47,297 nucleotides of DNA, from NCBI RefSeq assembly GCF_025128055.1, contig NZ_JAHLYS010000030.1:1-47297 (forward strand), given 5' to 3'. The stretch is from Synechococcus sp. CS-1329 (GTDB lineage: Bacteria; Cyanobacteriota; Cyanobacteriia; PCC-6307; Cyanobiaceae). This document shows positions 1 to 47,297 of the stretch, one piece after another (the first letter of the stretch is position 1; every line of letters begins with the position of its first letter). The translations under genes and the position numbers were made by a program. The notes beneath the pieces were generated by a model. It saw only the letters and a program-made list of their open reading frames with translations. It did no database searches and was not told the DNA's origin.

Positions 1-240
1 CTCACGATGCAGTCGGGTCTGGGGATCCACGGGGGATTGGATTGGTTTCGCAGCCCCAAGCTCCCATGGCTCCCCGCCCACCCAATGAGCTGAGACCCAT
101 GCTGTTGCAAGGGCTCTCAGAGATGTGTCGGTCAGTCAGGCTCGAACCAGGTGACGGGGTTGATCGGCATCGCGCGTCTTGCCGGGAAGCTGACGGGCAG
201 TTTGTCAGCATGAACCGGTTTCCGGGCGTGGGCGGCACCA
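1..240. other. Window edge upstream of mtnA, no gene supported
   Basis: I see no convincing gene here. Open frames exist on both strands, but they lack recognisable domains and look like the chance frames common in GC-rich DNA. The stretch probably holds the mtnA leader and possibly the end of a gene outside the window. I see no tRNA or terminator hairpin. Confidence 0.4.
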
Positions 241-1395
241 ATGAACATCGACGGCAGGGCCTGGCGCACGATCTGGCTGGAGGAGGGCGGCCGCTCGGTG
301 GGGGTGATCGATCAGACCCTTTTGCCCCACCGCTTCTCCACCCGCTCGCTCACCACCCTCGATCAGGCGGCCGAAGCGATCGCCACGATGGTGGTGCGCG
401 GTGCACCACTGATCGGTGTCACCGGCGCCTACGGCCTGATGCTGGCCCTGCAGGTGGATCCAGGCGATGCCTCGCTGGCCGCTGCCTTTGAGCAACTCAA
501 CGCCACCCGCCCCACCGCCATCAACCTGCGCTGGGCGCTGGAGCGGGTGCGTGATCGGGTGCTGCCGCTGCCGCCCTCCGAGCGGGCCACCGCCGCCGCT
601 GCCGCCGCCGCCGCCATCGCCGAAGACGACGTGGCCATGTGCTCGGCCATCGGTGATCACGGCCTGGCGCTCTTGCAGCGGCTGGCGGCCGAGCGGCCTC
701 CCGAGCGACAGCACGAGCCCCTGAATGTGCTCACCCACTGCAATGCCGGCTGGCTGGCCACCGTCGACTGGGGCACTGCCCTGGCCCCCATCTACAAGGC
801 CCACCGCGCCGGTCTGGCCATCCATGTCTGGGTGGATGAAACGCGCCCCCGCAACCAGGGCGCCAGCCTCACCGCCTTCGAGCTCGGCCGCGAGGGGGTG
901 CCCCACACGGTGATCGTCGACAACGCCGGCGGCCACCTGATGCAGCACGGCCGCGTCGATGCGGTGATCGTCGGCACGGACCGCACCACCCGCACGGGGG
1001 ATGTCTGCAACAAGATCGGCACCTACCTCAAGGCCCTTGCCGCCCACGACAACGGCGTGCCCTTCTACGTGGCCCTGCCCGCCTCCACGATCGACTGGAC
1101 CCTCGCCGATGGCCTGGCCGAGATCCCGATCGAGGCCCGCTCCCCAGGCGAGGTGACCCAGATCCAGGGGCTGGCTTTGGCTGGTGCCGCCGCCGCAGAG
1201 CTGGTGACGGTGCAGCTGCCGCCCCGGGGCAGCGCCGGCTTCAACCCCGCCTTTGATGTCACCCCGGCGCGGCTAGTGACGGCCCTGATCACCGAGCGGG
1301 GCGTGGCGCCCGCCAGTGAAGCGGGCCTGCGGGGCCTCTATGGGCTGGAGGCCACCTGTTCAGAGCCATCGCCTGCGGCGAAAGTAGATCAGTAG
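241..1395 (+). CDS. mtnA: S-methyl-5-thioribose-1-phosphate isomerase MtnA
   Basis: Isomerises methylthioribose-1-phosphate to methylthioribulose-1-phosphate in the methionine salvage pathway, in the cytoplasm. The 384-residue length fits the family, which is related to eIF2B regulatory subunits. Family hallmarks are visible: VVRGAPLIGVTGAYG (51-65), the catalytic Cys167 in THCNAG, DETRPRNQG (199-207) and the catalytic Asp247 in GTDRT. An alanine run near residues 117-127 is encoded by a GCC-rich stretch and is probably a linker. The ATG at 241 starts right at the conserved N-terminus. The last 36 bp overlap the 3' end of corA on the other strand, so the two genes converge. No other methionine-salvage gene is nearby. 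The family assignment is secure. Confidence 0.95.
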   Translation: MNIDGRAWRTIWLEEGGRSVGVIDQTLLPHRFSTRSLTTLDQAAEAIATMVVRGAPLIGVTGAYGLMLALQVDPGDASLAAAFEQLNATRPTAINLRWALERVRDRVLPLPPSERATAAAAAAAAIAEDDVAMCSAIGDHGLALLQRLAAERPPERQHEPLNVLTHCNAGWLATVDWGTALAPIYKAHRAGLAIHVWVDETRPRNQGASLTAFELGREGVPHTVIVDNAGGHLMQHGRVDAVIVGTDRTTRTGDVCNKIGTYLKALAAHDNGVPFYVALPASTIDWTLADGLAEIPIEARSPGEVTQIQGLALAGAAAAELVTVQLPPRGSAGFNPAFDVTPARLVTALITERGVAPASEAGLRGLYGLEATCSEPSPAAKVDQ

Positions 1396-2463
1396 GCCCA
1401 CCCCGATCGTGAACATCACGGCCAGGGCTCCGTGGTATCCAAGACGCCAGCGCAGCTCCGGCATGTTCTCGAAATTCATGCCATACACCCCGGCGATGAA
1501 CGTCAGTGGGATGAAGATCGATGAGATGATCGTGAGGGTTTTCATCACCTCATTCATGCGGTTGCTGAGGCTCGAGAGGTAGGTGTCGTGCATGCCGCCG
1601 AGGATGTCGCGGTAGGTCTCCACCATGTCGATCACCTGGATGGAGTGGTCGTAGAGATCGCGCCAGTACACCCGGGTGCTGGCGCTGAGCACGGGCGAAG
1701 CCCCTTTCTCGATCGCACTGATCAGTTCACGGCAGGGCCAGGCCGCCTTGCGCAGCGACAGCACATCGCGCTTGAGGTAGTGGATGTCCTGGATGTCATT
1801 GGGGCTGGGATCCTCAAGAATCTTGTCATCGATTTCCTCGATGCGATCACCGATCTGCTCAATGGCCCGGAAGTAGTGGTCCACCACCGTATCCATCAAG
1901 GCGTAGGCCAGGTAATCGGCGCTGAGGTGGCGGATCCGACCCTTCCCCTTCCTGATCCGCTCGCGTACTGAATCAAAGACATCCCCCTCATCTTCGAGGA
2001 AGGAGAGCACCACGTTCTGGCCCACGATCAGGCTGATGTGCTCGATGCTGATTGAGGCGCTGCTGCGCTCAAATTCCATCATTTTCATCACGACCAGCAG
2101 ATAGTGATCAAATTCCTCCACCTTGGGGCGCTGGGTGGTATTCACCAAGTCCTCCAGCGTCATCGGGTGCAGGCCGAAGTGCTGGCCGAGGCTTTCGATC
2201 AAGGCCAGGTCATGGATGCCGTTGACATTGATCCAGGTCACGCTGTTGTCGGCGAGGGCCTGCTCGAAGCACTGGTTCAGATCCACATCCTTGGCTTCAC
2301 TCAGCTGCTCGGCGTTGTAATCGAGGATGTCGAGCCGGGCGCGCTCGCACTTGCGCTCGCCCACGAACACCATCGTTCCCGGCGCCAGTCCGGCCTTGAT
2401 GCCACGGCCCACCGTGCGCGCCCTGCGGCGCCGAATGGACCTGCTGCTGTTGGATCTCCCCAT
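1360..2463 (-). CDS. corA: CorA-family magnesium/cobalt transporter
   Basis: Pentameric inner-membrane channel for Mg2+ and related divalent cations. The protein has a long soluble N-terminal domain, a charged helical region and two C-terminal membrane helices. The signature GMN motif (VYGMNF) follows the first helix (IISSIFIPLTFIAG), and a basic tail (YFRRRRWL) ends it. I chose the ATG at 2463 (MGRSNSS..., 367 aa) because the conserved PGTMVFVGE segment lies downstream of it. An in-frame start at 2556 would add a low-complexity leader running almost into the divergent aldolase gene. The 3' end overlaps mtnA by 36 bp in antisense. The CorA call is firm, but the transported ion cannot be read from sequence. 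Confidence 0.93.
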   Translation of the reverse strand: MGRSNSSRSIRRRRARTVGRGIKAGLAPGTMVFVGERKCERARLDILDYNAEQLSEAKDVDLNQCFEQALADNSVTWINVNGIHDLALIESLGQHFGLHPMTLEDLVNTTQRPKVEEFDHYLLVVMKMMEFERSSASISIEHISLIVGQNVVLSFLEDEGDVFDSVRERIRKGKGRIRHLSADYLAYALMDTVVDHYFRAIEQIGDRIEEIDDKILEDPSPNDIQDIHYLKRDVLSLRKAAWPCRELISAIEKGASPVLSASTRVYWRDLYDHSIQVIDMVETYRDILGGMHDTYLSSLSNRMNEVMKTLTIISSIFIPLTFIAGVYGMNFENMPELRWRLGYHGALAVMFTIGVGLLIYFRRRRWL

Positions 2464-2564
2464 CGCCGCGCTGGCAGCTGCCGGCCCCAGAGGGCTCGAT
2501 GCTGGCACGGTTTGGCCGCGGCGCCCTTCCCTAGCCTCCTGGCCATTCGCCGCCATTCCGCCGG

Positions 2565-4646
2565 ATGCCGAGTCAGAACCGCTGGTCGCAGGCCGATGCC
2601 GAGGCCGCCGTGGCCCGCTATGGCGCCGCAGGCATCAGCCAGGACCTGGCCCTGCGCACCTACAGCGCTCGCCTGCTGGGCGCCGACCCCGATCTGGTGC
2701 TGCATGGCGGTGGCAACACCTCGGTGAAAACCACGGTCACGGGCCTGCTGGGGGAGACCATCCCGGTGCTGTGCGTCAAGGGCAGCGGCTGGGACCTGGC
2801 CACGATCGAACCTCCGGGCCACCCGGCCGTGCGCCTGGAGCCCCTGCAGGCCCTGCGGGTGCTGGAGCGCCTCAGCGACGAGGACATGGTGGCCGCCCAG
2901 CGCTGCAACCTGATCGACCCCGCCGCCCCCAACCCGTCGGTGGAGGCCCTCCTCCACGCTTTTCTGCCCCACAAATTCGTCGATCACACCCACTCGATCG
3001 CCCTGCTGGCCCTGGCCGATCAGCCCGAGGCCGCAGCGCTCTGCCGCGAGGTCTATGGCGATCGCGTCGCTCTCGTTCCCTATGTGATGCCTGGTTTCGC
3101 CCTGGCCCTGGCGGCGGCTGAGGCCTATGAGGCGGCCGAGCAGCGGGCCCGGGCCGCCGGCGTGGAGCTCGAAGGCATGGTGCTGCTGCAGCACGGGCTC
3201 TTCTCCTTCGGCTCCACGGCCGAGCAGAGCTACGGGCGGATGCTGGCCCTGGTGGGCGCAGCCGAACAGCGCCTGGCCCGGGTGAGCGCCCGCAGCCAGC
3301 CACGGCCCCTGTCGGAGCCTCCCATCCCCGCGGCGGCTGTGCTGCCGGTGCTGCGCGGCCTGCTCAGCCGGGCCGCCGAGGCCGAAGCGGCCCCCCGCCG
3401 CTGGTTGCTCGATCTGCGCACCTCAGAGCCAGCCCTGGCGGTGGTCAATGATCAGCGCCTGGCCACCTGGGCCAGCCGTGGTGTGGCCACCCCCGACCAC
3501 GTGATCCGCACCAAGGCCCAGCCCCTGGTGTTGCCGCCCGCCTCCACTGATCTGGCCAGCTGGTCGGCCGCCGCCGCCACGGCGCTGGAGGGGTTTATCG
3601 CCGCCTACAAGGCCTATCTGGCACGCCAGAACGCTCGAGTGGGCGGCGGTCGCACACCGCTGGATCCGCTGCCGCGGGTGCTGGCACTGCCCGGCCTCGG
3701 GCTGGTGGGCCTCGGCCGCTCCGCCCAGGAGGCCGCTGTCACCGCCGACATCGCCGAGGCCTGGGCCCGCACCCTGCTGGCGGCTGAGGCCCTGGGCCGC
3801 TTCCAGCCCGTCGGCGAGGACGACACCTTCGAGATGGAGTACTGGAGCCTGGAGCAGGCCAAGCTCGGCAAGGCCAGGGACCTGCCCCTGGCTCGCCAGG
3901 TGGTGCTGGTGACCGGCGGCGCCGGCGCCATCGGCGCGGCCACCGCCCGCGCCTTCGCCCAGCGCGGCGCCGATGTGGCGGTGCTCGATCGCCTGGCGGA
4001 GCCGGCCCAGGCGGTGGCCGCCAGCTGCGGCCGCCGCGCCCTGGGTCTGGCCTGCGATCTCACCGATCCCCAGGCGGTGCGTCAGGCCCTCTCGGCGGTG
4101 GCGGCTCACTTCGGTGGCCTCGACATCGTCGTCAGCAATGCCGGTGCCGCCTGGAGTGGTGCGATCGCCGAGCTCAGCGATGCCGACCTGCGCGCCAGCT
4201 TCGAGCTCAACTTCTTCGCCCACCAGAGCGTCGCCCAGGCGGCGATGGCCCTGTTCCGCGCCCAGGGCCTGGGTGGTCAGCTGCTGTTCAACGTCAGCAA
4301 GCAGGCGCTCAACCCCGGCCCCGGTTTCGGTGCCTACGGCATCGCCAAGGCGGCCCTGCTGGCCCTGATGCGTCAGTACGCCCTTGAGGGCGGCGGCGAA
4401 GGGGTGCGCGCCAATGCCATCAATGCCGATCGCATCCGCTCCGGCCTGCTTGATCAGGGCATGATCCAGAAACGCTCCGCCGCCCGGGGGGTCAGCGAGG
4501 AGGCCTACATGGCCGGCAATCTGCTGGGCGAAGAGGTGCGGGCCAGTGACGTGGCCGAGGCCTTTGTGGCCCTGGCCCAGCTGGAGCGCACCACCGGCGC
4601 GGTGCTCACCGTGGATGGGGGCAATGTGGCGGCGATGGTGCGCTGA
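2565..4646 (+). CDS. Bifunctional class II aldolase / short-chain dehydrogenase
   Basis: A 693-residue fusion. Residues about 15-340 form a class II aldolase/adducin domain with GGGNTSVK (near 47-54), a metal-type DHTHS segment and LLQHGLFSFG. Residues about 445-693 form an NAD(P)-binding short-chain dehydrogenase with the glycine motif TGGAGAIG, the SNAG segment, and a Ser578, Tyr591, Lys595 triad (YGIAK). The same fusion occurs in Bacillus YuxG and in rhamnulose-1-phosphate aldolase/lactaldehyde dehydrogenase proteins. The usual idea is sugar-phosphate cleavage followed by oxidation of the product. No rhamnose or fucose catabolic genes are adjacent, so the substrate is open. It is divergent from corA and convergent with the GltS-like gene. 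Confidence 0.88.
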   Translation: MPSQNRWSQADAEAAVARYGAAGISQDLALRTYSARLLGADPDLVLHGGGNTSVKTTVTGLLGETIPVLCVKGSGWDLATIEPPGHPAVRLEPLQALRVLERLSDEDMVAAQRCNLIDPAAPNPSVEALLHAFLPHKFVDHTHSIALLALADQPEAAALCREVYGDRVALVPYVMPGFALALAAAEAYEAAEQRARAAGVELEGMVLLQHGLFSFGSTAEQSYGRMLALVGAAEQRLARVSARSQPRPLSEPPIPAAAVLPVLRGLLSRAAEAEAAPRRWLLDLRTSEPALAVVNDQRLATWASRGVATPDHVIRTKAQPLVLPPASTDLASWSAAAATALEGFIAAYKAYLARQNARVGGGRTPLDPLPRVLALPGLGLVGLGRSAQEAAVTADIAEAWARTLLAAEALGRFQPVGEDDTFEMEYWSLEQAKLGKARDLPLARQVVLVTGGAGAIGAATARAFAQRGADVAVLDRLAEPAQAVAASCGRRALGLACDLTDPQAVRQALSAVAAHFGGLDIVVSNAGAAWSGAIAELSDADLRASFELNFFAHQSVAQAAMALFRAQGLGGQLLFNVSKQALNPGPGFGAYGIAKAALLALMRQYALEGGGEGVRANAINADRIRSGLLDQGMIQKRSAARGVSEEAYMAGNLLGEEVRASDVAEAFVALAQLERTTGAVLTVDGGNVAAMVR

Positions 4647-4651
4647 TGGCC

Positions 4652-6079
4652 TCAGGCGGCCGATCGCGAGCCGGCCATCAGGGCCAGCCCCAGGCCTCCC
4701 CAGAGCAACACCAGCGCCAGGCAGAGACCGGTCCAGGCCGGCAGCCCCCAGCTGCTCACCGCCAGCGGCGCCACCACCGTGATCACCCCGCCGGCCACGA
4801 TCGGCTGCAGCAGCAGTTGCTTGATGGAAAACGGCTGCAGGGCCTCGCTGCGATCCAGGGGATCAGCCATGCGCAGCAGCAGCAGACCGCTGGCCGCCAC
4901 GCCTGTGGCCTGGCCGAACTCGATGATCGCCCGCTCGAACCAGGCCGAGGGCAGGATGCGCGGGGCCAGCAGCAGCACCACCCCCAGATTCCAGGCCAGG
5001 CCGGCCAGGGCCAGGGTCGTGAGCGACACCCAGTCGTGGGCCAGCAGGGTCAGATCGAGGCAGGCCGTGGCTGCGGTGATCAGCAGATCGGCCGACACCG
5101 TGCCCAGACGGTTCTGCACCCGGGTCGAGACCCAGTGGTCCTTGCCGGATCGCTCCAGCAGCCAGCGCACCAGCAGAGACCCCACCAGGGCCAGGGGGAA
5201 GACCGGGAACACATCGATCACCATCGCCAGCCCACCGCCCACGTGGTCGGCCACCAGTCGCAGGCCGGCCAGGGCCACCACGCCGATGGCCACCGCGATC
5301 CCCGTCAGGGCCAGGTTCAGGGCCAGGGCCGGAAACCTCAGCTCCGGCGGTGGCGGCAGCGGCAACATGGCCTGGACCGGGGCGCCGTCGTCTGGCTCCG
5401 CTGGGGCACTGCGCTCCGTCTCAGGTGGGTTCTCCACGCCTGAGGCGATCGTGGAGCCCCCCATCAGCCAGCCCCGGCTGCGGGCCAGCAGCACCACCAG
5501 CCCCCCCACCACCGTGGAGATCAGCAGCCCCACCGTGGCCATGGCCAGACCCAGGGCCTCACCGCCTTCAAAACCCAGGCTGGAGTAGCTGGCGCCCATG
5601 GCGGCGGCCGAACCGTGGCCGCCCTCGTAGGCCACCTCGATCAGACAGGCCATCAGCGGATGGACCCCCAGCAGCGGTTGCAGCACCAGCAGCACCACCA
5701 GGCCACCCACCATGTATTGGCCGAAGGCCAGGGTGAGGGCCAGCAGCACCTGCGCCGAGAGCGGCCGCCACAGCCCGGCCAGCTTTGGCAGGGGTTTGGC
5801 CAGCAGCAATGTGGCGAACACCAGGGTCAGCAGCACCATCGGCAGCTGCTCCCAGATGTCGATCACTGGTTGGCTGAGCAGGGGCAGCAGCCCCACCGGC
5901 GCCACCATCAGGCCCAGCACCCCGGCCAGCAGGGCTTCGGGAATGCCCCAGTGGCGCAGACCGAGCACATCGCCGAGGCTGCGGCCCACCACCAGCACCA
6001 GGCCCAGGGCCACCAGCGCCACCGCCGGGGTTTCGACGGCCTCCACCAGAATCCTGACGCTGACGGGGATGAAGGGCAT
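4652..6079 (-). CDS. GltS-like sodium:glutamate symporter family protein
   Basis: Polytopic membrane protein (475 aa) with roughly ten or more hydrophobic helices in two halves around a hydrophilic loop (about 220-250). The segment EVAYEGGHGSAAAMG resembles the substrate-loop GGHGTA motif of GltS transporters. The ATG at 6079 overlaps the stop of the upstream peptidase gene as TGATG, indicating translational coupling; a TTG one codon earlier is possible. Known GltS proteins import glutamate with sodium, but this cyanobacterial branch is divergent, so the substrate is only inferred. Coupling to a peptidase is consistent with amino-acid or peptide use. Confidence 0.75.
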   Translation of the reverse strand: MPFIPVSVRILVEAVETPAVALVALGLVLVVGRSLGDVLGLRHWGIPEALLAGVLGLMVAPVGLLPLLSQPVIDIWEQLPMVLLTLVFATLLLAKPLPKLAGLWRPLSAQVLLALTLAFGQYMVGGLVVLLVLQPLLGVHPLMACLIEVAYEGGHGSAAAMGASYSSLGFEGGEALGLAMATVGLLISTVVGGLVVLLARSRGWLMGGSTIASGVENPPETERSAPAEPDDGAPVQAMLPLPPPPELRFPALALNLALTGIAVAIGVVALAGLRLVADHVGGGLAMVIDVFPVFPLALVGSLLVRWLLERSGKDHWVSTRVQNRLGTVSADLLITAATACLDLTLLAHDWVSLTTLALAGLAWNLGVVLLLAPRILPSAWFERAIIEFGQATGVAASGLLLLRMADPLDRSEALQPFSIKQLLLQPIVAGGVITVVAPLAVSSWGLPAWTGLCLALVLLWGGLGLALMAGSRSAA

Positions 6080-8049
6080 CAAAGGGCGAGGTGCTGACGG
6101 AAGAAGGTTTCCGTGGACTCCAGTACCTCAATCTGCACGGCGCCATTGCGGAATCCATGCCCTTCAGCGGTAAAACGATGCAGCTCCACCGGAATCCGCT
6201 GGGCGGTGAGCGCCGCCACGATCCGCTCGGTCTGCTCCGGGGGCACCACCCGATCCTGAAGACCCTGAAAAAAGATCACCGGGCAGCGGATCTGTTCGGC
6301 ATGGCGCAGGGGCGAGCGGGCCTCGTAGGTGGCACGCTCCTGCGGCCATGGCCCCACCAGGCCGTCGAGGTAGCGGGCTTCGAAGCGGTGGCTGCTGCTG
6401 GCCAGGCCGCTGAGGTCGGCCACGGCGTAGCGGCAGGCACCCACACGGAAGGTGTCGCTGAAGCAGAGCGCGGCCAGCACGGTGAACCCTCCGGCGCTGC
6501 CCCCCTCGATCGCGATCCGCTCGGGGCTGGCGCGGCCTGCCGCCACCAGGGCCCTGGCCGCCGCGGCGCAGTCGACCACGTCCACCACACCCCAGAGCCC
6601 GTCGAGCCGTTCGCGGTAGGCCCGCCCGAAGCCCGTGGAGCCGCCGTAGTTCACATCCACCACGCCCCAGCCGCGGCTGGTCCAGAACTGGATCGCGGGG
6701 TTGAGGCCGGTGCGGGCCATGGCCGTGGGGCCGCTGTGGCCCTTCACCAGCAGCGGCGCTGCGGGGCTGCCTCCATCCTGCGGGGGGTAGTACCAGGCGT
6801 GGGTGGGGCGGCCGCCGTAGCCCTCGAACCAGAGCGCCTCAGCCACGCGGCCGCCCGACGCCTGCTGGGCCGGGGTTGCCTGCAGCCCAGCGGCCACCTG
6901 GTGCCGCCAGCGGCCGCTGACCAGATCCAGGCTGAGCAGACCCGCTTCGGTGCTGCCGCTGGCGGCCACGGCCACCAGCTGGCCGTCCTCGGCCCAGAGC
7001 CCCTCGAGATCATCGAAGGGGCAGTCCATCGGCTGCCAGCTCGCCGGAGCCTGCTCGGCCTCGCCAGCTGAGCCAGCGGTGCCAGGCAGCACGCGGCCCA
7101 GCTGCCAGCGGCCTTCGACGCAGGCGGCGGCCACCAGCTGGTGGCCGTCCCAGGCCGTGGTGCGCATCCCGTACACCCACTGCGGCATGGCGAACTCGGC
7201 CTCCATCGGCAGCAGGGGCTGCCAGGCCCCCGGGCCAGTGGTCCGCAGCCGCTCCAGGTTCCACCAGCCGTTGCGGTCGTTGGCCACCACCAGGTCCCCG
7301 CTGGCCAGCCACAGGGGCTGGAAGACCGAGCAGGCCTCCGGCTGCCCCGCGGCGCCGGAGCCGGCGACCAGTCGCGGCGGGCCCAGGTGGCCTTCGGGCT
7401 CCACGTCCGCCAGCCAGAGCTGGCTGCGGTCCCAGGGCATGTGCGGCTGCTGCCATTCCACCCAGGCCAGCTGGGCGCCATCGGGGCTGAGCGCGGCGTA
7501 GCCACAGAAATCGAGGGCTCGGCGCAGCAGCAGCGGCCCGCCCCCCTCCAGCGGCACAGCCACCAGCTGATCAACGGCGCCGGCCTCCATCACCCCGATC
7601 CAGCGCTGCCGCCGTGCATCGATCAGCCCGTCGGCGAAGTCCCGCTCCCCCGGCTCGGTGAGCCGCATCGGCGCCTCCCCGGGTCGGTCGGTCTCCAGCC
7701 GCCAGAGGCAGCGATCGCCATCGTTCACCACCACCACCCGCTCCCCGCCGCCGGGCCTGGCGGCCCCCCGCTCCACCGCCACCACGCCGCCGCCGTAGTC
7801 ATGGACGCGGCTGCGCAGGTTCCAGTCGCCGGGGGTGAGCTCGATGGCGCCGGCTGTGGGCGCGGGCCTCAGCATCAAGGTGGTGCGCCCCTGCTCGGCG
7901 GGACGCTGCTCCAGCCAGAACAGCCGGCCACGGTGCAGCTGCGGTTCCTTGATCCGGGGTGTGTGTCCCACCACCGCCGCCGCCGCCAGGGGCCGGGCCC
8001 AGCTGGCGGCCGGATCCCCGCCTGCACCCCGGGCTGAACCGTGCTCCAC
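6079..8049 (-). CDS. S9 family prolyl oligopeptidase-type peptidase
   Basis: Serine peptidase of the prolyl oligopeptidase/acylaminoacyl peptidase family (656 aa). The N-terminal two thirds look like a beta-propeller with repeated Trp/Asp-rich blades. The C-terminal alpha/beta-hydrolase domain carries the nucleophile Ser518 in GGSAGG, an Asp in LQDRVVP and a His in EGHGF, completing the triad. No signal peptide is visible, so it is probably cytoplasmic and trims short peptides. The start is a GTG at 8049, only about 40 bp from the divergent def start. Its stop overlaps the GltS-like start, so the two form a coupled pair. Family is certain, substrate is not. Confidence 0.92.
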   Translation of the reverse strand: MEHGSARGAGGDPAASWARPLAAAAVVGHTPRIKEPQLHRGRLFWLEQRPAEQGRTTLMLRPAPTAGAIELTPGDWNLRSRVHDYGGGVVAVERGAARPGGGERVVVVNDGDRCLWRLETDRPGEAPMRLTEPGERDFADGLIDARRQRWIGVMEAGAVDQLVAVPLEGGGPLLLRRALDFCGYAALSPDGAQLAWVEWQQPHMPWDRSQLWLADVEPEGHLGPPRLVAGSGAAGQPEACSVFQPLWLASGDLVVANDRNGWWNLERLRTTGPGAWQPLLPMEAEFAMPQWVYGMRTTAWDGHQLVAAACVEGRWQLGRVLPGTAGSAGEAEQAPASWQPMDCPFDDLEGLWAEDGQLVAVAASGSTEAGLLSLDLVSGRWRHQVAAGLQATPAQQASGGRVAEALWFEGYGGRPTHAWYYPPQDGGSPAAPLLVKGHSGPTAMARTGLNPAIQFWTSRGWGVVDVNYGGSTGFGRAYRERLDGLWGVVDVVDCAAAARALVAAGRASPERIAIEGGSAGGFTVLAALCFSDTFRVGACRYAVADLSGLASSSHRFEARYLDGLVGPWPQERATYEARSPLRHAEQIRCPVIFFQGLQDRVVPPEQTERIVAALTAQRIPVELHRFTAEGHGFRNGAVQIEVLESTETFFRQHLAL

Positions 8050-8059
8050 CAGCGGCTCC

Positions 8060-8065
8060 TACAAT
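8060..8065 (+). promoter_or_regulatory. Putative -10 box for def (TACAAT)
   Basis: TACAAT lies 24 nt before the TTG start of def in the short divergent gap with the S9 peptidase gene. No clear -35 box is seen. An AGGTGA ribosome-binding site sits just before the TTG. Confidence 0.5.
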
Positions 8066-8089
8066 CTGACCATCGTTTCAGGTGACGCT

Positions 8090-8695
8090 TTGGCCAGCAG
8101 CTTCGCCAAAATGGCCCGCCAGGCGGAGCAGACCAGCCGCACGGTCCAGGTGCCCAAGGAGGTGCTTGAGTCCCCGCCGCTCACGATCCACACGCTGGGC
8201 GATCAGGTGCTGCGCCAGCCCGCCAAGCGCATCAGCAAGGTGGACGACTCGGTGCGCGAACTGGCTCGCGACATGCTGCGCAGCATGTACAGCGCCCACG
8301 GCATCGGCCTGGCGGCACCCCAGGTGGGCGTGCACAAACAACTGCTGGTGATCGACCTCGATCCCGAAAATCCGGCCACGCCACCGATGGTGCTTGTGAA
8401 CCCGGAGCTGAACGGCACCAGCGCCGCGCTCAACACCTACGAGGAGGGCTGCCTGAGCATTCCTGGTGTTTATCTCTCCGTGGTGCGCCCGAGCGAGGCG
8501 GAGGTCAGCTACCGCGATGAGCAGGGCCGTCCGCGCCGCCTCAAAGCCGATGGCCTGCTGGCCCGTTGCATCCTGCACGAGATGGACCACCTTAAAGGGG
8601 TGCTCTTCGTTGACCTGGTCGGTGATGAGCTCAGCCTCAACGAGGAGCTCAAGGATCACGGCTTCCGCCGTGATGATGTCCACTCCCAGCGCTGA
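8090..8695 (+). CDS. def: Peptide deformylase
   Basis: Removes the formyl group from the N-terminal methionine of nascent proteins. All three motifs are intact: GIGLAAPQVG (71-80), EEGCLSIPG (118-126, metal ligand Cys121) and HEMDHL (163-168, ligands His163 and His167, catalytic Glu164). I chose the TTG at 8090 (201 aa) because it has an AGGTGA ribosome-binding site, a -10-like box upstream, and a sequence (ASSFAKMARQAE) resembling the N-termini I recall for cyanobacterial deformylases. The ATG at 8111 is the alternative (194 aa). The frame stays open far upstream, but that overlaps the divergent peptidase gene. Followed six bases later by a small membrane protein gene. Confidence 0.95.
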   Translation: MASSFAKMARQAEQTSRTVQVPKEVLESPPLTIHTLGDQVLRQPAKRISKVDDSVRELARDMLRSMYSAHGIGLAAPQVGVHKQLLVIDLDPENPATPPMVLVNPELNGTSAALNTYEEGCLSIPGVYLSVVRPSEAEVSYRDEQGRPRRLKADGLLARCILHEMDHLKGVLFVDLVGDELSLNEELKDHGFRRDDVHSQR

Positions 8696-8701
8696 TTCCC
8701 C

Positions 8702-8899
8702 ATGCCGATGCAACCCCTCGCCGGGGTCTTTCTCGGGCTGGCCTGCCTGCTCGGCATCGCCGCCACCGGCTCGGTCTTTGAGCTCTCCTACGGCGAGCCC
8801 GACCTGGGGGTGCTCACCACCCGACTGATTCTGGCGGCCTGTCTGCCGGGCACGGTGATCAGCCTGTTGGTCGCAATTCGTCTCAACAAGGCCAGTTGA
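8702..8899 (+). CDS. Small conserved-type membrane protein, unknown function
   Basis: A 65-residue protein with two hydrophobic helices (about 5-25 and 40-60) separated by a short loop (SYGEPDLGVLTTR). It starts six bases after the def stop and is probably co-transcribed with it. I do not recognise a named family, though small two-helix proteins like this are common in picocyanobacteria. The clean ATG, sensible composition and operon position support a real gene. Confidence 0.65.
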   Translation: MPMQPLAGVFLGLACLLGIAATGSVFELSYGEPDLGVLTTRLILAACLPGTVISLLVAIRLNKAS

Positions 8900-8927
8900 G
8901 TGGCCTGGCGTCCCTGGATCGCACTTC

Positions 8928-8933
8928 TACGAT
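8928..8933 (+). promoter_or_regulatory. Putative -10 box for the DUF3747 gene (TACGAT)
   Basis: TACGAT sits 24 nt before the ATG at 8958, the same spacing as for def and the YggT-family gene. No -35 box is apparent. Confidence 0.45.
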
Positions 8934-8957
8934 CGGGCTCCATTGCTCCCTTCAACG

Positions 8958-9674
8958 ATGCGTCTCGCGCCACTGCCGCCCGTCTTGAAAACGCTCCGCA
9001 CGCTGGTGCCCTCCCTGCCGGTGCTCCTTGGCCTCGGAGCCTTCGGACCCGCTGAGGCCCAGGCCGCTCTCTTCAACGCCCTGGAACTCGATCAGTCGAA
9101 GTTCGTGCTGGTGGCGGCACCGATCGGCGACGGCCTGCGGGCCCAGCTGAACATCTACGAGCAGGTGAGCGACCGCCGCCCGTGCTTCTCCACCAGCGGC
9201 TCGTCCCCGGCCCGGGTGGAGCCCCTGCTGGGCAGTTTCGACTTCACCGGGATCTGCTCGCGTTACCTCGATGCCAACGGCTACTCCCTGCGGGTGGGCG
9301 GCAGTGATCTGGGCACCGTCTACCGGCTGAGCGTGGTGCGCCAGGGCAGTGACAACATCCTGCTGGCCGCTCCGGGCCGCAACCAGGGGGGGCCTGAGAT
9401 GGTGGTGGCCCGCACCCAGGGCCACAGCGATGGCTTCCTGCAGTTGGTGCCCGAGCCCGGCTGGAGACTGATGCGCCGTCAATTCGGCACCCGTGCCCTC
9501 GGCCACGTCTATCTCTACCGGGACACCTGGCCTGGCCAGGAGGCCAACCAGCCGGAGGCGGCCCTGCCAGGCACCAGCGATCCCGCCCCCGGCTCCCAGT
9601 GGCCTGATGCCGTAGCCCCTGCGTCCCTGGTTCCACCGCCGGTCGTCCCTGCCAGCGCCCAACCCAGGCCCTGA
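8958..9674 (+). CDS. DUF3747 exported protein
   Basis: A 238-residue protein with an N-terminal signal peptide (hydrophobic core around LVPSLPVLLGLGAFG, likely cleavage after AEAQA). The following domain (FNALELDQSKFVLVAAPIG, then YEQVSDRRPCF) matches the DUF3747 family as I remember it from cyanobacteria; its function is unknown. The C-terminal 50 residues are proline- and alanine-rich and probably disordered. The ATG at 8958 is preferred over the in-frame TTG at 8943 because it places the signal peptide properly and sits 24 nt after a -10-like box. Likely periplasmic or outer-membrane associated. Confidence 0.8.
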   Translation: MRLAPLPPVLKTLRTLVPSLPVLLGLGAFGPAEAQAALFNALELDQSKFVLVAAPIGDGLRAQLNIYEQVSDRRPCFSTSGSSPARVEPLLGSFDFTGICSRYLDANGYSLRVGGSDLGTVYRLSVVRQGSDNILLAAPGRNQGGPEMVVARTQGHSDGFLQLVPEPGWRLMRRQFGTRALGHVYLYRDTWPGQEANQPEAALPGTSDPAPGSQWPDAVAPASLVPPPVVPASAQPRP

Positions 9675-9697
9675 TCAGGCCCCGCTGGGTCGATTGC

Positions 9698-9703
9698 TAC
9701 ATT
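9698..9703 (+). promoter_or_regulatory. Putative -10 box for rpsU (TACATT)
   Basis: TACATT lies 29 nt before the rpsU start. The same hexamer occurs in the psbA upstream region at 47184-47189. Confidence 0.45.
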
Positions 9704-9732
9704 GACGTTCAACTAGCCCCACTGCGTGGTTC

Positions 9733-9903
9733 ATGACCCAGGTCACCGTCGGCGAAAACGAAGGCATCGAATCGGCCCTGCGCCGCTTCAAGCGGCAGGT
9801 GTCCAAAGCCGGCATCTTCGCCGACCTCAAGCGCCTGCGTCACCACGAGACGCCCACCGAGAAGTACAAGCGCAAGGCCCAGCAGCGCCGTCGCCGTCGT
9901 TGA
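9733..9903 (+). CDS. rpsU: 30S ribosomal protein S21
   Basis: Small-subunit ribosomal protein of 56 residues. It has the S21 pattern: short N-terminal strand ([20 protein letters not shown]), Ala-Gly-Ile-Phe turn, then a very basic tail ending in RRRRR. Standalone with its own -10-like box. It converges on the yifB gene, whose stop lies 10 bp away. Confidence 0.96.
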
Positions 9904-9913
9904 TCGGCTTCGC

Positions 9914-11473
9914 TCAGCTCTGGTGCTCTCGGCAGATCTGGTCGAAGGAGCGGTAGGTGAGGGCCTCGGCCAGATGCTGAGGCCCCACGGCGCCGGTTTC
10001 CTCCAGATCAGCCAGGGTGAGGGCCACCCGTAACAGCCGTTCGCCGCCCCTGGCACTCAGGCTGCGTTGGCTGATGGCCTTCTGCCACAGCTGCAGCGAT
10101 CCGGCTTTGAACTTCACCAGCTTTCTGAGGCTTGAGCCCGGCAGCTGTCCATTGGGTCTGCCACCTGGATTGCGCTGCGCCATTCTCTGCCGTGCCTGCA
10201 GCACCCTGGCGGCCACCACCGCTGAGCACTCGGGCTGCTGTGCCGGCCCCTGGGCTGATTCAGCCCCCAGGCCGTAGCTGCGCGCCAGAGCGCCGGGCTC
10301 CAGGCGGCCCATCACCACCTGCAGATCGAGGCGATCGAGCAGGGGACCCGAGAGCCGTGACCAGTAGCGGCGCTGCAGCGCTTCGCCGCAACCGCAGGGA
10401 CGCTCTGGATCGCCGAACCAGCCGCAGGGACAGGGGTTTGTGGCGGCCACCAGGGCTGCCCGGCAGGGGAAGCGGCTCTGCTGCCTGGAGCGGCTGATCC
10501 ACACCTCTCCTTCCTCCAGGGGTTGGCGCAGCTGCTCCAGCACCTCACGGCGAAACTCCGCCAGCTCATCGAGGAAGAGCACGCCGTGGTGGGCCAGTGA
10601 CAGTTCTCCCGGCCTGGGCATGACGCCGCCTCCCACCAGGGCCGTGGCCGTGCAGCTGTGGTGGGGCGCCCGGAAGGGCCGCGAACCGATCAGGGCCCCA
10701 CCGTCGCTCAGCAGCCCGGCCACGGAATAGAGCTGGGTGAGCTCCAGGGCCTCCTGGCGGGGCAGGGGCGGCAGCAGGCCCGCCAGCCGCCGCGCCAGCA
10801 TGGTTTTGCCGCTGCCCGGTGGACCCACCAGCAGCAGGTGATGGCCGCCGGCTGCGGCGATCTCCAGGGCCCGGCGCCCGTGGGCCTGACCGATCACCTC
10901 GGCCAGATCGGGCTGGGCGGCCCCAGCCCGCGCCCGCGCAGGTGCCGGGGCCGGAATCCCCTCTGGGTCCGCCAGCCAGCCCATCAGCTGCCCCAGATCA
11001 GCCGCCGGCCACACCGCCAGCCCCGACACCAGCGCCGCCTCGCCGGCATTGGCCCGGGGCACCACCAGCGCCCTGGCCCCGCCCCGCTGGGCGGCCAGAG
11101 CCAGGGCCATCACTCCGCGCACCGGCCGCAGGCTGCCATCGAGGCCCAGCTCGGCGGCGCTCCAGATCCCCGCCATGCGCTCGGGTGCCAGCTGGCCCGA
11201 GGCCAGCAGCAGCCCCAGGGCGATCGGCAGATCAAAGGCCGGCCCCTCCTTGCGCAGATCCGCTGGGGCCAGGCTCACAATCACCCGGGTGAGGGGCACG
11301 CGGAACCCGCTGTTGCGCAGGGCCGCCCGCACCCGCTCGCGGGCCTCACGCGCGGCCGCCTCCGCCAGACCGACGATCTGAAGGCCCGGCAGGCCGGGGG
11401 CGATATCCACCTCCACCGCCACCTCCCTGGCTTCCAGGCCCTGCAGGGTGGCGCTGCTGCAGCGTGCCAACAT
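9914..11473 (-). CDS. YifB/ComM-family Mg chelatase-like AAA+ protein
   Basis: A 519-residue protein: an N-terminal domain with a Lon-protease-like fold (about 1-170, VDIAPGLPGLQIVGLAEAAARE), an AAA+ core with Walker A GPPGSGKTMLAR and Walker B LFLDELAEF, and a C-terminal magnesium-chelatase-like domain. A cysteine cluster (CPCGWFGDPERPCGCGE) is typical of the family. In naturally competent bacteria the orthologue ComM is a hexameric helicase that promotes branch migration during transformation. Whether that role holds here is inference; no com genes are nearby. It is divergent from the HIT gene, with about 80 bp between starts. Confidence 0.92.
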   Translation of the reverse strand: MLARCSSATLQGLEAREVAVEVDIAPGLPGLQIVGLAEAAAREARERVRAALRNSGFRVPLTRVIVSLAPADLRKEGPAFDLPIALGLLLASGQLAPERMAGIWSAAELGLDGSLRPVRGVMALALAAQRGGARALVVPRANAGEAALVSGLAVWPAADLGQLMGWLADPEGIPAPAPARARAGAAQPDLAEVIGQAHGRRALEIAAAGGHHLLLVGPPGSGKTMLARRLAGLLPPLPRQEALELTQLYSVAGLLSDGGALIGSRPFRAPHHSCTATALVGGGVMPRPGELSLAHHGVLFLDELAEFRREVLEQLRQPLEEGEVWISRSRQQSRFPCRAALVAATNPCPCGWFGDPERPCGCGEALQRRYWSRLSGPLLDRLDLQVVMGRLEPGALARSYGLGAESAQGPAQQPECSAVVAARVLQARQRMAQRNPGGRPNGQLPGSSLRKLVKFKAGSLQLWQKAISQRSLSARGGERLLRVALTLADLEETGAVGPQHLAEALTYRSFDQICREHQS

Positions 11474-11552
11474 CGGCGCTCGGGCGGCTTACACCCAGTC
11501 AGTGCCCTGCCTGTCCCATCCCCATCCGTTGCCGGGTTCCGGCGGAGGCGCC

Positions 11553-11897
11553 ATGGCCGAGAGCGACACGATCTTCGCGCGCATCCTGCGGGGTGAGATC
11601 CCCTGCGATCAGGTCCATGCCGACGACCTCTGCCTGGCCTTCCGCGACATCCAGCCCCAGGCGCCGGTGCATGTGCTGGTGATCCCGCGCGAGCCCCTGG
11701 TGAACCTCACTGACGCCGAGCCCCGTCACCAGCTCCTGCTGGGGCATCTGCTGCTGGTGGCGGCCCAGGTGGCGAAGCAGGAGGGCCTGGTGGGATGGCG
11801 CACGGTGATCAACAACGGCGCAGAGGCGGGCCAGACGGTCTTTCACCTGCACGTGCATGTGATCGGTGGCCGTCCCCTGCTCTGGCCTCCCGGCTGA
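11553..11897 (+). CDS. HIT family (HINT-like) nucleotide-binding protein
   Basis: A 114-residue histidine-triad hydrolase with the FARILRGEIPCD start typical of HINT proteins and the triad HLHVHVIGG at the C-terminus. Members hydrolyse AMP-lysine or adenylated substrates. The ATG at 11553 has a GGAGG ribosome-binding site nine bases upstream and starts exactly at the family N-terminus. The ABC exporter gene begins 40 bp downstream in the same direction. Confidence 0.95.
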   Translation: MAESDTIFARILRGEIPCDQVHADDLCLAFRDIQPQAPVHVLVIPREPLVNLTDAEPRHQLLLGHLLLVAAQVAKQEGLVGWRTVINNGAEAGQTVFHLHVHVIGGRPLLWPPG

Positions 11898-11937
11898 CGC
11901 CCGCCAGCGGCGACAATGGGCTGACCCGCAACCGTTC

Positions 11938-13965
11938 ATGAGTCCCCTGAAGGCCCTTCGCGAGCAGTTGGCCAAGCTGCAGCGCCTGGCCCAGCCCTAC
12001 TTCCTGCCCCTTGACGAGGGGAGTCGCGGCAGCGGCCAGTTCTTGCTGCTGGTGATCGCCCTGCTGGCGGTGGTGGTGGGACTCACCTTGGTGCTGCTCA
12101 CCGGGACGGTGGCCGCCACGGGTGCCTGGATCCCCGAGCTGCGCAACCGCTTCCTGCCCGGGGTCCCTGAGCAGGTGGCGGCGATCTGGAACGGACCGAT
12201 CGGCGCGGTCGTGATGGTGTTGTTCGTCGCCGGCCTCGCCTGCTTCGTGGCCCTGCGCAGCAAGCTGCGCCAGGGACGCTGGCTGCCCTGGGTGCTGCTC
12301 GGGGTGATCGCCCTGCTGATCCTGGTGATCAATGGCATCAACGTAGGCATCAGCTACATCGCCCGGAACATCGACAATGTTCTGGTGGCCTACAAGGAGG
12401 AGGAGTTCTGGAAGATCGTTGCGATCTATGCCTTCTGTCTGGTGCTGGCCCTGCCGATCCGTGCCATCCAGAGCTATCTGATCCCCAAGCTGGGCCTCAT
12501 GTGGCGGGAATGGCTGAGTGGCCGCATGCTGGGCCGCTACCTCACGAACCGGGCCTACTACGTTCTCAATCCCAACGACGAAAGCATTGAGGAGATTGAC
12601 AACCCGGACCAGCGGATCTCCCAGGACGCGGCGAGTTTCACGGCCACCAGCCTGAGCGTAACGGTGGAAATCATCGCCGCCTTGCTCACCTTCTTCAGTT
12701 TCATCATCGTTCTCTGGAGCATCAACCAGACCCTGGCTCTCTGGCTGCTGGCCTATTCGGTGGGCGGCACAGCTCTGATCGTGTTCGCCAGCCGCAAGCT
12801 GGTGAACCTGAACTATCAGCAACTCAAGCTGGAAGCCGATTTTCGTTACGGCCTCGTCCACATCCGCGACAATGCCGAATCGATCGCCTTCTACCGCGGG
12901 GAGCGCCAGGAGCAGAAGGAGGGCGAACGCCGCCTCGACGGGGTGATCGTCAATTACAACCGGCTGATCATCTGGGAAGCCCTGATCCAGGTGATCCAGC
13001 GCTCCTACGACTACTTTTCCCGCTTCCTGCCCTGGTTGGTGATCGCGCCGATCTATTTCGCCAAGCAGGTGGATTTCGGCGTCTTCGGTCAGGCCAGCAT
13101 CGCCTTCTCCCAGGTGCTGTTCTCGGTCAGCTACATCGTCAACAACATCGACCGGCTGGCCGCCTTCTCCGCCTCCATCAGCCGTCTCGAGGGTTTCCAG
13201 GGCAAGGTGGAGGCGATCAGTGCCGAGATGGCCGAGTTCATGGCCGCCGAGCAGGCCTCCGCCGGAGGGGCCATGGGTGCCGCCGCCGCGGCCGTCCGTC
13301 CCGAGTCGATTTTGGTGAGCCACGTTGATCTGGTGCCACCCCGCACCAGCCGCATGCTGGTGCGCGATCTCAGCCTGGAAGTGACGGCCCACCAGCGTCT
13401 CCTGGTGGTGGGCCCGTCGGGCTGCGGCAAAACATCATTCCTGCGGCTCGTCAGTGGGCTCTGGCCGCCGGCCGCAGGCCATGTGCAGCGCCCGCCGGTC
13501 GGCGAGCTGATGTTCATTCCCCAGAAGCCCTACATGCTGCTGGGCAGCCTGCGGGAGCAGCTCTGCTACCCCCAGCCCGCCGATCGCTTCAGTGACGGCC
13601 AGCTGCGCCATGTGCTCGAGGAGGTGCGCCTGCCGGATCTGGTGCGCCGCTACCCCGATCTGGACATCAAACAGGACTGGCCTCGTTTGCTGTCGCTCGG
13701 CGAGCAGCAGCGCCTGGCCTTCGCCCGGCTGCTGCTCAACTCCCCCCGCTTCGTGGTCCTCGACGAGGCCACCAGCGCCCTTGACGTGGCCACCGAAAAG
13801 GCCCTGTACGACCTGCTGGTGGAGCGCGAGATGGCCTTCGTGAGCGTCGGTCACAGGCCCACCCTGGTGGCCTTCCACGACACCGTGCTCGAGCTCGACG
13901 GCCAGGGCGGCTGGCGGCTGCTCCCAGCCAGCGGCTATGACTTTGGTCGCAACAGTGAGACCTGA
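11938..13965 (+). CDS. ABC transporter, fused permease and ATPase (SbmA/BacA-like, YddA type)
   Basis: A 675-residue half-transporter. The N-terminal membrane domain (ABC_membrane_2 / SbmA_BacA-like) has about six helices and conserved segments such as EEIDNPDQRISQDA and RFLPWLVIAP. The C-terminal ATPase has Walker A GPSGCGKTSFLR, signature LSLGEQQR, and Walker B plus D-loop VVLDEATSALD. Relatives include Escherichia YddA, peptide importers SbmA/BacA and peroxisomal ABCD proteins; the substrate here is unknown. I use the ATG at 11938, just after a GACAAT -10-like box, rather than the in-frame start at 11866 inside the HIT gene. The stop overlaps the Hli gene start (TGATG). Confidence 0.9.
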   Translation: MSPLKALREQLAKLQRLAQPYFLPLDEGSRGSGQFLLLVIALLAVVVGLTLVLLTGTVAATGAWIPELRNRFLPGVPEQVAAIWNGPIGAVVMVLFVAGLACFVALRSKLRQGRWLPWVLLGVIALLILVINGINVGISYIARNIDNVLVAYKEEEFWKIVAIYAFCLVLALPIRAIQSYLIPKLGLMWREWLSGRMLGRYLTNRAYYVLNPNDESIEEIDNPDQRISQDAASFTATSLSVTVEIIAALLTFFSFIIVLWSINQTLALWLLAYSVGGTALIVFASRKLVNLNYQQLKLEADFRYGLVHIRDNAESIAFYRGERQEQKEGERRLDGVIVNYNRLIIWEALIQVIQRSYDYFSRFLPWLVIAPIYFAKQVDFGVFGQASIAFSQVLFSVSYIVNNIDRLAAFSASISRLEGFQGKVEAISAEMAEFMAAEQASAGGAMGAAAAAVRPESILVSHVDLVPPRTSRMLVRDLSLEVTAHQRLLVVGPSGCGKTSFLRLVSGLWPPAAGHVQRPPVGELMFIPQKPYMLLGSLREQLCYPQPADRFSDGQLRHVLEEVRLPDLVRRYPDLDIKQDWPRLLSLGEQQRLAFARLLLNSPRFVVLDEATSALDVATEKALYDLLVEREMAFVSVGHRPTLVAFHDTVLELDGQGGWRLLPASGYDFGRNSET

Positions 13966-14141
13966 TGACATCTCCAGTTCCCTCCACCAGTGCCACCACC
14001 TCCGATGTGCCGGCCTTCGGCTGGAGCGGCTACGCGGAGCGGGTGAATGGGCGCTTTGCCATGCTCGGCTTTGCCGCCGTGCTGCTGATCGAGGCCCTCA
14101 GCGGCGACACCTTCCTGCACTGGGCGGGTCTGGTGCCCTGA
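13965..14141 (+). CDS. High-light-inducible protein (Hli/Scp)
   Basis: A 58-residue single-helix protein of the chlorophyll a/b-binding superfamily. The helix carries the chlorophyll-binding ExxNxRxAM motif (ERVNGRFAMLGF, residues 25-36). Hli proteins sit in the thylakoid membrane, bind chlorophyll and carotenoid, and protect photosystem assembly under light stress. The start codon overlaps the stop of the ABC exporter gene as TGATG, so translation is probably coupled. The first 17 residues are Ser/Thr/Pro-rich. It was too short for a simple ORF list but is clear by motif. Confidence 0.93.
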   Translation: MTSPVPSTSATTSDVPAFGWSGYAERVNGRFAMLGFAAVLLIEALSGDTFLHWAGLVP

Positions 14142-14145
14142 GGCT

Positions 14146-14667
14146 TCAGGGCAGCTCGATCAGATCCACCTGCCAGAGCCCGCCGCGGCTGACCTGCACC
14201 GCCAGCACACGGCCGTCGGCGGCCAGCTGCAGCTGGCGGGGCACCCCGGGTGGATCCAGGGGCAGGGGCTGCAGGCTTTGCCTGCTGCGGCTGTAGAGCG
14301 CCAGTTCGGTGCGGCCGTCGCGCTGACGAATCAAAGCGATCCGCTCGCCGCTGGCATCGACACTGACGTTCAGGGTCTGGGCATCGGGCCGGTTCAGCCC
14401 CGGCAGGGGAACGGGCCGGTTCAGCTCCAGGTCGATCAGCTCCACCCGCTCCCGCCCGTCGCGGCCGCTGACCAGAGCCAGCCAGCGGCCGCTCAGGGAC
14501 GGATCGCGGCTGCTGCCGTTCTGCTCCAGCCGTTGGTTGATGGCCGGCAGGGGCCGCAGGGGAGTGGCCGCACAGGCTGTGAGCAGGCCTGTGGCCAGCA
14601 GGAGCAGGGTTGCGCCCAGCGCGCCCAGCGCGCCCAGCGGCAGTGGGATTCGCTCTGAGGCTGTCAT
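14146..14667 (-). CDS. TolB-like beta-propeller lipoprotein, copy A
   Basis: A 173-residue lipoprotein. The signal peptide (PLGALGALGATLLLLATGLLTAC) ends in a lipobox (LLTAC). The mature part has repeats of the type DPSLSGRWLALVSGRDGRERVELIDL, matching TolB/WD40-like blades in style. It resembles the next gene upstream (DPALSGDGRLLASVIERQGRATVLLQ), so the two are probably tandem duplicates; their frames overlap by 4 bp (ATGA). Unlike full TolB it has only two or three blades. Likely anchored in the periplasm. Function unknown. Confidence 0.7.
   Translation of the reverse strand: MTASERIPLPLGALGALGATLLLLATGLLTACAATPLRPLPAINQRLEQNGSSRDPSLSGRWLALVSGRDGRERVELIDLELNRPVPLPGLNRPDAQTLNVSVDASGERIALIRQRDGRTELALYSRSRQSLQPLPLDPPGVPRQLQLAADGRVLAVQVSRGGLWQVDLIELP
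14612..14638. repeat. Three perfect 9-bp tandem repeats in a signal peptide
   Basis: GCGCCCAGC occurs three times head to tail. On the minus strand it encodes the repeated Leu-Gly-Ala of the lipoprotein signal peptide. Loss or gain of a unit would keep the frame but change the length of the hydrophobic core. Confidence 0.9.
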
Positions 14668-15188
14668 GGCCTGGCTCCGGCTGGGGTGCGCAGCAGCGCC
14701 CCGGCGGGCGGATCCACCTCCAGCACCCCCCCCAGCTCGAACACCTCCACCCGCCAGCGCCCGGCGGCCACCAGTTCCAGGGCCAGCCGCTGGCCATCGG
14801 GGGCCAGCGTCAGCCGCACCGGTTCGCGTCCGCCGGGCAGCGGCAAGGGCAGTAGCCGGTTGGTGAGGCGATCCTCGATCACCGCCTGGCGTCTGGCGCC
14901 CCGCTGCACGATCACGGCCAGGTAACGGCCTCTCCAGCTCAGGGATGGGGAGCTGTGGGGCTGCCAGCGGCTGAGGTGGCGCAAGGGCAACACCCGGCCA
15001 GTGCTGCGCTCCTGCAGCAGCACAGTGGCGCGCCCCTGGCGTTCGATGACGCTGGCCAGCAGGCGACCATCACCGCTGAGGGCTGGATCCTGTCGGCTGA
15101 GGTTGGCTGCCCAGCCAGCGGCGGGAGCAGGCCGGGACCGTCGAGCCCAGGGCAGGGAACAACCCCCCAGAGCCATGGCCAAGGCCAT
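14664..15188 (-). CDS. TolB-like beta-propeller lipoprotein, copy B
   Basis: A 174-residue protein with a short signal sequence ending in the lipobox-like MALGGC, followed by blade-like repeats (PALSGDGRLLASVIERQ, PSLSWRGRYLAVIVQRG, LTLAPDGQRLALELV). It precedes copy A with a 4-bp overlap and lies 38 bp after ycf66. The listed ATG (15188) gives an unusually short, uncharged signal peptide. The frame stays open upstream to the ycf66 stop (with a Lys residue that would suit an n-region), but no ATG/GTG/TTG is present there, so the start is uncertain. Confidence 0.65.
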   Translation of the reverse strand: MALAMALGGCSLPWARRSRPAPAAGWAANLSRQDPALSGDGRLLASVIERQGRATVLLQERSTGRVLPLRHLSRWQPHSSPSLSWRGRYLAVIVQRGARRQAVIEDRLTNRLLPLPLPGGREPVRLTLAPDGQRLALELVAAGRWRVEVFELGGVLEVDPPAGALLRTPAGARP

Positions 15189-15226
15189 GGCCGTCGCCGC
15201 CAGGGAGGCGGCCTTCGGCGGGGTGA

Positions 15227-16228
15227 TCAGCTGTCGAAACGGGAGCTGTTGTCCCTGGGCCGGTTGCTGGAGGGGGTGGGCCGCAGGGGAGTGAAATCGG
15301 CGTCGCTCACGGGGACGACAGGACTGCCAGCGGGGGGTTTGGCGCTGGAGCTGGCACCGGCTGGAGCGGCCGCTGCGGCTGGACTGTTGCTGGGGTTGGT
15401 GTTGGAGCGGCCGCGGATGGGGGTGCCCATGGGAACGCCAGGGGGAGGCCCGGAAGCCTGATCCGAGGCTCCGGCAGGGCCTGGTCGACGGCTGGAGCGC
15501 GGCATCGTCTCGGAGCTGGGTACCGGCCGGCTGCCGCGACGTGGTTCAACCCCGCTGTCGCGCTCCCGACGGCGGGAGCCGAAGGCCGGGCCGGAGGCTG
15601 GAGCGCCGGCTGAGGAATAACTGGCTGACGAAGGGCCGGAGGCCATGGCACCGCGGGAGGCGTAGGTCTCGGGTTCCGGGCGGGGGCTGGATTCGTCCTG
15701 CGCCCGCCAGCTGTCCTCAGGTCCCGAGCGTCGGCTGGCGGCCCGCTCGGGGATGGCCGGCCTGGCGGCCTCGCGGCGGGGCCTGTAGAAGCTGGGATCT
15801 TCCTCGGGTTCCTCGCTGAGGGGGGAGCGGATCCGCCTCCTCAGGGGCTGGGGCTCCTCGAAACGCTCCACGTCGTCATCCCAGCCGGTACGGCCGCCAA
15901 CCCTGGGCCTGGCGGGCAGGGGCTCGTCGTCGTCGAAGTAGGAAGAGCGCCGCGCCTGCTCGGTGGTGACGCCTCGCAGGCGCACGCTTTCGTAGGCGAA
16001 GAAGACGGTGGTGCCTGCCAGGAGGAACTGGCCGAACTGAAGGATCGGATCGAGCCTCCAGCCCTGGAAGAAGAGAATCCCGCCGCAGAGCAGGCCAACG
16101 GCCGCAAAGAAGACGTCATAGTCGCGGGCGAGGGCTGGCTTGAAGCTCCTCATGAAATAGAGGAACGCACCACCGACGGCCAACACGATGCCGACGATGC
16201 TGGCCCAGTTCAGGCTGGCATTGACCAC
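15227..16228 (-). CDS. ycf66: Ycf66 family protein with long disordered tail
   Basis: A 333-residue protein whose first ~95 residues hold three or four membrane helices (NWASIVGIVLAVGGAFLYF..., DVFFAAVGLLCGGILFFQGW) typical of Ycf66, found in cyanobacteria and some plastids. Function is unknown but it is often listed among photosynthesis-associated genes. Residues from about 100 to the end are hydrophilic and rich in Arg, Ser, Pro and Gly, without predicted structure. psbX lies 93 bp upstream in the same direction, and a hairpin sits between them. Confidence 0.9.
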   Translation of the reverse strand: MVNASLNWASIVGIVLAVGGAFLYFMRSFKPALARDYDVFFAAVGLLCGGILFFQGWRLDPILQFGQFLLAGTTVFFAYESVRLRGVTTEQARRSSYFDDDEPLPARPRVGGRTGWDDDVERFEEPQPLRRRIRSPLSEEPEEDPSFYRPRREAARPAIPERAASRRSGPEDSWRAQDESSPRPEPETYASRGAMASGPSSASYSSAGAPASGPAFGSRRRERDSGVEPRRGSRPVPSSETMPRSSRRPGPAGASDQASGPPPGVPMGTPIRGRSNTNPSNSPAAAAAPAGASSSAKPPAGSPVVPVSDADFTPLRPTPSSNRPRDNSSRFDS

Positions 16229-16241
16229 GTCTGAAACCTCA

Positions 16242-16265
16242 GGCGAACGACTTGGTCCGTTCGCC
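16242..16265. promoter_or_regulatory. Stem-loop between psbX and ycf66
   Basis: GGCGAAC (16242-16248) pairs with GTTCGCC (16259-16265) around a 10-nt loop. It lies 13 nt before the ycf66 start on the transcribed strand and has no T-tract, so it is more likely a processing or translation-control hairpin than a terminator. Confidence 0.45.
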
Positions 16266-16321
16266 AGGGGTGAACGGCTGCACCCACTTTAGGCACGTGA
16301 GCCGGCAGAACCAGGGTCCGC

Positions 16322-16444
16322 TCAGAGCTTGCGGTCCACCTGGTCGCTCTGGCTGATCAGCACCAGAGCGATGCTGACTGGGATCACCACAATCATCGCC
16401 CCGTAGACGAGGCTGCTGAGAAAGTTGGAAAGGGAAGGGGTCAT
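16322..16444 (-). CDS. psbX: Photosystem II protein PsbX
   Basis: A 40-residue single-helix thylakoid protein. The sequence MTPSLSNFLSSLVYGAMIVV, followed by a second hydrophobic half and a charged end (SQSDQVDRKL), matches PsbX of cyanobacteria. PsbX is a peripheral low-mass subunit of photosystem II near cytochrome b559 and the quinone-exchange region. The start ATG at 16444 sits 22 nt after a TAAGAT -10-like box. It is followed in the same direction by ycf66, a pairing I recall in other picocyanobacteria. Confidence 0.92.
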   Translation of the reverse strand: MTPSLSNFLSSLVYGAMIVVIPVSIALVLISQSDQVDRKL

Positions 16445-16466
16445 GGCGCCATGAGGTCCGGCTGGG

Positions 16467-16472
16467 ATCTTA
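16467..16472 (-). promoter_or_regulatory. Putative -10 box for psbX (TAAGAT)
   Basis: On the minus strand TAAGAT lies 22 nt before the psbX ATG. It shares a short divergent region with the -10-like box of the YggT-family gene. Confidence 0.4.
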
Positions 16473-16491
16473 GGCAGAGGCGTCCACTTCC

Positions 16492-16497
16492 TACGAT
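16492..16497 (+). promoter_or_regulatory. Putative -10 box for the YggT-family gene (TACGAT)
   Basis: TACGAT lies exactly 24 nt before the GTG start at 16522, as in the DUF3747 gene. Confidence 0.45.
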
Positions 16498-16521
16498 GGG
16501 ACCACCGCTGCTTACCGCTTT

Positions 16522-16848
16522 GTGACGGCCGATTCCCTCCTGGCCTCTGCCCTGCCGTTGCTGCACACCGTTTTGGCCCTGGCCCTGGCGGCCTGGACCC
16601 TGCTCTTTCTGTTTCGCATCGTGCTCACCTGGTATCCGCAGGTGGACCTCAACCGTGGCGCGATGCGGCTGATCGGTTGGCCCACCGAGGGGTTGCTGCG
16701 CCTCAGCCGCCAACTGATACCCGCCATCGGCGGTGTCGACGTGACCCCGGTGATCTGGGTGGGGCTGATCAGCCTGCTGCGGGAGCTGGTGGTGGGTCAG
16801 CAGGGCCTGCTCACCCAGGTGATGCGCCAGAGCCAGTCGCTGGCCTGA
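16522..16848 (+). CDS. YggT family membrane protein
   Basis: A 108-residue membrane protein with two hydrophobic segments (about 10-35 and 72-90) and the family pattern FRIVLTWYPQVDLN...PTEGLLRLSRQLIPAIGGVDVTPVIW. YggT/Ycf19 proteins in cyanobacteria and plastids are linked to membrane or nucleoid organisation and, for relatives, to photosystem or cytochrome assembly. The precise role here is unknown. GTG start; no clear ribosome-binding site. Confidence 0.9.
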   Translation: MTADSLLASALPLLHTVLALALAAWTLLFLFRIVLTWYPQVDLNRGAMRLIGWPTEGLLRLSRQLIPAIGGVDVTPVIWVGLISLLRELVVGQQGLLTQVMRQSQSLA

Positions 16849-16887
16849 TCGAGGGCTCAGGCCAGAGGCCGTCGCTTCGAGGCTGAG

Positions 16888-18252
16888 TCAGGCCCGGGGT
16901 TCCGCTGGCGGCAGCATCTCCTGCTCCACGAACTTGGTGTGCACATCGCCGCGCTGGAACTCGGGCCGATCCAGCAGCGCCAGGTGGAAGTCGATCGTGG
17001 TGGGGATGCCTGTGATCGCACATTCGCTCAGGGCCCGGCGCATGCGCCTCAGGGCTGCCTCGCGATCGAGCCCCCAGACGATCAGCTTGCCGATCAGTGA
17101 GTCGTAGAAGGGGGGGATCTCGTAGCCCGTGTACACGTGGCTGTCGACCCGCACCCCTGGACCCCCCGGGGGCAGCCAGCCGGTGATCCGGCCCGGGGCC
17201 GGCCGGAAATTCTGCTGGGGGTCTTCGGCGTTGATGCGGCATTCGATCGCATGGCCCCGCAGCTGCACGTCCTCCTGGCGCATGCTCAGGGGCTCGCCGC
17301 CGGCGATGCGCAGCTGCTCGGCGATCAGATCAAACCCGGTGACCATCTCGGTGACGGGATGCTCCACCTGGATGCGGGTGTTCATCTCCATGAAATAGAA
17401 GCTGCCGCTGCGATCGACCAGGAACTCGACGGTGCCGGCGCCTTCGTAGGTGATGCTGCGGGCCGCGGCGATCGCCGCTTCGCCCATGCGCCGGCGCAGC
17501 TCCGGATCCAGGGCCGGGCTGGGGGCTTCCTCCAGCAGCTTCTGGTGGCGGCGCTGGATCGAGCAGTCGCGCTCACCGAGGTGCACCACGTTGCCGTGGC
17601 GGTCGGCCAGGATCTGCACCTCGACGTGGCGGGGCCGGTCGATGAACTTCTCCATGTAGAGGCCAGGGTTACCGAAGGCCGCTTCCGCTTCCCCCTGGGC
17701 GGCTTTGAACAGCCCTTCGAGCTGCTCGGGCTCCTGCACCAGACGCATGCCCCGCCCGCCACCGCCGGCCGTGGCTTTGATCATCACCGGGAAGCCCATG
17801 TCTGCCGCCAGCACCGAGGCTTCCTGGGCGTTCTCCAGCAGACCCTCACTGCCGGGAATGGTGGGGACGCCCACCCGCTGCATGGTGGTCTTGGCGGTGG
17901 ATTTGTCCCCCATGGCCCGGATCGCCTCGGGGGAGGGACCGACGAAGGTGAGGCCGTGGGCGGCGCAGATTTCGGCGAAGCGGTCGTTCTCGGCCAGAAA
18001 GCCATAGCCGGGATGGATCGCATCGGCGCCGCGGGAGATCGCCGCGGCAATGATGTTGGGAATATTGAGGTAACTCTTGCTGCTCGGGGCTTCGCCCACG
18101 CAGACCGCCTCATCAGCCAGCTGCACGTGCAGGGCGTTGCGATCGACCGTGCTGTAGACCGCCACGGTGCTGATGCCCAGTTCTCGGCAGCTGCGCAGGA
18201 TGCGGAGGGAGATCTCGCCACGGTTGGCGATCAGCAGCTTGCCGATGGGCAT
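16888..18252 (-). CDS. accC: Acetyl-CoA carboxylase biotin carboxylase subunit
   Basis: ATP-dependent carboxylation of biotin on AccB, the first half-reaction of fatty-acid synthesis. The 454 residues cover the usual domains: N-terminal [18 protein letters not shown], glycine-rich ATP loop GGGGRGMR, and the ATP-grasp metal site [15 protein letters not shown]. The C-terminal domain is complete. AccB is not adjacent, as in many cyanobacteria. A TACAGT -10-like box lies 25 nt before the ATG. Confidence 0.97.
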
Positions 18253-18388
18253 CCGTGGAGGGTCCAGGCCGCTGCGGACTGTATCAGTGCTGACCCTTGG
18301 GACCTACGGCCGGCGCAGGGCAGCGGAGGGCGGGACGGTTGATGGGTATATTGACGAGCCGAAGGGAGTCCAGACTCCTGACGGCCAC

Positions 18389-18470
18389 GCGGATGTGGTG
18401 GAATTGGTAGACACGCACGTTTGAGGGGCGTGTGGCTTCGGCCTTGCGAGTTCAAGTCTCGCCATCCGCA
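18389..18470 (+). tRNA. tRNA-Leu (anticodon GAG)
   Basis: The 82-nt cloverleaf has acceptor stem GCGGATG/CATCCGC (18389-18395/18463-18469), discriminator A at 18470, D-arm with GGTGGAATTGGTAGACA, anticodon stem CACGT/GCGTG around loop TTGAGGG with anticodon GAG at 18423-18425, a long class II variable arm, and T-arm with GTTCAAGTC. CCA is not encoded. It reads CUC and CUU codons. Confidence 0.96.
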
Positions 18471-18487
18471 TTTCTCTTCCCCACAAT

Positions 18488-19771
18488 TTGAGAGAGCCGC
18501 CGCTGAGCCGCACGCCCACCACAGCGATCGTGCTGGTGTGCAACGGTCCCGGCGAGCTCACCACCTGGGTGCGGCCCTTGGCCCAGCGTCTGCATCGGCA
18601 GCTGGAACTTCAGCCCGTTGTGCCGGGGGCGGCCTGCTCCCTGGAGCTGGTGCTGGTGCCCTGCCCCAACGCCACCGGCAGCGAAGCCCGGGTGGCCCGC
18701 GACCTCGGTCTCTTCTCGCGCATCGTGCCCGCCCGCCGCTTCTGGGATCTGCTGCTGCGGCCCCGGCGCCATGGACCCTGGCCGGCCCAGGGGGTGGTGG
18801 TGTTCCTGGGGGGAGATCAGTTCTGGACCGTGCTGCTCTCGGCGCGCCTCGGTTACCGCCACCTCACCTATGCCGAGTGGGTGGCCCGCTGGCCGCGCTG
18901 GAACGACCGCATCGCCGCCATGGGGCCCCAGGCCGCCACCCGCTTGCCGTCCCGCTGGCGTCAGCGCTGCACCGTGGTGGGCGATCTGATGGCCGATCTC
19001 TCCGAGGAGGCGCGGGCTGAGGCTCCTCTGCCCGAGGGGGAATGGGTGGCTCTGCTGCCCGGCTCGAAACGGGCCAAATTGCAGGTGGGCGTTCCCTTCC
19101 TGCTCGACACCGCCGATCGTCTCGCCCACCTGCGGCCCGGTTGCCGCTTCCTGCTGCCAGTGGCGCCCACCACCAGCGTGGCCGACCTGCTGGCCTACGG
19201 AGGCCCTGGCAACCCGATTCAGCACCACTACAGCGCTCAGCCGCCCCGGCTGCTGGAGCCGGAGCCGGGCAGCGGCCAGCGCTGGCTGATCAGCGGCGCT
19301 GGCACCCCCATCCTCCTGTTCGAGCAGCATCCGGCCCACGGCCCGCTCAGCCAGTGCGCCCTGGCCCTCACCACCGTGGGGGCGAACACGGCTGAGCTCG
19401 GGGCCCTCGGCGTGCCGATGATCGTGCTGGTGCCCACCCAGCATCTGCAGGTGATGCAGGCCTGGGATGGCTGGCTCGGTCTGCTGGCGCGGCTGCCGCT
19501 GCTGCGTTGGTTGCTGGGGCTGGCGCTGACGGCCTGGCGCATGCGCCAGCGGGGGTTCCTGGCCTGGCCGAACATCTCGGCGGGCCGCGCCGTGGTGCCT
19601 GAGCGGGTGGGGGCGATCACGCCGGCGGAGATCGCCGCCGAGGCCAACGAGTGGCTGGCCCATCCCGAGCGGCTGCGGGGCCAGCGCGACGACCTGCGCA
19701 GCCTGCGGGGTCAGCCCGGGGCCGTGGCGGCCCTGGCGGCGATGGTGCAGGAGCTTCTGCCCGCTGCCTAA
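18488..19771 (+). CDS. LpxB-like (lipid-A-disaccharide synthase related) protein
   Basis: A 427-residue protein resembling cyanobacterial LpxB-related glycosyltransferases (GT-B fold). Visible features are the N-terminal VLVCNGPGELTTWV, the central VALLPGSKRAKLQ and the ALTTVGANTAELGALGVPMIVLVPTQ loop, analogous to LpxB's PGSR and nucleotide-binding segments. No other lipid A gene is in the window, and the family in picocyanobacteria is not experimentally defined as far as I know. The start is a TTG 17 nt after the tRNA-Leu gene; the conserved domain begins about 12 residues in, so little room exists for another start. Confidence 0.75.
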   Translation: MREPPLSRTPTTAIVLVCNGPGELTTWVRPLAQRLHRQLELQPVVPGAACSLELVLVPCPNATGSEARVARDLGLFSRIVPARRFWDLLLRPRRHGPWPAQGVVVFLGGDQFWTVLLSARLGYRHLTYAEWVARWPRWNDRIAAMGPQAATRLPSRWRQRCTVVGDLMADLSEEARAEAPLPEGEWVALLPGSKRAKLQVGVPFLLDTADRLAHLRPGCRFLLPVAPTTSVADLLAYGGPGNPIQHHYSAQPPRLLEPEPGSGQRWLISGAGTPILLFEQHPAHGPLSQCALALTTVGANTAELGALGVPMIVLVPTQHLQVMQAWDGWLGLLARLPLLRWLLGLALTAWRMRQRGFLAWPNISAGRAVVPERVGAITPAEIAAEANEWLAHPERLRGQRDDLRSLRGQPGAVAALAAMVQELLPAA

Positions 19772-19800
19772 ATTGATCGCAGCAGTCCCTTTCTTGCCCC

Positions 19801-20220
19801 ATGGCCAGCTCCGACACGGCCGGCGCCACGCCAGTCCCCTCTTCTGATGCCGACTGGCGCGAGCGGCTGACGCCCGAGCAATACCAGGTGGCCCGTGGGG
19901 GCGGCACCGAGCGGGCCTTCACCGGCACCTACTGGAACACCAAGCAGGAGGGCCGCTACGACTGCATCTGCTGCGGGTCGCCCCTGTTCGGCTCCAGCGC
20001 CAAGTTCGATTCCGGCACCGGCTGGCCCAGCTTCTGGGACGGACTGGATCCGGCCGCGATCACCACCATTGAGGACCGCAGCCATGGCATGGTGCGCACG
20101 GAGATCCGCTGCGCCAACTGCGAGGCGCACCTGGGCCACCTCTTCCACGACGGTCCCGGTCCCACGGGCCTCCGCTACTGCGTCAACTCGGCCTCGCTGG
20201 ATTTCAAGCCGGCGGAGTGA
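19801..20220 (+). CDS. msrB: Peptide-methionine (R)-S-oxide reductase MsrB
   Basis: Repairs oxidised methionine (R-sulfoxide). The 139 residues carry two zinc CxxC pairs (CICCGSPLF and CANCEAHLGH), the substrate segment FDSGTGWPSFW, and the catalytic Cys in RYCVNSASLDF. Starts 30 bp after the LpxB-like gene, in the same direction, with a TAAATT box between. Converges on the PRC-barrel gene. Confidence 0.97.
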   Translation: MASSDTAGATPVPSSDADWRERLTPEQYQVARGGGTERAFTGTYWNTKQEGRYDCICCGSPLFGSSAKFDSGTGWPSFWDGLDPAAITTIEDRSHGMVRTEIRCANCEAHLGHLFHDGPGPTGLRYCVNSASLDFKPAE

Positions 20221-20244
20221 GGCCAGGCCGGTCGATCCCGCGGT

Positions 20245-21258
20245 TCACCAGGGATCGGAGAAGCGTTCCTCATTCGTGCGGGGCCGCGCCGGTGGTTCAT
20301 CCAGCACCTCCGGTTCGGGCTGCTGCCGCTCCCGGTAGGGCTCGGGCTCCACATCAAGGGGCTGGCCCTGGTCGCCACTGGAGCGCAGCGGCGCCTGGCG
20401 GGGTTGCTGCGGCAGGGGGTTGCGGCGGCGAGGCTCGTCGTCGAACTCGTCCTCGTCGAGGTAGCGGCGCTGGCGCAGGGGTTCCTGCCGCCGACGCTCC
20501 AGCTCCACGTACTCCAGTTCCTCCTGCTCCTCCACCTGCACGGCCCGGCTGGAGGCGGGCTGGATCCGGCGCTGCTCCTGGACGCTGGGCTGGCCGGAAG
20601 CCAGCTGGTTCTCCACCGGCACCATGGTCTGGCGGAAGCGATCGCGCTCCTCCTGCTCCCAGCTGGGGCCGCCGATGCCCAGTTTCTCGAGCAGGCCGCT
20701 GCCCAGCTGCTTGAGTTTTTCCTCAGCGCCCTCGTAGACGATGATCCGATCGGGACCGCTGCTGATGATCTCCTCGACGCTCAGTTCCCAGGTGCTCAGC
20801 ACCCCTTCGCCCAGCAGGGGCACCCCGAGGGCCCCCAGCACCAGGGTGGTGAGCTCACCGGTTTCGATGTCGAAGCTGAAGCCCAGCACCCGGCCCAGCT
20901 GCTCGCCCGATTCGCTGATCACCTGGCAATTGATCACCTTGCTGTAGCGCTCGGGGTTGAACCCCTCCGCCAGGGAATCGGCGGAATCCACCAGCACCAC
21001 ATCGCCCACCTGGCGGATCCGGTCGAGCGGCATCCAGCGGGGCAGGCCCGGCAGGAAGCGGGTGAGGGGGTTGTCGCGCAGGCCGAGCGCCACCACTTCG
21101 CGGCGGTCGATGTCGACCACCACTTCGCCCACCACCCCCAGCCGGCGGCCGGTGTCGCGGGTGATCACCTGGGTTCCCATCAGCTCGGAGCGCAGCCAGA
21201 GCCTGTCGCTCGGGGCGGCGCCGGAAGGGTCGGCGGAGGGAGGGAAGGAAGAGGTCAA
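20245..21258 (-). CDS. PRC-barrel domain protein with acidic/glutamine-rich tail
   Basis: A 337-residue soluble protein with two PRC-barrel repeats: residues about 20-75 (RSELMGTQVITRDTGRRLGVVGEVVVDI) and about 105-175 (YSKVINCQVISESGEQLGRVLGFSFDI). The last ~140 residues are low-complexity, rich in Glu, Gln, Arg and Pro. PRC barrels occur in RimM, photosynthetic reaction-centre H subunit and many adaptor proteins. The gene follows smc by 65 bp in the same direction, so an operon is likely. A role with SMC is inference from position only. Confidence 0.78.
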   Translation of the reverse strand: MTSSFPPSADPSGAAPSDRLWLRSELMGTQVITRDTGRRLGVVGEVVVDIDRREVVALGLRDNPLTRFLPGLPRWMPLDRIRQVGDVVLVDSADSLAEGFNPERYSKVINCQVISESGEQLGRVLGFSFDIETGELTTLVLGALGVPLLGEGVLSTWELSVEEIISSGPDRIIVYEGAEEKLKQLGSGLLEKLGIGGPSWEQEERDRFRQTMVPVENQLASGQPSVQEQRRIQPASSRAVQVEEQEELEYVELERRRQEPLRQRRYLDEDEFDDEPRRRNPLPQQPRQAPLRSSGDQGQPLDVEPEPYRERQQPEPEVLDEPPARPRTNEERFSDPW

Positions 21259-21323
21259 AGGCCAGATCCCGGGCGGGTGTCGGCGAGGTGGACGGTTGGA
21301 TCATTGTGACCCACCGCACCGGT

Positions 21324-24300
21324 TCAGGCGGCGGTGGGCATCCCGACCACCTGGGTGTGGGCACCGCGGGCCTGGGTCACCCCCACCGTGCGGGTGGCGG
21401 CGGCGATCATCGGCCGGCGGTGGCTGACCACCAGGAACTGGGCCTGGTGGGCCTGGCTGGCGATCAGGGCGGCCAGCCGCTCCACATTCACCCCATCGAG
21501 GAAGCTGTCGACCTCATCGAGGGCATAGAAGGGGGAGGGACGGAAGCGCTGCAGGGCGAACAGGAAGCTCAGGGCCGTCAGTGATTTCTCTCCACCCGAC
21601 ATCGAAGCCAGCCGGCGCACGGTCTTGCCCTTGGGGTGGGCCACCAGGGTGAGCCCACCTTCGAGAGGCTGAGCCTCGTTCTCCAGCTGCAGGTGCCCCT
21701 CGCCTTCGGAGAGCCCGGCGAAGATCGTGCGGAAGTGGCCATCCACGGCGTGGAAGGCCTCCAGGAACGCCTCCTGGCGCAGGGTGGCCACGGTTTCGAT
21801 GCGCAGCAGCAGCTCCTCCCGCTCGCTGGAGAGCACCTCCAGCCGGCCGGCCAGTTCGGCCAGGCGCTGCTCCAGCTGCTCCAGCTCCTCCAGGGCCAGC
21901 ATGTTCACCGGCTCCAGGGCCTCCATGCGCTGTTGCAGCCGCTGCAACTCCTGCTGCAGGGTCTCCAGCCCCGCTGCGCGCAGTTCCTCGGGGATCTCCG
22001 GCAGGGGGTCGGGCAGGGCCCGCTCCATCGCCTCCAGCCGCAGGGCCAGGGCCCGCTCCTGCTCGCCGAGCGCCAGGCGCTCTTCTCCCAGCCGCTGCAG
22101 CTCCCACCGGCGTTGCTGCAGGGCCTGCCGTTGCTGGGCCACCTGGGCTTCGGCGGCATCGCGGCTGCGGCGGCGCTCACCGAAGCGTTCCTGCAACTGC
22201 TGCTGCTGCCCTTCCAGTTCATGGCGCCGCTCCTGGCCCAGGCGTTCCTGCTCCCGCCGCTGGCGGTGCTCTTCGGTCAGGCTGAGCACGGCCTGCTGCA
22301 GCCGCGTCTCCTCCAGGGCGAGCGCTTCGAGCTGATCGCCCAGACGGGTGAGGCTCAAGCTGCGTTCCCGCTGGGCCAGCAGCAGGCTGTCCCGCTGCTG
22401 ACGGGCCGCGGCCAGCCGCTGATCAGCCACCTCCAGATCCTGCTGCAGGCCCTGCCAGCGGGCGCTGTCACCCGACGCCTGGGCCTCGGCCTCGGCCAGC
22501 TCCAGAGCGGCCACCTCCTGCAGCAGGGGTCCCAGCTCGCGCTCCAGCTGCTGGCTGCGCTGGCGGCCACTCTCCAGGCCGGCCTGGGTGTGGCTGAGCC
22601 GTTGCTGGAGCTGCTCCAGCCGTTGCAGCTGGGGCCCCAGGGCCCGCTCTGCCGCCGCCCGCTCCGCCGTCAGGCCAGCCCGGCGTTGCTGGCTCTCCTG
22701 CAGCGCCGGGCGCAGCTGCTCCAGCTGGCGGCCCAGGTCGGCTTCGCGGCGACGGCAGACCACCAGGCTCTCCCCCAGCTCGAGCAGCCGGCGGCGCTGG
22801 GGCTCCGCCTCGTCCTGCTCCCCGGCCCGCCCGAAACTGAGCTGGCCGGAGCGCTGCTGCAGGCTGCCGCCGGTCATGGCGCCACTGCGCTCCAGCAGTT
22901 CCCCCTCCAGGGTGACGGCCCGGCAACGGCCCAGCTCACGGCGGGCGCTGGCCAGGTCTTCGAACACCAGGGTGTCGCCGAAGACATGGCGGAACACCTC
23001 GGTGTAGACGGGCTCGAAGCGCAGCAGCTCGACGGCACGGCCCACCAGCCCGCCTGGGCCTGGGCGGCCTGCCCCGCCACCCCTCTCCAGGGCGGCGCTG
23101 CTGCCACCACCATGGCCACCACCGCGGATCTTGTTGAGCGGCAGGAAGGTGAGGCGGCCGGCACGGCGGCTCTTGAGCAGCTCGATCGCCTGGGAGGCGA
23201 TGCGGTCGTCGTCGACCACCACCTGGGCCAGGCGGCCGCCGGCGGCCACTTCCAGGGCCACCCGGAAGCGCTCCTCCACTTCAGCGAGCTGAGCCACGGG
23301 GCCGTGCAGCCCGCCCAGGCCCGATTCCAGCAGCAGGCGCAGGGCACCGGTGCCGCGGCTCTCCTGGAGGGTGTCGCGGCGGCTTTCGATCCGGGCGATC
23401 TCTCGCTCCAGCTGGGTCTGCTCCTGCTCCAGGCGGCTGCGGGTGCGTTGCTGCAGGGCCAGGGCTTCGGCCAGCTGCTGGGCCTGGCGCTGTTGCTGCT
23501 CCACCCGGGTCTGCACGGCCTCGCCTTCGGCCAGCAGCTCCTGGAGCCGCCCCTGCTGTTCCTGGTCGGCGCTGCCGCCACTGGCCAGCTCCGCCTCCAG
23601 CTCCACCAGGCGCTCCTCGGCCTGGCGCAGCCTCTCGCTGAGCTGCTGCTGTTCCGCGAGCAGCGGTGCCACCGCCTGCTGCAGCTCCTGACGCCGCTGG
23701 CTGCGGCGCTTCTGCTCCTCCAGCCAGGTGCCCGAGCGGCCCGCCACCTCCCCCAGCCGCCGGCGGGAGAGTTCCACCGCCCCCTCGGCGCTGAGGCAGG
23801 TCTGCTCCGCCGCCGCCAGGGCGCCGGCGTGCCGCTCATCGGCGCTGAGCTCCTGGCGCTGGCGCTGCAGTTCGGCGTGCTGACCCTGCAACTGCTGGCG
23901 CTGGCCCTGCAGGGCCTCCGCCTGCTGCTGTTGTCGCTCCGCCTGGCGCTTGAGCTCGCGGGCGCTGGTCTCGAGCCCGGCCAGTTCCGCCTGCACCACC
24001 AGCAGGCTGTCTTCTCCAAGGGCCTTGACCTCCGCCTGCAGCAGGGCCAGAGCGGCGCTGGCCTGCTCCAGAGCTGTTTCGGCGGCGGCGAGGGTCGTGC
24101 GGTCGCTCTGTTCCTGGGCCTCCAGCGCCTGCTGGCGCCGGCGCAGGGCCCCCAGCTGGCTGCCGGCCTGCTCGTGGGCGAGCACCTGCTCCTGCAGGCG
24201 GCCCAGCTGCTGACGCTGACGCAGGTCCTGGTAAGTGCGGGCCTTTGCGCAGTCGCGCTCCAGCCGCTGGCGGGCCCCCAGCAGTTCCTGCTCCACGATC

Positions 24301-24938
24301 CGGCAGCGTTCCTGGCGCTCCTGCACCTCATCGAGCTTGGCCCGGGTCTGGTCGATGCGGGAATCGAACAGGGCAACTCCGGCCAGTTCATCGATCAGAC
24401 CGCGGCGGTCACGGGCGCCCATCGAGACGATCCGGGTCACATCCCCCTGCATGACCACGTTGCTGCCTTCCGGGTCCACCCGCAGGCGCCGCAGCTGGCT
24501 CTGCAGTTGCTGCAGGTTGCAGGGCACTCCATCGGCGCTGTAGGTGCTGCTGTAGGTGCCGCCGGGAGCCAGCCGCAGCCGCCTGCTCACCGTCCATTCC
24601 TTCTGTCCTGTCTGGATCCAGGGCCCCTCCGCCGGGGGCTCGAGGCCGGCTTCGGCCGGATCGGGCTGCCAATCGCTGAGATCGAAGCGCACACTCACCA
24701 CCGTTTCGGCGGCTTTGCCCTGGCGCACCGTGGCGCTGTTGATCAGATCGGGCAGCCGCTCGGCGCGCATGCCACGGCTGCTGGCCAGGCCCAGACAGAA
24801 CAGCACCGCATCAAGGATGTTGCTCTTGCCCGAGCCGTTCGGGCCGGTGATGACGGTGAAAGATGGCTCCAGTCGGATCGCCATCGCTCCACCGAACGAC
24901 TTGAACTGAGCGAGTTCGACCTGATTGATGTAAACCAA
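21324..24938 (-). CDS. smc: Chromosome segregation protein SMC
   Basis: Condensin ATPase of 1,204 residues for chromosome organisation. The head halves carry Walker A GPNGSGKS (32-39) near the N-terminus and, at the C-terminal end, the signature MSGGEKSLTALSFLFAL and Walker B ALDEVDSFLD. Long Gln/Glu/Leu-rich coiled coils flank a hinge whose loop is unusually glycine-rich (IRGGGHGGGSSAALERGGG). I use the TTG at 24938 because the protein then begins VYINQVELAQFKSFGG, the family N-terminus; the ATG at 25019 would add 27 residues without similarity and overlap the divergent promoter. The antisense strand is open over most of the gene, which is a codon-bias effect. Confidence 0.96.
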   Translation of the reverse strand: MVYINQVELAQFKSFGGAMAIRLEPSFTVITGPNGSGKSNILDAVLFCLGLASSRGMRAERLPDLINSATVRQGKAAETVVSVRFDLSDWQPDPAEAGLEPPAEGPWIQTGQKEWTVSRRLRLAPGGTYSSTYSADGVPCNLQQLQSQLRRLRVDPEGSNVVMQGDVTRIVSMGARDRRGLIDELAGVALFDSRIDQTRAKLDEVQERQERCRIVEQELLGARQRLERDCAKARTYQDLRQRQQLGRLQEQVLAHEQAGSQLGALRRRQQALEAQEQSDRTTLAAAETALEQASAALALLQAEVKALGEDSLLVVQAELAGLETSARELKRQAERQQQQAEALQGQRQQLQGQHAELQRQRQELSADERHAGALAAAEQTCLSAEGAVELSRRRLGEVAGRSGTWLEEQKRRSQRRQELQQAVAPLLAEQQQLSERLRQAEERLVELEAELASGGSADQEQQGRLQELLAEGEAVQTRVEQQQRQAQQLAEALALQQRTRSRLEQEQTQLEREIARIESRRDTLQESRGTGALRLLLESGLGGLHGPVAQLAEVEERFRVALEVAAGGRLAQVVVDDDRIASQAIELLKSRRAGRLTFLPLNKIRGGGHGGGSSAALERGGGAGRPGPGGLVGRAVELLRFEPVYTEVFRHVFGDTLVFEDLASARRELGRCRAVTLEGELLERSGAMTGGSLQQRSGQLSFGRAGEQDEAEPQRRRLLELGESLVVCRRREADLGRQLEQLRPALQESQQRRAGLTAERAAAERALGPQLQRLEQLQQRLSHTQAGLESGRQRSQQLERELGPLLQEVAALELAEAEAQASGDSARWQGLQQDLEVADQRLAAARQQRDSLLLAQRERSLSLTRLGDQLEALALEETRLQQAVLSLTEEHRQRREQERLGQERRHELEGQQQQLQERFGERRRSRDAAEAQVAQQRQALQQRRWELQRLGEERLALGEQERALALRLEAMERALPDPLPEIPEELRAAGLETLQQELQRLQQRMEALEPVNMLALEELEQLEQRLAELAGRLEVLSSEREELLLRIETVATLRQEAFLEAFHAVDGHFRTIFAGLSEGEGHLQLENEAQPLEGGLTLVAHPKGKTVRRLASMSGGEKSLTALSFLFALQRFRPSPFYALDEVDSFLDGVNVERLAALIASQAHQAQFLVVSHRRPMIAAATRTVGVTQARGAHTQVVGMPTAA

Positions 24939-25036
24939 CAGGCCCGCGTGCGGTGCTGAGCACTCAGAACCTAGCGGACCTGCTGACGATCTCAAGCCCC
25001 TACCTATCGTGGGAGCCACAGTCCCCGTGGAATGTC

Positions 25037-25453
25037 ATGGAAACCGAAATTCCCACCGTCAGTCGTGATCGCTTCCGCGAGCGCTTCGACGCCCTGCTGC
25101 CCACCATCCAGCGGGAGTGGCCCCAGGTGGCCCGCGAAACCCTCGAGGCCACCCGCGGCAGTCTTGATGAGGTGGTGTCGGTGATTGCCAAGCAGACCGG
25201 CCGTACCGCCAGTAGCGTGCAGGAGCAACTGCTCGAGCTGGTCCATGTGGCGGGCGACCGCACCCGCGACCTGGTGGATCGCATCGGCCCGCTGGAGGAG
25301 CAGCTGGAGCATCTGCTCGATGACCTCAACACCAGCCTGCGGCCCCGCATCGAGAAGCCCGTGCGTGATCGCCCCCTGCTGGCGGTGGGCGTGGCGGCGG
25401 CGGTGGGTCTGATCGCCGGGTTGCTGCTGGCTCCGGGCCGGCGCTCCTCATGA
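25037..25453 (+). CDS. YqjD/ElaB-like (DUF883-type) membrane-anchored protein
   Basis: A 138-residue protein: long amphipathic helices (about 10-105), then a Pro-Val-Arg-Asp-Arg-Pro turn and one C-terminal membrane helix (LLAVGVAAAVGLIAGLLLAPGRR). This is the ElaB/YqjD plan, tail-anchored proteins reported to bind ribosomes at the membrane in Escherichia. The next gene is YqjE-like, giving the same order as the E. coli yqjD-yqjE pair. Similarity is in architecture rather than strong identity. The ATG at 25037 follows a TATCGT box and is divergent from smc; the longer frame from 24953 lacks a supporting start context. Confidence 0.65.
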   Translation: METEIPTVSRDRFRERFDALLPTIQREWPQVARETLEATRGSLDEVVSVIAKQTGRTASSVQEQLLELVHVAGDRTRDLVDRIGPLEEQLEHLLDDLNTSLRPRIEKPVRDRPLLAVGVAAAVGLIAGLLLAPGRRSS

Positions 25454-25863
25454 GTTCAGCCGACGATGAGCGCCGGGGGCGGCGCTCCAGCGGCGCCGGT
25501 GCGGGTCGGGTGGCGGCGGGTCGGGTCACGGCTCTGGTGACCTCGGTGATGGACCTGCATGTGCGCATCGCCCTGCAGGAGGTGGACCAGGAGAAGCGGC
25601 GCCTGATCAGCGGGGGCGTGCTGCTGGCGGCCGGCGGCACGCTGATGCTGCTGGCCTCGGTGGCCGGCCACGTGGCCCTGGTGCTGTGGCTGCACCAGAG
25701 CTTCGGCTGGGCGTGGCTGCAGGCGGTGCTGCTGCTGCTGATGGGTGATCTGGTGCTCTCAGGTGTGCTGCTGCGCATCGGCGGTCACCTGATCAGTGGC
25801 CCCTATCTGCCCCAGACCACGGCCGGACTGAGCAAGACCACCCGCGCTCTGCTGGGCCGATGA
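25450..25863 (+). CDS. YqjE / phage-holin-superfamily (DUF1469) membrane protein
   Basis: A 137-residue protein with a charged helix (about 20-50, VTALVTSVMDLHVRIALQEV) and two membrane helices (about 55-80 and 88-112), the pattern of DUF1469 / YqjE. Overlaps the preceding gene by 4 bp (ATGA) and the following gene by 4 bp, so all three are co-translated. Function unknown in any organism to my knowledge. Confidence 0.72.
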   Translation: MSSADDERRGRRSSGAGAGRVAAGRVTALVTSVMDLHVRIALQEVDQEKRRLISGGVLLAAGGTLMLLASVAGHVALVLWLHQSFGWAWLQAVLLLLMGDLVLSGVLLRIGGHLISGPYLPQTTAGLSKTTRALLGR

Positions 25864-26495
25864 GCCCGAAGCCGTTCCCCAGCTCCAGCCACGCGTCTGG
25901 AGAGCTGGAGCAGCAGCAGGACGTGCTGGATTTGCCGCAGCATGAATCAGCGGAGCAACGGCGCCAGGACGTGTTGCTCACGGAACTCTGGTGTCAGATG
26001 CTGATCGATTGCCACGACCTGGCCGCGGCACTGCCCGAGGAGCTGCCGCCGGAACCGGTGCCCAGACGGATCTGGAGCAGCCTGCGCCGCGAGTCGGTGC
26101 CCAGTGCCACCAGCCTGGCGCGGCTCTCAGCCGAGATCCGCGCCGAATTGCGCCTGCAGACCGGCTGCGCCTGCGGCTTCCACCACCTGCAGCAGATCGG
26201 CTACGCCGATGTCTGCGAGCGGGCCAACCAGCTGCAGGAGGCTGGGGATGAGGGCTCCTACCTCGGCGGCTGCCTGCTGCTGCTGCTCTCCCTGGTGCTG
26301 AGCCTGCCCCCCAGCGAAACGATGGTGGCTCAGCTCAGCCAGCACTACAGCAATGCCGACGCCGATCTGGAGCGCAGCGAGCAATTCCTCTTCGAGCTGA
26401 TCCTCTCGCTGCTGGCCCGCCACGCCCAGGAGCTGCTCCAGGCCGCCCCGGAGCCGGACAACGGGGACGAGGCCCAGGGCCTGGCCCTGAATTAA
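25860..26495 (+). CDS. Unknown protein, third gene of the YqjD/YqjE-like operon
   Basis: A 211-residue protein I do not recognise. It is mainly helical with a cysteine pair (CACGFHHLQQIG, about 101-112), one strongly hydrophobic stretch (CLLLLLSLVLSLPP, about 138-151) and a Glu/Gln-rich N-terminus. It overlaps the YqjE-like gene by 4 bp, so it belongs to that operon. Its TAA stop overlaps the stop of the convergent alpha-amylase gene. Confidence 0.6.
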   Translation: MSPKPFPSSSHASGELEQQQDVLDLPQHESAEQRRQDVLLTELWCQMLIDCHDLAAALPEELPPEPVPRRIWSSLRRESVPSATSLARLSAEIRAELRLQTGCACGFHHLQQIGYADVCERANQLQEAGDEGSYLGGCLLLLLSLVLSLPPSETMVAQLSQHYSNADADLERSEQFLFELILSLLARHAQELLQAAPEPDNGDEAQGLALN

Positions 26496-28126
26496 CCCTG
26501 CGGCAGGGCCTCAGCCTCCACCCAGACCGAGACCGAGCCGCCCTGACAGCGAAACTCTGCCCAGCCCTCGCCGTTGCTGCTGATCAGCTCAACCACGTGG
26601 CCGGTGAGATCGCGGAAGAGGGTGTGGGGTTGGCCCACCTCCATCCACTTGCTCCCCGCCGGGCCGGCGCTGAGCAACACGGCCATGGCCCGGGGATGCT
26701 CCTGGCTGCCGAGGCGGGTCCAGCCGATCGTGTGAACATGATCGAAATAGTCGTACTGGTCGCCGTAGGCGAACAGGTTGCGGGCCAGCAGCAGCTTGTC
26801 GAGGATGGCGCGGTGACTGTCGAGCCGGATCTCATAGGTGTTGCCGTCGCGGCCCTTGTCGATGTAGTGGGCTCCGTAGTAGTCGGGATGGAAGATGCAG
26901 GGATAACCTTCCCGGCGCAATAAGATCATCGCGTAGGCCAGGGGCTTGAACCAACTCTCCACCACCGATTCCAGGGCCTGCAGCGGTTGGGTGTCGTGGT
27001 TCTCCACAATCGTGACCGCCAGCAGTGGCATCTCCTTCATCAAGGTGCCGTCAAGGATGGTGCGCATGTCAAAGGCTTCGCCGCCGCGGCTGGCCCGGTG
27101 GAAGTTGTTGTGCAGTGGGGCATCGAACAGGCTGAGCTTGCCGTTGGTGTTGGCGGCGTACCAGCTCAAGGTGGCCAGGTCGTAGGTCCAGTATTCGCCC
27201 ACCACAAAGAGATCACGCTTGGCGTAGGTCTCCAGATGCTCCACCCATTCGCCGAAGAAATCACTGCTGATGTGCTTGATCGCATCCAGGCGAAAGCCGT
27301 CGACACCCACATGATCCAGCATCCACTCGCCCCAGCGCTTGAGCTCCTCGCGCACCTCGGGGTGATTGATGTCCAGATCGCAGCCCATCAGATAGTCGTA
27401 GTTGCCGCTCTCCAGATCGACATTGCCATCAAAGTCCTTGCCCTTGATCCGCCAGATCGCCTGGGTGCCTGGATCCAGGCTGTTGTCATCCACTGCATCG
27501 AAGTGCCACCAGTGCCAGTCCATGCTGGAGTGGCGCTTGTTGCGGGCCGGGAAGTTGAATCCCGTCCAGGAGCGGATCCCCCTGGCCTCCCCCATGGTCT
27601 GGTAGCGATCGGAGGGGCTGCAGGGAATGGCCTCGAAGTCTTCTTCGAAATCAGCTGCCATCTTGTGATTCAGCACGGCGTCGGCATAGATCTCAATGCC
27701 ATGGTCGTGGCAGCTCTTGATCGCCGCCATCAAGTCATCCTTGGTTCCATATTTGGTGGCCACAGTGCCTTTCTGGTCGAATTCACCGAGGTCGTAGAGG
27801 TCGTAGGTGCCGTAGCCCACGTCGTTGGCGCCAGCGATCCCCTTGCTGGCTGGTGGCAGCCACAGGCCGGTGATGCCCAGCTTGGCGAGGGCTGGCGCTT
27901 CGGCCAGCAATCGGCTCCAGTGGCCCCCATCGGCCGGGGTGTACCAATGGAACCACTGCATCATCGTGCCGTTGTATTCGCCGGCGCCTTTCTTGCTGAG
28001 CAGATCTTCGCTGTGGGAATTGAGCCAATCCTTGAGCAGGGTGATGGCGGCCTCCGCCGCATCCTGCGCCGGATCGCTCTCGGCCTCGAGAACAAGATCC
28101 CTCAGTTCAGCAAAGATGGGGTCCAT
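26492..28126 (-). CDS. Alpha-amylase, GH13 family (liquefying, cytoplasmic type)
   Basis: Hydrolyses internal alpha-1,4 links in glycogen or maltodextrins. The GH13 (beta/alpha)8 barrel has the family motifs: DAVLNHK (region I), GFRLDAIKH with nucleophile Asp281, VVGEYW with acid/base Glu311, and VENHDTQ with Asp378. The pattern resembles GH13_5 Bacillus-type amylases. The N-terminal 45 residues are an extra helical segment and there is no signal peptide, so it should act in the cytoplasm. The 3' end overlaps the YqjE-operon gene by 4 bp. Confidence 0.94.
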   Translation of the reverse strand: MDPIFAELRDLVLEAESDPAQDAAEAAITLLKDWLNSHSEDLLSKKGAGEYNGTMMQWFHWYTPADGGHWSRLLAEAPALAKLGITGLWLPPASKGIAGANDVGYGTYDLYDLGEFDQKGTVATKYGTKDDLMAAIKSCHDHGIEIYADAVLNHKMAADFEEDFEAIPCSPSDRYQTMGEARGIRSWTGFNFPARNKRHSSMDWHWWHFDAVDDNSLDPGTQAIWRIKGKDFDGNVDLESGNYDYLMGCDLDINHPEVREELKRWGEWMLDHVGVDGFRLDAIKHISSDFFGEWVEHLETYAKRDLFVVGEYWTYDLATLSWYAANTNGKLSLFDAPLHNNFHRASRGGEAFDMRTILDGTLMKEMPLLAVTIVENHDTQPLQALESVVESWFKPLAYAMILLRREGYPCIFHPDYYGAHYIDKGRDGNTYEIRLDSHRAILDKLLLARNLFAYGDQYDYFDHVHTIGWTRLGSQEHPRAMAVLLSAGPAGSKWMEVGQPHTLFRDLTGHVVELISSNGEGWAEFRCQGGSVSVWVEAEALPQG

Positions 28127-28198
28127 GGGTTAAAAACTGTCCAACGCAATCCTATTCCCGTTTGCGAGGGTGATCTGCACTCCTGGATCAATCCTGGG

Positions 28199-29407
28199 TC
28201 AGTGGATCTCGTACTTCAACCAGCGGCAATCGATGCCGCCATTGCTCACCGGAAGGCGCCGACTGGCCTTCATCCGCAGGGCGCCGGTCAGTTCCGGGTT
28301 GCCGCTCAGCAGCCAGAGGGTCCAGCCGGAGCAGCGCTGCTTGACCATGGCGCCGAGATCGGCATAGAGCGGCTCCAGGTCTTCGCCGGCGCCGAGGCGC
28401 TCGCCATAGGGCGGATTGCAGACGATCACTCCCGGCGTCTCGGGCGGCACGAAGTCGCGGCAGTCGCCGCCCTGCAACTCCAGCCACGGAGCCACCCCAG
28501 CCGCCTCCGCGTTCGCCCGGGCCTGCTCCAGCACCCCCGGATCCCGCTCCATGCCAACGATCGGCGCCACGGGGCTGCCGTCCGCCAGCTCCTGGCGGGC
28601 CAGGCCGGCGGCTGCCGCCGATTCCCGCTCCCACAGCTCGGCATTGAAATCGGCCCAGCGCTGCAGGGCGAGGGTCCGAGCAGGGGTGCGCCCCAGCGCA
28701 GCGCAGGCCGCCTCGATCAACAGGGTGCCGGAACCGCAGAGGGGGTCGGCCAGGGGCACGTGCCCATCCCAGCCGGTGGCACGGATCAGGCCGGCCGCCA
28801 GGTTCTCCTTCAGCGGCGCCAGACCCATGGCCGCCCGCCAGCCGCGCCGGTGCAGGCTGCCGCTTGAGCCATCCAGGCTGAGCACGGCCTCATTGCCGGC
28901 GCGCTGGCCGCGGGCGCCACCACTGGCGCGGCCGAGGTGCAGGTGGAGGCAGAGGTCGGGGGCTTCGAGGTCGATCGAGGAGCGCTCCCCCCAGTGCTGC
29001 CGCTGCAGATCCACCAGGGCGTTCTTCACCTGCAGGGCAGTGAAGTGGCTGTGGGTCAGCCCGGGGGCGGTGCCGCTCACCTCCACCCGGAAACTGCGCT
29101 GGGGAGGGAGCCAGTGGTTCCAGTCGGCGGCCGCCTGGACACCGGCATAGAGATCCTGGGGGCTGTCGCAGGGGAAACGCCCCAGCTGCCGCAGGATGCG
29201 GAAGGGCAGCAGGGCCCGCAGGTGCAGCCGGTAGAAGCAGGCGAGATCGCAGCGAAACGCCACCGCACGCCGCAGGGGCTGCACCGCCTCAGCTCCGAGC
29301 TCGGCCAGTTCGGCGGCACCCAGCTGCTCAAGTCCCGGCGGCAGCACGGCGATGCAAGTGAACGGAGCGGGCATGGGTCCGGCGAGGGGGGGATGGTGTT
29401 CGGTCAT
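28199..29407 (-). CDS. THUMP-domain RNA methyltransferase (RlmL/RlmK-like, N2-guanine type)
   Basis: A SAM-dependent RNA methyltransferase of 402 residues. The N-terminal ~150 residues look like a THUMP domain (RVEVSGTAPGLTHSHFTALQVKNALVDLQR). The C-terminal half has the AdoMet-binding motif DPLCGSGTLLIEAA, acidic VGMERDP and the catalytic NPPY motif (CNPPYGERLG). Relatives methylate guanine at N2 in 23S rRNA; which base is modified here is unknown. I prefer the ATG at 29407 with AGGGTGG upstream; GTG at 29413 or ATG at 29374 are alternatives. It lies about 50 bp from the divergent tmRNA gene. Confidence 0.9.
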   Translation of the reverse strand: MTEHHPPLAGPMPAPFTCIAVLPPGLEQLGAAELAELGAEAVQPLRRAVAFRCDLACFYRLHLRALLPFRILRQLGRFPCDSPQDLYAGVQAAADWNHWLPPQRSFRVEVSGTAPGLTHSHFTALQVKNALVDLQRQHWGERSSIDLEAPDLCLHLHLGRASGGARGQRAGNEAVLSLDGSSGSLHRRGWRAAMGLAPLKENLAAGLIRATGWDGHVPLADPLCGSGTLLIEAACAALGRTPARTLALQRWADFNAELWERESAAAAGLARQELADGSPVAPIVGMERDPGVLEQARANAEAAGVAPWLELQGGDCRDFVPPETPGVIVCNPPYGERLGAGEDLEPLYADLGAMVKQRCSGWTLWLLSGNPELTGALRMKASRRLPVSNGGIDCRWLKYEIH

Positions 29408-29460
29408 GCCCACCCTGCCGGGCCACGGCCGTTCCCGGCCTGAGGTGCCATGATCAACAG

Positions 29461-29725
29461 GTCCGTCCTTGGGCGGACTAGGTGACTCACACCAGTGCTT
29501 CGGACAGCGGTTCGATTCCGCTCAGCTCCATTCCCCGCCTCGGCGGCTTCATCGGGGGGCTGCAATGGTTTCGACGGGGTAAGAGGAGGGTGACTGAAGC
29601 CTGCTCGGTAAGAGCAAATCCGTAACAGCGAACAACATCGTTGCTTTCTCCCGTCAGCCCGCCCCTGTGGCCGCCTGACTCCTTAGGGAGATGGGGTAAG
29701 TCAGCCTTATCACCCAAATGACTCA
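29461..29725 (+). ncRNA. ssrA: Circularly permuted two-piece tmRNA
   Basis: Rescues stalled ribosomes. The order is reversed: the 3' acceptor piece comes first, then the 5' coding piece. The T-arm is AGCGG-TTCGATT-CCGCT (29506-29522), followed by acceptor strand CAGCTCC (29523-29529) with discriminator A (29530) and no encoded CCA. A 25-nt spacer follows. The partner strand GGGGCTG (29556-29562) begins the piece with the GGTTTCGACGGGG tmRNA signature. The resume codon GCG is at 29628-29630; the tag reads ANNIVAFSRQPAPVAA, stop TGA at 29676-29678. Permuted tmRNAs are known from alpha-cyanobacteria and some proteobacteria. Outer ends are approximate. Confidence 0.95.
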
Positions 29726-29727
29726 CG

Positions 29728-29753
29728 GGGGGCTGGAAGGCCCCCTTCCTTTT
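29728..29753 (+). terminator. Rho-independent terminator after ssrA
   Basis: A 7-bp stem GGGGGCT/GGCCCCC around a GGAA loop (29728-29745), followed by TTCCTTTT. It closes the tmRNA gene and separates it from the downstream four-gene cluster. Confidence 0.85.
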
Positions 29754-29877
29754 GGATAAAGCTGAGAGGCGCCCATCTCGGTTTGTGTTGTCGGGTCCTT
29801 CGCAGGAGAGCGGCTCAGAGCAGCCCCGATGTCGCCGATACTGCTGGGAGATCGGTAATGAATCCGCATGATTCGTG

Positions 29878-30879
29878 ATGGCTCGCGGGAACTCTGAGGC
29901 AGCAGCGGCGAACGAGCTCATGGCGGAGCGATTCGGCCGTCTGCTGCGCAGCCTCAAGGAGACCTATGGATGGTCGGCCATTCGCTCCATGCCAGCCCAG
30001 GATCTGATCGTGCTGCTGACGCGATCCAGCCGCAGCGATGAGGATCACGTGGCGGTCGATGCGTTTGGACCCTGGATTCAGCTGGGGCTGCTGGACCTGC
30101 TGTCGGCGCCTCCACGGCAACGCCAGGGGCACTGGAGAAAGCTGTCGGCGGACCTCGGCAGCCCCGCCGCTGTGCTCGAGGCTTCGGCGCAGCGGATGGA
30201 TCGTGTTCTGGCGCTCTCCCGTGCTGATCGGCGCGACCTGCCAACCCCCGCGGCCGTGGCCGCGGATCATTCACCCAGCGCTCCCGCTGGGCGGATCATG
30301 CCCCTGTTGATCGGGGCCGGCGTGCTCGGCATGGCGGCCGGTCTGGCGCTGACCATCCAGATCGGTCGTTACCGGCAGGAAGTGATCCGTCAGCAGCAGG
30401 CCAGCCGCGAACAGAAGGCGGAGCTGGATCGCGTCAAGCGCCAACTCTCCCAGCGCGACCAGGCGGCCGGCCGCTCTGGCTCCGAATCCCCGAGGCGCTC
30501 GCTCGCCCCTGAGGCTCTGCCAACACCAGCCTTGCCTGAAGGGGCTCCCGATCCCCCTGTGCCAGAGCCTTCCCCCTCCCCCACCAGGGCTTCTGGCGAG
30601 CCCGAGATCCCCCGATGGAGCGGCTGCGAGCCGGTGGCGGCCGGCAGCGGGGCGAGCCCCCAGCCCGGTGATCTCTGGTGGCCGGTGGTGGGCCCTCTGA
30701 CCTCCCTGGAGGCGGTCCGCCGTCACTGCCGCGCGGATGCCTTTCGAAACAGAGATGGAAACACGCAGGTGGCCAGCTTTCGCGATCGCTCGGCGGCGAC
30801 GGCCTTCGCCGACCAGCTCAGCGCCGACCCTCAGCACCCCTACACCTTCTACGTGGGTGAGTCCACTCGCTACGACTGA
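29878..30879 (+). CDS. Membrane-anchored protein with SPOR-like C-terminus, first gene of the TolQ/TolR-like cluster
   Basis: A 333-residue protein I cannot assign to a named family. Residues 1-120 are a mostly helical cytoplasmic domain; 140-162 form one membrane helix; 163-196 a coiled coil (RQEVIRQQQASREQKAELDR); 197-262 a Pro/Ser-rich periplasmic linker; and 265-333 a globular end whose TQVASFRDRSAATAFADQL resembles half of a SPOR (peptidoglycan-binding) repeat. A cytoplasm-to-periplasm span beside a TolQ/TolR-type channel suggests a TolA-, TonB- or MotB-like force-transmitting partner; that is inference. ATG at 29878 is used, preceded by an in-frame GTG. The channel gene begins 3 bp after its stop. 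Confidence 0.7.
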   Translation: MARGNSEAAAANELMAERFGRLLRSLKETYGWSAIRSMPAQDLIVLLTRSSRSDEDHVAVDAFGPWIQLGLLDLLSAPPRQRQGHWRKLSADLGSPAAVLEASAQRMDRVLALSRADRRDLPTPAAVAADHSPSAPAGRIMPLLIGAGVLGMAAGLALTIQIGRYRQEVIRQQQASREQKAELDRVKRQLSQRDQAAGRSGSESPRRSLAPEALPTPALPEGAPDPPVPEPSPSPTRASGEPEIPRWSGCEPVAAGSGASPQPGDLWWPVVGPLTSLEAVRRHCRADAFRNRDGNTQVASFRDRSAATAFADQLSADPQHPYTFYVGESTRYD

Positions 30880-30882
30880 ACC

Positions 30883-31707
30883 ATGCCCACGAATCGAGCG
30901 TCACCCTCTGCCGCCAGGGAGCTGCTGCAGCTCCCCCCGCGCCGTTGGATCCGATCCAATAGCTTCACTTCGATCCTGATCGGAGCCACAGCCACGGTGG
31001 TGATCGCGATCATTCTTTTCCCGCTGCGATCCAGCCCTCTGGGGGCCTTCTTCCTGGGCCGCGGCCTGACCCAGCCGTTCACCCTGGCCATTGCCATCAC
31101 GGTGGCCCATTACTGCCTGCTGCGGCTGCTGCGCAGCGGCCGTGAGCGCCGCCTGGTGGGTCGTGACTGGATCCCCTACGGCATGGCGAACCTCCGCCCC
31201 AGCGATGAGGACATCCAGATCCTGCTGGGCCTGATGGGTGGTCGAGACACGCTGATCGGCAACCGCCTGGCCCGGTTGCTGATGTGTTTCAGCGATTCAG
31301 GTTCCAGGGCGATTGCCCGTGAATTGCACCAGGACGACACGGCCCTGACCCAGGCCGAGATCGAGGACAGTTTCCTGGTCACCCGCACCATGATCTGGGT
31401 GCTGCCGATGCTGGGTTTTCTCGGCACGGTGCTGGGCATCTCCGTCTCGATCGGTGGTTTCTCCGGCTTGCTGGCCGATGTCACCGACCTCTCGAAGGTC
31501 AAGGCCGGTCTGACTCAGGTCACAGGGGGGCTGTCCACGGCCTTCGATACAACCCTGCTGGGGATCATCTGGGCGGTGGCCTGCATGGTGCTGATGAGCG
31601 TGGCCGAGCGATCGGAGTACCGGCTGGCCGGGGACCTCGAGGCGACCATCAATGACGACCTATTCCCTCGACTGGCACAGGATGAGACGACCGCGGCGAA
31701 GCTCTAG
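30883..31707 (+). CDS. MotA/TolQ/ExbB-family proton channel subunit
   Basis: A 274-residue membrane protein with four helices at about 28-48, 64-82, 165-192 and 217-240, and a cytoplasmic loop of ~80 residues between helices 2 and 3. The last two helices match the family: LPMLGFLGTVLGISVSIGGF with Thr182, and LSTAFDTTLLGIIWAVAC with Thr223/224. The positions agree with the pore threonines of ExbB and TolQ. Such subunits form a pentamer around a TolR/ExbD/MotB dimer and couple proton flow to movement. Two TolR-like genes follow directly, and no tonB, tolA or flagellar gene is near. Confidence 0.88.
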   Translation: MPTNRASPSAARELLQLPPRRWIRSNSFTSILIGATATVVIAIILFPLRSSPLGAFFLGRGLTQPFTLAIAITVAHYCLLRLLRSGRERRLVGRDWIPYGMANLRPSDEDIQILLGLMGGRDTLIGNRLARLLMCFSDSGSRAIARELHQDDTALTQAEIEDSFLVTRTMIWVLPMLGFLGTVLGISVSIGGFSGLLADVTDLSKVKAGLTQVTGGLSTAFDTTLLGIIWAVACMVLMSVAERSEYRLAGDLEATINDDLFPRLAQDETTAAKL

Positions 31708-32191
31708 GAACGGGGTTGATCTGATCGGCTTCCTCGACATCCTCAGTGCGGTGATGGTGATCGTGCTGCTGGTCATCTCCGTGCTGGCCCTCTCCATCGG
31801 TGTGCAGGGAACCAGCCAGGTTCCAGTTGATTCGCCGGCTCCTGCCAGTCCTGTGGAGTCCGCGCCAGCGCAGGCCAGGCCTGCCGTACCGCGGGTGGAG
31901 ATCAGCACGGTGGATGGGCGGGATGTCACGGCATCCACGGCTTTTCTGCTCTGCAGAGGGGGGCTGTTGGAGCAATTCGACCCGAGCACAGGTCAGAGGA
32001 TCGGGGTCTGGAGCCTTGGCTCTGACAGCGCCGCCGGGGTGGCCCGCGAGTTGGCGGCTGCCAACATCTACCTGGCTGTGGCGGGATCCTGTTTCCCTTC
32101 CCTCGACGCGCTGGTGGAGGCGTTCCGAGCCAATGGGTCGCAGCTGGGTTATGAGCCCATCGGGGAAGACGCCGTGCTGCCATGGGAGTGA
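31652..32191 (+). CDS. TolR/ExbD-like subunit, copy 1
   Basis: A 179-residue protein with a basic N-terminus, one membrane helix (about 26-50) carrying Asp29 in GFLDILSAVMVIVLL, a Pro/Ala linker and a small periplasmic domain (from about 88). The acidic residue at the start of the helix is the proton-carrying position in TolR, ExbD and MotB. The gene overlaps the channel gene by 56 bp from the ATG at 31652, which has GAGG nine bases upstream; the ATG at 31682 is an alternative. The periplasmic domain is not closely alike in copy 2. Confidence 0.78.
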   Translation: MTTYSLDWHRMRRPRRSSRNGVDLIGFLDILSAVMVIVLLVISVLALSIGVQGTSQVPVDSPAPASPVESAPAQARPAVPRVEISTVDGRDVTASTAFLLCRGGLLEQFDPSTGQRIGVWSLGSDSAAGVARELAAANIYLAVAGSCFPSLDALVEAFRANGSQLGYEPIGEDAVLPWE

Positions 32192-32778
32192 AACGTCAGG
32201 CAAGGCGGCGCTCTGGTGGAGCGGAGCTGAGCTTCGACAGCCTGATCGACGTGTTCATGAACGTCCTGGGCGTTCTGATGATCACCGCTGTGGTGCTTGC
32301 CCTGGCGACCCCTGGGCAGCAGAGCCGGCCCCAACCCCAGGCGCCATCGCCGCCGCGCAGCACGCCTGCAGAGCCGGAGCCGGACGTTCCAGCGGTCCGG
32401 CTCTCCTTGCCCCAGGTGCAGAACGCGTCCACACGACCGCTCTATCTGTTGATCACAGGGGATGGAATCCGGCCCTTCTCCACCGATGATCTCGAGACTG
32501 TCGATCGTTATTTTGTATCCAGAGATCTGGGATCAAGTCTGGAGCTGCAACCGATCCCCGGCCGCGTGATGGGTGAGGCTGAATTGCGTTCATGGCTGCG
32601 CCAGCACGACTCTGGCCTTCGTCACGTCACCGCAGCGATCACACCGGAGGGCATTCGCTATTACAGGCAGGTGCGCACGATCGCTGCAGAAGAGGGCTTC
32701 CGCTCGGGTTGGTTGAACCACCAGGGAGACTCCGTGATCCTCGGCAGCAGTGGCCGAACCGGATCTCTGGTTCAGTGA
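32182..32778 (+). CDS. TolR/ExbD-like subunit, copy 2
   Basis: A 198-residue protein with one membrane helix (about 22-43), Asp23 in SFDSLIDVFMNVLG at the expected proton-carrying position, a Pro-rich linker (about 45-70) and a periplasmic domain of ~120 residues (RPLYLLITGDGIRPFSTDD...). It overlaps copy 1 by 10 bp and ends the cluster. Having two different TolR-like subunits with one TolQ-like subunit matches the composition of Myxococcus AglR (TolQ-like) with AglQ and AglS (TolR-like). Orthology is not claimed. Confidence 0.78.
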   Translation: MGVKRQARRRSGGAELSFDSLIDVFMNVLGVLMITAVVLALATPGQQSRPQPQAPSPPRSTPAEPEPDVPAVRLSLPQVQNASTRPLYLLITGDGIRPFSTDDLETVDRYFVSRDLGSSLELQPIPGRVMGEAELRSWLRQHDSGLRHVTAAITPEGIRYYRQVRTIAAEEGFRSGWLNHQGDSVILGSSGRTGSLVQ

Positions 32779-32798
32779 TTCGAGGAGCTGCTCACGGG

Positions 32799-32839
32799 GG
32801 TTCAGGGCTGTGGTGTTGAACCTGAAGGTGACCTGAACC
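32799..32839. terminator. Inverted repeat between convergent genes, possible bidirectional terminator
   Basis: GGTTCAGG (32799-32806) and CCTGAACC (32832-32839) are perfect inverted repeats separated by 25 nt. They lie between the last motor-cluster gene and the convergent thioredoxin-like gene. No T-tract follows, so the terminator call is weak. Confidence 0.3.
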
Positions 32840-32889
32840 TCAGAACTGAATCAAGAATCAGGTGCAGCGGTTGTCAGCGTGCCATCGCT

Positions 32890-33372
32890 TCAGCGGCTGC
32901 TGCTGCCAGCGGTGGCTTTCGTTTTGAAGCCACTCCAGATCGCCAGTTCCTCAATGGTCAACAGGCCCTCCCGGCGCTCACCATCGAGATCCCAGGTGGG
33001 GAAGGCGCGGATCTTGGCCGCCTGGCAGCGTTCCCGCCCGGCCTGCTCCTTGTCGCATTCCACATAGGGGAGACGCCGGCCCGCTTCGGTACCAAACAGG
33101 TTCTTCTGGTGGAAGCAGTGGGGGCACCACCAGGCGCCGTAGAAGATGGCCCCGCGGCTGCGCAGATGCTCCACCAGCGCCTTCTGCTCCGCCGTCGAGG
33201 GGCTCACCGCTTCCCCGAGGCTGCCGCTGGTGCTGCCCGCTGCATTGCCGCCGCGGGCCAGGGCTGGCTGGCGGCTGCTGCCGGCGGCCCCCACCAGCAC
33301 CAGGCTCAGGCCCATCAGCGCCAGGGACAGCAGCCGGGTGGCTCGCCGGTGGCGGGAGGTGGCGATGGGCAT
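32890..33372 (-). CDS. Thioredoxin-fold protein with WCPHC motif (VKOR-associated type)
   Basis: A 160-residue protein with an N-terminal signal or anchor helix (about 12-30) and a thioredoxin fold carrying the redox pair in WCPHC (82-86) and the cis-Pro region AFPTWDLDG (124-131). Extra cysteines at CDKEQAGRERC match the thioredoxin-like domain that is often fused to vitamin K epoxide reductase (VKOR) in cyanobacteria, here standing alone. Likely a periplasmic or lumenal thiol oxidoreductase. I chose the ATG at 33372; a longer frame from 33465 would bury the signal helix. Confidence 0.82.
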   Translation of the reverse strand: MPIATSRHRRATRLLSLALMGLSLVLVGAAGSSRQPALARGGNAAGSTSGSLGEAVSPSTAEQKALVEHLRSRGAIFYGAWWCPHCFHQKNLFGTEAGRRLPYVECDKEQAGRERCQAAKIRAFPTWDLDGERREGLLTIEELAIWSGFKTKATAGSSSR

Positions 33373-33510
33373 GGAATTCCCAGACTCAGGTGCTGCAGAG
33401 GCTAGGGGTGCGTTCGGGCTTCCGCCCTTTCTGGGACCACCCCTTGGAGCCTTTGGCTGGGACACTGGGTCCCTGATGTGTCCACCGCGTTAACCAGTGA
33501 GATTGCCTCG

Positions 33511-34494
33511 ATGAGTGCCAACGGCTACCGCGACTACTTCAAGGTGCTGGGCGTCGAGCGCAGCGCGGATGCCGATGCGGTCAAGCGCTCGTTCCGCAAG
33601 TTGGCCCGTCAGTACCACCCGGACGTGAACCCCGGTGATGCCACCGCCGAGGCCAAATTCAAGGAGATCAGTGAGGCCTATGAGGTGCTCTCCGATCCCG
33701 ACAAACGCCAGCGCTACGAGCAGTTCGGTCAGTACTGGAGCCAGGCCGGGGCTGCTGCAGCTCCGGGCTTCGATGTGGATTTCGGCCGCTACGGCAACTT
33801 CGACGAATTCATCAACGACCTGCTCGGCCGCTTCGGTGGTCCCCAGGCCAGTTCCGGTTTCGGGGCGGGCCCCGGCGGCTTCGGATTCTCCGGTGGTTTC
33901 CCCGGCGGCTTCCCCAGTGGTTTCGGCGGACCGGCGACGGGTCGCGGCGGCACTCTTAACCTGGATGCGGAAGCCACCATCAGCCTCAGCTTCGCCGAAG
34001 CCTTCCGCGGCTGTGAGCGCACCCTGGCTGTCAATGAGGAGCGGGTGCAGGTGCGCATCCCAGCGGGGGTGCGCAGTGGCAGCCGTCTGCGGCTCAAGGG
34101 CAAGGGCAACCTGCAGCCCGGCACCGGTCGCCGCGGCGATCTCTACCTCAACCTTCAACTCCAGAATCATCCGATCTGGCGCCTGGATGGCGATCAGCTC
34201 AGTGCCGACCTGCCCCTCAGCCTCGATGAGCTGGCCCTCGGCGGTGAGGTGAGGGTGGCCACCCCCGATGGCGAAGCCACCGTGCAGGTGCCGGCGGGTG
34301 TGGCCCTGGGTCGCAGCCTGCGGCTCAAGGGCAAGGGCTGGCCCACCAAGGAAGGCCGTGGTGATCTGCTGCTCAGCCTCAGCCTCAAGCTGCCCGAGAG
34401 CTTCAGCGACAACGAGCGTCAGCTGCTGGAGAAATTGCGCGAGGCCCGCAGCCTTGACCCCCGCCATGAGTGGATGCGGGCGGCCCAGCTCTGA
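33511..34494 (+). CDS. DnaJ-class chaperone (CbpA type, no zinc finger)
   Basis: A 327-residue co-chaperone for DnaK. It has a J domain with HPD at 36-38, a Gly/Phe-rich linker (about 100-150, repeated FGGP/GGFPGGF), and two C-terminal beta domains with client-binding segments (VQVRIPAGVRSGSRLRLKGKG and VQVPAGVALGRSLRLKGKG). The Cys-rich zinc finger of canonical DnaJ is absent. ATG at 33511 places the J domain right at the start; the in-frame start at 33478 is less likely. Divergent from the thioredoxin-like gene. Confidence 0.92.
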   Translation: MSANGYRDYFKVLGVERSADADAVKRSFRKLARQYHPDVNPGDATAEAKFKEISEAYEVLSDPDKRQRYEQFGQYWSQAGAAAAPGFDVDFGRYGNFDEFINDLLGRFGGPQASSGFGAGPGGFGFSGGFPGGFPSGFGGPATGRGGTLNLDAEATISLSFAEAFRGCERTLAVNEERVQVRIPAGVRSGSRLRLKGKGNLQPGTGRRGDLYLNLQLQNHPIWRLDGDQLSADLPLSLDELALGGEVRVATPDGEATVQVPAGVALGRSLRLKGKGWPTKEGRGDLLLSLSLKLPESFSDNERQLLEKLREARSLDPRHEWMRAAQL

Positions 34495-34637
34495 TCGCCA
34501 CGATCTGAATACCATCCTCTGAATTCTCACCATTCCAGATTGTTCTGGTTTGGTTAATCTTTGGCGACGCTCGATCACTTCCCTGGGAAGATTGCCGACC
34601 CCATGCGATGGCCCATGGGAGGCGGAAGCCTGGGCTC

Positions 34638-34643
34638 TAGGAT
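34638..34643 (+). promoter_or_regulatory. Putative -10 box for hemB (TAGGAT)
   Basis: TAGGAT lies 21 nt before the hemB ATG. A longer AT-rich stretch (about 34505-34565) precedes it. Confidence 0.4.
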
Positions 34644-34664
34644 GGTTTCAGGTGATTCGATTGC

Positions 34665-35666
34665 ATGGAGCTGTCCTACCGTCCGCGGCGTCTGCGCCGC
34701 ACACCGGCGCTGAGGGCCATGGTGCGCGAGTTTCAGCTGAGTCCGGCGGATTTCATCCTGCCGCTGTTCGTTCATGAAGGCGCCAGCAACGAGCCGATCG
34801 GCGCCATGCCCGGGGCCTTCCGCTGGAGCCTGGAAGGGCTGGTGGAGGAGGTGGGCCGTGCCTGGGATCTCGGCATCCGCTGTGTGGTGCTCTTCCCGAA
34901 GGTGGCCGATGGCCTCAAGACCGAAGACGGGGCTGAATGCTTCAACGAAGGTGGCCTGATTCCTCGAGCGATCCGGCGGCTCAAGCAGGACCATCCCGGC
35001 ATGGCGATCATGACCGATGTGGCCCTTGATCCCTACTCCTGCGATGGCCATGACGGCATCGTCAGCACCGACGGGGTGGTGCTCAACGACGAGACTGTGG
35101 CGATCCTCTGCCGCCAGGCCGTGGCCCAGGCCAGGGCCGGCGCTGATCTGATCGGCCCCAGCGACATGATGGACGGTCGCGTGGGCGCCATCCGCGAAGC
35201 CCTCGATGAGGAGGGGTTCGAGCATGTGGGGATCATCAGTTACACCGCCAAGTACGCCTCCGCTTACTACGGCCCCTTCCGCGAAGCCCTCGATTCCGCC
35301 CCTCGCACCGACTCCAGCAAGCCCATCCCCAAAGACAAGAGCACTTATCAGATGGATCCGGCCAATGGCCGCGAGGCCCTCACCGAAGCCCTGCTGGATG
35401 AGCAGGAAGGTGCCGACATTCTGATGGTCAAGCCCGGTCTGGCCTACCTCGACATCATTCACCGCCTACGCGGCGAAACCGAACTGCCGATCGCCGCCTA
35501 CAACGTCAGTGGTGAATACGCCATGGTCAAGGCGGCCGCCGAGCGGGGCTGGATCGATGAGCGGGCGGTGGTACTGGAAACCCTGCTCTGCTTCAAGCGG
35601 GCCGGGGCTGATCTGATCCTCACCTACCACGCCTGCGAGGCCGCCCGCTGGCTGCGGGAGGGCTGA
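34665..35666 (+). CDS. hemB: Delta-aminolevulinic acid dehydratase (porphobilinogen synthase)
   Basis: Condenses two 5-aminolevulinate molecules to porphobilinogen in haem and chlorophyll synthesis. The 333 residues hold the two Schiff-base lysines: Lys196 in SYTAKYASAYYG and Lys256 in MVKPGLAYLD. The metal-binding loop is DVALDPYSCDGHDG, the Asp-type (Mg-dependent) form of plants and cyanobacteria rather than the triple-Cys zinc form. ATG start; monocistronic or with the VOC gene 64 bp downstream. Confidence 0.97.
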   Translation: MELSYRPRRLRRTPALRAMVREFQLSPADFILPLFVHEGASNEPIGAMPGAFRWSLEGLVEEVGRAWDLGIRCVVLFPKVADGLKTEDGAECFNEGGLIPRAIRRLKQDHPGMAIMTDVALDPYSCDGHDGIVSTDGVVLNDETVAILCRQAVAQARAGADLIGPSDMMDGRVGAIREALDEEGFEHVGIISYTAKYASAYYGPFREALDSAPRTDSSKPIPKDKSTYQMDPANGREALTEALLDEQEGADILMVKPGLAYLDIIHRLRGETELPIAAYNVSGEYAMVKAAAERGWIDERAVVLETLLCFKRAGADLILTYHACEAARWLREG

Positions 35667-35730
35667 TGCCGGTGCGGCGGCACCTGGGCCCATCCGCCGA
35701 TCACAATGGCGCCAACGACAGGGAACGGCG

Positions 35731-36165
35731 ATGGCCGTGCAGCGACTGGGCCATGTGGCCGTGCGAGTTCAGGACATGGACCGGGCCAAGGCCTTCTATG
35801 AGGCCCTCGGTCTGAGGGTCACCTGGGAGGCCGAGGACTGGACCTACCTCCAGTCGCCCGACTCCGGCGATGGCATCGCCCTGCTGGCCCCCAGCTACCG
35901 CCAGGCGGGCCCCCACTTCGCCTTTCACTTCGAGGACCGCGCCGGTGTGGATCGGGTCCATGCCCAGCTGGAGGCCAGCGGCCACCGGGTCGGGCCCGTC
36001 CATGACCACCGTGATGGCACCGCTTCCTTTTACCTGCAGGATCCCGAGGGCAACTGGCTGGAGATGCTCTACGAGCCCCCCACCGGCATCGCCTCCAACA
36101 CCGGAGCGGCGGTGATTCCGCTCCAGGCCCGGGCCCGGGCCGCTGGAGGGCCGGAGCCGGTTTGA
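35731..36165 (+). CDS. VOC-superfamily (glyoxalase/bleomycin-resistance-like) protein
   Basis: A 144-residue vicinal-oxygen-chelate protein with two beta-alpha-beta-beta-beta halves. N-terminal RLGHVAVRVQDMDRAKAFYEALGL and C-terminal DPEGNWLEMLYEP are typical; possible metal ligands are His8, His66 and Glu111. Substrate unknown. The ATG has an AGGGAA ribosome-binding site. The stop overlaps the TTG start of mutS2 as TTGA. Confidence 0.9.
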   Translation: MAVQRLGHVAVRVQDMDRAKAFYEALGLRVTWEAEDWTYLQSPDSGDGIALLAPSYRQAGPHFAFHFEDRAGVDRVHAQLEASGHRVGPVHDHRDGTASFYLQDPEGNWLEMLYEPPTGIASNTGAAVIPLQARARAAGGPEPV

Positions 36166-38579
36166 GCCCCTCCGCCCTGACGGCGATCGCCGCTGAAGCC
36201 CTGGAGCTGCTCGAGTGGCAGCGGCTCGGTCAGCACCTGGCCAGCTTCGCCAGCACCACGGCCGGCACGGCCCACTGCCGGGCCCTGCCCCTGGCCGCCG
36301 ACCGCGCCGAGAGCTTGCGCCTGCTGGCGGAAACCAGCGAGCTGCTGGGCCTCGATGGCCTGATCGAGGGCGGGCTCAGTTTCCAGGGGGCCGCCGATCT
36401 CACTGGCACCTTGCTCCACTGCGCCAAGGGGGGCACTGCCGGCGGCGAGGACCTGCTGGCGGTGGCCTCCACCCAGGCGGTGGCCCGCCGCCTGCGCCGG
36501 CAGATCGAGGCCCCGGAACTGCGCCCCGTCTGCAGCCAGCTGATGGCCGAGCTGCGTACCCTGCCGGAGCTGGAGCAGCGCCTGCGCTTCTGCCTGGAGG
36601 AGGGAGGCCGGGTGGCGGACCGTGCCAGCCCTGAGCTGGCGGGGGTGCGCCAGCAGCTGGCTGGCCTGCGCCAGCAGCGCCGCGATCGCCTTCAGGAGTT
36701 GATGCGCCGCCAAGGAGGCCTGCTGCAGGACAGTGTCGTCGCCGAGCGCAACGGCCGCCCGGTGCTGGCGGTGAAGGTGACGGCCGCTTCCCAGCTGCCG
36801 GGCCTGGTGCACGACAGCTCCGCCTCGGGCAGCACCGTGTTCATCGAGCCCAAGGCCGTGATTGGCCTCGGCAACCAGATCCGCGAACTGGAGGGGCGGG
36901 AGCGCCAGGAGGAGTGGAAGGTGCTCGCCGGCCTCAGTGCCCTGGTGGCCGAGGAGGCGCCAGCCCTGGAGGAGCTGCATCGGGTGCTGGTGGCCCTCGA
37001 CGGGGCCCTGGCCAGGGCCCGCTATGGCCAGTGGCTGGGGGCCGTGCGGCCGGAGCTCTCCGCCGACCCCCAGGCGCCGCTTCTGCTGCGGGACCTGCGC
37101 CATCCGCTGCTGCTCTGGCAGGAGCGCCGCGGCGGCGAGGCCCCGGTGGTGCCCGTCACGGTGTCGGTGGGGGCGGAGTTGCGGGTGGTGGCGATCACCG
37201 GCCCCAACACCGGCGGCAAGACCGTGACCCTCAAGAGCGTGGGTCTGGCGGCCCTGATGGCCCGGGCCGGACTGTTCCTGCCCTGCTCGGGCACCCCCCG
37301 CCTGCCCTGGTGCTCCCTGGTGCTGGCTGACATCGGTGATGAGCAGTCGCTGCAGCAGAACCTCTCCACCTTCAGCGGCCATGTGCGCCGCATTGCCCGC
37401 ATCCTTGAAGCCCTCGAGGCCCCCCCGGCCGCTGGCGCCACCCTGGTGCTGCTCGACGAGGTGGGCGCCGGCACCGATCCCACCGAGGGCACGGCCCTGG
37501 CCATCGCCCTGCTGCGCCATCTGGCGGAGCGGGCCCGGCTCACCATCGCCACCACCCACTTCGGCGAGCTCAAGGCGCTCAAGTACGCCGACAGCCGCTT
37601 CGAGAACGCCTCGGTGGCCTTCGACAGCGACAGCCTCTCCCCCACCTACCACCTGCAGTGGGGCATCCCCGGCCGCAGCAACGCCCTGGCGATCGCCAGC
37701 CGCCTGGGGCTGGATCCTGGGGTGATCGCCGAGGCCAATGGCCTGCTGGCGCCCAGAGGCGAGGGGGAACTGAATCAGGTGATCCGCGGCCTCGAAGATC
37801 AGCGCCGTCGTCAGCAGGAGGCAGCCGAGGAGGCGGCGGCCCTGCTGGCGCGCACTGAACTGCTGCATGAGGAACTGCTGCAGCGCTGGCAGCAGCAGCA
37901 GGAGCAGTCGGTGGAACTGCAGGAGCAGCGGCGCCAGGCCCTGGAGCACTCGATCCGCGACGGGCAGCAGGAGGTGCGCCGCATCATCCGCCGCCTGCGC
38001 CAGGGCGGCGGCGATGGGGAGCGGGCCCGCCAGGCGGGTGTCCGCCTCAAGCAGCTCCAGGTGGAGCATTCGCCCCAGCCCCAGCGCCGGAGCCCCAGCG
38101 GCTGGCGGCCGGTGGTGGGGGAGCGCATTCGCCTGCTCTCCCTGGGCAAGGCGGCCCAGGTGCTGGAGATCAGCGCCGATGGCCGTGAACTGAGCGTGCG
38201 CTGTGGTGTGCTGCGGCTGCAGGTGGAGCTTTCCGGCATCGAGAGCCTGCAGGGGGAGAAGCCCGTTCCGCCTGAGGCCGCTCAGCCTGTGGTCGAGGTG
38301 CGCGCCAGCGGGCGCCACCTGGGGGGTTCAGGCCCCCAGGTGCGCAGCGAGCGCAACACCGTCGATGTGCGCGGGATGCGGGTGCATGAGGCGGAAGCCG
38401 CTGTGGAGGAGCAGCTGCGCAACGCCAATGGACCGCTCTGGGTGATCCACGGCATCGGCACCGGCAAGCTCAAGCGCGGTCTGCGTCAGTGGCTGGCCAG
38501 CGTGCCCTGGGTGGAGCGGGTCAGTGATGCCGAGCGCGGCGACGGCGGCCAGGGCTGCAGCGTGATTTGGCCGAAATGA
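36162..38579 (+). CDS. mutS2: Endonuclease MutS2
   Basis: An 805-residue MutS2 protein. It has the MutS ATPase with Walker A GPNTGGKT, Walker B LVLLDEVGAGTDP, a coiled-coil clamp (about 520-610) and the C-terminal Smr endonuclease domain (VDVRGMRVHEAEAAVEEQL, then VIHGIGTGKLKRGLRQWL). Known MutS2 proteins suppress homologous recombination or act on collided ribosomes rather than in mismatch repair. The start is TTG at 36162, overlapping the VOC stop. Confidence 0.96.
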   Translation: MSPSALTAIAAEALELLEWQRLGQHLASFASTTAGTAHCRALPLAADRAESLRLLAETSELLGLDGLIEGGLSFQGAADLTGTLLHCAKGGTAGGEDLLAVASTQAVARRLRRQIEAPELRPVCSQLMAELRTLPELEQRLRFCLEEGGRVADRASPELAGVRQQLAGLRQQRRDRLQELMRRQGGLLQDSVVAERNGRPVLAVKVTAASQLPGLVHDSSASGSTVFIEPKAVIGLGNQIRELEGRERQEEWKVLAGLSALVAEEAPALEELHRVLVALDGALARARYGQWLGAVRPELSADPQAPLLLRDLRHPLLLWQERRGGEAPVVPVTVSVGAELRVVAITGPNTGGKTVTLKSVGLAALMARAGLFLPCSGTPRLPWCSLVLADIGDEQSLQQNLSTFSGHVRRIARILEALEAPPAAGATLVLLDEVGAGTDPTEGTALAIALLRHLAERARLTIATTHFGELKALKYADSRFENASVAFDSDSLSPTYHLQWGIPGRSNALAIASRLGLDPGVIAEANGLLAPRGEGELNQVIRGLEDQRRRQQEAAEEAAALLARTELLHEELLQRWQQQQEQSVELQEQRRQALEHSIRDGQQEVRRIIRRLRQGGGDGERARQAGVRLKQLQVEHSPQPQRRSPSGWRPVVGERIRLLSLGKAAQVLEISADGRELSVRCGVLRLQVELSGIESLQGEKPVPPEAAQPVVEVRASGRHLGGSGPQVRSERNTVDVRGMRVHEAEAAVEEQLRNANGPLWVIHGIGTGKLKRGLRQWLASVPWVERVSDAERGDGGQGCSVIWPK

Positions 38580-38600
38580 TCGGCAGCCACGGGCAGGGCT

Positions 38601-39869
38601 TCAGCTCAACTCCGGCAGCACCACCTCCATCTCCTCCTGGTGACCCCTGGCGCCACTGGGCTCGGGCCTGGGCAGGGCCTCGCCGTTGGCTTCAAAGAAG
38701 CGCCATCCCCTGGGATCGATCTCCAGGTGAATCGTCTGCCCGGTCTCCAGGCGCTGGCCCGGGTCGGTGCGCACCTGAATCAGATGGCTGCCCTCGATCA
38801 GGCGGCAACTGATCAGCACTTCGTTGCCGAGGGCTTCGAGGTGGGTGATCTCTGCCGTCAGGTTGCGGTTGGTGGCGGGCGCCAGCTTGAAATGCTCCGC
38901 CCGCAGCCCGGCCGTGAGGCTGACGCTGCCATCAGCACGGCCCCCGGCGGCGGCGCGGGCTTCGAGGGCCTGGGCCATCTCCCCTTCCACCAGAAAGCGT
39001 CGGCCGGCCAGCTGAATCTGATCGGCGCCGGCCTGCTCCACCGGCAGCAGGTTCATGGGCGGGCTGCCGATGAACTGGGCCACGAACAGGTTGGTGGGGT
39101 GCTCGTAGAGCTCCATCGGCGTTCCCAGCTGCTGCAGGCGTCCCTGGTTGAGCACGGCGATGCGGTGGCCCATGGTCATCGCCTCCACCTGGTCGTGGGT
39201 GACATAGAGGGTGGTGATGCCCAGCTGCCGCTGCAGCGCCACGATCTGGGCCCGGGTGCCGGTGCGCAGCTTGGCGTCGAGGTTGCTGAGCGGTTCATCC
39301 ATCAGAAAAACCTTTGGCTCACGGGCAATGGCCCGGCCCAGGGCCACCCGCTGCTTCTGGCCGCCGGAGAGCTCCTTGGGCAGGCGATCGAGCAGGGGGG
39401 TGAGCTCCAGTTGTTCCGCCACCGCCTTGATCCTCGCCTCGATCCGGCGCTCCCGCTCGGAGGGGACCCGCAGTCCGGCGGGCAGGCGCCGTGTGAAGCG
39501 GTGCAGTCCGTCCTGCAGTTCCTGGAGGCTGCTTCTGCTGCGGCTGCGCCGCAGCCCGAAACCGATGTTGTCGGCCACGCTCAGGTGGGGGTAGAGGGCG
39601 TAGCTCTGGAACACCATCGCCACATCGCGCTGGGCCGGCCGCAGCCCGCTCACGGCGCGCTCCCCCACCCGGATCTCGCCGCTGCTGGGGGTTTCGAGGC
39701 CCGCCAGAATGCGCAGCAGGGTGCTCTTGCCGCAGCCCGAAGGCCCCACCAGCACAAGGAATTCACCGTCGTGCACGGTCAGATCCAGCTGCCGCAGCAC
39801 CTCCACCGGCGCACCCCCCCGCCGGGGGGGGAAGGTCTTGCAGACCTTCTGGAAGCGCACCTCAGCCAA
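38601..39869 (-). CDS. ABC transporter ATP-binding protein, MalK/UgpC/GgtA type
   Basis: A 422-residue sugar-type importer ATPase. Motifs: Walker A GPSGCGKST (42-50), Q-loop Gln88, signature LSGGQ (167-171), Walker B with FLMDEPLSNLD (189-198), and the C-terminal regulatory OB-like domain. The gap between Q-loop and signature is about 26 residues longer than in MalK, because of a basic/charged insertion around residues 107-145. No permease or binding-protein gene is adjacent, so it may serve transporters elsewhere, for example for glucosylglycerol or sucrose. Convergent with mutS2 and divergent from obg. Confidence 0.92.
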   Translation of the reverse strand: MAEVRFQKVCKTFPPRRGGAPVEVLRQLDLTVHDGEFLVLVGPSGCGKSTLLRILAGLETPSSGEIRVGERAVSGLRPAQRDVAMVFQSYALYPHLSVADNIGFGLRRSRSRSSLQELQDGLHRFTRRLPAGLRVPSERERRIEARIKAVAEQLELTPLLDRLPKELSGGQKQRVALGRAIAREPKVFLMDEPLSNLDAKLRTGTRAQIVALQRQLGITTLYVTHDQVEAMTMGHRIAVLNQGRLQQLGTPMELYEHPTNLFVAQFIGSPPMNLLPVEQAGADQIQLAGRRFLVEGEMAQALEARAAAGGRADGSVSLTAGLRAEHFKLAPATNRNLTAEITHLEALGNEVLISCRLIEGSHLIQVRTDPGQRLETGQTIHLEIDPRGWRFFEANGEALPRPEPSGARGHQEEMEVVLPELS

Positions 39870-39903
39870 GATCAGCCCTCCGACGGGCCGATCCTAGGGT
39901 TGA

Positions 39904-40929
<1,026 letters not shown>

Positions 40930-40967
40930 ATGTCAACGGCCCAGGACAGGGTTCAGATGAGGCCATG

Positions 40968-40989
40968 AAAAAACCCCCCAATCGGGGGG
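40968..40989 (-). terminator. Rho-independent terminator of the CP12 gene
   Basis: On the minus strand a 6-bp CCCCCC/GGGGGG stem with a GATT loop is followed directly by six T. It lies 36 bp past the CP12 stop. The mirrored A-run means it would work poorly for obg on the plus strand. Confidence 0.85.
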
Positions 40990-41024
40990 ACGTGGCCATC
41001 AGGCCAGCCGTTGGTCAGATCTGA

Positions 41025-41243
41025 TCAGTCGTCGTAGACCCGGCACTCGGGGGCTTCGGGATTGAGATCGCAGTAGACCTCGAGGGCATTGGGATCGCGA
41101 TCGTCTTCAGGGTGATGCGATTTGTATTCCTCAAGGGACTTGAGCTCGTCTTCGAGATGGCGCACCTTCGCCTCGTTGCCGACGGCCTTGGCCGTTTCGA
41201 TCTCGATCTGATCCTTGCGGATGTGCTCGTCGATGGAAGTCAT
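41025..41243 (-). CDS. CP12-family Calvin-cycle regulator, variant without N-terminal cysteine pair
   Basis: A 72-residue protein with the C-terminal CP12 tail: Cys58 and Cys67 in YCDLNPEAPECRVYDD, the segment that enters the active site of glyceraldehyde-3-phosphate dehydrogenase. Canonical CP12 also has an N-terminal cysteine pair for phosphoribulokinase binding and an AWD_VEE core. Neither is visible; the N-terminal ~45 residues form a charged helix (IEIETAKAVGNEAKVRHLEDELKS). Such shortened forms are known in cyanobacteria. It should bind GAPDH under oxidising (dark) conditions; PRK binding is doubtful. A TATGGT box lies 39 nt before the ATG. Confidence 0.9.
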   Translation of the reverse strand: MTSIDEHIRKDQIEIETAKAVGNEAKVRHLEDELKSLEEYKSHHPEDDRDPNALEVYCDLNPEAPECRVYDD

Positions 41244-41332
41244 AGGAAGGCCGGCCTTCGGCTACCGGAGCTGTTCACAACCACCATACGGGGCTCCTTC
41301 AGCGCCCTGGGGGCAATGTGATCCGGCGCTGA

Positions 41333-43297
41333 TCAAGCGACCAGCTCACTGAGCTCCAGCCAGCGTTCCTCAGCGTGCTCGATGCGCTCCAGCAGGGCAG
41401 CCAGGTCGTGGGTGAGGCCCTCGAGGCGGGCGTAGTCACCGCCGGCACCGCCTGCCAGCTTCTGCTCCAGCTGCGCCCGCCGCGCCTCCCACTCCGGCAG
41501 CGACCGCTCCAGTTCCTCCAGCTCCCGGTTTTGCTTGAAACTGCGCCGCCTGGGCGCTGGGGCTGCTGGGGTCTGGGTCGGCGGGCCCTTGGCTGCCGGC
41601 ATCCGGGCTGCTGGTGCTGGCGCTGCTGTCGTGGCCGTGCCCGCTCCGGCGCCCGCGGCCACCCGCTCCAGGTAGGCGCTGTAGTTGCCTTCATGACGTT
41701 TGAGCTCTCCGTCTTCAAAGCAGAACAGCCGATCGACGGTGCGATCGAGGAAGTAGCGGTCGTGGGAGACCACCACCACACAGCCGCGGAAATCCTCCAG
41801 GAAGTCTTCGAGCACCGTGAGGGTGTGCACATCGAGATCGTTGGTGGGCTCATCCAGCAGCAGCACGTTGGGGGCGCTGATCAGCAGCCGGCAGAGGTAG
41901 AGCCGCCGTCGCTCACCGCCGGAGAGTCGCCCGATCGGGCTGTGCTGCTGGGCGGGGGGGAACAGGAACCGCTCCAGCAGCTGGGAGGCACTGACCGACG
42001 CCCCATCCACTTCGATGCGACTGGCCTCCTCCTGCACGTAATCGAGCAGTTTGCGCTCCATTCCCCGGCCGCTGGAGAGCCCTTCGGCCTGCTGATCGAA
42101 GTAGGCCAGCCGCACCGTGCTGCCCAGCTCCAGGCTCCCCTGCTGGGGCTGGCGGCGGCCGGCGATCAGATCGAGCAGGGTGGATTTTCCCGACCCGTTG
42201 GGGCCGATGATCCCCACCCGGTCCTCGGGGCTGAAGTCGTAGCTGAAATCGCGCAGCAGGGCCGGCCCGGACGCTGAGGTCCCGTCAGCGGCGGCGGGAC
42301 CGCCGCTGGGTTCAGCCCAGACGCTGAGGTGCTCGGCCGTGATCGCTTTCTTGCCCAGGCGGCGGTGGGCGGTGGCCAGGCTGAGTTGGCCCTTGCTCTG
42401 ACGTTTCGGGGCCTCCTGCATGGCCTCGATCCGCTGGATCCGGGCCTTCTGTTTGGTGCTGCGGGCCTGGGGACCACGGCGCAGCCACTCCAGCTCCCGC
42501 CGCAGGGCGCCCTTGAATTTGGCGGCGCTGGCCGCTTCGATCGCCTCCTCGTCGGCCTTGGTCTGCAGGTAGGCGGCGTAGTTGCCGGGGTAGTTGCGCG
42601 CCACGCCCCGGTCCACCTCAACGATGCGCCTGGCCACCCGGTCGAGCACATAGCGGTCGTGGGTGATCAGCACCAGGGCGCCGGGGAAGCGCTCCAGTTG
42701 CCCCTGCAGCCATTCGATGCAGAGAGCGTCGAGGTGGTTGGTGGGTTCATCGAGCAGGAGCACATCGGGTTCGGCCACCAGGGCCGCGGCCAGGGCCAGC
42801 CGTTTGCGGAAGCCGCCGGAGAGGTCGCCCACCCGCCGGTGCACATCGCTGATGCCCAGACGCTCCAGCACCTCATGGCACTGTTGCTCCAGGCTCCAGG
42901 CGTTGGCCTGGTCCATGCGCTCCTGCAGGTCGCTGAGCTCCCCGAGCAGGGCCTGGTTGCTGGGGTCGTCGGCCAGGCCCTGGCTCACTTCGGTGAAGCG
43001 GCGCAGCAGCGCCATCTTCTCGCCGCTGTCCTCGAACACCTGCTCCAGCACGGTGCGCTCGGGATCGAGTTCTGGCTCCTGGGCCACCATCACCACCTTC
43101 AGCCGTCCGGAGCAGCGCCGCTCCCCTTCTCCGGGGGGCTCCAGGCCCGCCAGCAGGCGCAGCAGGGTGGATTTTCCGGCGCCATTGGGGCCGATCAGCC
43201 CCAGGCGGTCGTGCTCCTGCAGGTGCAGGTCGAGATCTTCAAAGAGGGTGCGAAGGCCGAAGTCCTTGCTGACCCCCACCAGGCTGATCAGGGTCAC
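41333..43297 (-). CDS. ABC-F family ATPase, Uup type
   Basis: A 654-residue soluble protein with two ABC ATPase domains: Walker A GPNGAGKST and GPNGSGKST, and Walker B LLLDEPTNHLD and LLLDEPTNDLD. A basic interdomain linker (about 245-305) is followed by the second domain and an Ala/Pro-rich stretch leading to a C-terminal coiled coil (ELEELERSLPEWEARRAQLEQKL), as in Uup. ABC-F proteins act on ribosomes or DNA; no membrane domain is present. The GTG start overlaps the stop of the DUF2301 gene (GTGA). Confidence 0.9.
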   Translation of the reverse strand: MTLISLVGVSKDFGLRTLFEDLDLHLQEHDRLGLIGPNGAGKSTLLRLLAGLEPPGEGERRCSGRLKVVMVAQEPELDPERTVLEQVFEDSGEKMALLRRFTEVSQGLADDPSNQALLGELSDLQERMDQANAWSLEQQCHEVLERLGISDVHRRVGDLSGGFRKRLALAAALVAEPDVLLLDEPTNHLDALCIEWLQGQLERFPGALVLITHDRYVLDRVARRIVEVDRGVARNYPGNYAAYLQTKADEEAIEAASAAKFKGALRRELEWLRRGPQARSTKQKARIQRIEAMQEAPKRQSKGQLSLATAHRRLGKKAITAEHLSVWAEPSGGPAAADGTSASGPALLRDFSYDFSPEDRVGIIGPNGSGKSTLLDLIAGRRQPQQGSLELGSTVRLAYFDQQAEGLSSGRGMERKLLDYVQEEASRIEVDGASVSASQLLERFLFPPAQQHSPIGRLSGGERRRLYLCRLLISAPNVLLLDEPTNDLDVHTLTVLEDFLEDFRGCVVVVSHDRYFLDRTVDRLFCFEDGELKRHEGNYSAYLERVAAGAGAGTATTAAPAPAARMPAAKGPPTQTPAAPAPRRRSFKQNRELEELERSLPEWEARRAQLEQKLAGGAGGDYARLEGLTHDLAALLERIEHAEERWLELSELVA

Positions 43298-43956
43298 GCT
43301 TGTGAGGGAGGTCTCTGACTCTCCAGGTAAGCAAAGACACTTTTATCGCCCACATCGGCGGCCGCCTGCATCGGGAATTTGCGCAGGGTCAGGATCAGCA
43401 GCAACGCCGCTTCGATGGCCAGCAGGGTGAAGGTGGTGCGCTCATCGAGTAGGCCCACCAGGCGGCCCAGCAGCGCCACCGGCAGCAGCAGGGTCACCCC
43501 CACGGCTTCGGGCCGCTGGAAGCAGAAGAATTCCTTGAAACCCACCCCCGCCAGGGCGGCGAAGAAGGGTCCCACTGCCCAGATCCAGCGGGAGTCGGCC
43601 GCCAGGGTGTCGAGCATGGCGCCCTGGCCCACCAGCAGCGCCAGGGCCACCCCACCGGCACAGCCCAGCAGCCAGAACAGCTGCAGGGCCCGGTGCAGCG
43701 GGCGCAGGTAGATGTGAATCCAGCGCAAGGCCAGCCCCAGGCCCACGGCCATCAGCACCAGCCAGGGCCAGAGCCCCTGGCTGCCCCAGTTGGCCCACTG
43801 CAGCAGCAGGCCCGCCTGGGCCAGTGCCACCCCCAGCAGGGCCAGGCGGTAGCCGAGCACCTCGCGGCGATCCAGGTCCGTGATCGTGAACGGTCCGTAG
43901 ACCCCCTCGAACACCGGATCGCTGGGGCTGCCCTCGGGTTGTGATCGATCGGTCAT
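43294..43956 (-). CDS. DUF2301 integral membrane protein
   Basis: A 220-residue membrane protein with about six helices. The N-terminal VYGPFTITDLDRREVLGYR is the DUF2301 hallmark seen in cyanobacteria. Function unknown. Its ATG overlaps the stop of the GST-like gene (ATGA), and its stop overlaps the Uup-like start, making a three-gene coupled operon. Confidence 0.88.
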   Translation of the reverse strand: MTDRSQPEGSPSDPVFEGVYGPFTITDLDRREVLGYRLALLGVALAQAGLLLQWANWGSQGLWPWLVLMAVGLGLALRWIHIYLRPLHRALQLFWLLGCAGGVALALLVGQGAMLDTLAADSRWIWAVGPFFAALAGVGFKEFFCFQRPEAVGVTLLLPVALLGRLVGLLDERTTFTLLAIEAALLLILTLRKFPMQAAADVGDKSVFAYLESQRPPSQA

Positions 43957-44924
43957 GGCTGGGGTCGCTCGGGAGCTGGGCCTGCCACCAGTGTGGCCAG
44001 ATCCGCCCCCGCCGGAACGATCCCTGAGGGGTGCAGGGGAAAGAGGGCGCCGAAGTAGTCATTGCGCCAGGAGTCTGGAAAGCAGGTGGCTGCCACCCCG
44101 GGGAGGGCATGGAGGCGGGCACGCCAGGCCATCAGGGCCGGAAAACTCCAGAGCGGGCGCCGGCTGCAGCCGAACAGGGGCGCATAGACCAGCTCCAGGC
44201 GGATCAGGGTGGGGAAGAGGACCACATCCGCCAGGCTCAACCGCTCGCCGCACAGCCACGGCCCCTGCTGCTGCAGGGCGGCCTCCGCGGCCTCGAGGCT
44301 CGCGAACAGTTCGGCTTCAGCGCGGTCGTAAGCGGCCTGGTTGCGGGCGAACCCGCAGCGGTAGACCCCATCGTTGACCGTGTTCTGAAACCGCTGCCGC
44401 CAGTGGCTGATCGCCTCCAGCTGGCCCTCGGGAAGGAGATTCGGTGCCCCCTCTGGCGCGGGCCAGCGGTTGAGCAGTTCGATCACGCGGGCGCTCTCGT
44501 TCACCAGGATCCGGCGGCCGGGACGGTCGTAGAGGGCGGGCACGGTGGCCCGGGCCTTCGGGTCGCCGCCGCTGCGTCGGTAGAGCTCCACCAGGGCGCT
44601 GGCCCCCTCGTAGGGAGTGTCGAAGCGCCAGCGGCCCGCCCTGGGATCGGGCTCCGCCACCACCAGCTCCAGGCTGCCGGCGAGCTGGCGCAGGCTCCAC
44701 ACCAGCCAGGCCCGGTGGGCCCAGGGGCAGCTGCGCCCCACGATCAGCCCATGGACGCCCCTGGAGGCCGCGCTGGCAGGCAGCTCCGGGGTGGCGGCGA
44801 AGGCGCTCTCAGGCCGCCGGTAGTGGCCGGCGGCGTCCGCTGGTCCCAGACCCTTCATCAGCTGCTGCCACTGGCAGCGCCAGGCAGCGCGCACGCTGGC
44901 CACCAGCAGGGGGGGTACGGCCAT
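43953..44924 (-). CDS. Glutathione S-transferase family protein (glutathionyl-hydroquinone reductase-like)
   Basis: A 323-residue protein of the Xi-class GST / ECM4-YqjG type. The thioredoxin-fold domain carries a Cys in GRSCPWAHR, the motif of glutathionyl-hydroquinone reductases, which reduce glutathionyl-quinones. The all-helical GST C-terminal domain follows (about 190-300, with GPWLCGERLSLADVVLFPTLIR). It heads the three-gene operon and is divergent from the aspartoacylase-like gene. Biochemical role is inferred from the motif. Confidence 0.88.
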   Translation of the reverse strand: MAVPPLLVASVRAAWRCQWQQLMKGLGPADAAGHYRRPESAFAATPELPASAASRGVHGLIVGRSCPWAHRAWLVWSLRQLAGSLELVVAEPDPRAGRWRFDTPYEGASALVELYRRSGGDPKARATVPALYDRPGRRILVNESARVIELLNRWPAPEGAPNLLPEGQLEAISHWRQRFQNTVNDGVYRCGFARNQAAYDRAEAELFASLEAAEAALQQQGPWLCGERLSLADVVLFPTLIRLELVYAPLFGCSRRPLWSFPALMAWRARLHALPGVAATCFPDSWRNDYFGALFPLHPSGIVPAGADLATLVAGPAPERPQP

Positions 44925-45014
44925 GACAGTCTCCGGCGCAGGTCACAACTCTGGCCCGCGGCGGCCAGACGCTGCGCCAGGCTGAGCGCCGATCCGATCC
45001 GCAGGAGGGTGGCG

Positions 45015-45953
45015 ATGGGCGCGGCAGAGGTTCTGGTGGTGGCCGGCACCCACGGCAATGAGCGCAATGCTCCCTGGTTGCTGGAGCACTGGCTGGCCCA
45101 TCCTGCCGCCCTTGGGGCCTCCGGACTGGCTCTGCAGCTGGTGATCGGCAATCCAGGCGCCCTCGCGGCAGGACGGCGCTACCTCGATCGCGACTTGAAC
45201 CGTTCTTTCACCAGCGCTCTGCTGGAGGGCCACGGTCCGGCGGATCGGGAGGTGCAGCGGGCCCGGGAGTTGCTGGCCCTGCACGGACCGGCCGGATCGC
45301 AGCCCTGCGCCCTGGTGCTCGACCTGCACAGCACCACCGCCGCCATGGGCAACTCCCTGGTGGTTTATGGGCGGCGGCCCGCGGACCTGGCCCTGGCGGC
45401 AGGGATCCAGGGGTTGCTGGGTCTGCCGATCTACCTGCACGAGGCCGATGCCAGCCAGCAGGGGTTTCTGCTGGAGCGCTGGGCCTGCGGCCTGGTGATC
45501 GAGGTGGGCCCGGTGCCCCAGGGGGTGGTCAATGCCACCGTCTGCCATCAGACCCAGCTGGCTCTGGAGGCCGCCCTGGCGGTGCTGGCCTCCGCCCGGC
45601 GGGGAAATCTGGTCCTGCCTCGGGGCCTCAGCGTGCACCTCCACCAGGGCAGCCTTGATCTACCGCGCCACGACGATGGCCGCCCGGCCGCCTGCCTGCA
45701 TCCCCTGCGCCAGCATCGCGACTGGCAGATGATCCGTCCTGGCGATCCCCTGTTCATCACAGCGGGCGGTGAAACCCTTCGCTACGAGCCCAGCGACCCT
45801 GAGCCGCTCTGGCCGGTGTTCATCAACGAGGCGGCCTACGGCGAAAAGGGCATTGCCCTCAGCCTCACCCGACGGGAGCGCTGGCCTTGCCAGGACTCCT
45901 GGGTGGAGAGCCTGCAGCAGCTTGCGGCCGGACTGCTCGCTGCCTCGCTTTGA
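45015..45953 (+). CDS. Aspartoacylase-like zinc hydrolase (AstE/AspA family)
   Basis: A 312-residue M14-like zinc hydrolase. The zinc site is in GTHGNE (His13, Glu16) with a third ligand His in LVLDLHSTTAAMG; the Glu in VIEVGP is the usual catalytic residue. The family removes acyl groups from N-acyl amino acids; many picocyanobacteria annotate it as 'probable aspartoacylase'. ATG at 45015 is supported by GGAGG six bases upstream; the frame stays open far upstream over the GST-like gene and is not coding there. Substrate not established. Confidence 0.9.
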   Translation: MGAAEVLVVAGTHGNERNAPWLLEHWLAHPAALGASGLALQLVIGNPGALAAGRRYLDRDLNRSFTSALLEGHGPADREVQRARELLALHGPAGSQPCALVLDLHSTTAAMGNSLVVYGRRPADLALAAGIQGLLGLPIYLHEADASQQGFLLERWACGLVIEVGPVPQGVVNATVCHQTQLALEAALAVLASARRGNLVLPRGLSVHLHQGSLDLPRHDDGRPAACLHPLRQHRDWQMIRPGDPLFITAGGETLRYEPSDPEPLWPVFINEAAYGEKGIALSLTRRERWPCQDSWVESLQQLAAGLLAASL

Positions 45954-45964
45954 GACGCCTGGAT

Positions 45965-46417
45965 TCAGAGGGCAGGTGCGCCAGGGTCAGCGTTGTCGAA
46001 CCCAGGCTCAGGAGTTGCTGGCAACTGCCGGGGAAGTGGCTGGGGAGGCAGGTCAGCAGAGCGAGGGGCTCCGTTGTAGATGACCCTCACCACGGAGCGG
46101 CCATCGGCTGAGACTTCGATCTCGCTCTCGGATGTGGGTGCCAGCCCCAGGACCTGCCAGCCGGGAGGTCCCCCCAGGAAGCGGAAGATGTAGCCCCCGG
46201 CGTCGCCCTTGACCAGGCAGTCGCCGCCGCCTCGGTTGTACATGCAGCCATCCGGCCTGTAAACGCTCAGGCCGCCATTGAGACGCTCGGCATGCATGCG
46301 AGCCACATTGGTGGCCCGCTGGCGGGTGAATGGGAACAGCTCGTAGCTGTCCTGGGCCAGGGTTGGCCTGGCCGCCAGCAGTGCCAGGCAGGCCGAGAGA
46401 GCGAGGAGTGGACGCAT
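45965..46417 (-). CDS. Exported protein of unknown function
   Basis: A 150-residue protein with a signal peptide (LLALSACLALLAARPTLAQ, cleavage likely after AQ). The mature part has two cysteines that could pair (CMYNRGGGDC), a short beta-type domain (GGYIFRFLGGPPGWQVLGL), and a Pro-rich C-terminus. I recognise no family. Convergent with the aspartoacylase-like gene, 11 bp apart. Confidence 0.65.
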   Translation of the reverse strand: MRPLLALSACLALLAARPTLAQDSYELFPFTRQRATNVARMHAERLNGGLSVYRPDGCMYNRGGGDCLVKGDAGGYIFRFLGGPPGWQVLGLAPTSESEIEVSADGRSVVRVIYNGAPRSADLPPQPLPRQLPATPEPGFDNADPGAPAL

Positions 46418-46469
46418 GACTCTGACGATGGATCAGCTGTGTGCGGCTCTGGGGTGCCCTGTGTCCAGA

Positions 46470-46799
46470 TCAGCCACAGGCCCAGGTGCCCTGCTCCTGA
46501 GTGCAGGGCAGGTCCGTGGAACTGCCATCGGCCCAGTAGATCCTCAGGCGATCGTCCTGGCTGCCCATGCGGAAGGTGAGTGATTTGACCACTCCAGCGG
46601 GGGGCTTGCCGGCGGGGTCAGCTGGATCGGGGCGCGCCGGACTGGCCAGGCGCTGCTCAATCTGCTGGAGGCGCTGCTCCAGTTGCTGCAACCGCTGGCT
46701 CTCTTTGGTCGGGGTGCTGGGGCAACCGGCCAGACCCAGTGCAAGCACAGCCAGGCCTCCGGCGAGAAGCGGTCTTGTGGCGCGTGAACGCAGGGGCAT
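46470..46799 (-). CDS. Small lipoprotein of unknown function
   Basis: A 109-residue lipoprotein with a signal peptide and lipobox (ALGLAGC), a coiled coil (QRLQQLEQRLQQIEQRLAS), a Pro linker and a C-terminal domain with a probable disulphide (LPCTQEQGTWAC). I use the ATG at 46799 (MPLRSRATRP), which gives a normal n-region; an in-frame ATG at 46832 adds 11 residues. Lies 52 bp upstream of the exported-protein gene in the same direction. Confidence 0.65.
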   Translation of the reverse strand: MPLRSRATRPLLAGGLAVLALGLAGCPSTPTKESQRLQQLEQRLQQIEQRLASPARPDPADPAGKPPAGVVKSLTFRMGSQDDRLRIYWADGSSTDLPCTQEQGTWACG

Positions 46800-46844
46800 C
46801 GCCGTGGCGGCTCGAATGGGGACTCCGAACACTTAGCAGCGCTT

Positions 46845-46982
46845 TCAGGCGTTGACCAGGCGCTCGCTCCAATAAATAACGGCACCGAGGCTCTCCAGCT
46901 GGAGGCGGCGCCGGCGCACCTGATTGACAGGAAGGGTTTCTGTTGAGCGGTTACCGCCCAGATCCCAGCAGATCAGGACCAT
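46845..46982 (-). CDS. Predicted 45-residue protein divergent from psbA
   Basis: Too short for ordinary ORF lists. ATG at 46982, TGA at 46845-46847. The translation MVLICWDLGGNRSTETLPVN continues with a four-Arg run (VRRRRLQLE) and ends SLGAVIYWSERLVNA. The sequence has protein-like character, hydrophobic starts and ends around a basic helix, and an upstream in-frame TAA stop bounds it. It sits between the small lipoprotein gene and the psbA upstream region. I do not know a named family. Whether it is expressed is unproven. Confidence 0.5.
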   Translation of the reverse strand: MVLICWDLGGNRSTETLPVNQVRRRRLQLESLGAVIYWSERLVNA

Positions 46983-47288
46983 GGGTTCACCATCTCGAAA
47001 GGTCTGAAGAAAACCTTAAGCGCGACTGGTGTCCGTCGGTACCGATTGCCCTGCAAATGTCGCGAAGGCAACACCTGCTCCATGGCCTCACGGCTCCAGC
47101 GCGTCCGGAGCGGCTCCCTGCCCCGGCCCCGCTGCCAACCCGCAGCAAACCTTAATGAGTTCATACATCCCGCAATGGTCTGTTACATTGAGTCAGGCGA
47201 AGGGCTTTCGGGCCCACCAGCTGGGATTTCCCCATCTGGATTTCGTTCTACTTAACCGACCCCTTCGGGGGCCACTACCCACGCTCTC
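46983..47288 (+). promoter_or_regulatory. psbA upstream region and 5' leader
   Basis: About 300 bp without a gene. A promoter-like pair lies at 47160-47165 (TTCATA) and 47183-47188 (TTACAT) with a 17-nt spacer, followed by a leader of roughly 90 nt. The leader can form two hairpins: GGGC/GCCC at 47202-47215 and CCCC-TTC-GGGG at 47260-47270, the second about 18 nt before the ATG. psbA leaders in cyanobacteria are known for light- and stability-related control; which element acts here is inference. Confidence 0.6.
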
Positions 47289-47297
47289 ATGACCACC
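47289..47297 (+). CDS. psbA: Start of psbA (photosystem II D1), cut by the window edge
   Basis: Only ATGACCACC is present, encoding Met-Thr-Thr as in D1 N-termini. The call rests on this start together with the promoter and structured leader in front of it; the rest of the gene lies outside the window. Confidence 0.6.

Follow-up and report, generated by a model that had tools for sequence, protein, structure and literature searches.

A candidate TolQ/TolR-type proton motor with two unlike TolR-like subunits and a SPOR-like partner behind ssrA in Synechococcus sp. CS-1329

Four closely packed genes that follow ssrA in the picocyanobacterium Synechococcus sp. CS-1329 raise the question of what kind of envelope machine they encode. 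They were analysed within a window of 47,297 nucleotides (the whole stretch of DNA examined; contig NZ_JAHLYS010000030.1), where the genes, here called A, B, C and D, span 29875-32778 on the forward strand. The open reading frames lie at 29875-30879, 30883-31707, 31652-32191 and 32182-32778, and are spaced by a 3-nt gap or overlap. The tight packing described in an earlier, sequence-only reading is thus borne out, its start at 29878 being the second codon of the first frame. Gene A (334 aa) encodes a single-pass membrane protein with a SPOR-like end, gene B (274 aa) a MotA/TolQ/ExbB channel subunit (Q), and genes C and D (198 aa) the first and second TolR-like subunits (R1 and R2). The frame of gene C opens at 31652 (179 aa); several close relatives open the third gene at MRRxRR, so the start may be 31682 (gene at 31682..32191), in which case Asp29 (codon 31736-31738) becomes Asp19.

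The upstream boundary of the site is ssrA itself, a permuted cyanobacterial tmRNA gene on the forward strand (29445..29744) with a terminator-like hairpin at its end (29727-29746). The downstream boundary is a thioredoxin-like gene on the reverse strand (32890..33465), identified by reading without a Pfam match, which is not part of the motor set and has a homologue at the same place in 7/7 same-genus comparison loci. By reading of the open reading frames, the genes around A-B-C-D in the window are, apart from ssrA, ordinary ones, and none is a defence gene. A promoter scan at the locus found none, and self-comparison of the window gave no direct repeat of ssrA below E 0.2, as an integration mark, among the matches listed.

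Gene B matched the MotA_ExbB family PF01618 (E 3.1e-11; 43.6 bits vs a cut-off of 22.9), and T182, T223 and T224 were invariant in 10/10 aligned sequences, in keeping with the channel subunit with conserved pore threonines proposed from the sequence. It is the sole PF01618 gene of a genome that is 99.98% complete (E 0.001), and a clean knockout is therefore expected. Whole-genome searches also gave no TonB_C or OmpA/Pal domain at E 0.001, which extends the observation that the usual partners are not adjacent. Both the TonB_C and the OmpA controls gave no match in Synechococcus elongatus, so cyanobacterial forms of these domains may escape such searches. Similarly, PF02472 found nothing in the genome; the same model also misses C and D, and another divergent TolR would therefore escape too.

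The two remaining motor genes are less readily recognised. Gene D reached ExbD (PF02472) at E 0.019, which is below the cut-off, and gene C gave no motor-like Pfam match. Alignment by hhalign with canonical cyanobacterial ExbD returned E 0.022 for C and E 0.011 for D, with a probability below 4; both proteins are very distant from it in sequence. In Synechocystis, sll0477-sll0479 presumably form an ExbB-like set; a literature search for these genes gave one paper, with a single mention of sll0477. With Q, R2, R1 and A as profiles, no solved structure matched below E 0.05, and Foldseek searches of the A and D models found nothing in the PDB below E 0.001. The relationship was visible by other means. 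R1 and R2 are homologous (hhalign probability 99.2), and the best VIA row for the modelled periplasmic part of gene D was TolR 5by4 (Z 7.5, rmsd 2.3, 81 aligned), followed by three ExbD rows (Z 6.4, 6.1 and 5.9), these being the best 4 of 50 listed. The first unrelated row had Z 5.2, and by VIA's own warning values of Z < 8 can come from a common arrangement and are no proof. The model of gene D places a helix at residues 18-42 with Asp23 (codon 32248-32250) within it. The aspartates noted at the helix start of the third and fourth genes are kept in both C (FLDIL) and D (LIDVF) in 9/9 copies of the window's own group. Together, the pore threonines of B, the homology of R1 and R2 and the nearness of the D model to TolR/ExbD uphold the proposed make-up, one TolQ-like subunit with two TolR-like ones. 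On sequence and model, membership of the 5:2 motor superfamily, and with it the motor nature of B-C-D, appears well supported by the channel subunit and by gene D, the pentamer and the proton drive being predicted.

The structure model of gene A comprises a helical N-terminal domain (residues 2-120), a transmembrane and coiled-coil helix (151-201), a Pro-rich, disordered linker (202-265) and an alpha/beta, SPOR-like C-terminal domain (267-334). The membrane-spanning part of the earlier description is consistent with this model; the SPOR part is weaker. The Pfam SPOR match scored 21.1 bits, the cut-off being 21.0 (19.5 bits in a six-frame search), and was obtained at E 0.01 in three of eight gene A members, two of the eight being truncated before the end of the domain. 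In the VIA comparison the SPOR domain of RlpA (Z 3.9) stood level with ClpS and SbtB, and the SPOR assignment is thus borderline. A circularly permuted SPOR domain, a candidate prompted by the position of the Pfam match, was rejected, as the model and the VIA alignment are in the normal order. Model and sequence give gene A the force-transducer layout of TonB, TolA and vWA proteins, namely a transmembrane helix, a Pro-rich linker and a globular C-terminal domain. An SHLS-type motif with a His in the transmembrane helix has been described (PMC12204202, section 8). The transmembrane stretch holds no His in the four gene A sequences compared, and no such motor-binding motif of TonB/TolA is therefore visible.

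Orthologues of B and of D each occur in 8 of 201 genomes of the family, the window genome counted, and A occurs in five of those eight. The A-B-C-D order is contiguous in three of the other genomes (G094, G104, G147) and interrupted by contig ends in a fourth (G002). In four genomes, including that of the window, gene A immediately precedes B on the same strand. The four-gene order, on whose presence in related genomes the sequence-only reading had staked its case, is thus kept. Three genomes of one genus (G098, G059, G123) carry B-C-D without an adjacent A, which indicates that A is not needed everywhere; at E 0.001 gene A was found in neither G059 nor G123, and G098 gave only a match to the C-terminal domain, elsewhere in the genome. 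The dN/dS values of the four genes against the same-genus genome G002 were 0.06-0.21, with A taken from one contig and B-D from another, so that the copies are possibly different ones. All four genes are under purifying selection, more than by chance. A PF01618 match is absent in seven of eight other same-genus genomes, and A-B-C-D is an accessory set that occupies a variable site behind ssrA. Carriage by phage was considered and not supported: a viral-contig scan with B as the sole query, whose reach is limited to close relatives, yielded no confirmed case. The best PHROGs matches were E 0.015 for A and E 0.008 for D.

The explanation preferred here, to which we give an even chance, is an inner-membrane proton motor of the ExbBD/TolQR kind, built from B, C and D and coupled to peptidoglycan through A. 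Five copies of B would surround an axle composed of a single C and a single D (5:1:1), and protons would move between the ring of Thr residues in B and the Asp in D, here also the Asp in C. Beside the motor, gene A may act as output or anchor by its transmembrane helix and coiled coil. Its Pro-rich linker would cross the periplasm and its SPOR-like end would hold peptidoglycan, and its helical cytoplasmic domain may have a sensing or gating role. The set would then be an accessory envelope device at the variable site behind ssrA, whose physiological job might lie in cell-wall work, movement or defence. The pore threonines, the Asp helix and the TolR/ExbD-like periplasmic fold are shared with ExbBD/TolQR, from which the set differs in its two different R genes and in the great sequence distance of C and D.

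That TolR/ExbD-like fold of D would also suit an importer or outer-membrane stabiliser of the Ton or Tol kind. This reading is already disfavoured and must be rated very improbable, given that no TonB_C or Pal/OmpA partner was found in the genome at E 0.001 (a search whose controls were silent in Synechococcus elongatus, so that forms may escape it) and that most same-genus genomes manage without any PF01618 match; membership of Tol-Pal/Ton was rejected on the partner search. Just as improbable is a gliding or surface-movement motor like AglRQS of Myxococcus xanthus, which, according to a 2022 review (PMC9389320), likewise combines one TolQ-like subunit with two TolR-like ones that both carry Asp. 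The likeness drawn earlier to that system holds for make-up and fails for subunit similarity: in a published table (PMC3169522) PF02472 is matched by AglQ at 6.7e-18 and by AglS at 3.1e-15, whereas C does not match it and D gives E 0.019, and membership was therefore rejected. A further model, considered improbable, is that the motor works like SiiAB and energises or gates the retention of a large surface protein encoded elsewhere in the genome. It draws on related Q-R1-R2 sets in G041 and G017, each in line with an HlyD gene and a gene for an ABC transporter that has a C39 peptidase domain, and convergent to a cadherin-repeat protein; Pfam was applied to the transporter and HlyD in G041 and to the repeat protein in G017. 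This combination of type I secretion genes with a giant repeat protein resembles Salmonella SPI4 (PMC6272769). However, the two sets fall in another Q clade and have a long cytoplasmic tail that is absent in the window's B, and on reading the loci no secretion gene adjoins any copy of the window's group.

A Zorya-like defence, in which an envelope motor detects or responds to phage attack and is passed on within variable islands, is rather unlikely, if less so than the preceding three. The best PADLOC matches of B are to ZorA (4e-8), the channel is of MotA type as in ZorAB, and the site behind ssrA is variable. The G094 copy and HmaA (1496 bits) are divergently arranged, and an HmaB fragment and an IS5 transposase lie further on. 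Among relatives, Q-R1-R2 on an Anabaena plasmid comes immediately behind type III-B cmr genes and a gene for a CARF-HEPN protein; the context in G400 is like it, and that in G510 likewise by gene similarity. A Microcystis plasmid copy lies beside SMODS nucleotidyltransferase, SLATT and helicase genes, and GAP1-N2 operons house the Q-R1-R2 of one PVC clade. Against this, defence genes backed by record, PADLOC or close similarity adjoin 5 of the 25 distinct loci listed (L036, L186, L187, L192, L196; raw count), the remainder being mostly ordinary by eye, with a restriction-like gene near L199 and L206. The window has no defence gene alongside the set. Membership of Zorya was rejected, since B scored 25.7 bits against a cut-off of 100 for ZorA (NF033915) and, at 274 aa, lacks the long ZorA-type cytoplasmic tail, and no OmpA-type domain (PF00691) was found in A-D even at E 1, nor in the genome at E 0.001.

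B-C-D belongs to a wide, unnamed family spread over cyanobacteria, Planctomycetota, Verrucomicrobiota and Lentisphaerota. The survey is a sample of at least 116 loci, picked because their Q resembles two peptide patterns. In 94 of 116 sampled loci the TolQ-like gene has a pair of TolR-like genes behind it; these are named R1 and R2 by gene order, because they are homologous, iterated profiles merged and separation by profile failed. The proton Asp was present in the second TolR at 94/94 loci and in the first at 49/94, with the miscalled ORF of L117 entered as E; with one locus per 60%-identity cluster, and that ORF left out, the counts were 69/69 for R2 and 39/69 for R1. An acid kept in all R2 but in about half of R1 predicts a mixed axle. 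This asymmetry argument rests on the relatives, as the window's group keeps Asp in both R proteins. Heterologous tolR pairs have already been noted in PVC bacteria (PMC12204202), where a TolQ-like gene also precedes two unlike TolR-like genes and a separate transducer with transmembrane, Pro-rich and globular parts was proposed, as it is here for gene A. The PVC transducer has a vWA domain, often an SHLS motif, and a downstream position, whereas gene A is upstream, ends in a SPOR-like domain and has no His in its transmembrane stretch. The main text of that paper does not contain the word SPOR, and its section 8 is silent on R proteins without the Asp.

In the 2022 review (PMC9389320), whether the TolR-like pair of AglRQ/S is a hetero- or a homodimer is given as not known, a question on such motors that the Q-R1-R2 family makes testable. 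Since R1 lacks the Asp in 45/94 loci (one of them the miscalled ORF), an axle of R1 only could not carry protons in the usual way, and the family is therefore naturally suited to testing for mixed axles and for the number of proton sites that a 5:2 motor needs. A broader proposal, which we consider unlikely, is that Q-R1-R2 motors are a class of their own whose axle is obligately asymmetric, one chain being often proton-dead, and that they have been recruited as power units in several conflict settings, namely GAP1-N2 GTPase operons, type III-B CRISPR with CARF-HEPN, and Hma islands. The window set would be its compact, SPOR-anchored version, an immune or stress device on the cell wall. The genes adjoining some of the relatives, among them type I secretion, GAP1-N2, type III-B CRISPR and Hma genes, point to little-explored uses of proton motors.

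Downstream of ssrA (29445-29744; cyano_tmRNA, RF01851) lie four open reading frames, all on the forward strand: A (29875-30879), B (30883-31707), C (31652-32191) and D (32182-32778). They are separated by a 3-nt gap or overlap; the packed four-gene cluster of the sequence-only reading is present where it was placed. In several relatives C begins with MRRxRR, and its true start here may be at 31682. B matches Pfam MotA_ExbB (3.1e-11), D reaches Pfam ExbD with an E of only 0.019, and no motor-like Pfam match was found for C. In profile searches of the same genome (E 0.001), B was the one PF01618 gene, and the PF02472, TonB_C and OmpA models had no match; all four models matched in E. coli. Divergent partners could escape these searches: the TonB_C and OmpA controls were silent in Synechococcus elongatus, and C and D themselves go unrecognised by PF02472. 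B-C-D is very probably a motor, and this assignment is well supported. That A couples the motor to peptidoglycan is plausible, if tentative.

Among 201 genomes of the family, B (E <1e-60) and D are present in the same eight, including the window's own, and most of A is matched in five of them (G000, which is the window's own, G002, G094, G104 and G147). The A-B-C-D order is kept in G094, G104 and G147; G098, G059 and G123 have B-C-D only. G002 apparently holds two four-gene copies, each cut at matching positions where contigs end. On its contigs C5, C9, C13 and C76, the ends of the two copies have diverged and the shared middle seems to break the assembly. Compared with G002, dN/dS is 0.21 for A, 0.06 for B (115 codons), 0.16 for C and 0.12 for D; compared with G094, dS is saturated. 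From conservation and dN/dS, the A-B-C-D set is therefore real and under purifying selection.

The wider family was examined using a profile built from ten B-type (Q) proteins and run on 388 class genomes. Twenty-nine, including the window's own, matched at E <1e-50, followed by a gap down to 1e-8, from which value upwards the profile meets ordinary ExbB-like genes; the split is clean. In a scan of species genomes, the best 80 of 162 confirmed loci are mostly from Planctomycetota, Verrucomicrobiota and Lentisphaerota, and also include some cyanobacteria, Myxococcota, SAR324 and others. Among 116 loci, some of them near-duplicates, Q is followed by two TolR-like genes (R1 and R2, by gene order) in 94, by one in 11, by none in 10 and by three in 1; the ten that lack one include all five loci from genus g85, whose genomes measure 2.4-2.8 Mb. 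In family f26, a Q gene without an adjoining R gene was observed at L191, L194, L195, L197, L200, L202 and L203, with one R-like ORF beside Q at L195; several f26 Q genes adjoin ABC-transporter genes resembling those of importers for urea or branched-chain amino acids. In a tree of Q proteins, the nine rows of the window group form one clade (98/100) that joins other cyanobacterial-type rows (83/89), and L044-L046 form a separate clade; the deep forks are unsure because several branches are long.

By hhalign, R1 and R2 are homologues (probability 99.2) that barely reach cyanobacterial ExbD. From the window to other cyanobacteria, each chain shares a C-terminal signature: in R1 it is G-EP (usually GYEP), and in R2 it is GW followed further on by G and Q. 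At the proton-Asp column, R2 has Asp in 94/94 loci, and the R1 residues divide into 49 Asp, 36 Ser, 6 Ala, 2 Asn and a single Glu, the last being a miscalled ORF left out of the clustered count. When each 60%-identity cluster is represented once, R2 has Asp in 69/69 and R1 has 39 Asp, 24 Ser, 4 Ala and 2 Asn; all these counts concern related sequences, not independent events. Both chains carry Asp throughout the window group (9/9), and R1 of the 18 other cyanobacterial-type loci (including L069, labelled Chloroflexaceae) carries Ser 15 times, Asn twice and Asp once. An R1-only motor without Asp could not work in the usual way, and the axle should therefore contain R2. The steady pairing suggests that the axle would be an R1-R2 pair, and a mixed axle is likely. 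Whether AglQ/S form hetero- or homodimers is stated as unknown in PMC9389320.

The AlphaFold2 model of D (22 sequences, pLDDT 73) has a helix at 18-42 and a domain at 85-187. In structure alignment (VIA), TolR ranked first (Z 7.5), followed by three ExbD entries at 6.4-5.9 and then by an unrelated entry at 5.2, although the tool itself warns that Z <8 may reflect a common arrangement. No Foldseek match under 0.001 was found for this model; the top four VIA ranks, TolR and ExbD, fit the gene context of D. The AlphaFold2 model of A (pLDDT 74) derives from an alignment of eight sequences, of which two are truncated and two share homology with A at the C-terminal end only. It comprises a confident helical domain (2-120), a transmembrane/coiled-coil helix (151-201) and, past a Pro-rich disordered segment, an alpha/beta domain at the C-terminus (267-334). 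For the SPOR-like end of A in the earlier description, the Pfam score is borderline (21.1 bits, cut-off 21.0), and in the model the C-terminal domain aligns with the RlpA SPOR domain at Z 3.9, equalled by ClpS and SbtB. This domain type (WWPV...QVASF) also ends further small proteins that have a single hydrophobic stretch, both in G098 and in the window's genome (L185, 1459-1947, on contig C32 of the latter; L182, 1489-2160).

Positions 29769-32890 of the window and loci L060-L066 represent a variable site of the genus behind ssrA. This flank was compared in seven same-genus genomes, G008 being left out as its contig ends too soon. The interval from ssrA to a thioredoxin-like gene measures 2.5 to 15 kb in all seven (names by reading of ORFs) and contains a gene for a 278-285-aa protein and no motor gene in any; a cyclic-nucleotide-binding-like gene was called, also by reading, in 6/7 flanks, and the remaining content varies. 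Since the motor gene is absent from all seven flanks and PF01618 matches only G000 and G002 among nine genus genomes, the motor is accessory. In this genus ssrA appears to serve as an insertion site, because G004 carries a 42-base near-repeat of its 3' part ~12 kb downstream, with transposase-like ORFs in between. Third-position GC of A-D (0.70-0.82) is slightly low against five neighbour genes (0.80-0.89), which is no strong sign of foreign origin.

The picocyanobacterial set is best described as an accessory motor of the 5:2 type in which two dissimilar TolR chains occur together with a SPOR-like protein. Searches of open-licence literature by title and abstract returned no paper on the set under two-TolR, TolQ/TolR with cyanobacteria, GAP1-N2 or SPOR with TolQ. 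Heterologous tolR pairs in PVC bacteria are already described in PMC12204202, and the word SPOR does not occur in its main text.

The neighbours of relatives are diverse. In G041 and G017, Q-R1-R2 is in line with the gene of an ABC transporter that carries a C39 peptidase domain and with an HlyD gene, with a cadherin-repeat protein gene convergent to them, a layout resembling Salmonella SiiA-F as outlined in PMC6272769. The module, type I secretion genes and a giant cadherin-repeat gene occupy L044 (3583-11109) and L045 (6188-13761), in two genera of the family, a SiiAB-like arrangement in picocyanobacteria. Each of these loci additionally encodes a soluble protein of 100 aa and a secreted-looking one of 165 aa.

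Of 115 loci, 26 have a shared ~1000-aa protein at most four genes away from the module, 19 a GAP1-type gene, 14 a zinc-ribbon P-loop gene (by reading) and 14 a GYF gene; among the matches listed, all loci with these neighbours are from Planctomycetota, Verrucomicrobiota or Lentisphaerota. One example each matched Pfam GAP1-N2 (6e-23) and GYF_2 (2.7e-6). GAP1-N2 marks predicted GTPase-centred conflict systems in PMC7159879, in whose main text MotA, ExbB, TolQ and ExbD do not occur. At L102 (12771-14503), a GAP1-N2-type operon, an apparent second TolR-like pair lies further downstream (by eye), its first gene without a Pfam match.

In G400, as on an Anabaena plasmid, type III-B genes and a CARF-HEPN gene precede the module, and G510 has the same genes by similarity (L187, 8273-12463; L192; L196, with Q-R1-R2 directly 3'); here it is possibly a CRISPR ancillary membrane unit. 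A copy on a Microcystis plasmid is preceded by genes of the SMODS nucleotidyltransferase, SLATT and helicase types, and the G094 copy, which includes A, is divergent from HmaA, beyond which lie an HmaB fragment and IS5. Against a general tie to defence, 20/25 distinct loci among those listed had no defence gene confirmed by tool or record in the raw tally; by eye most of these look ordinary, and two have a restriction-like gene close by.
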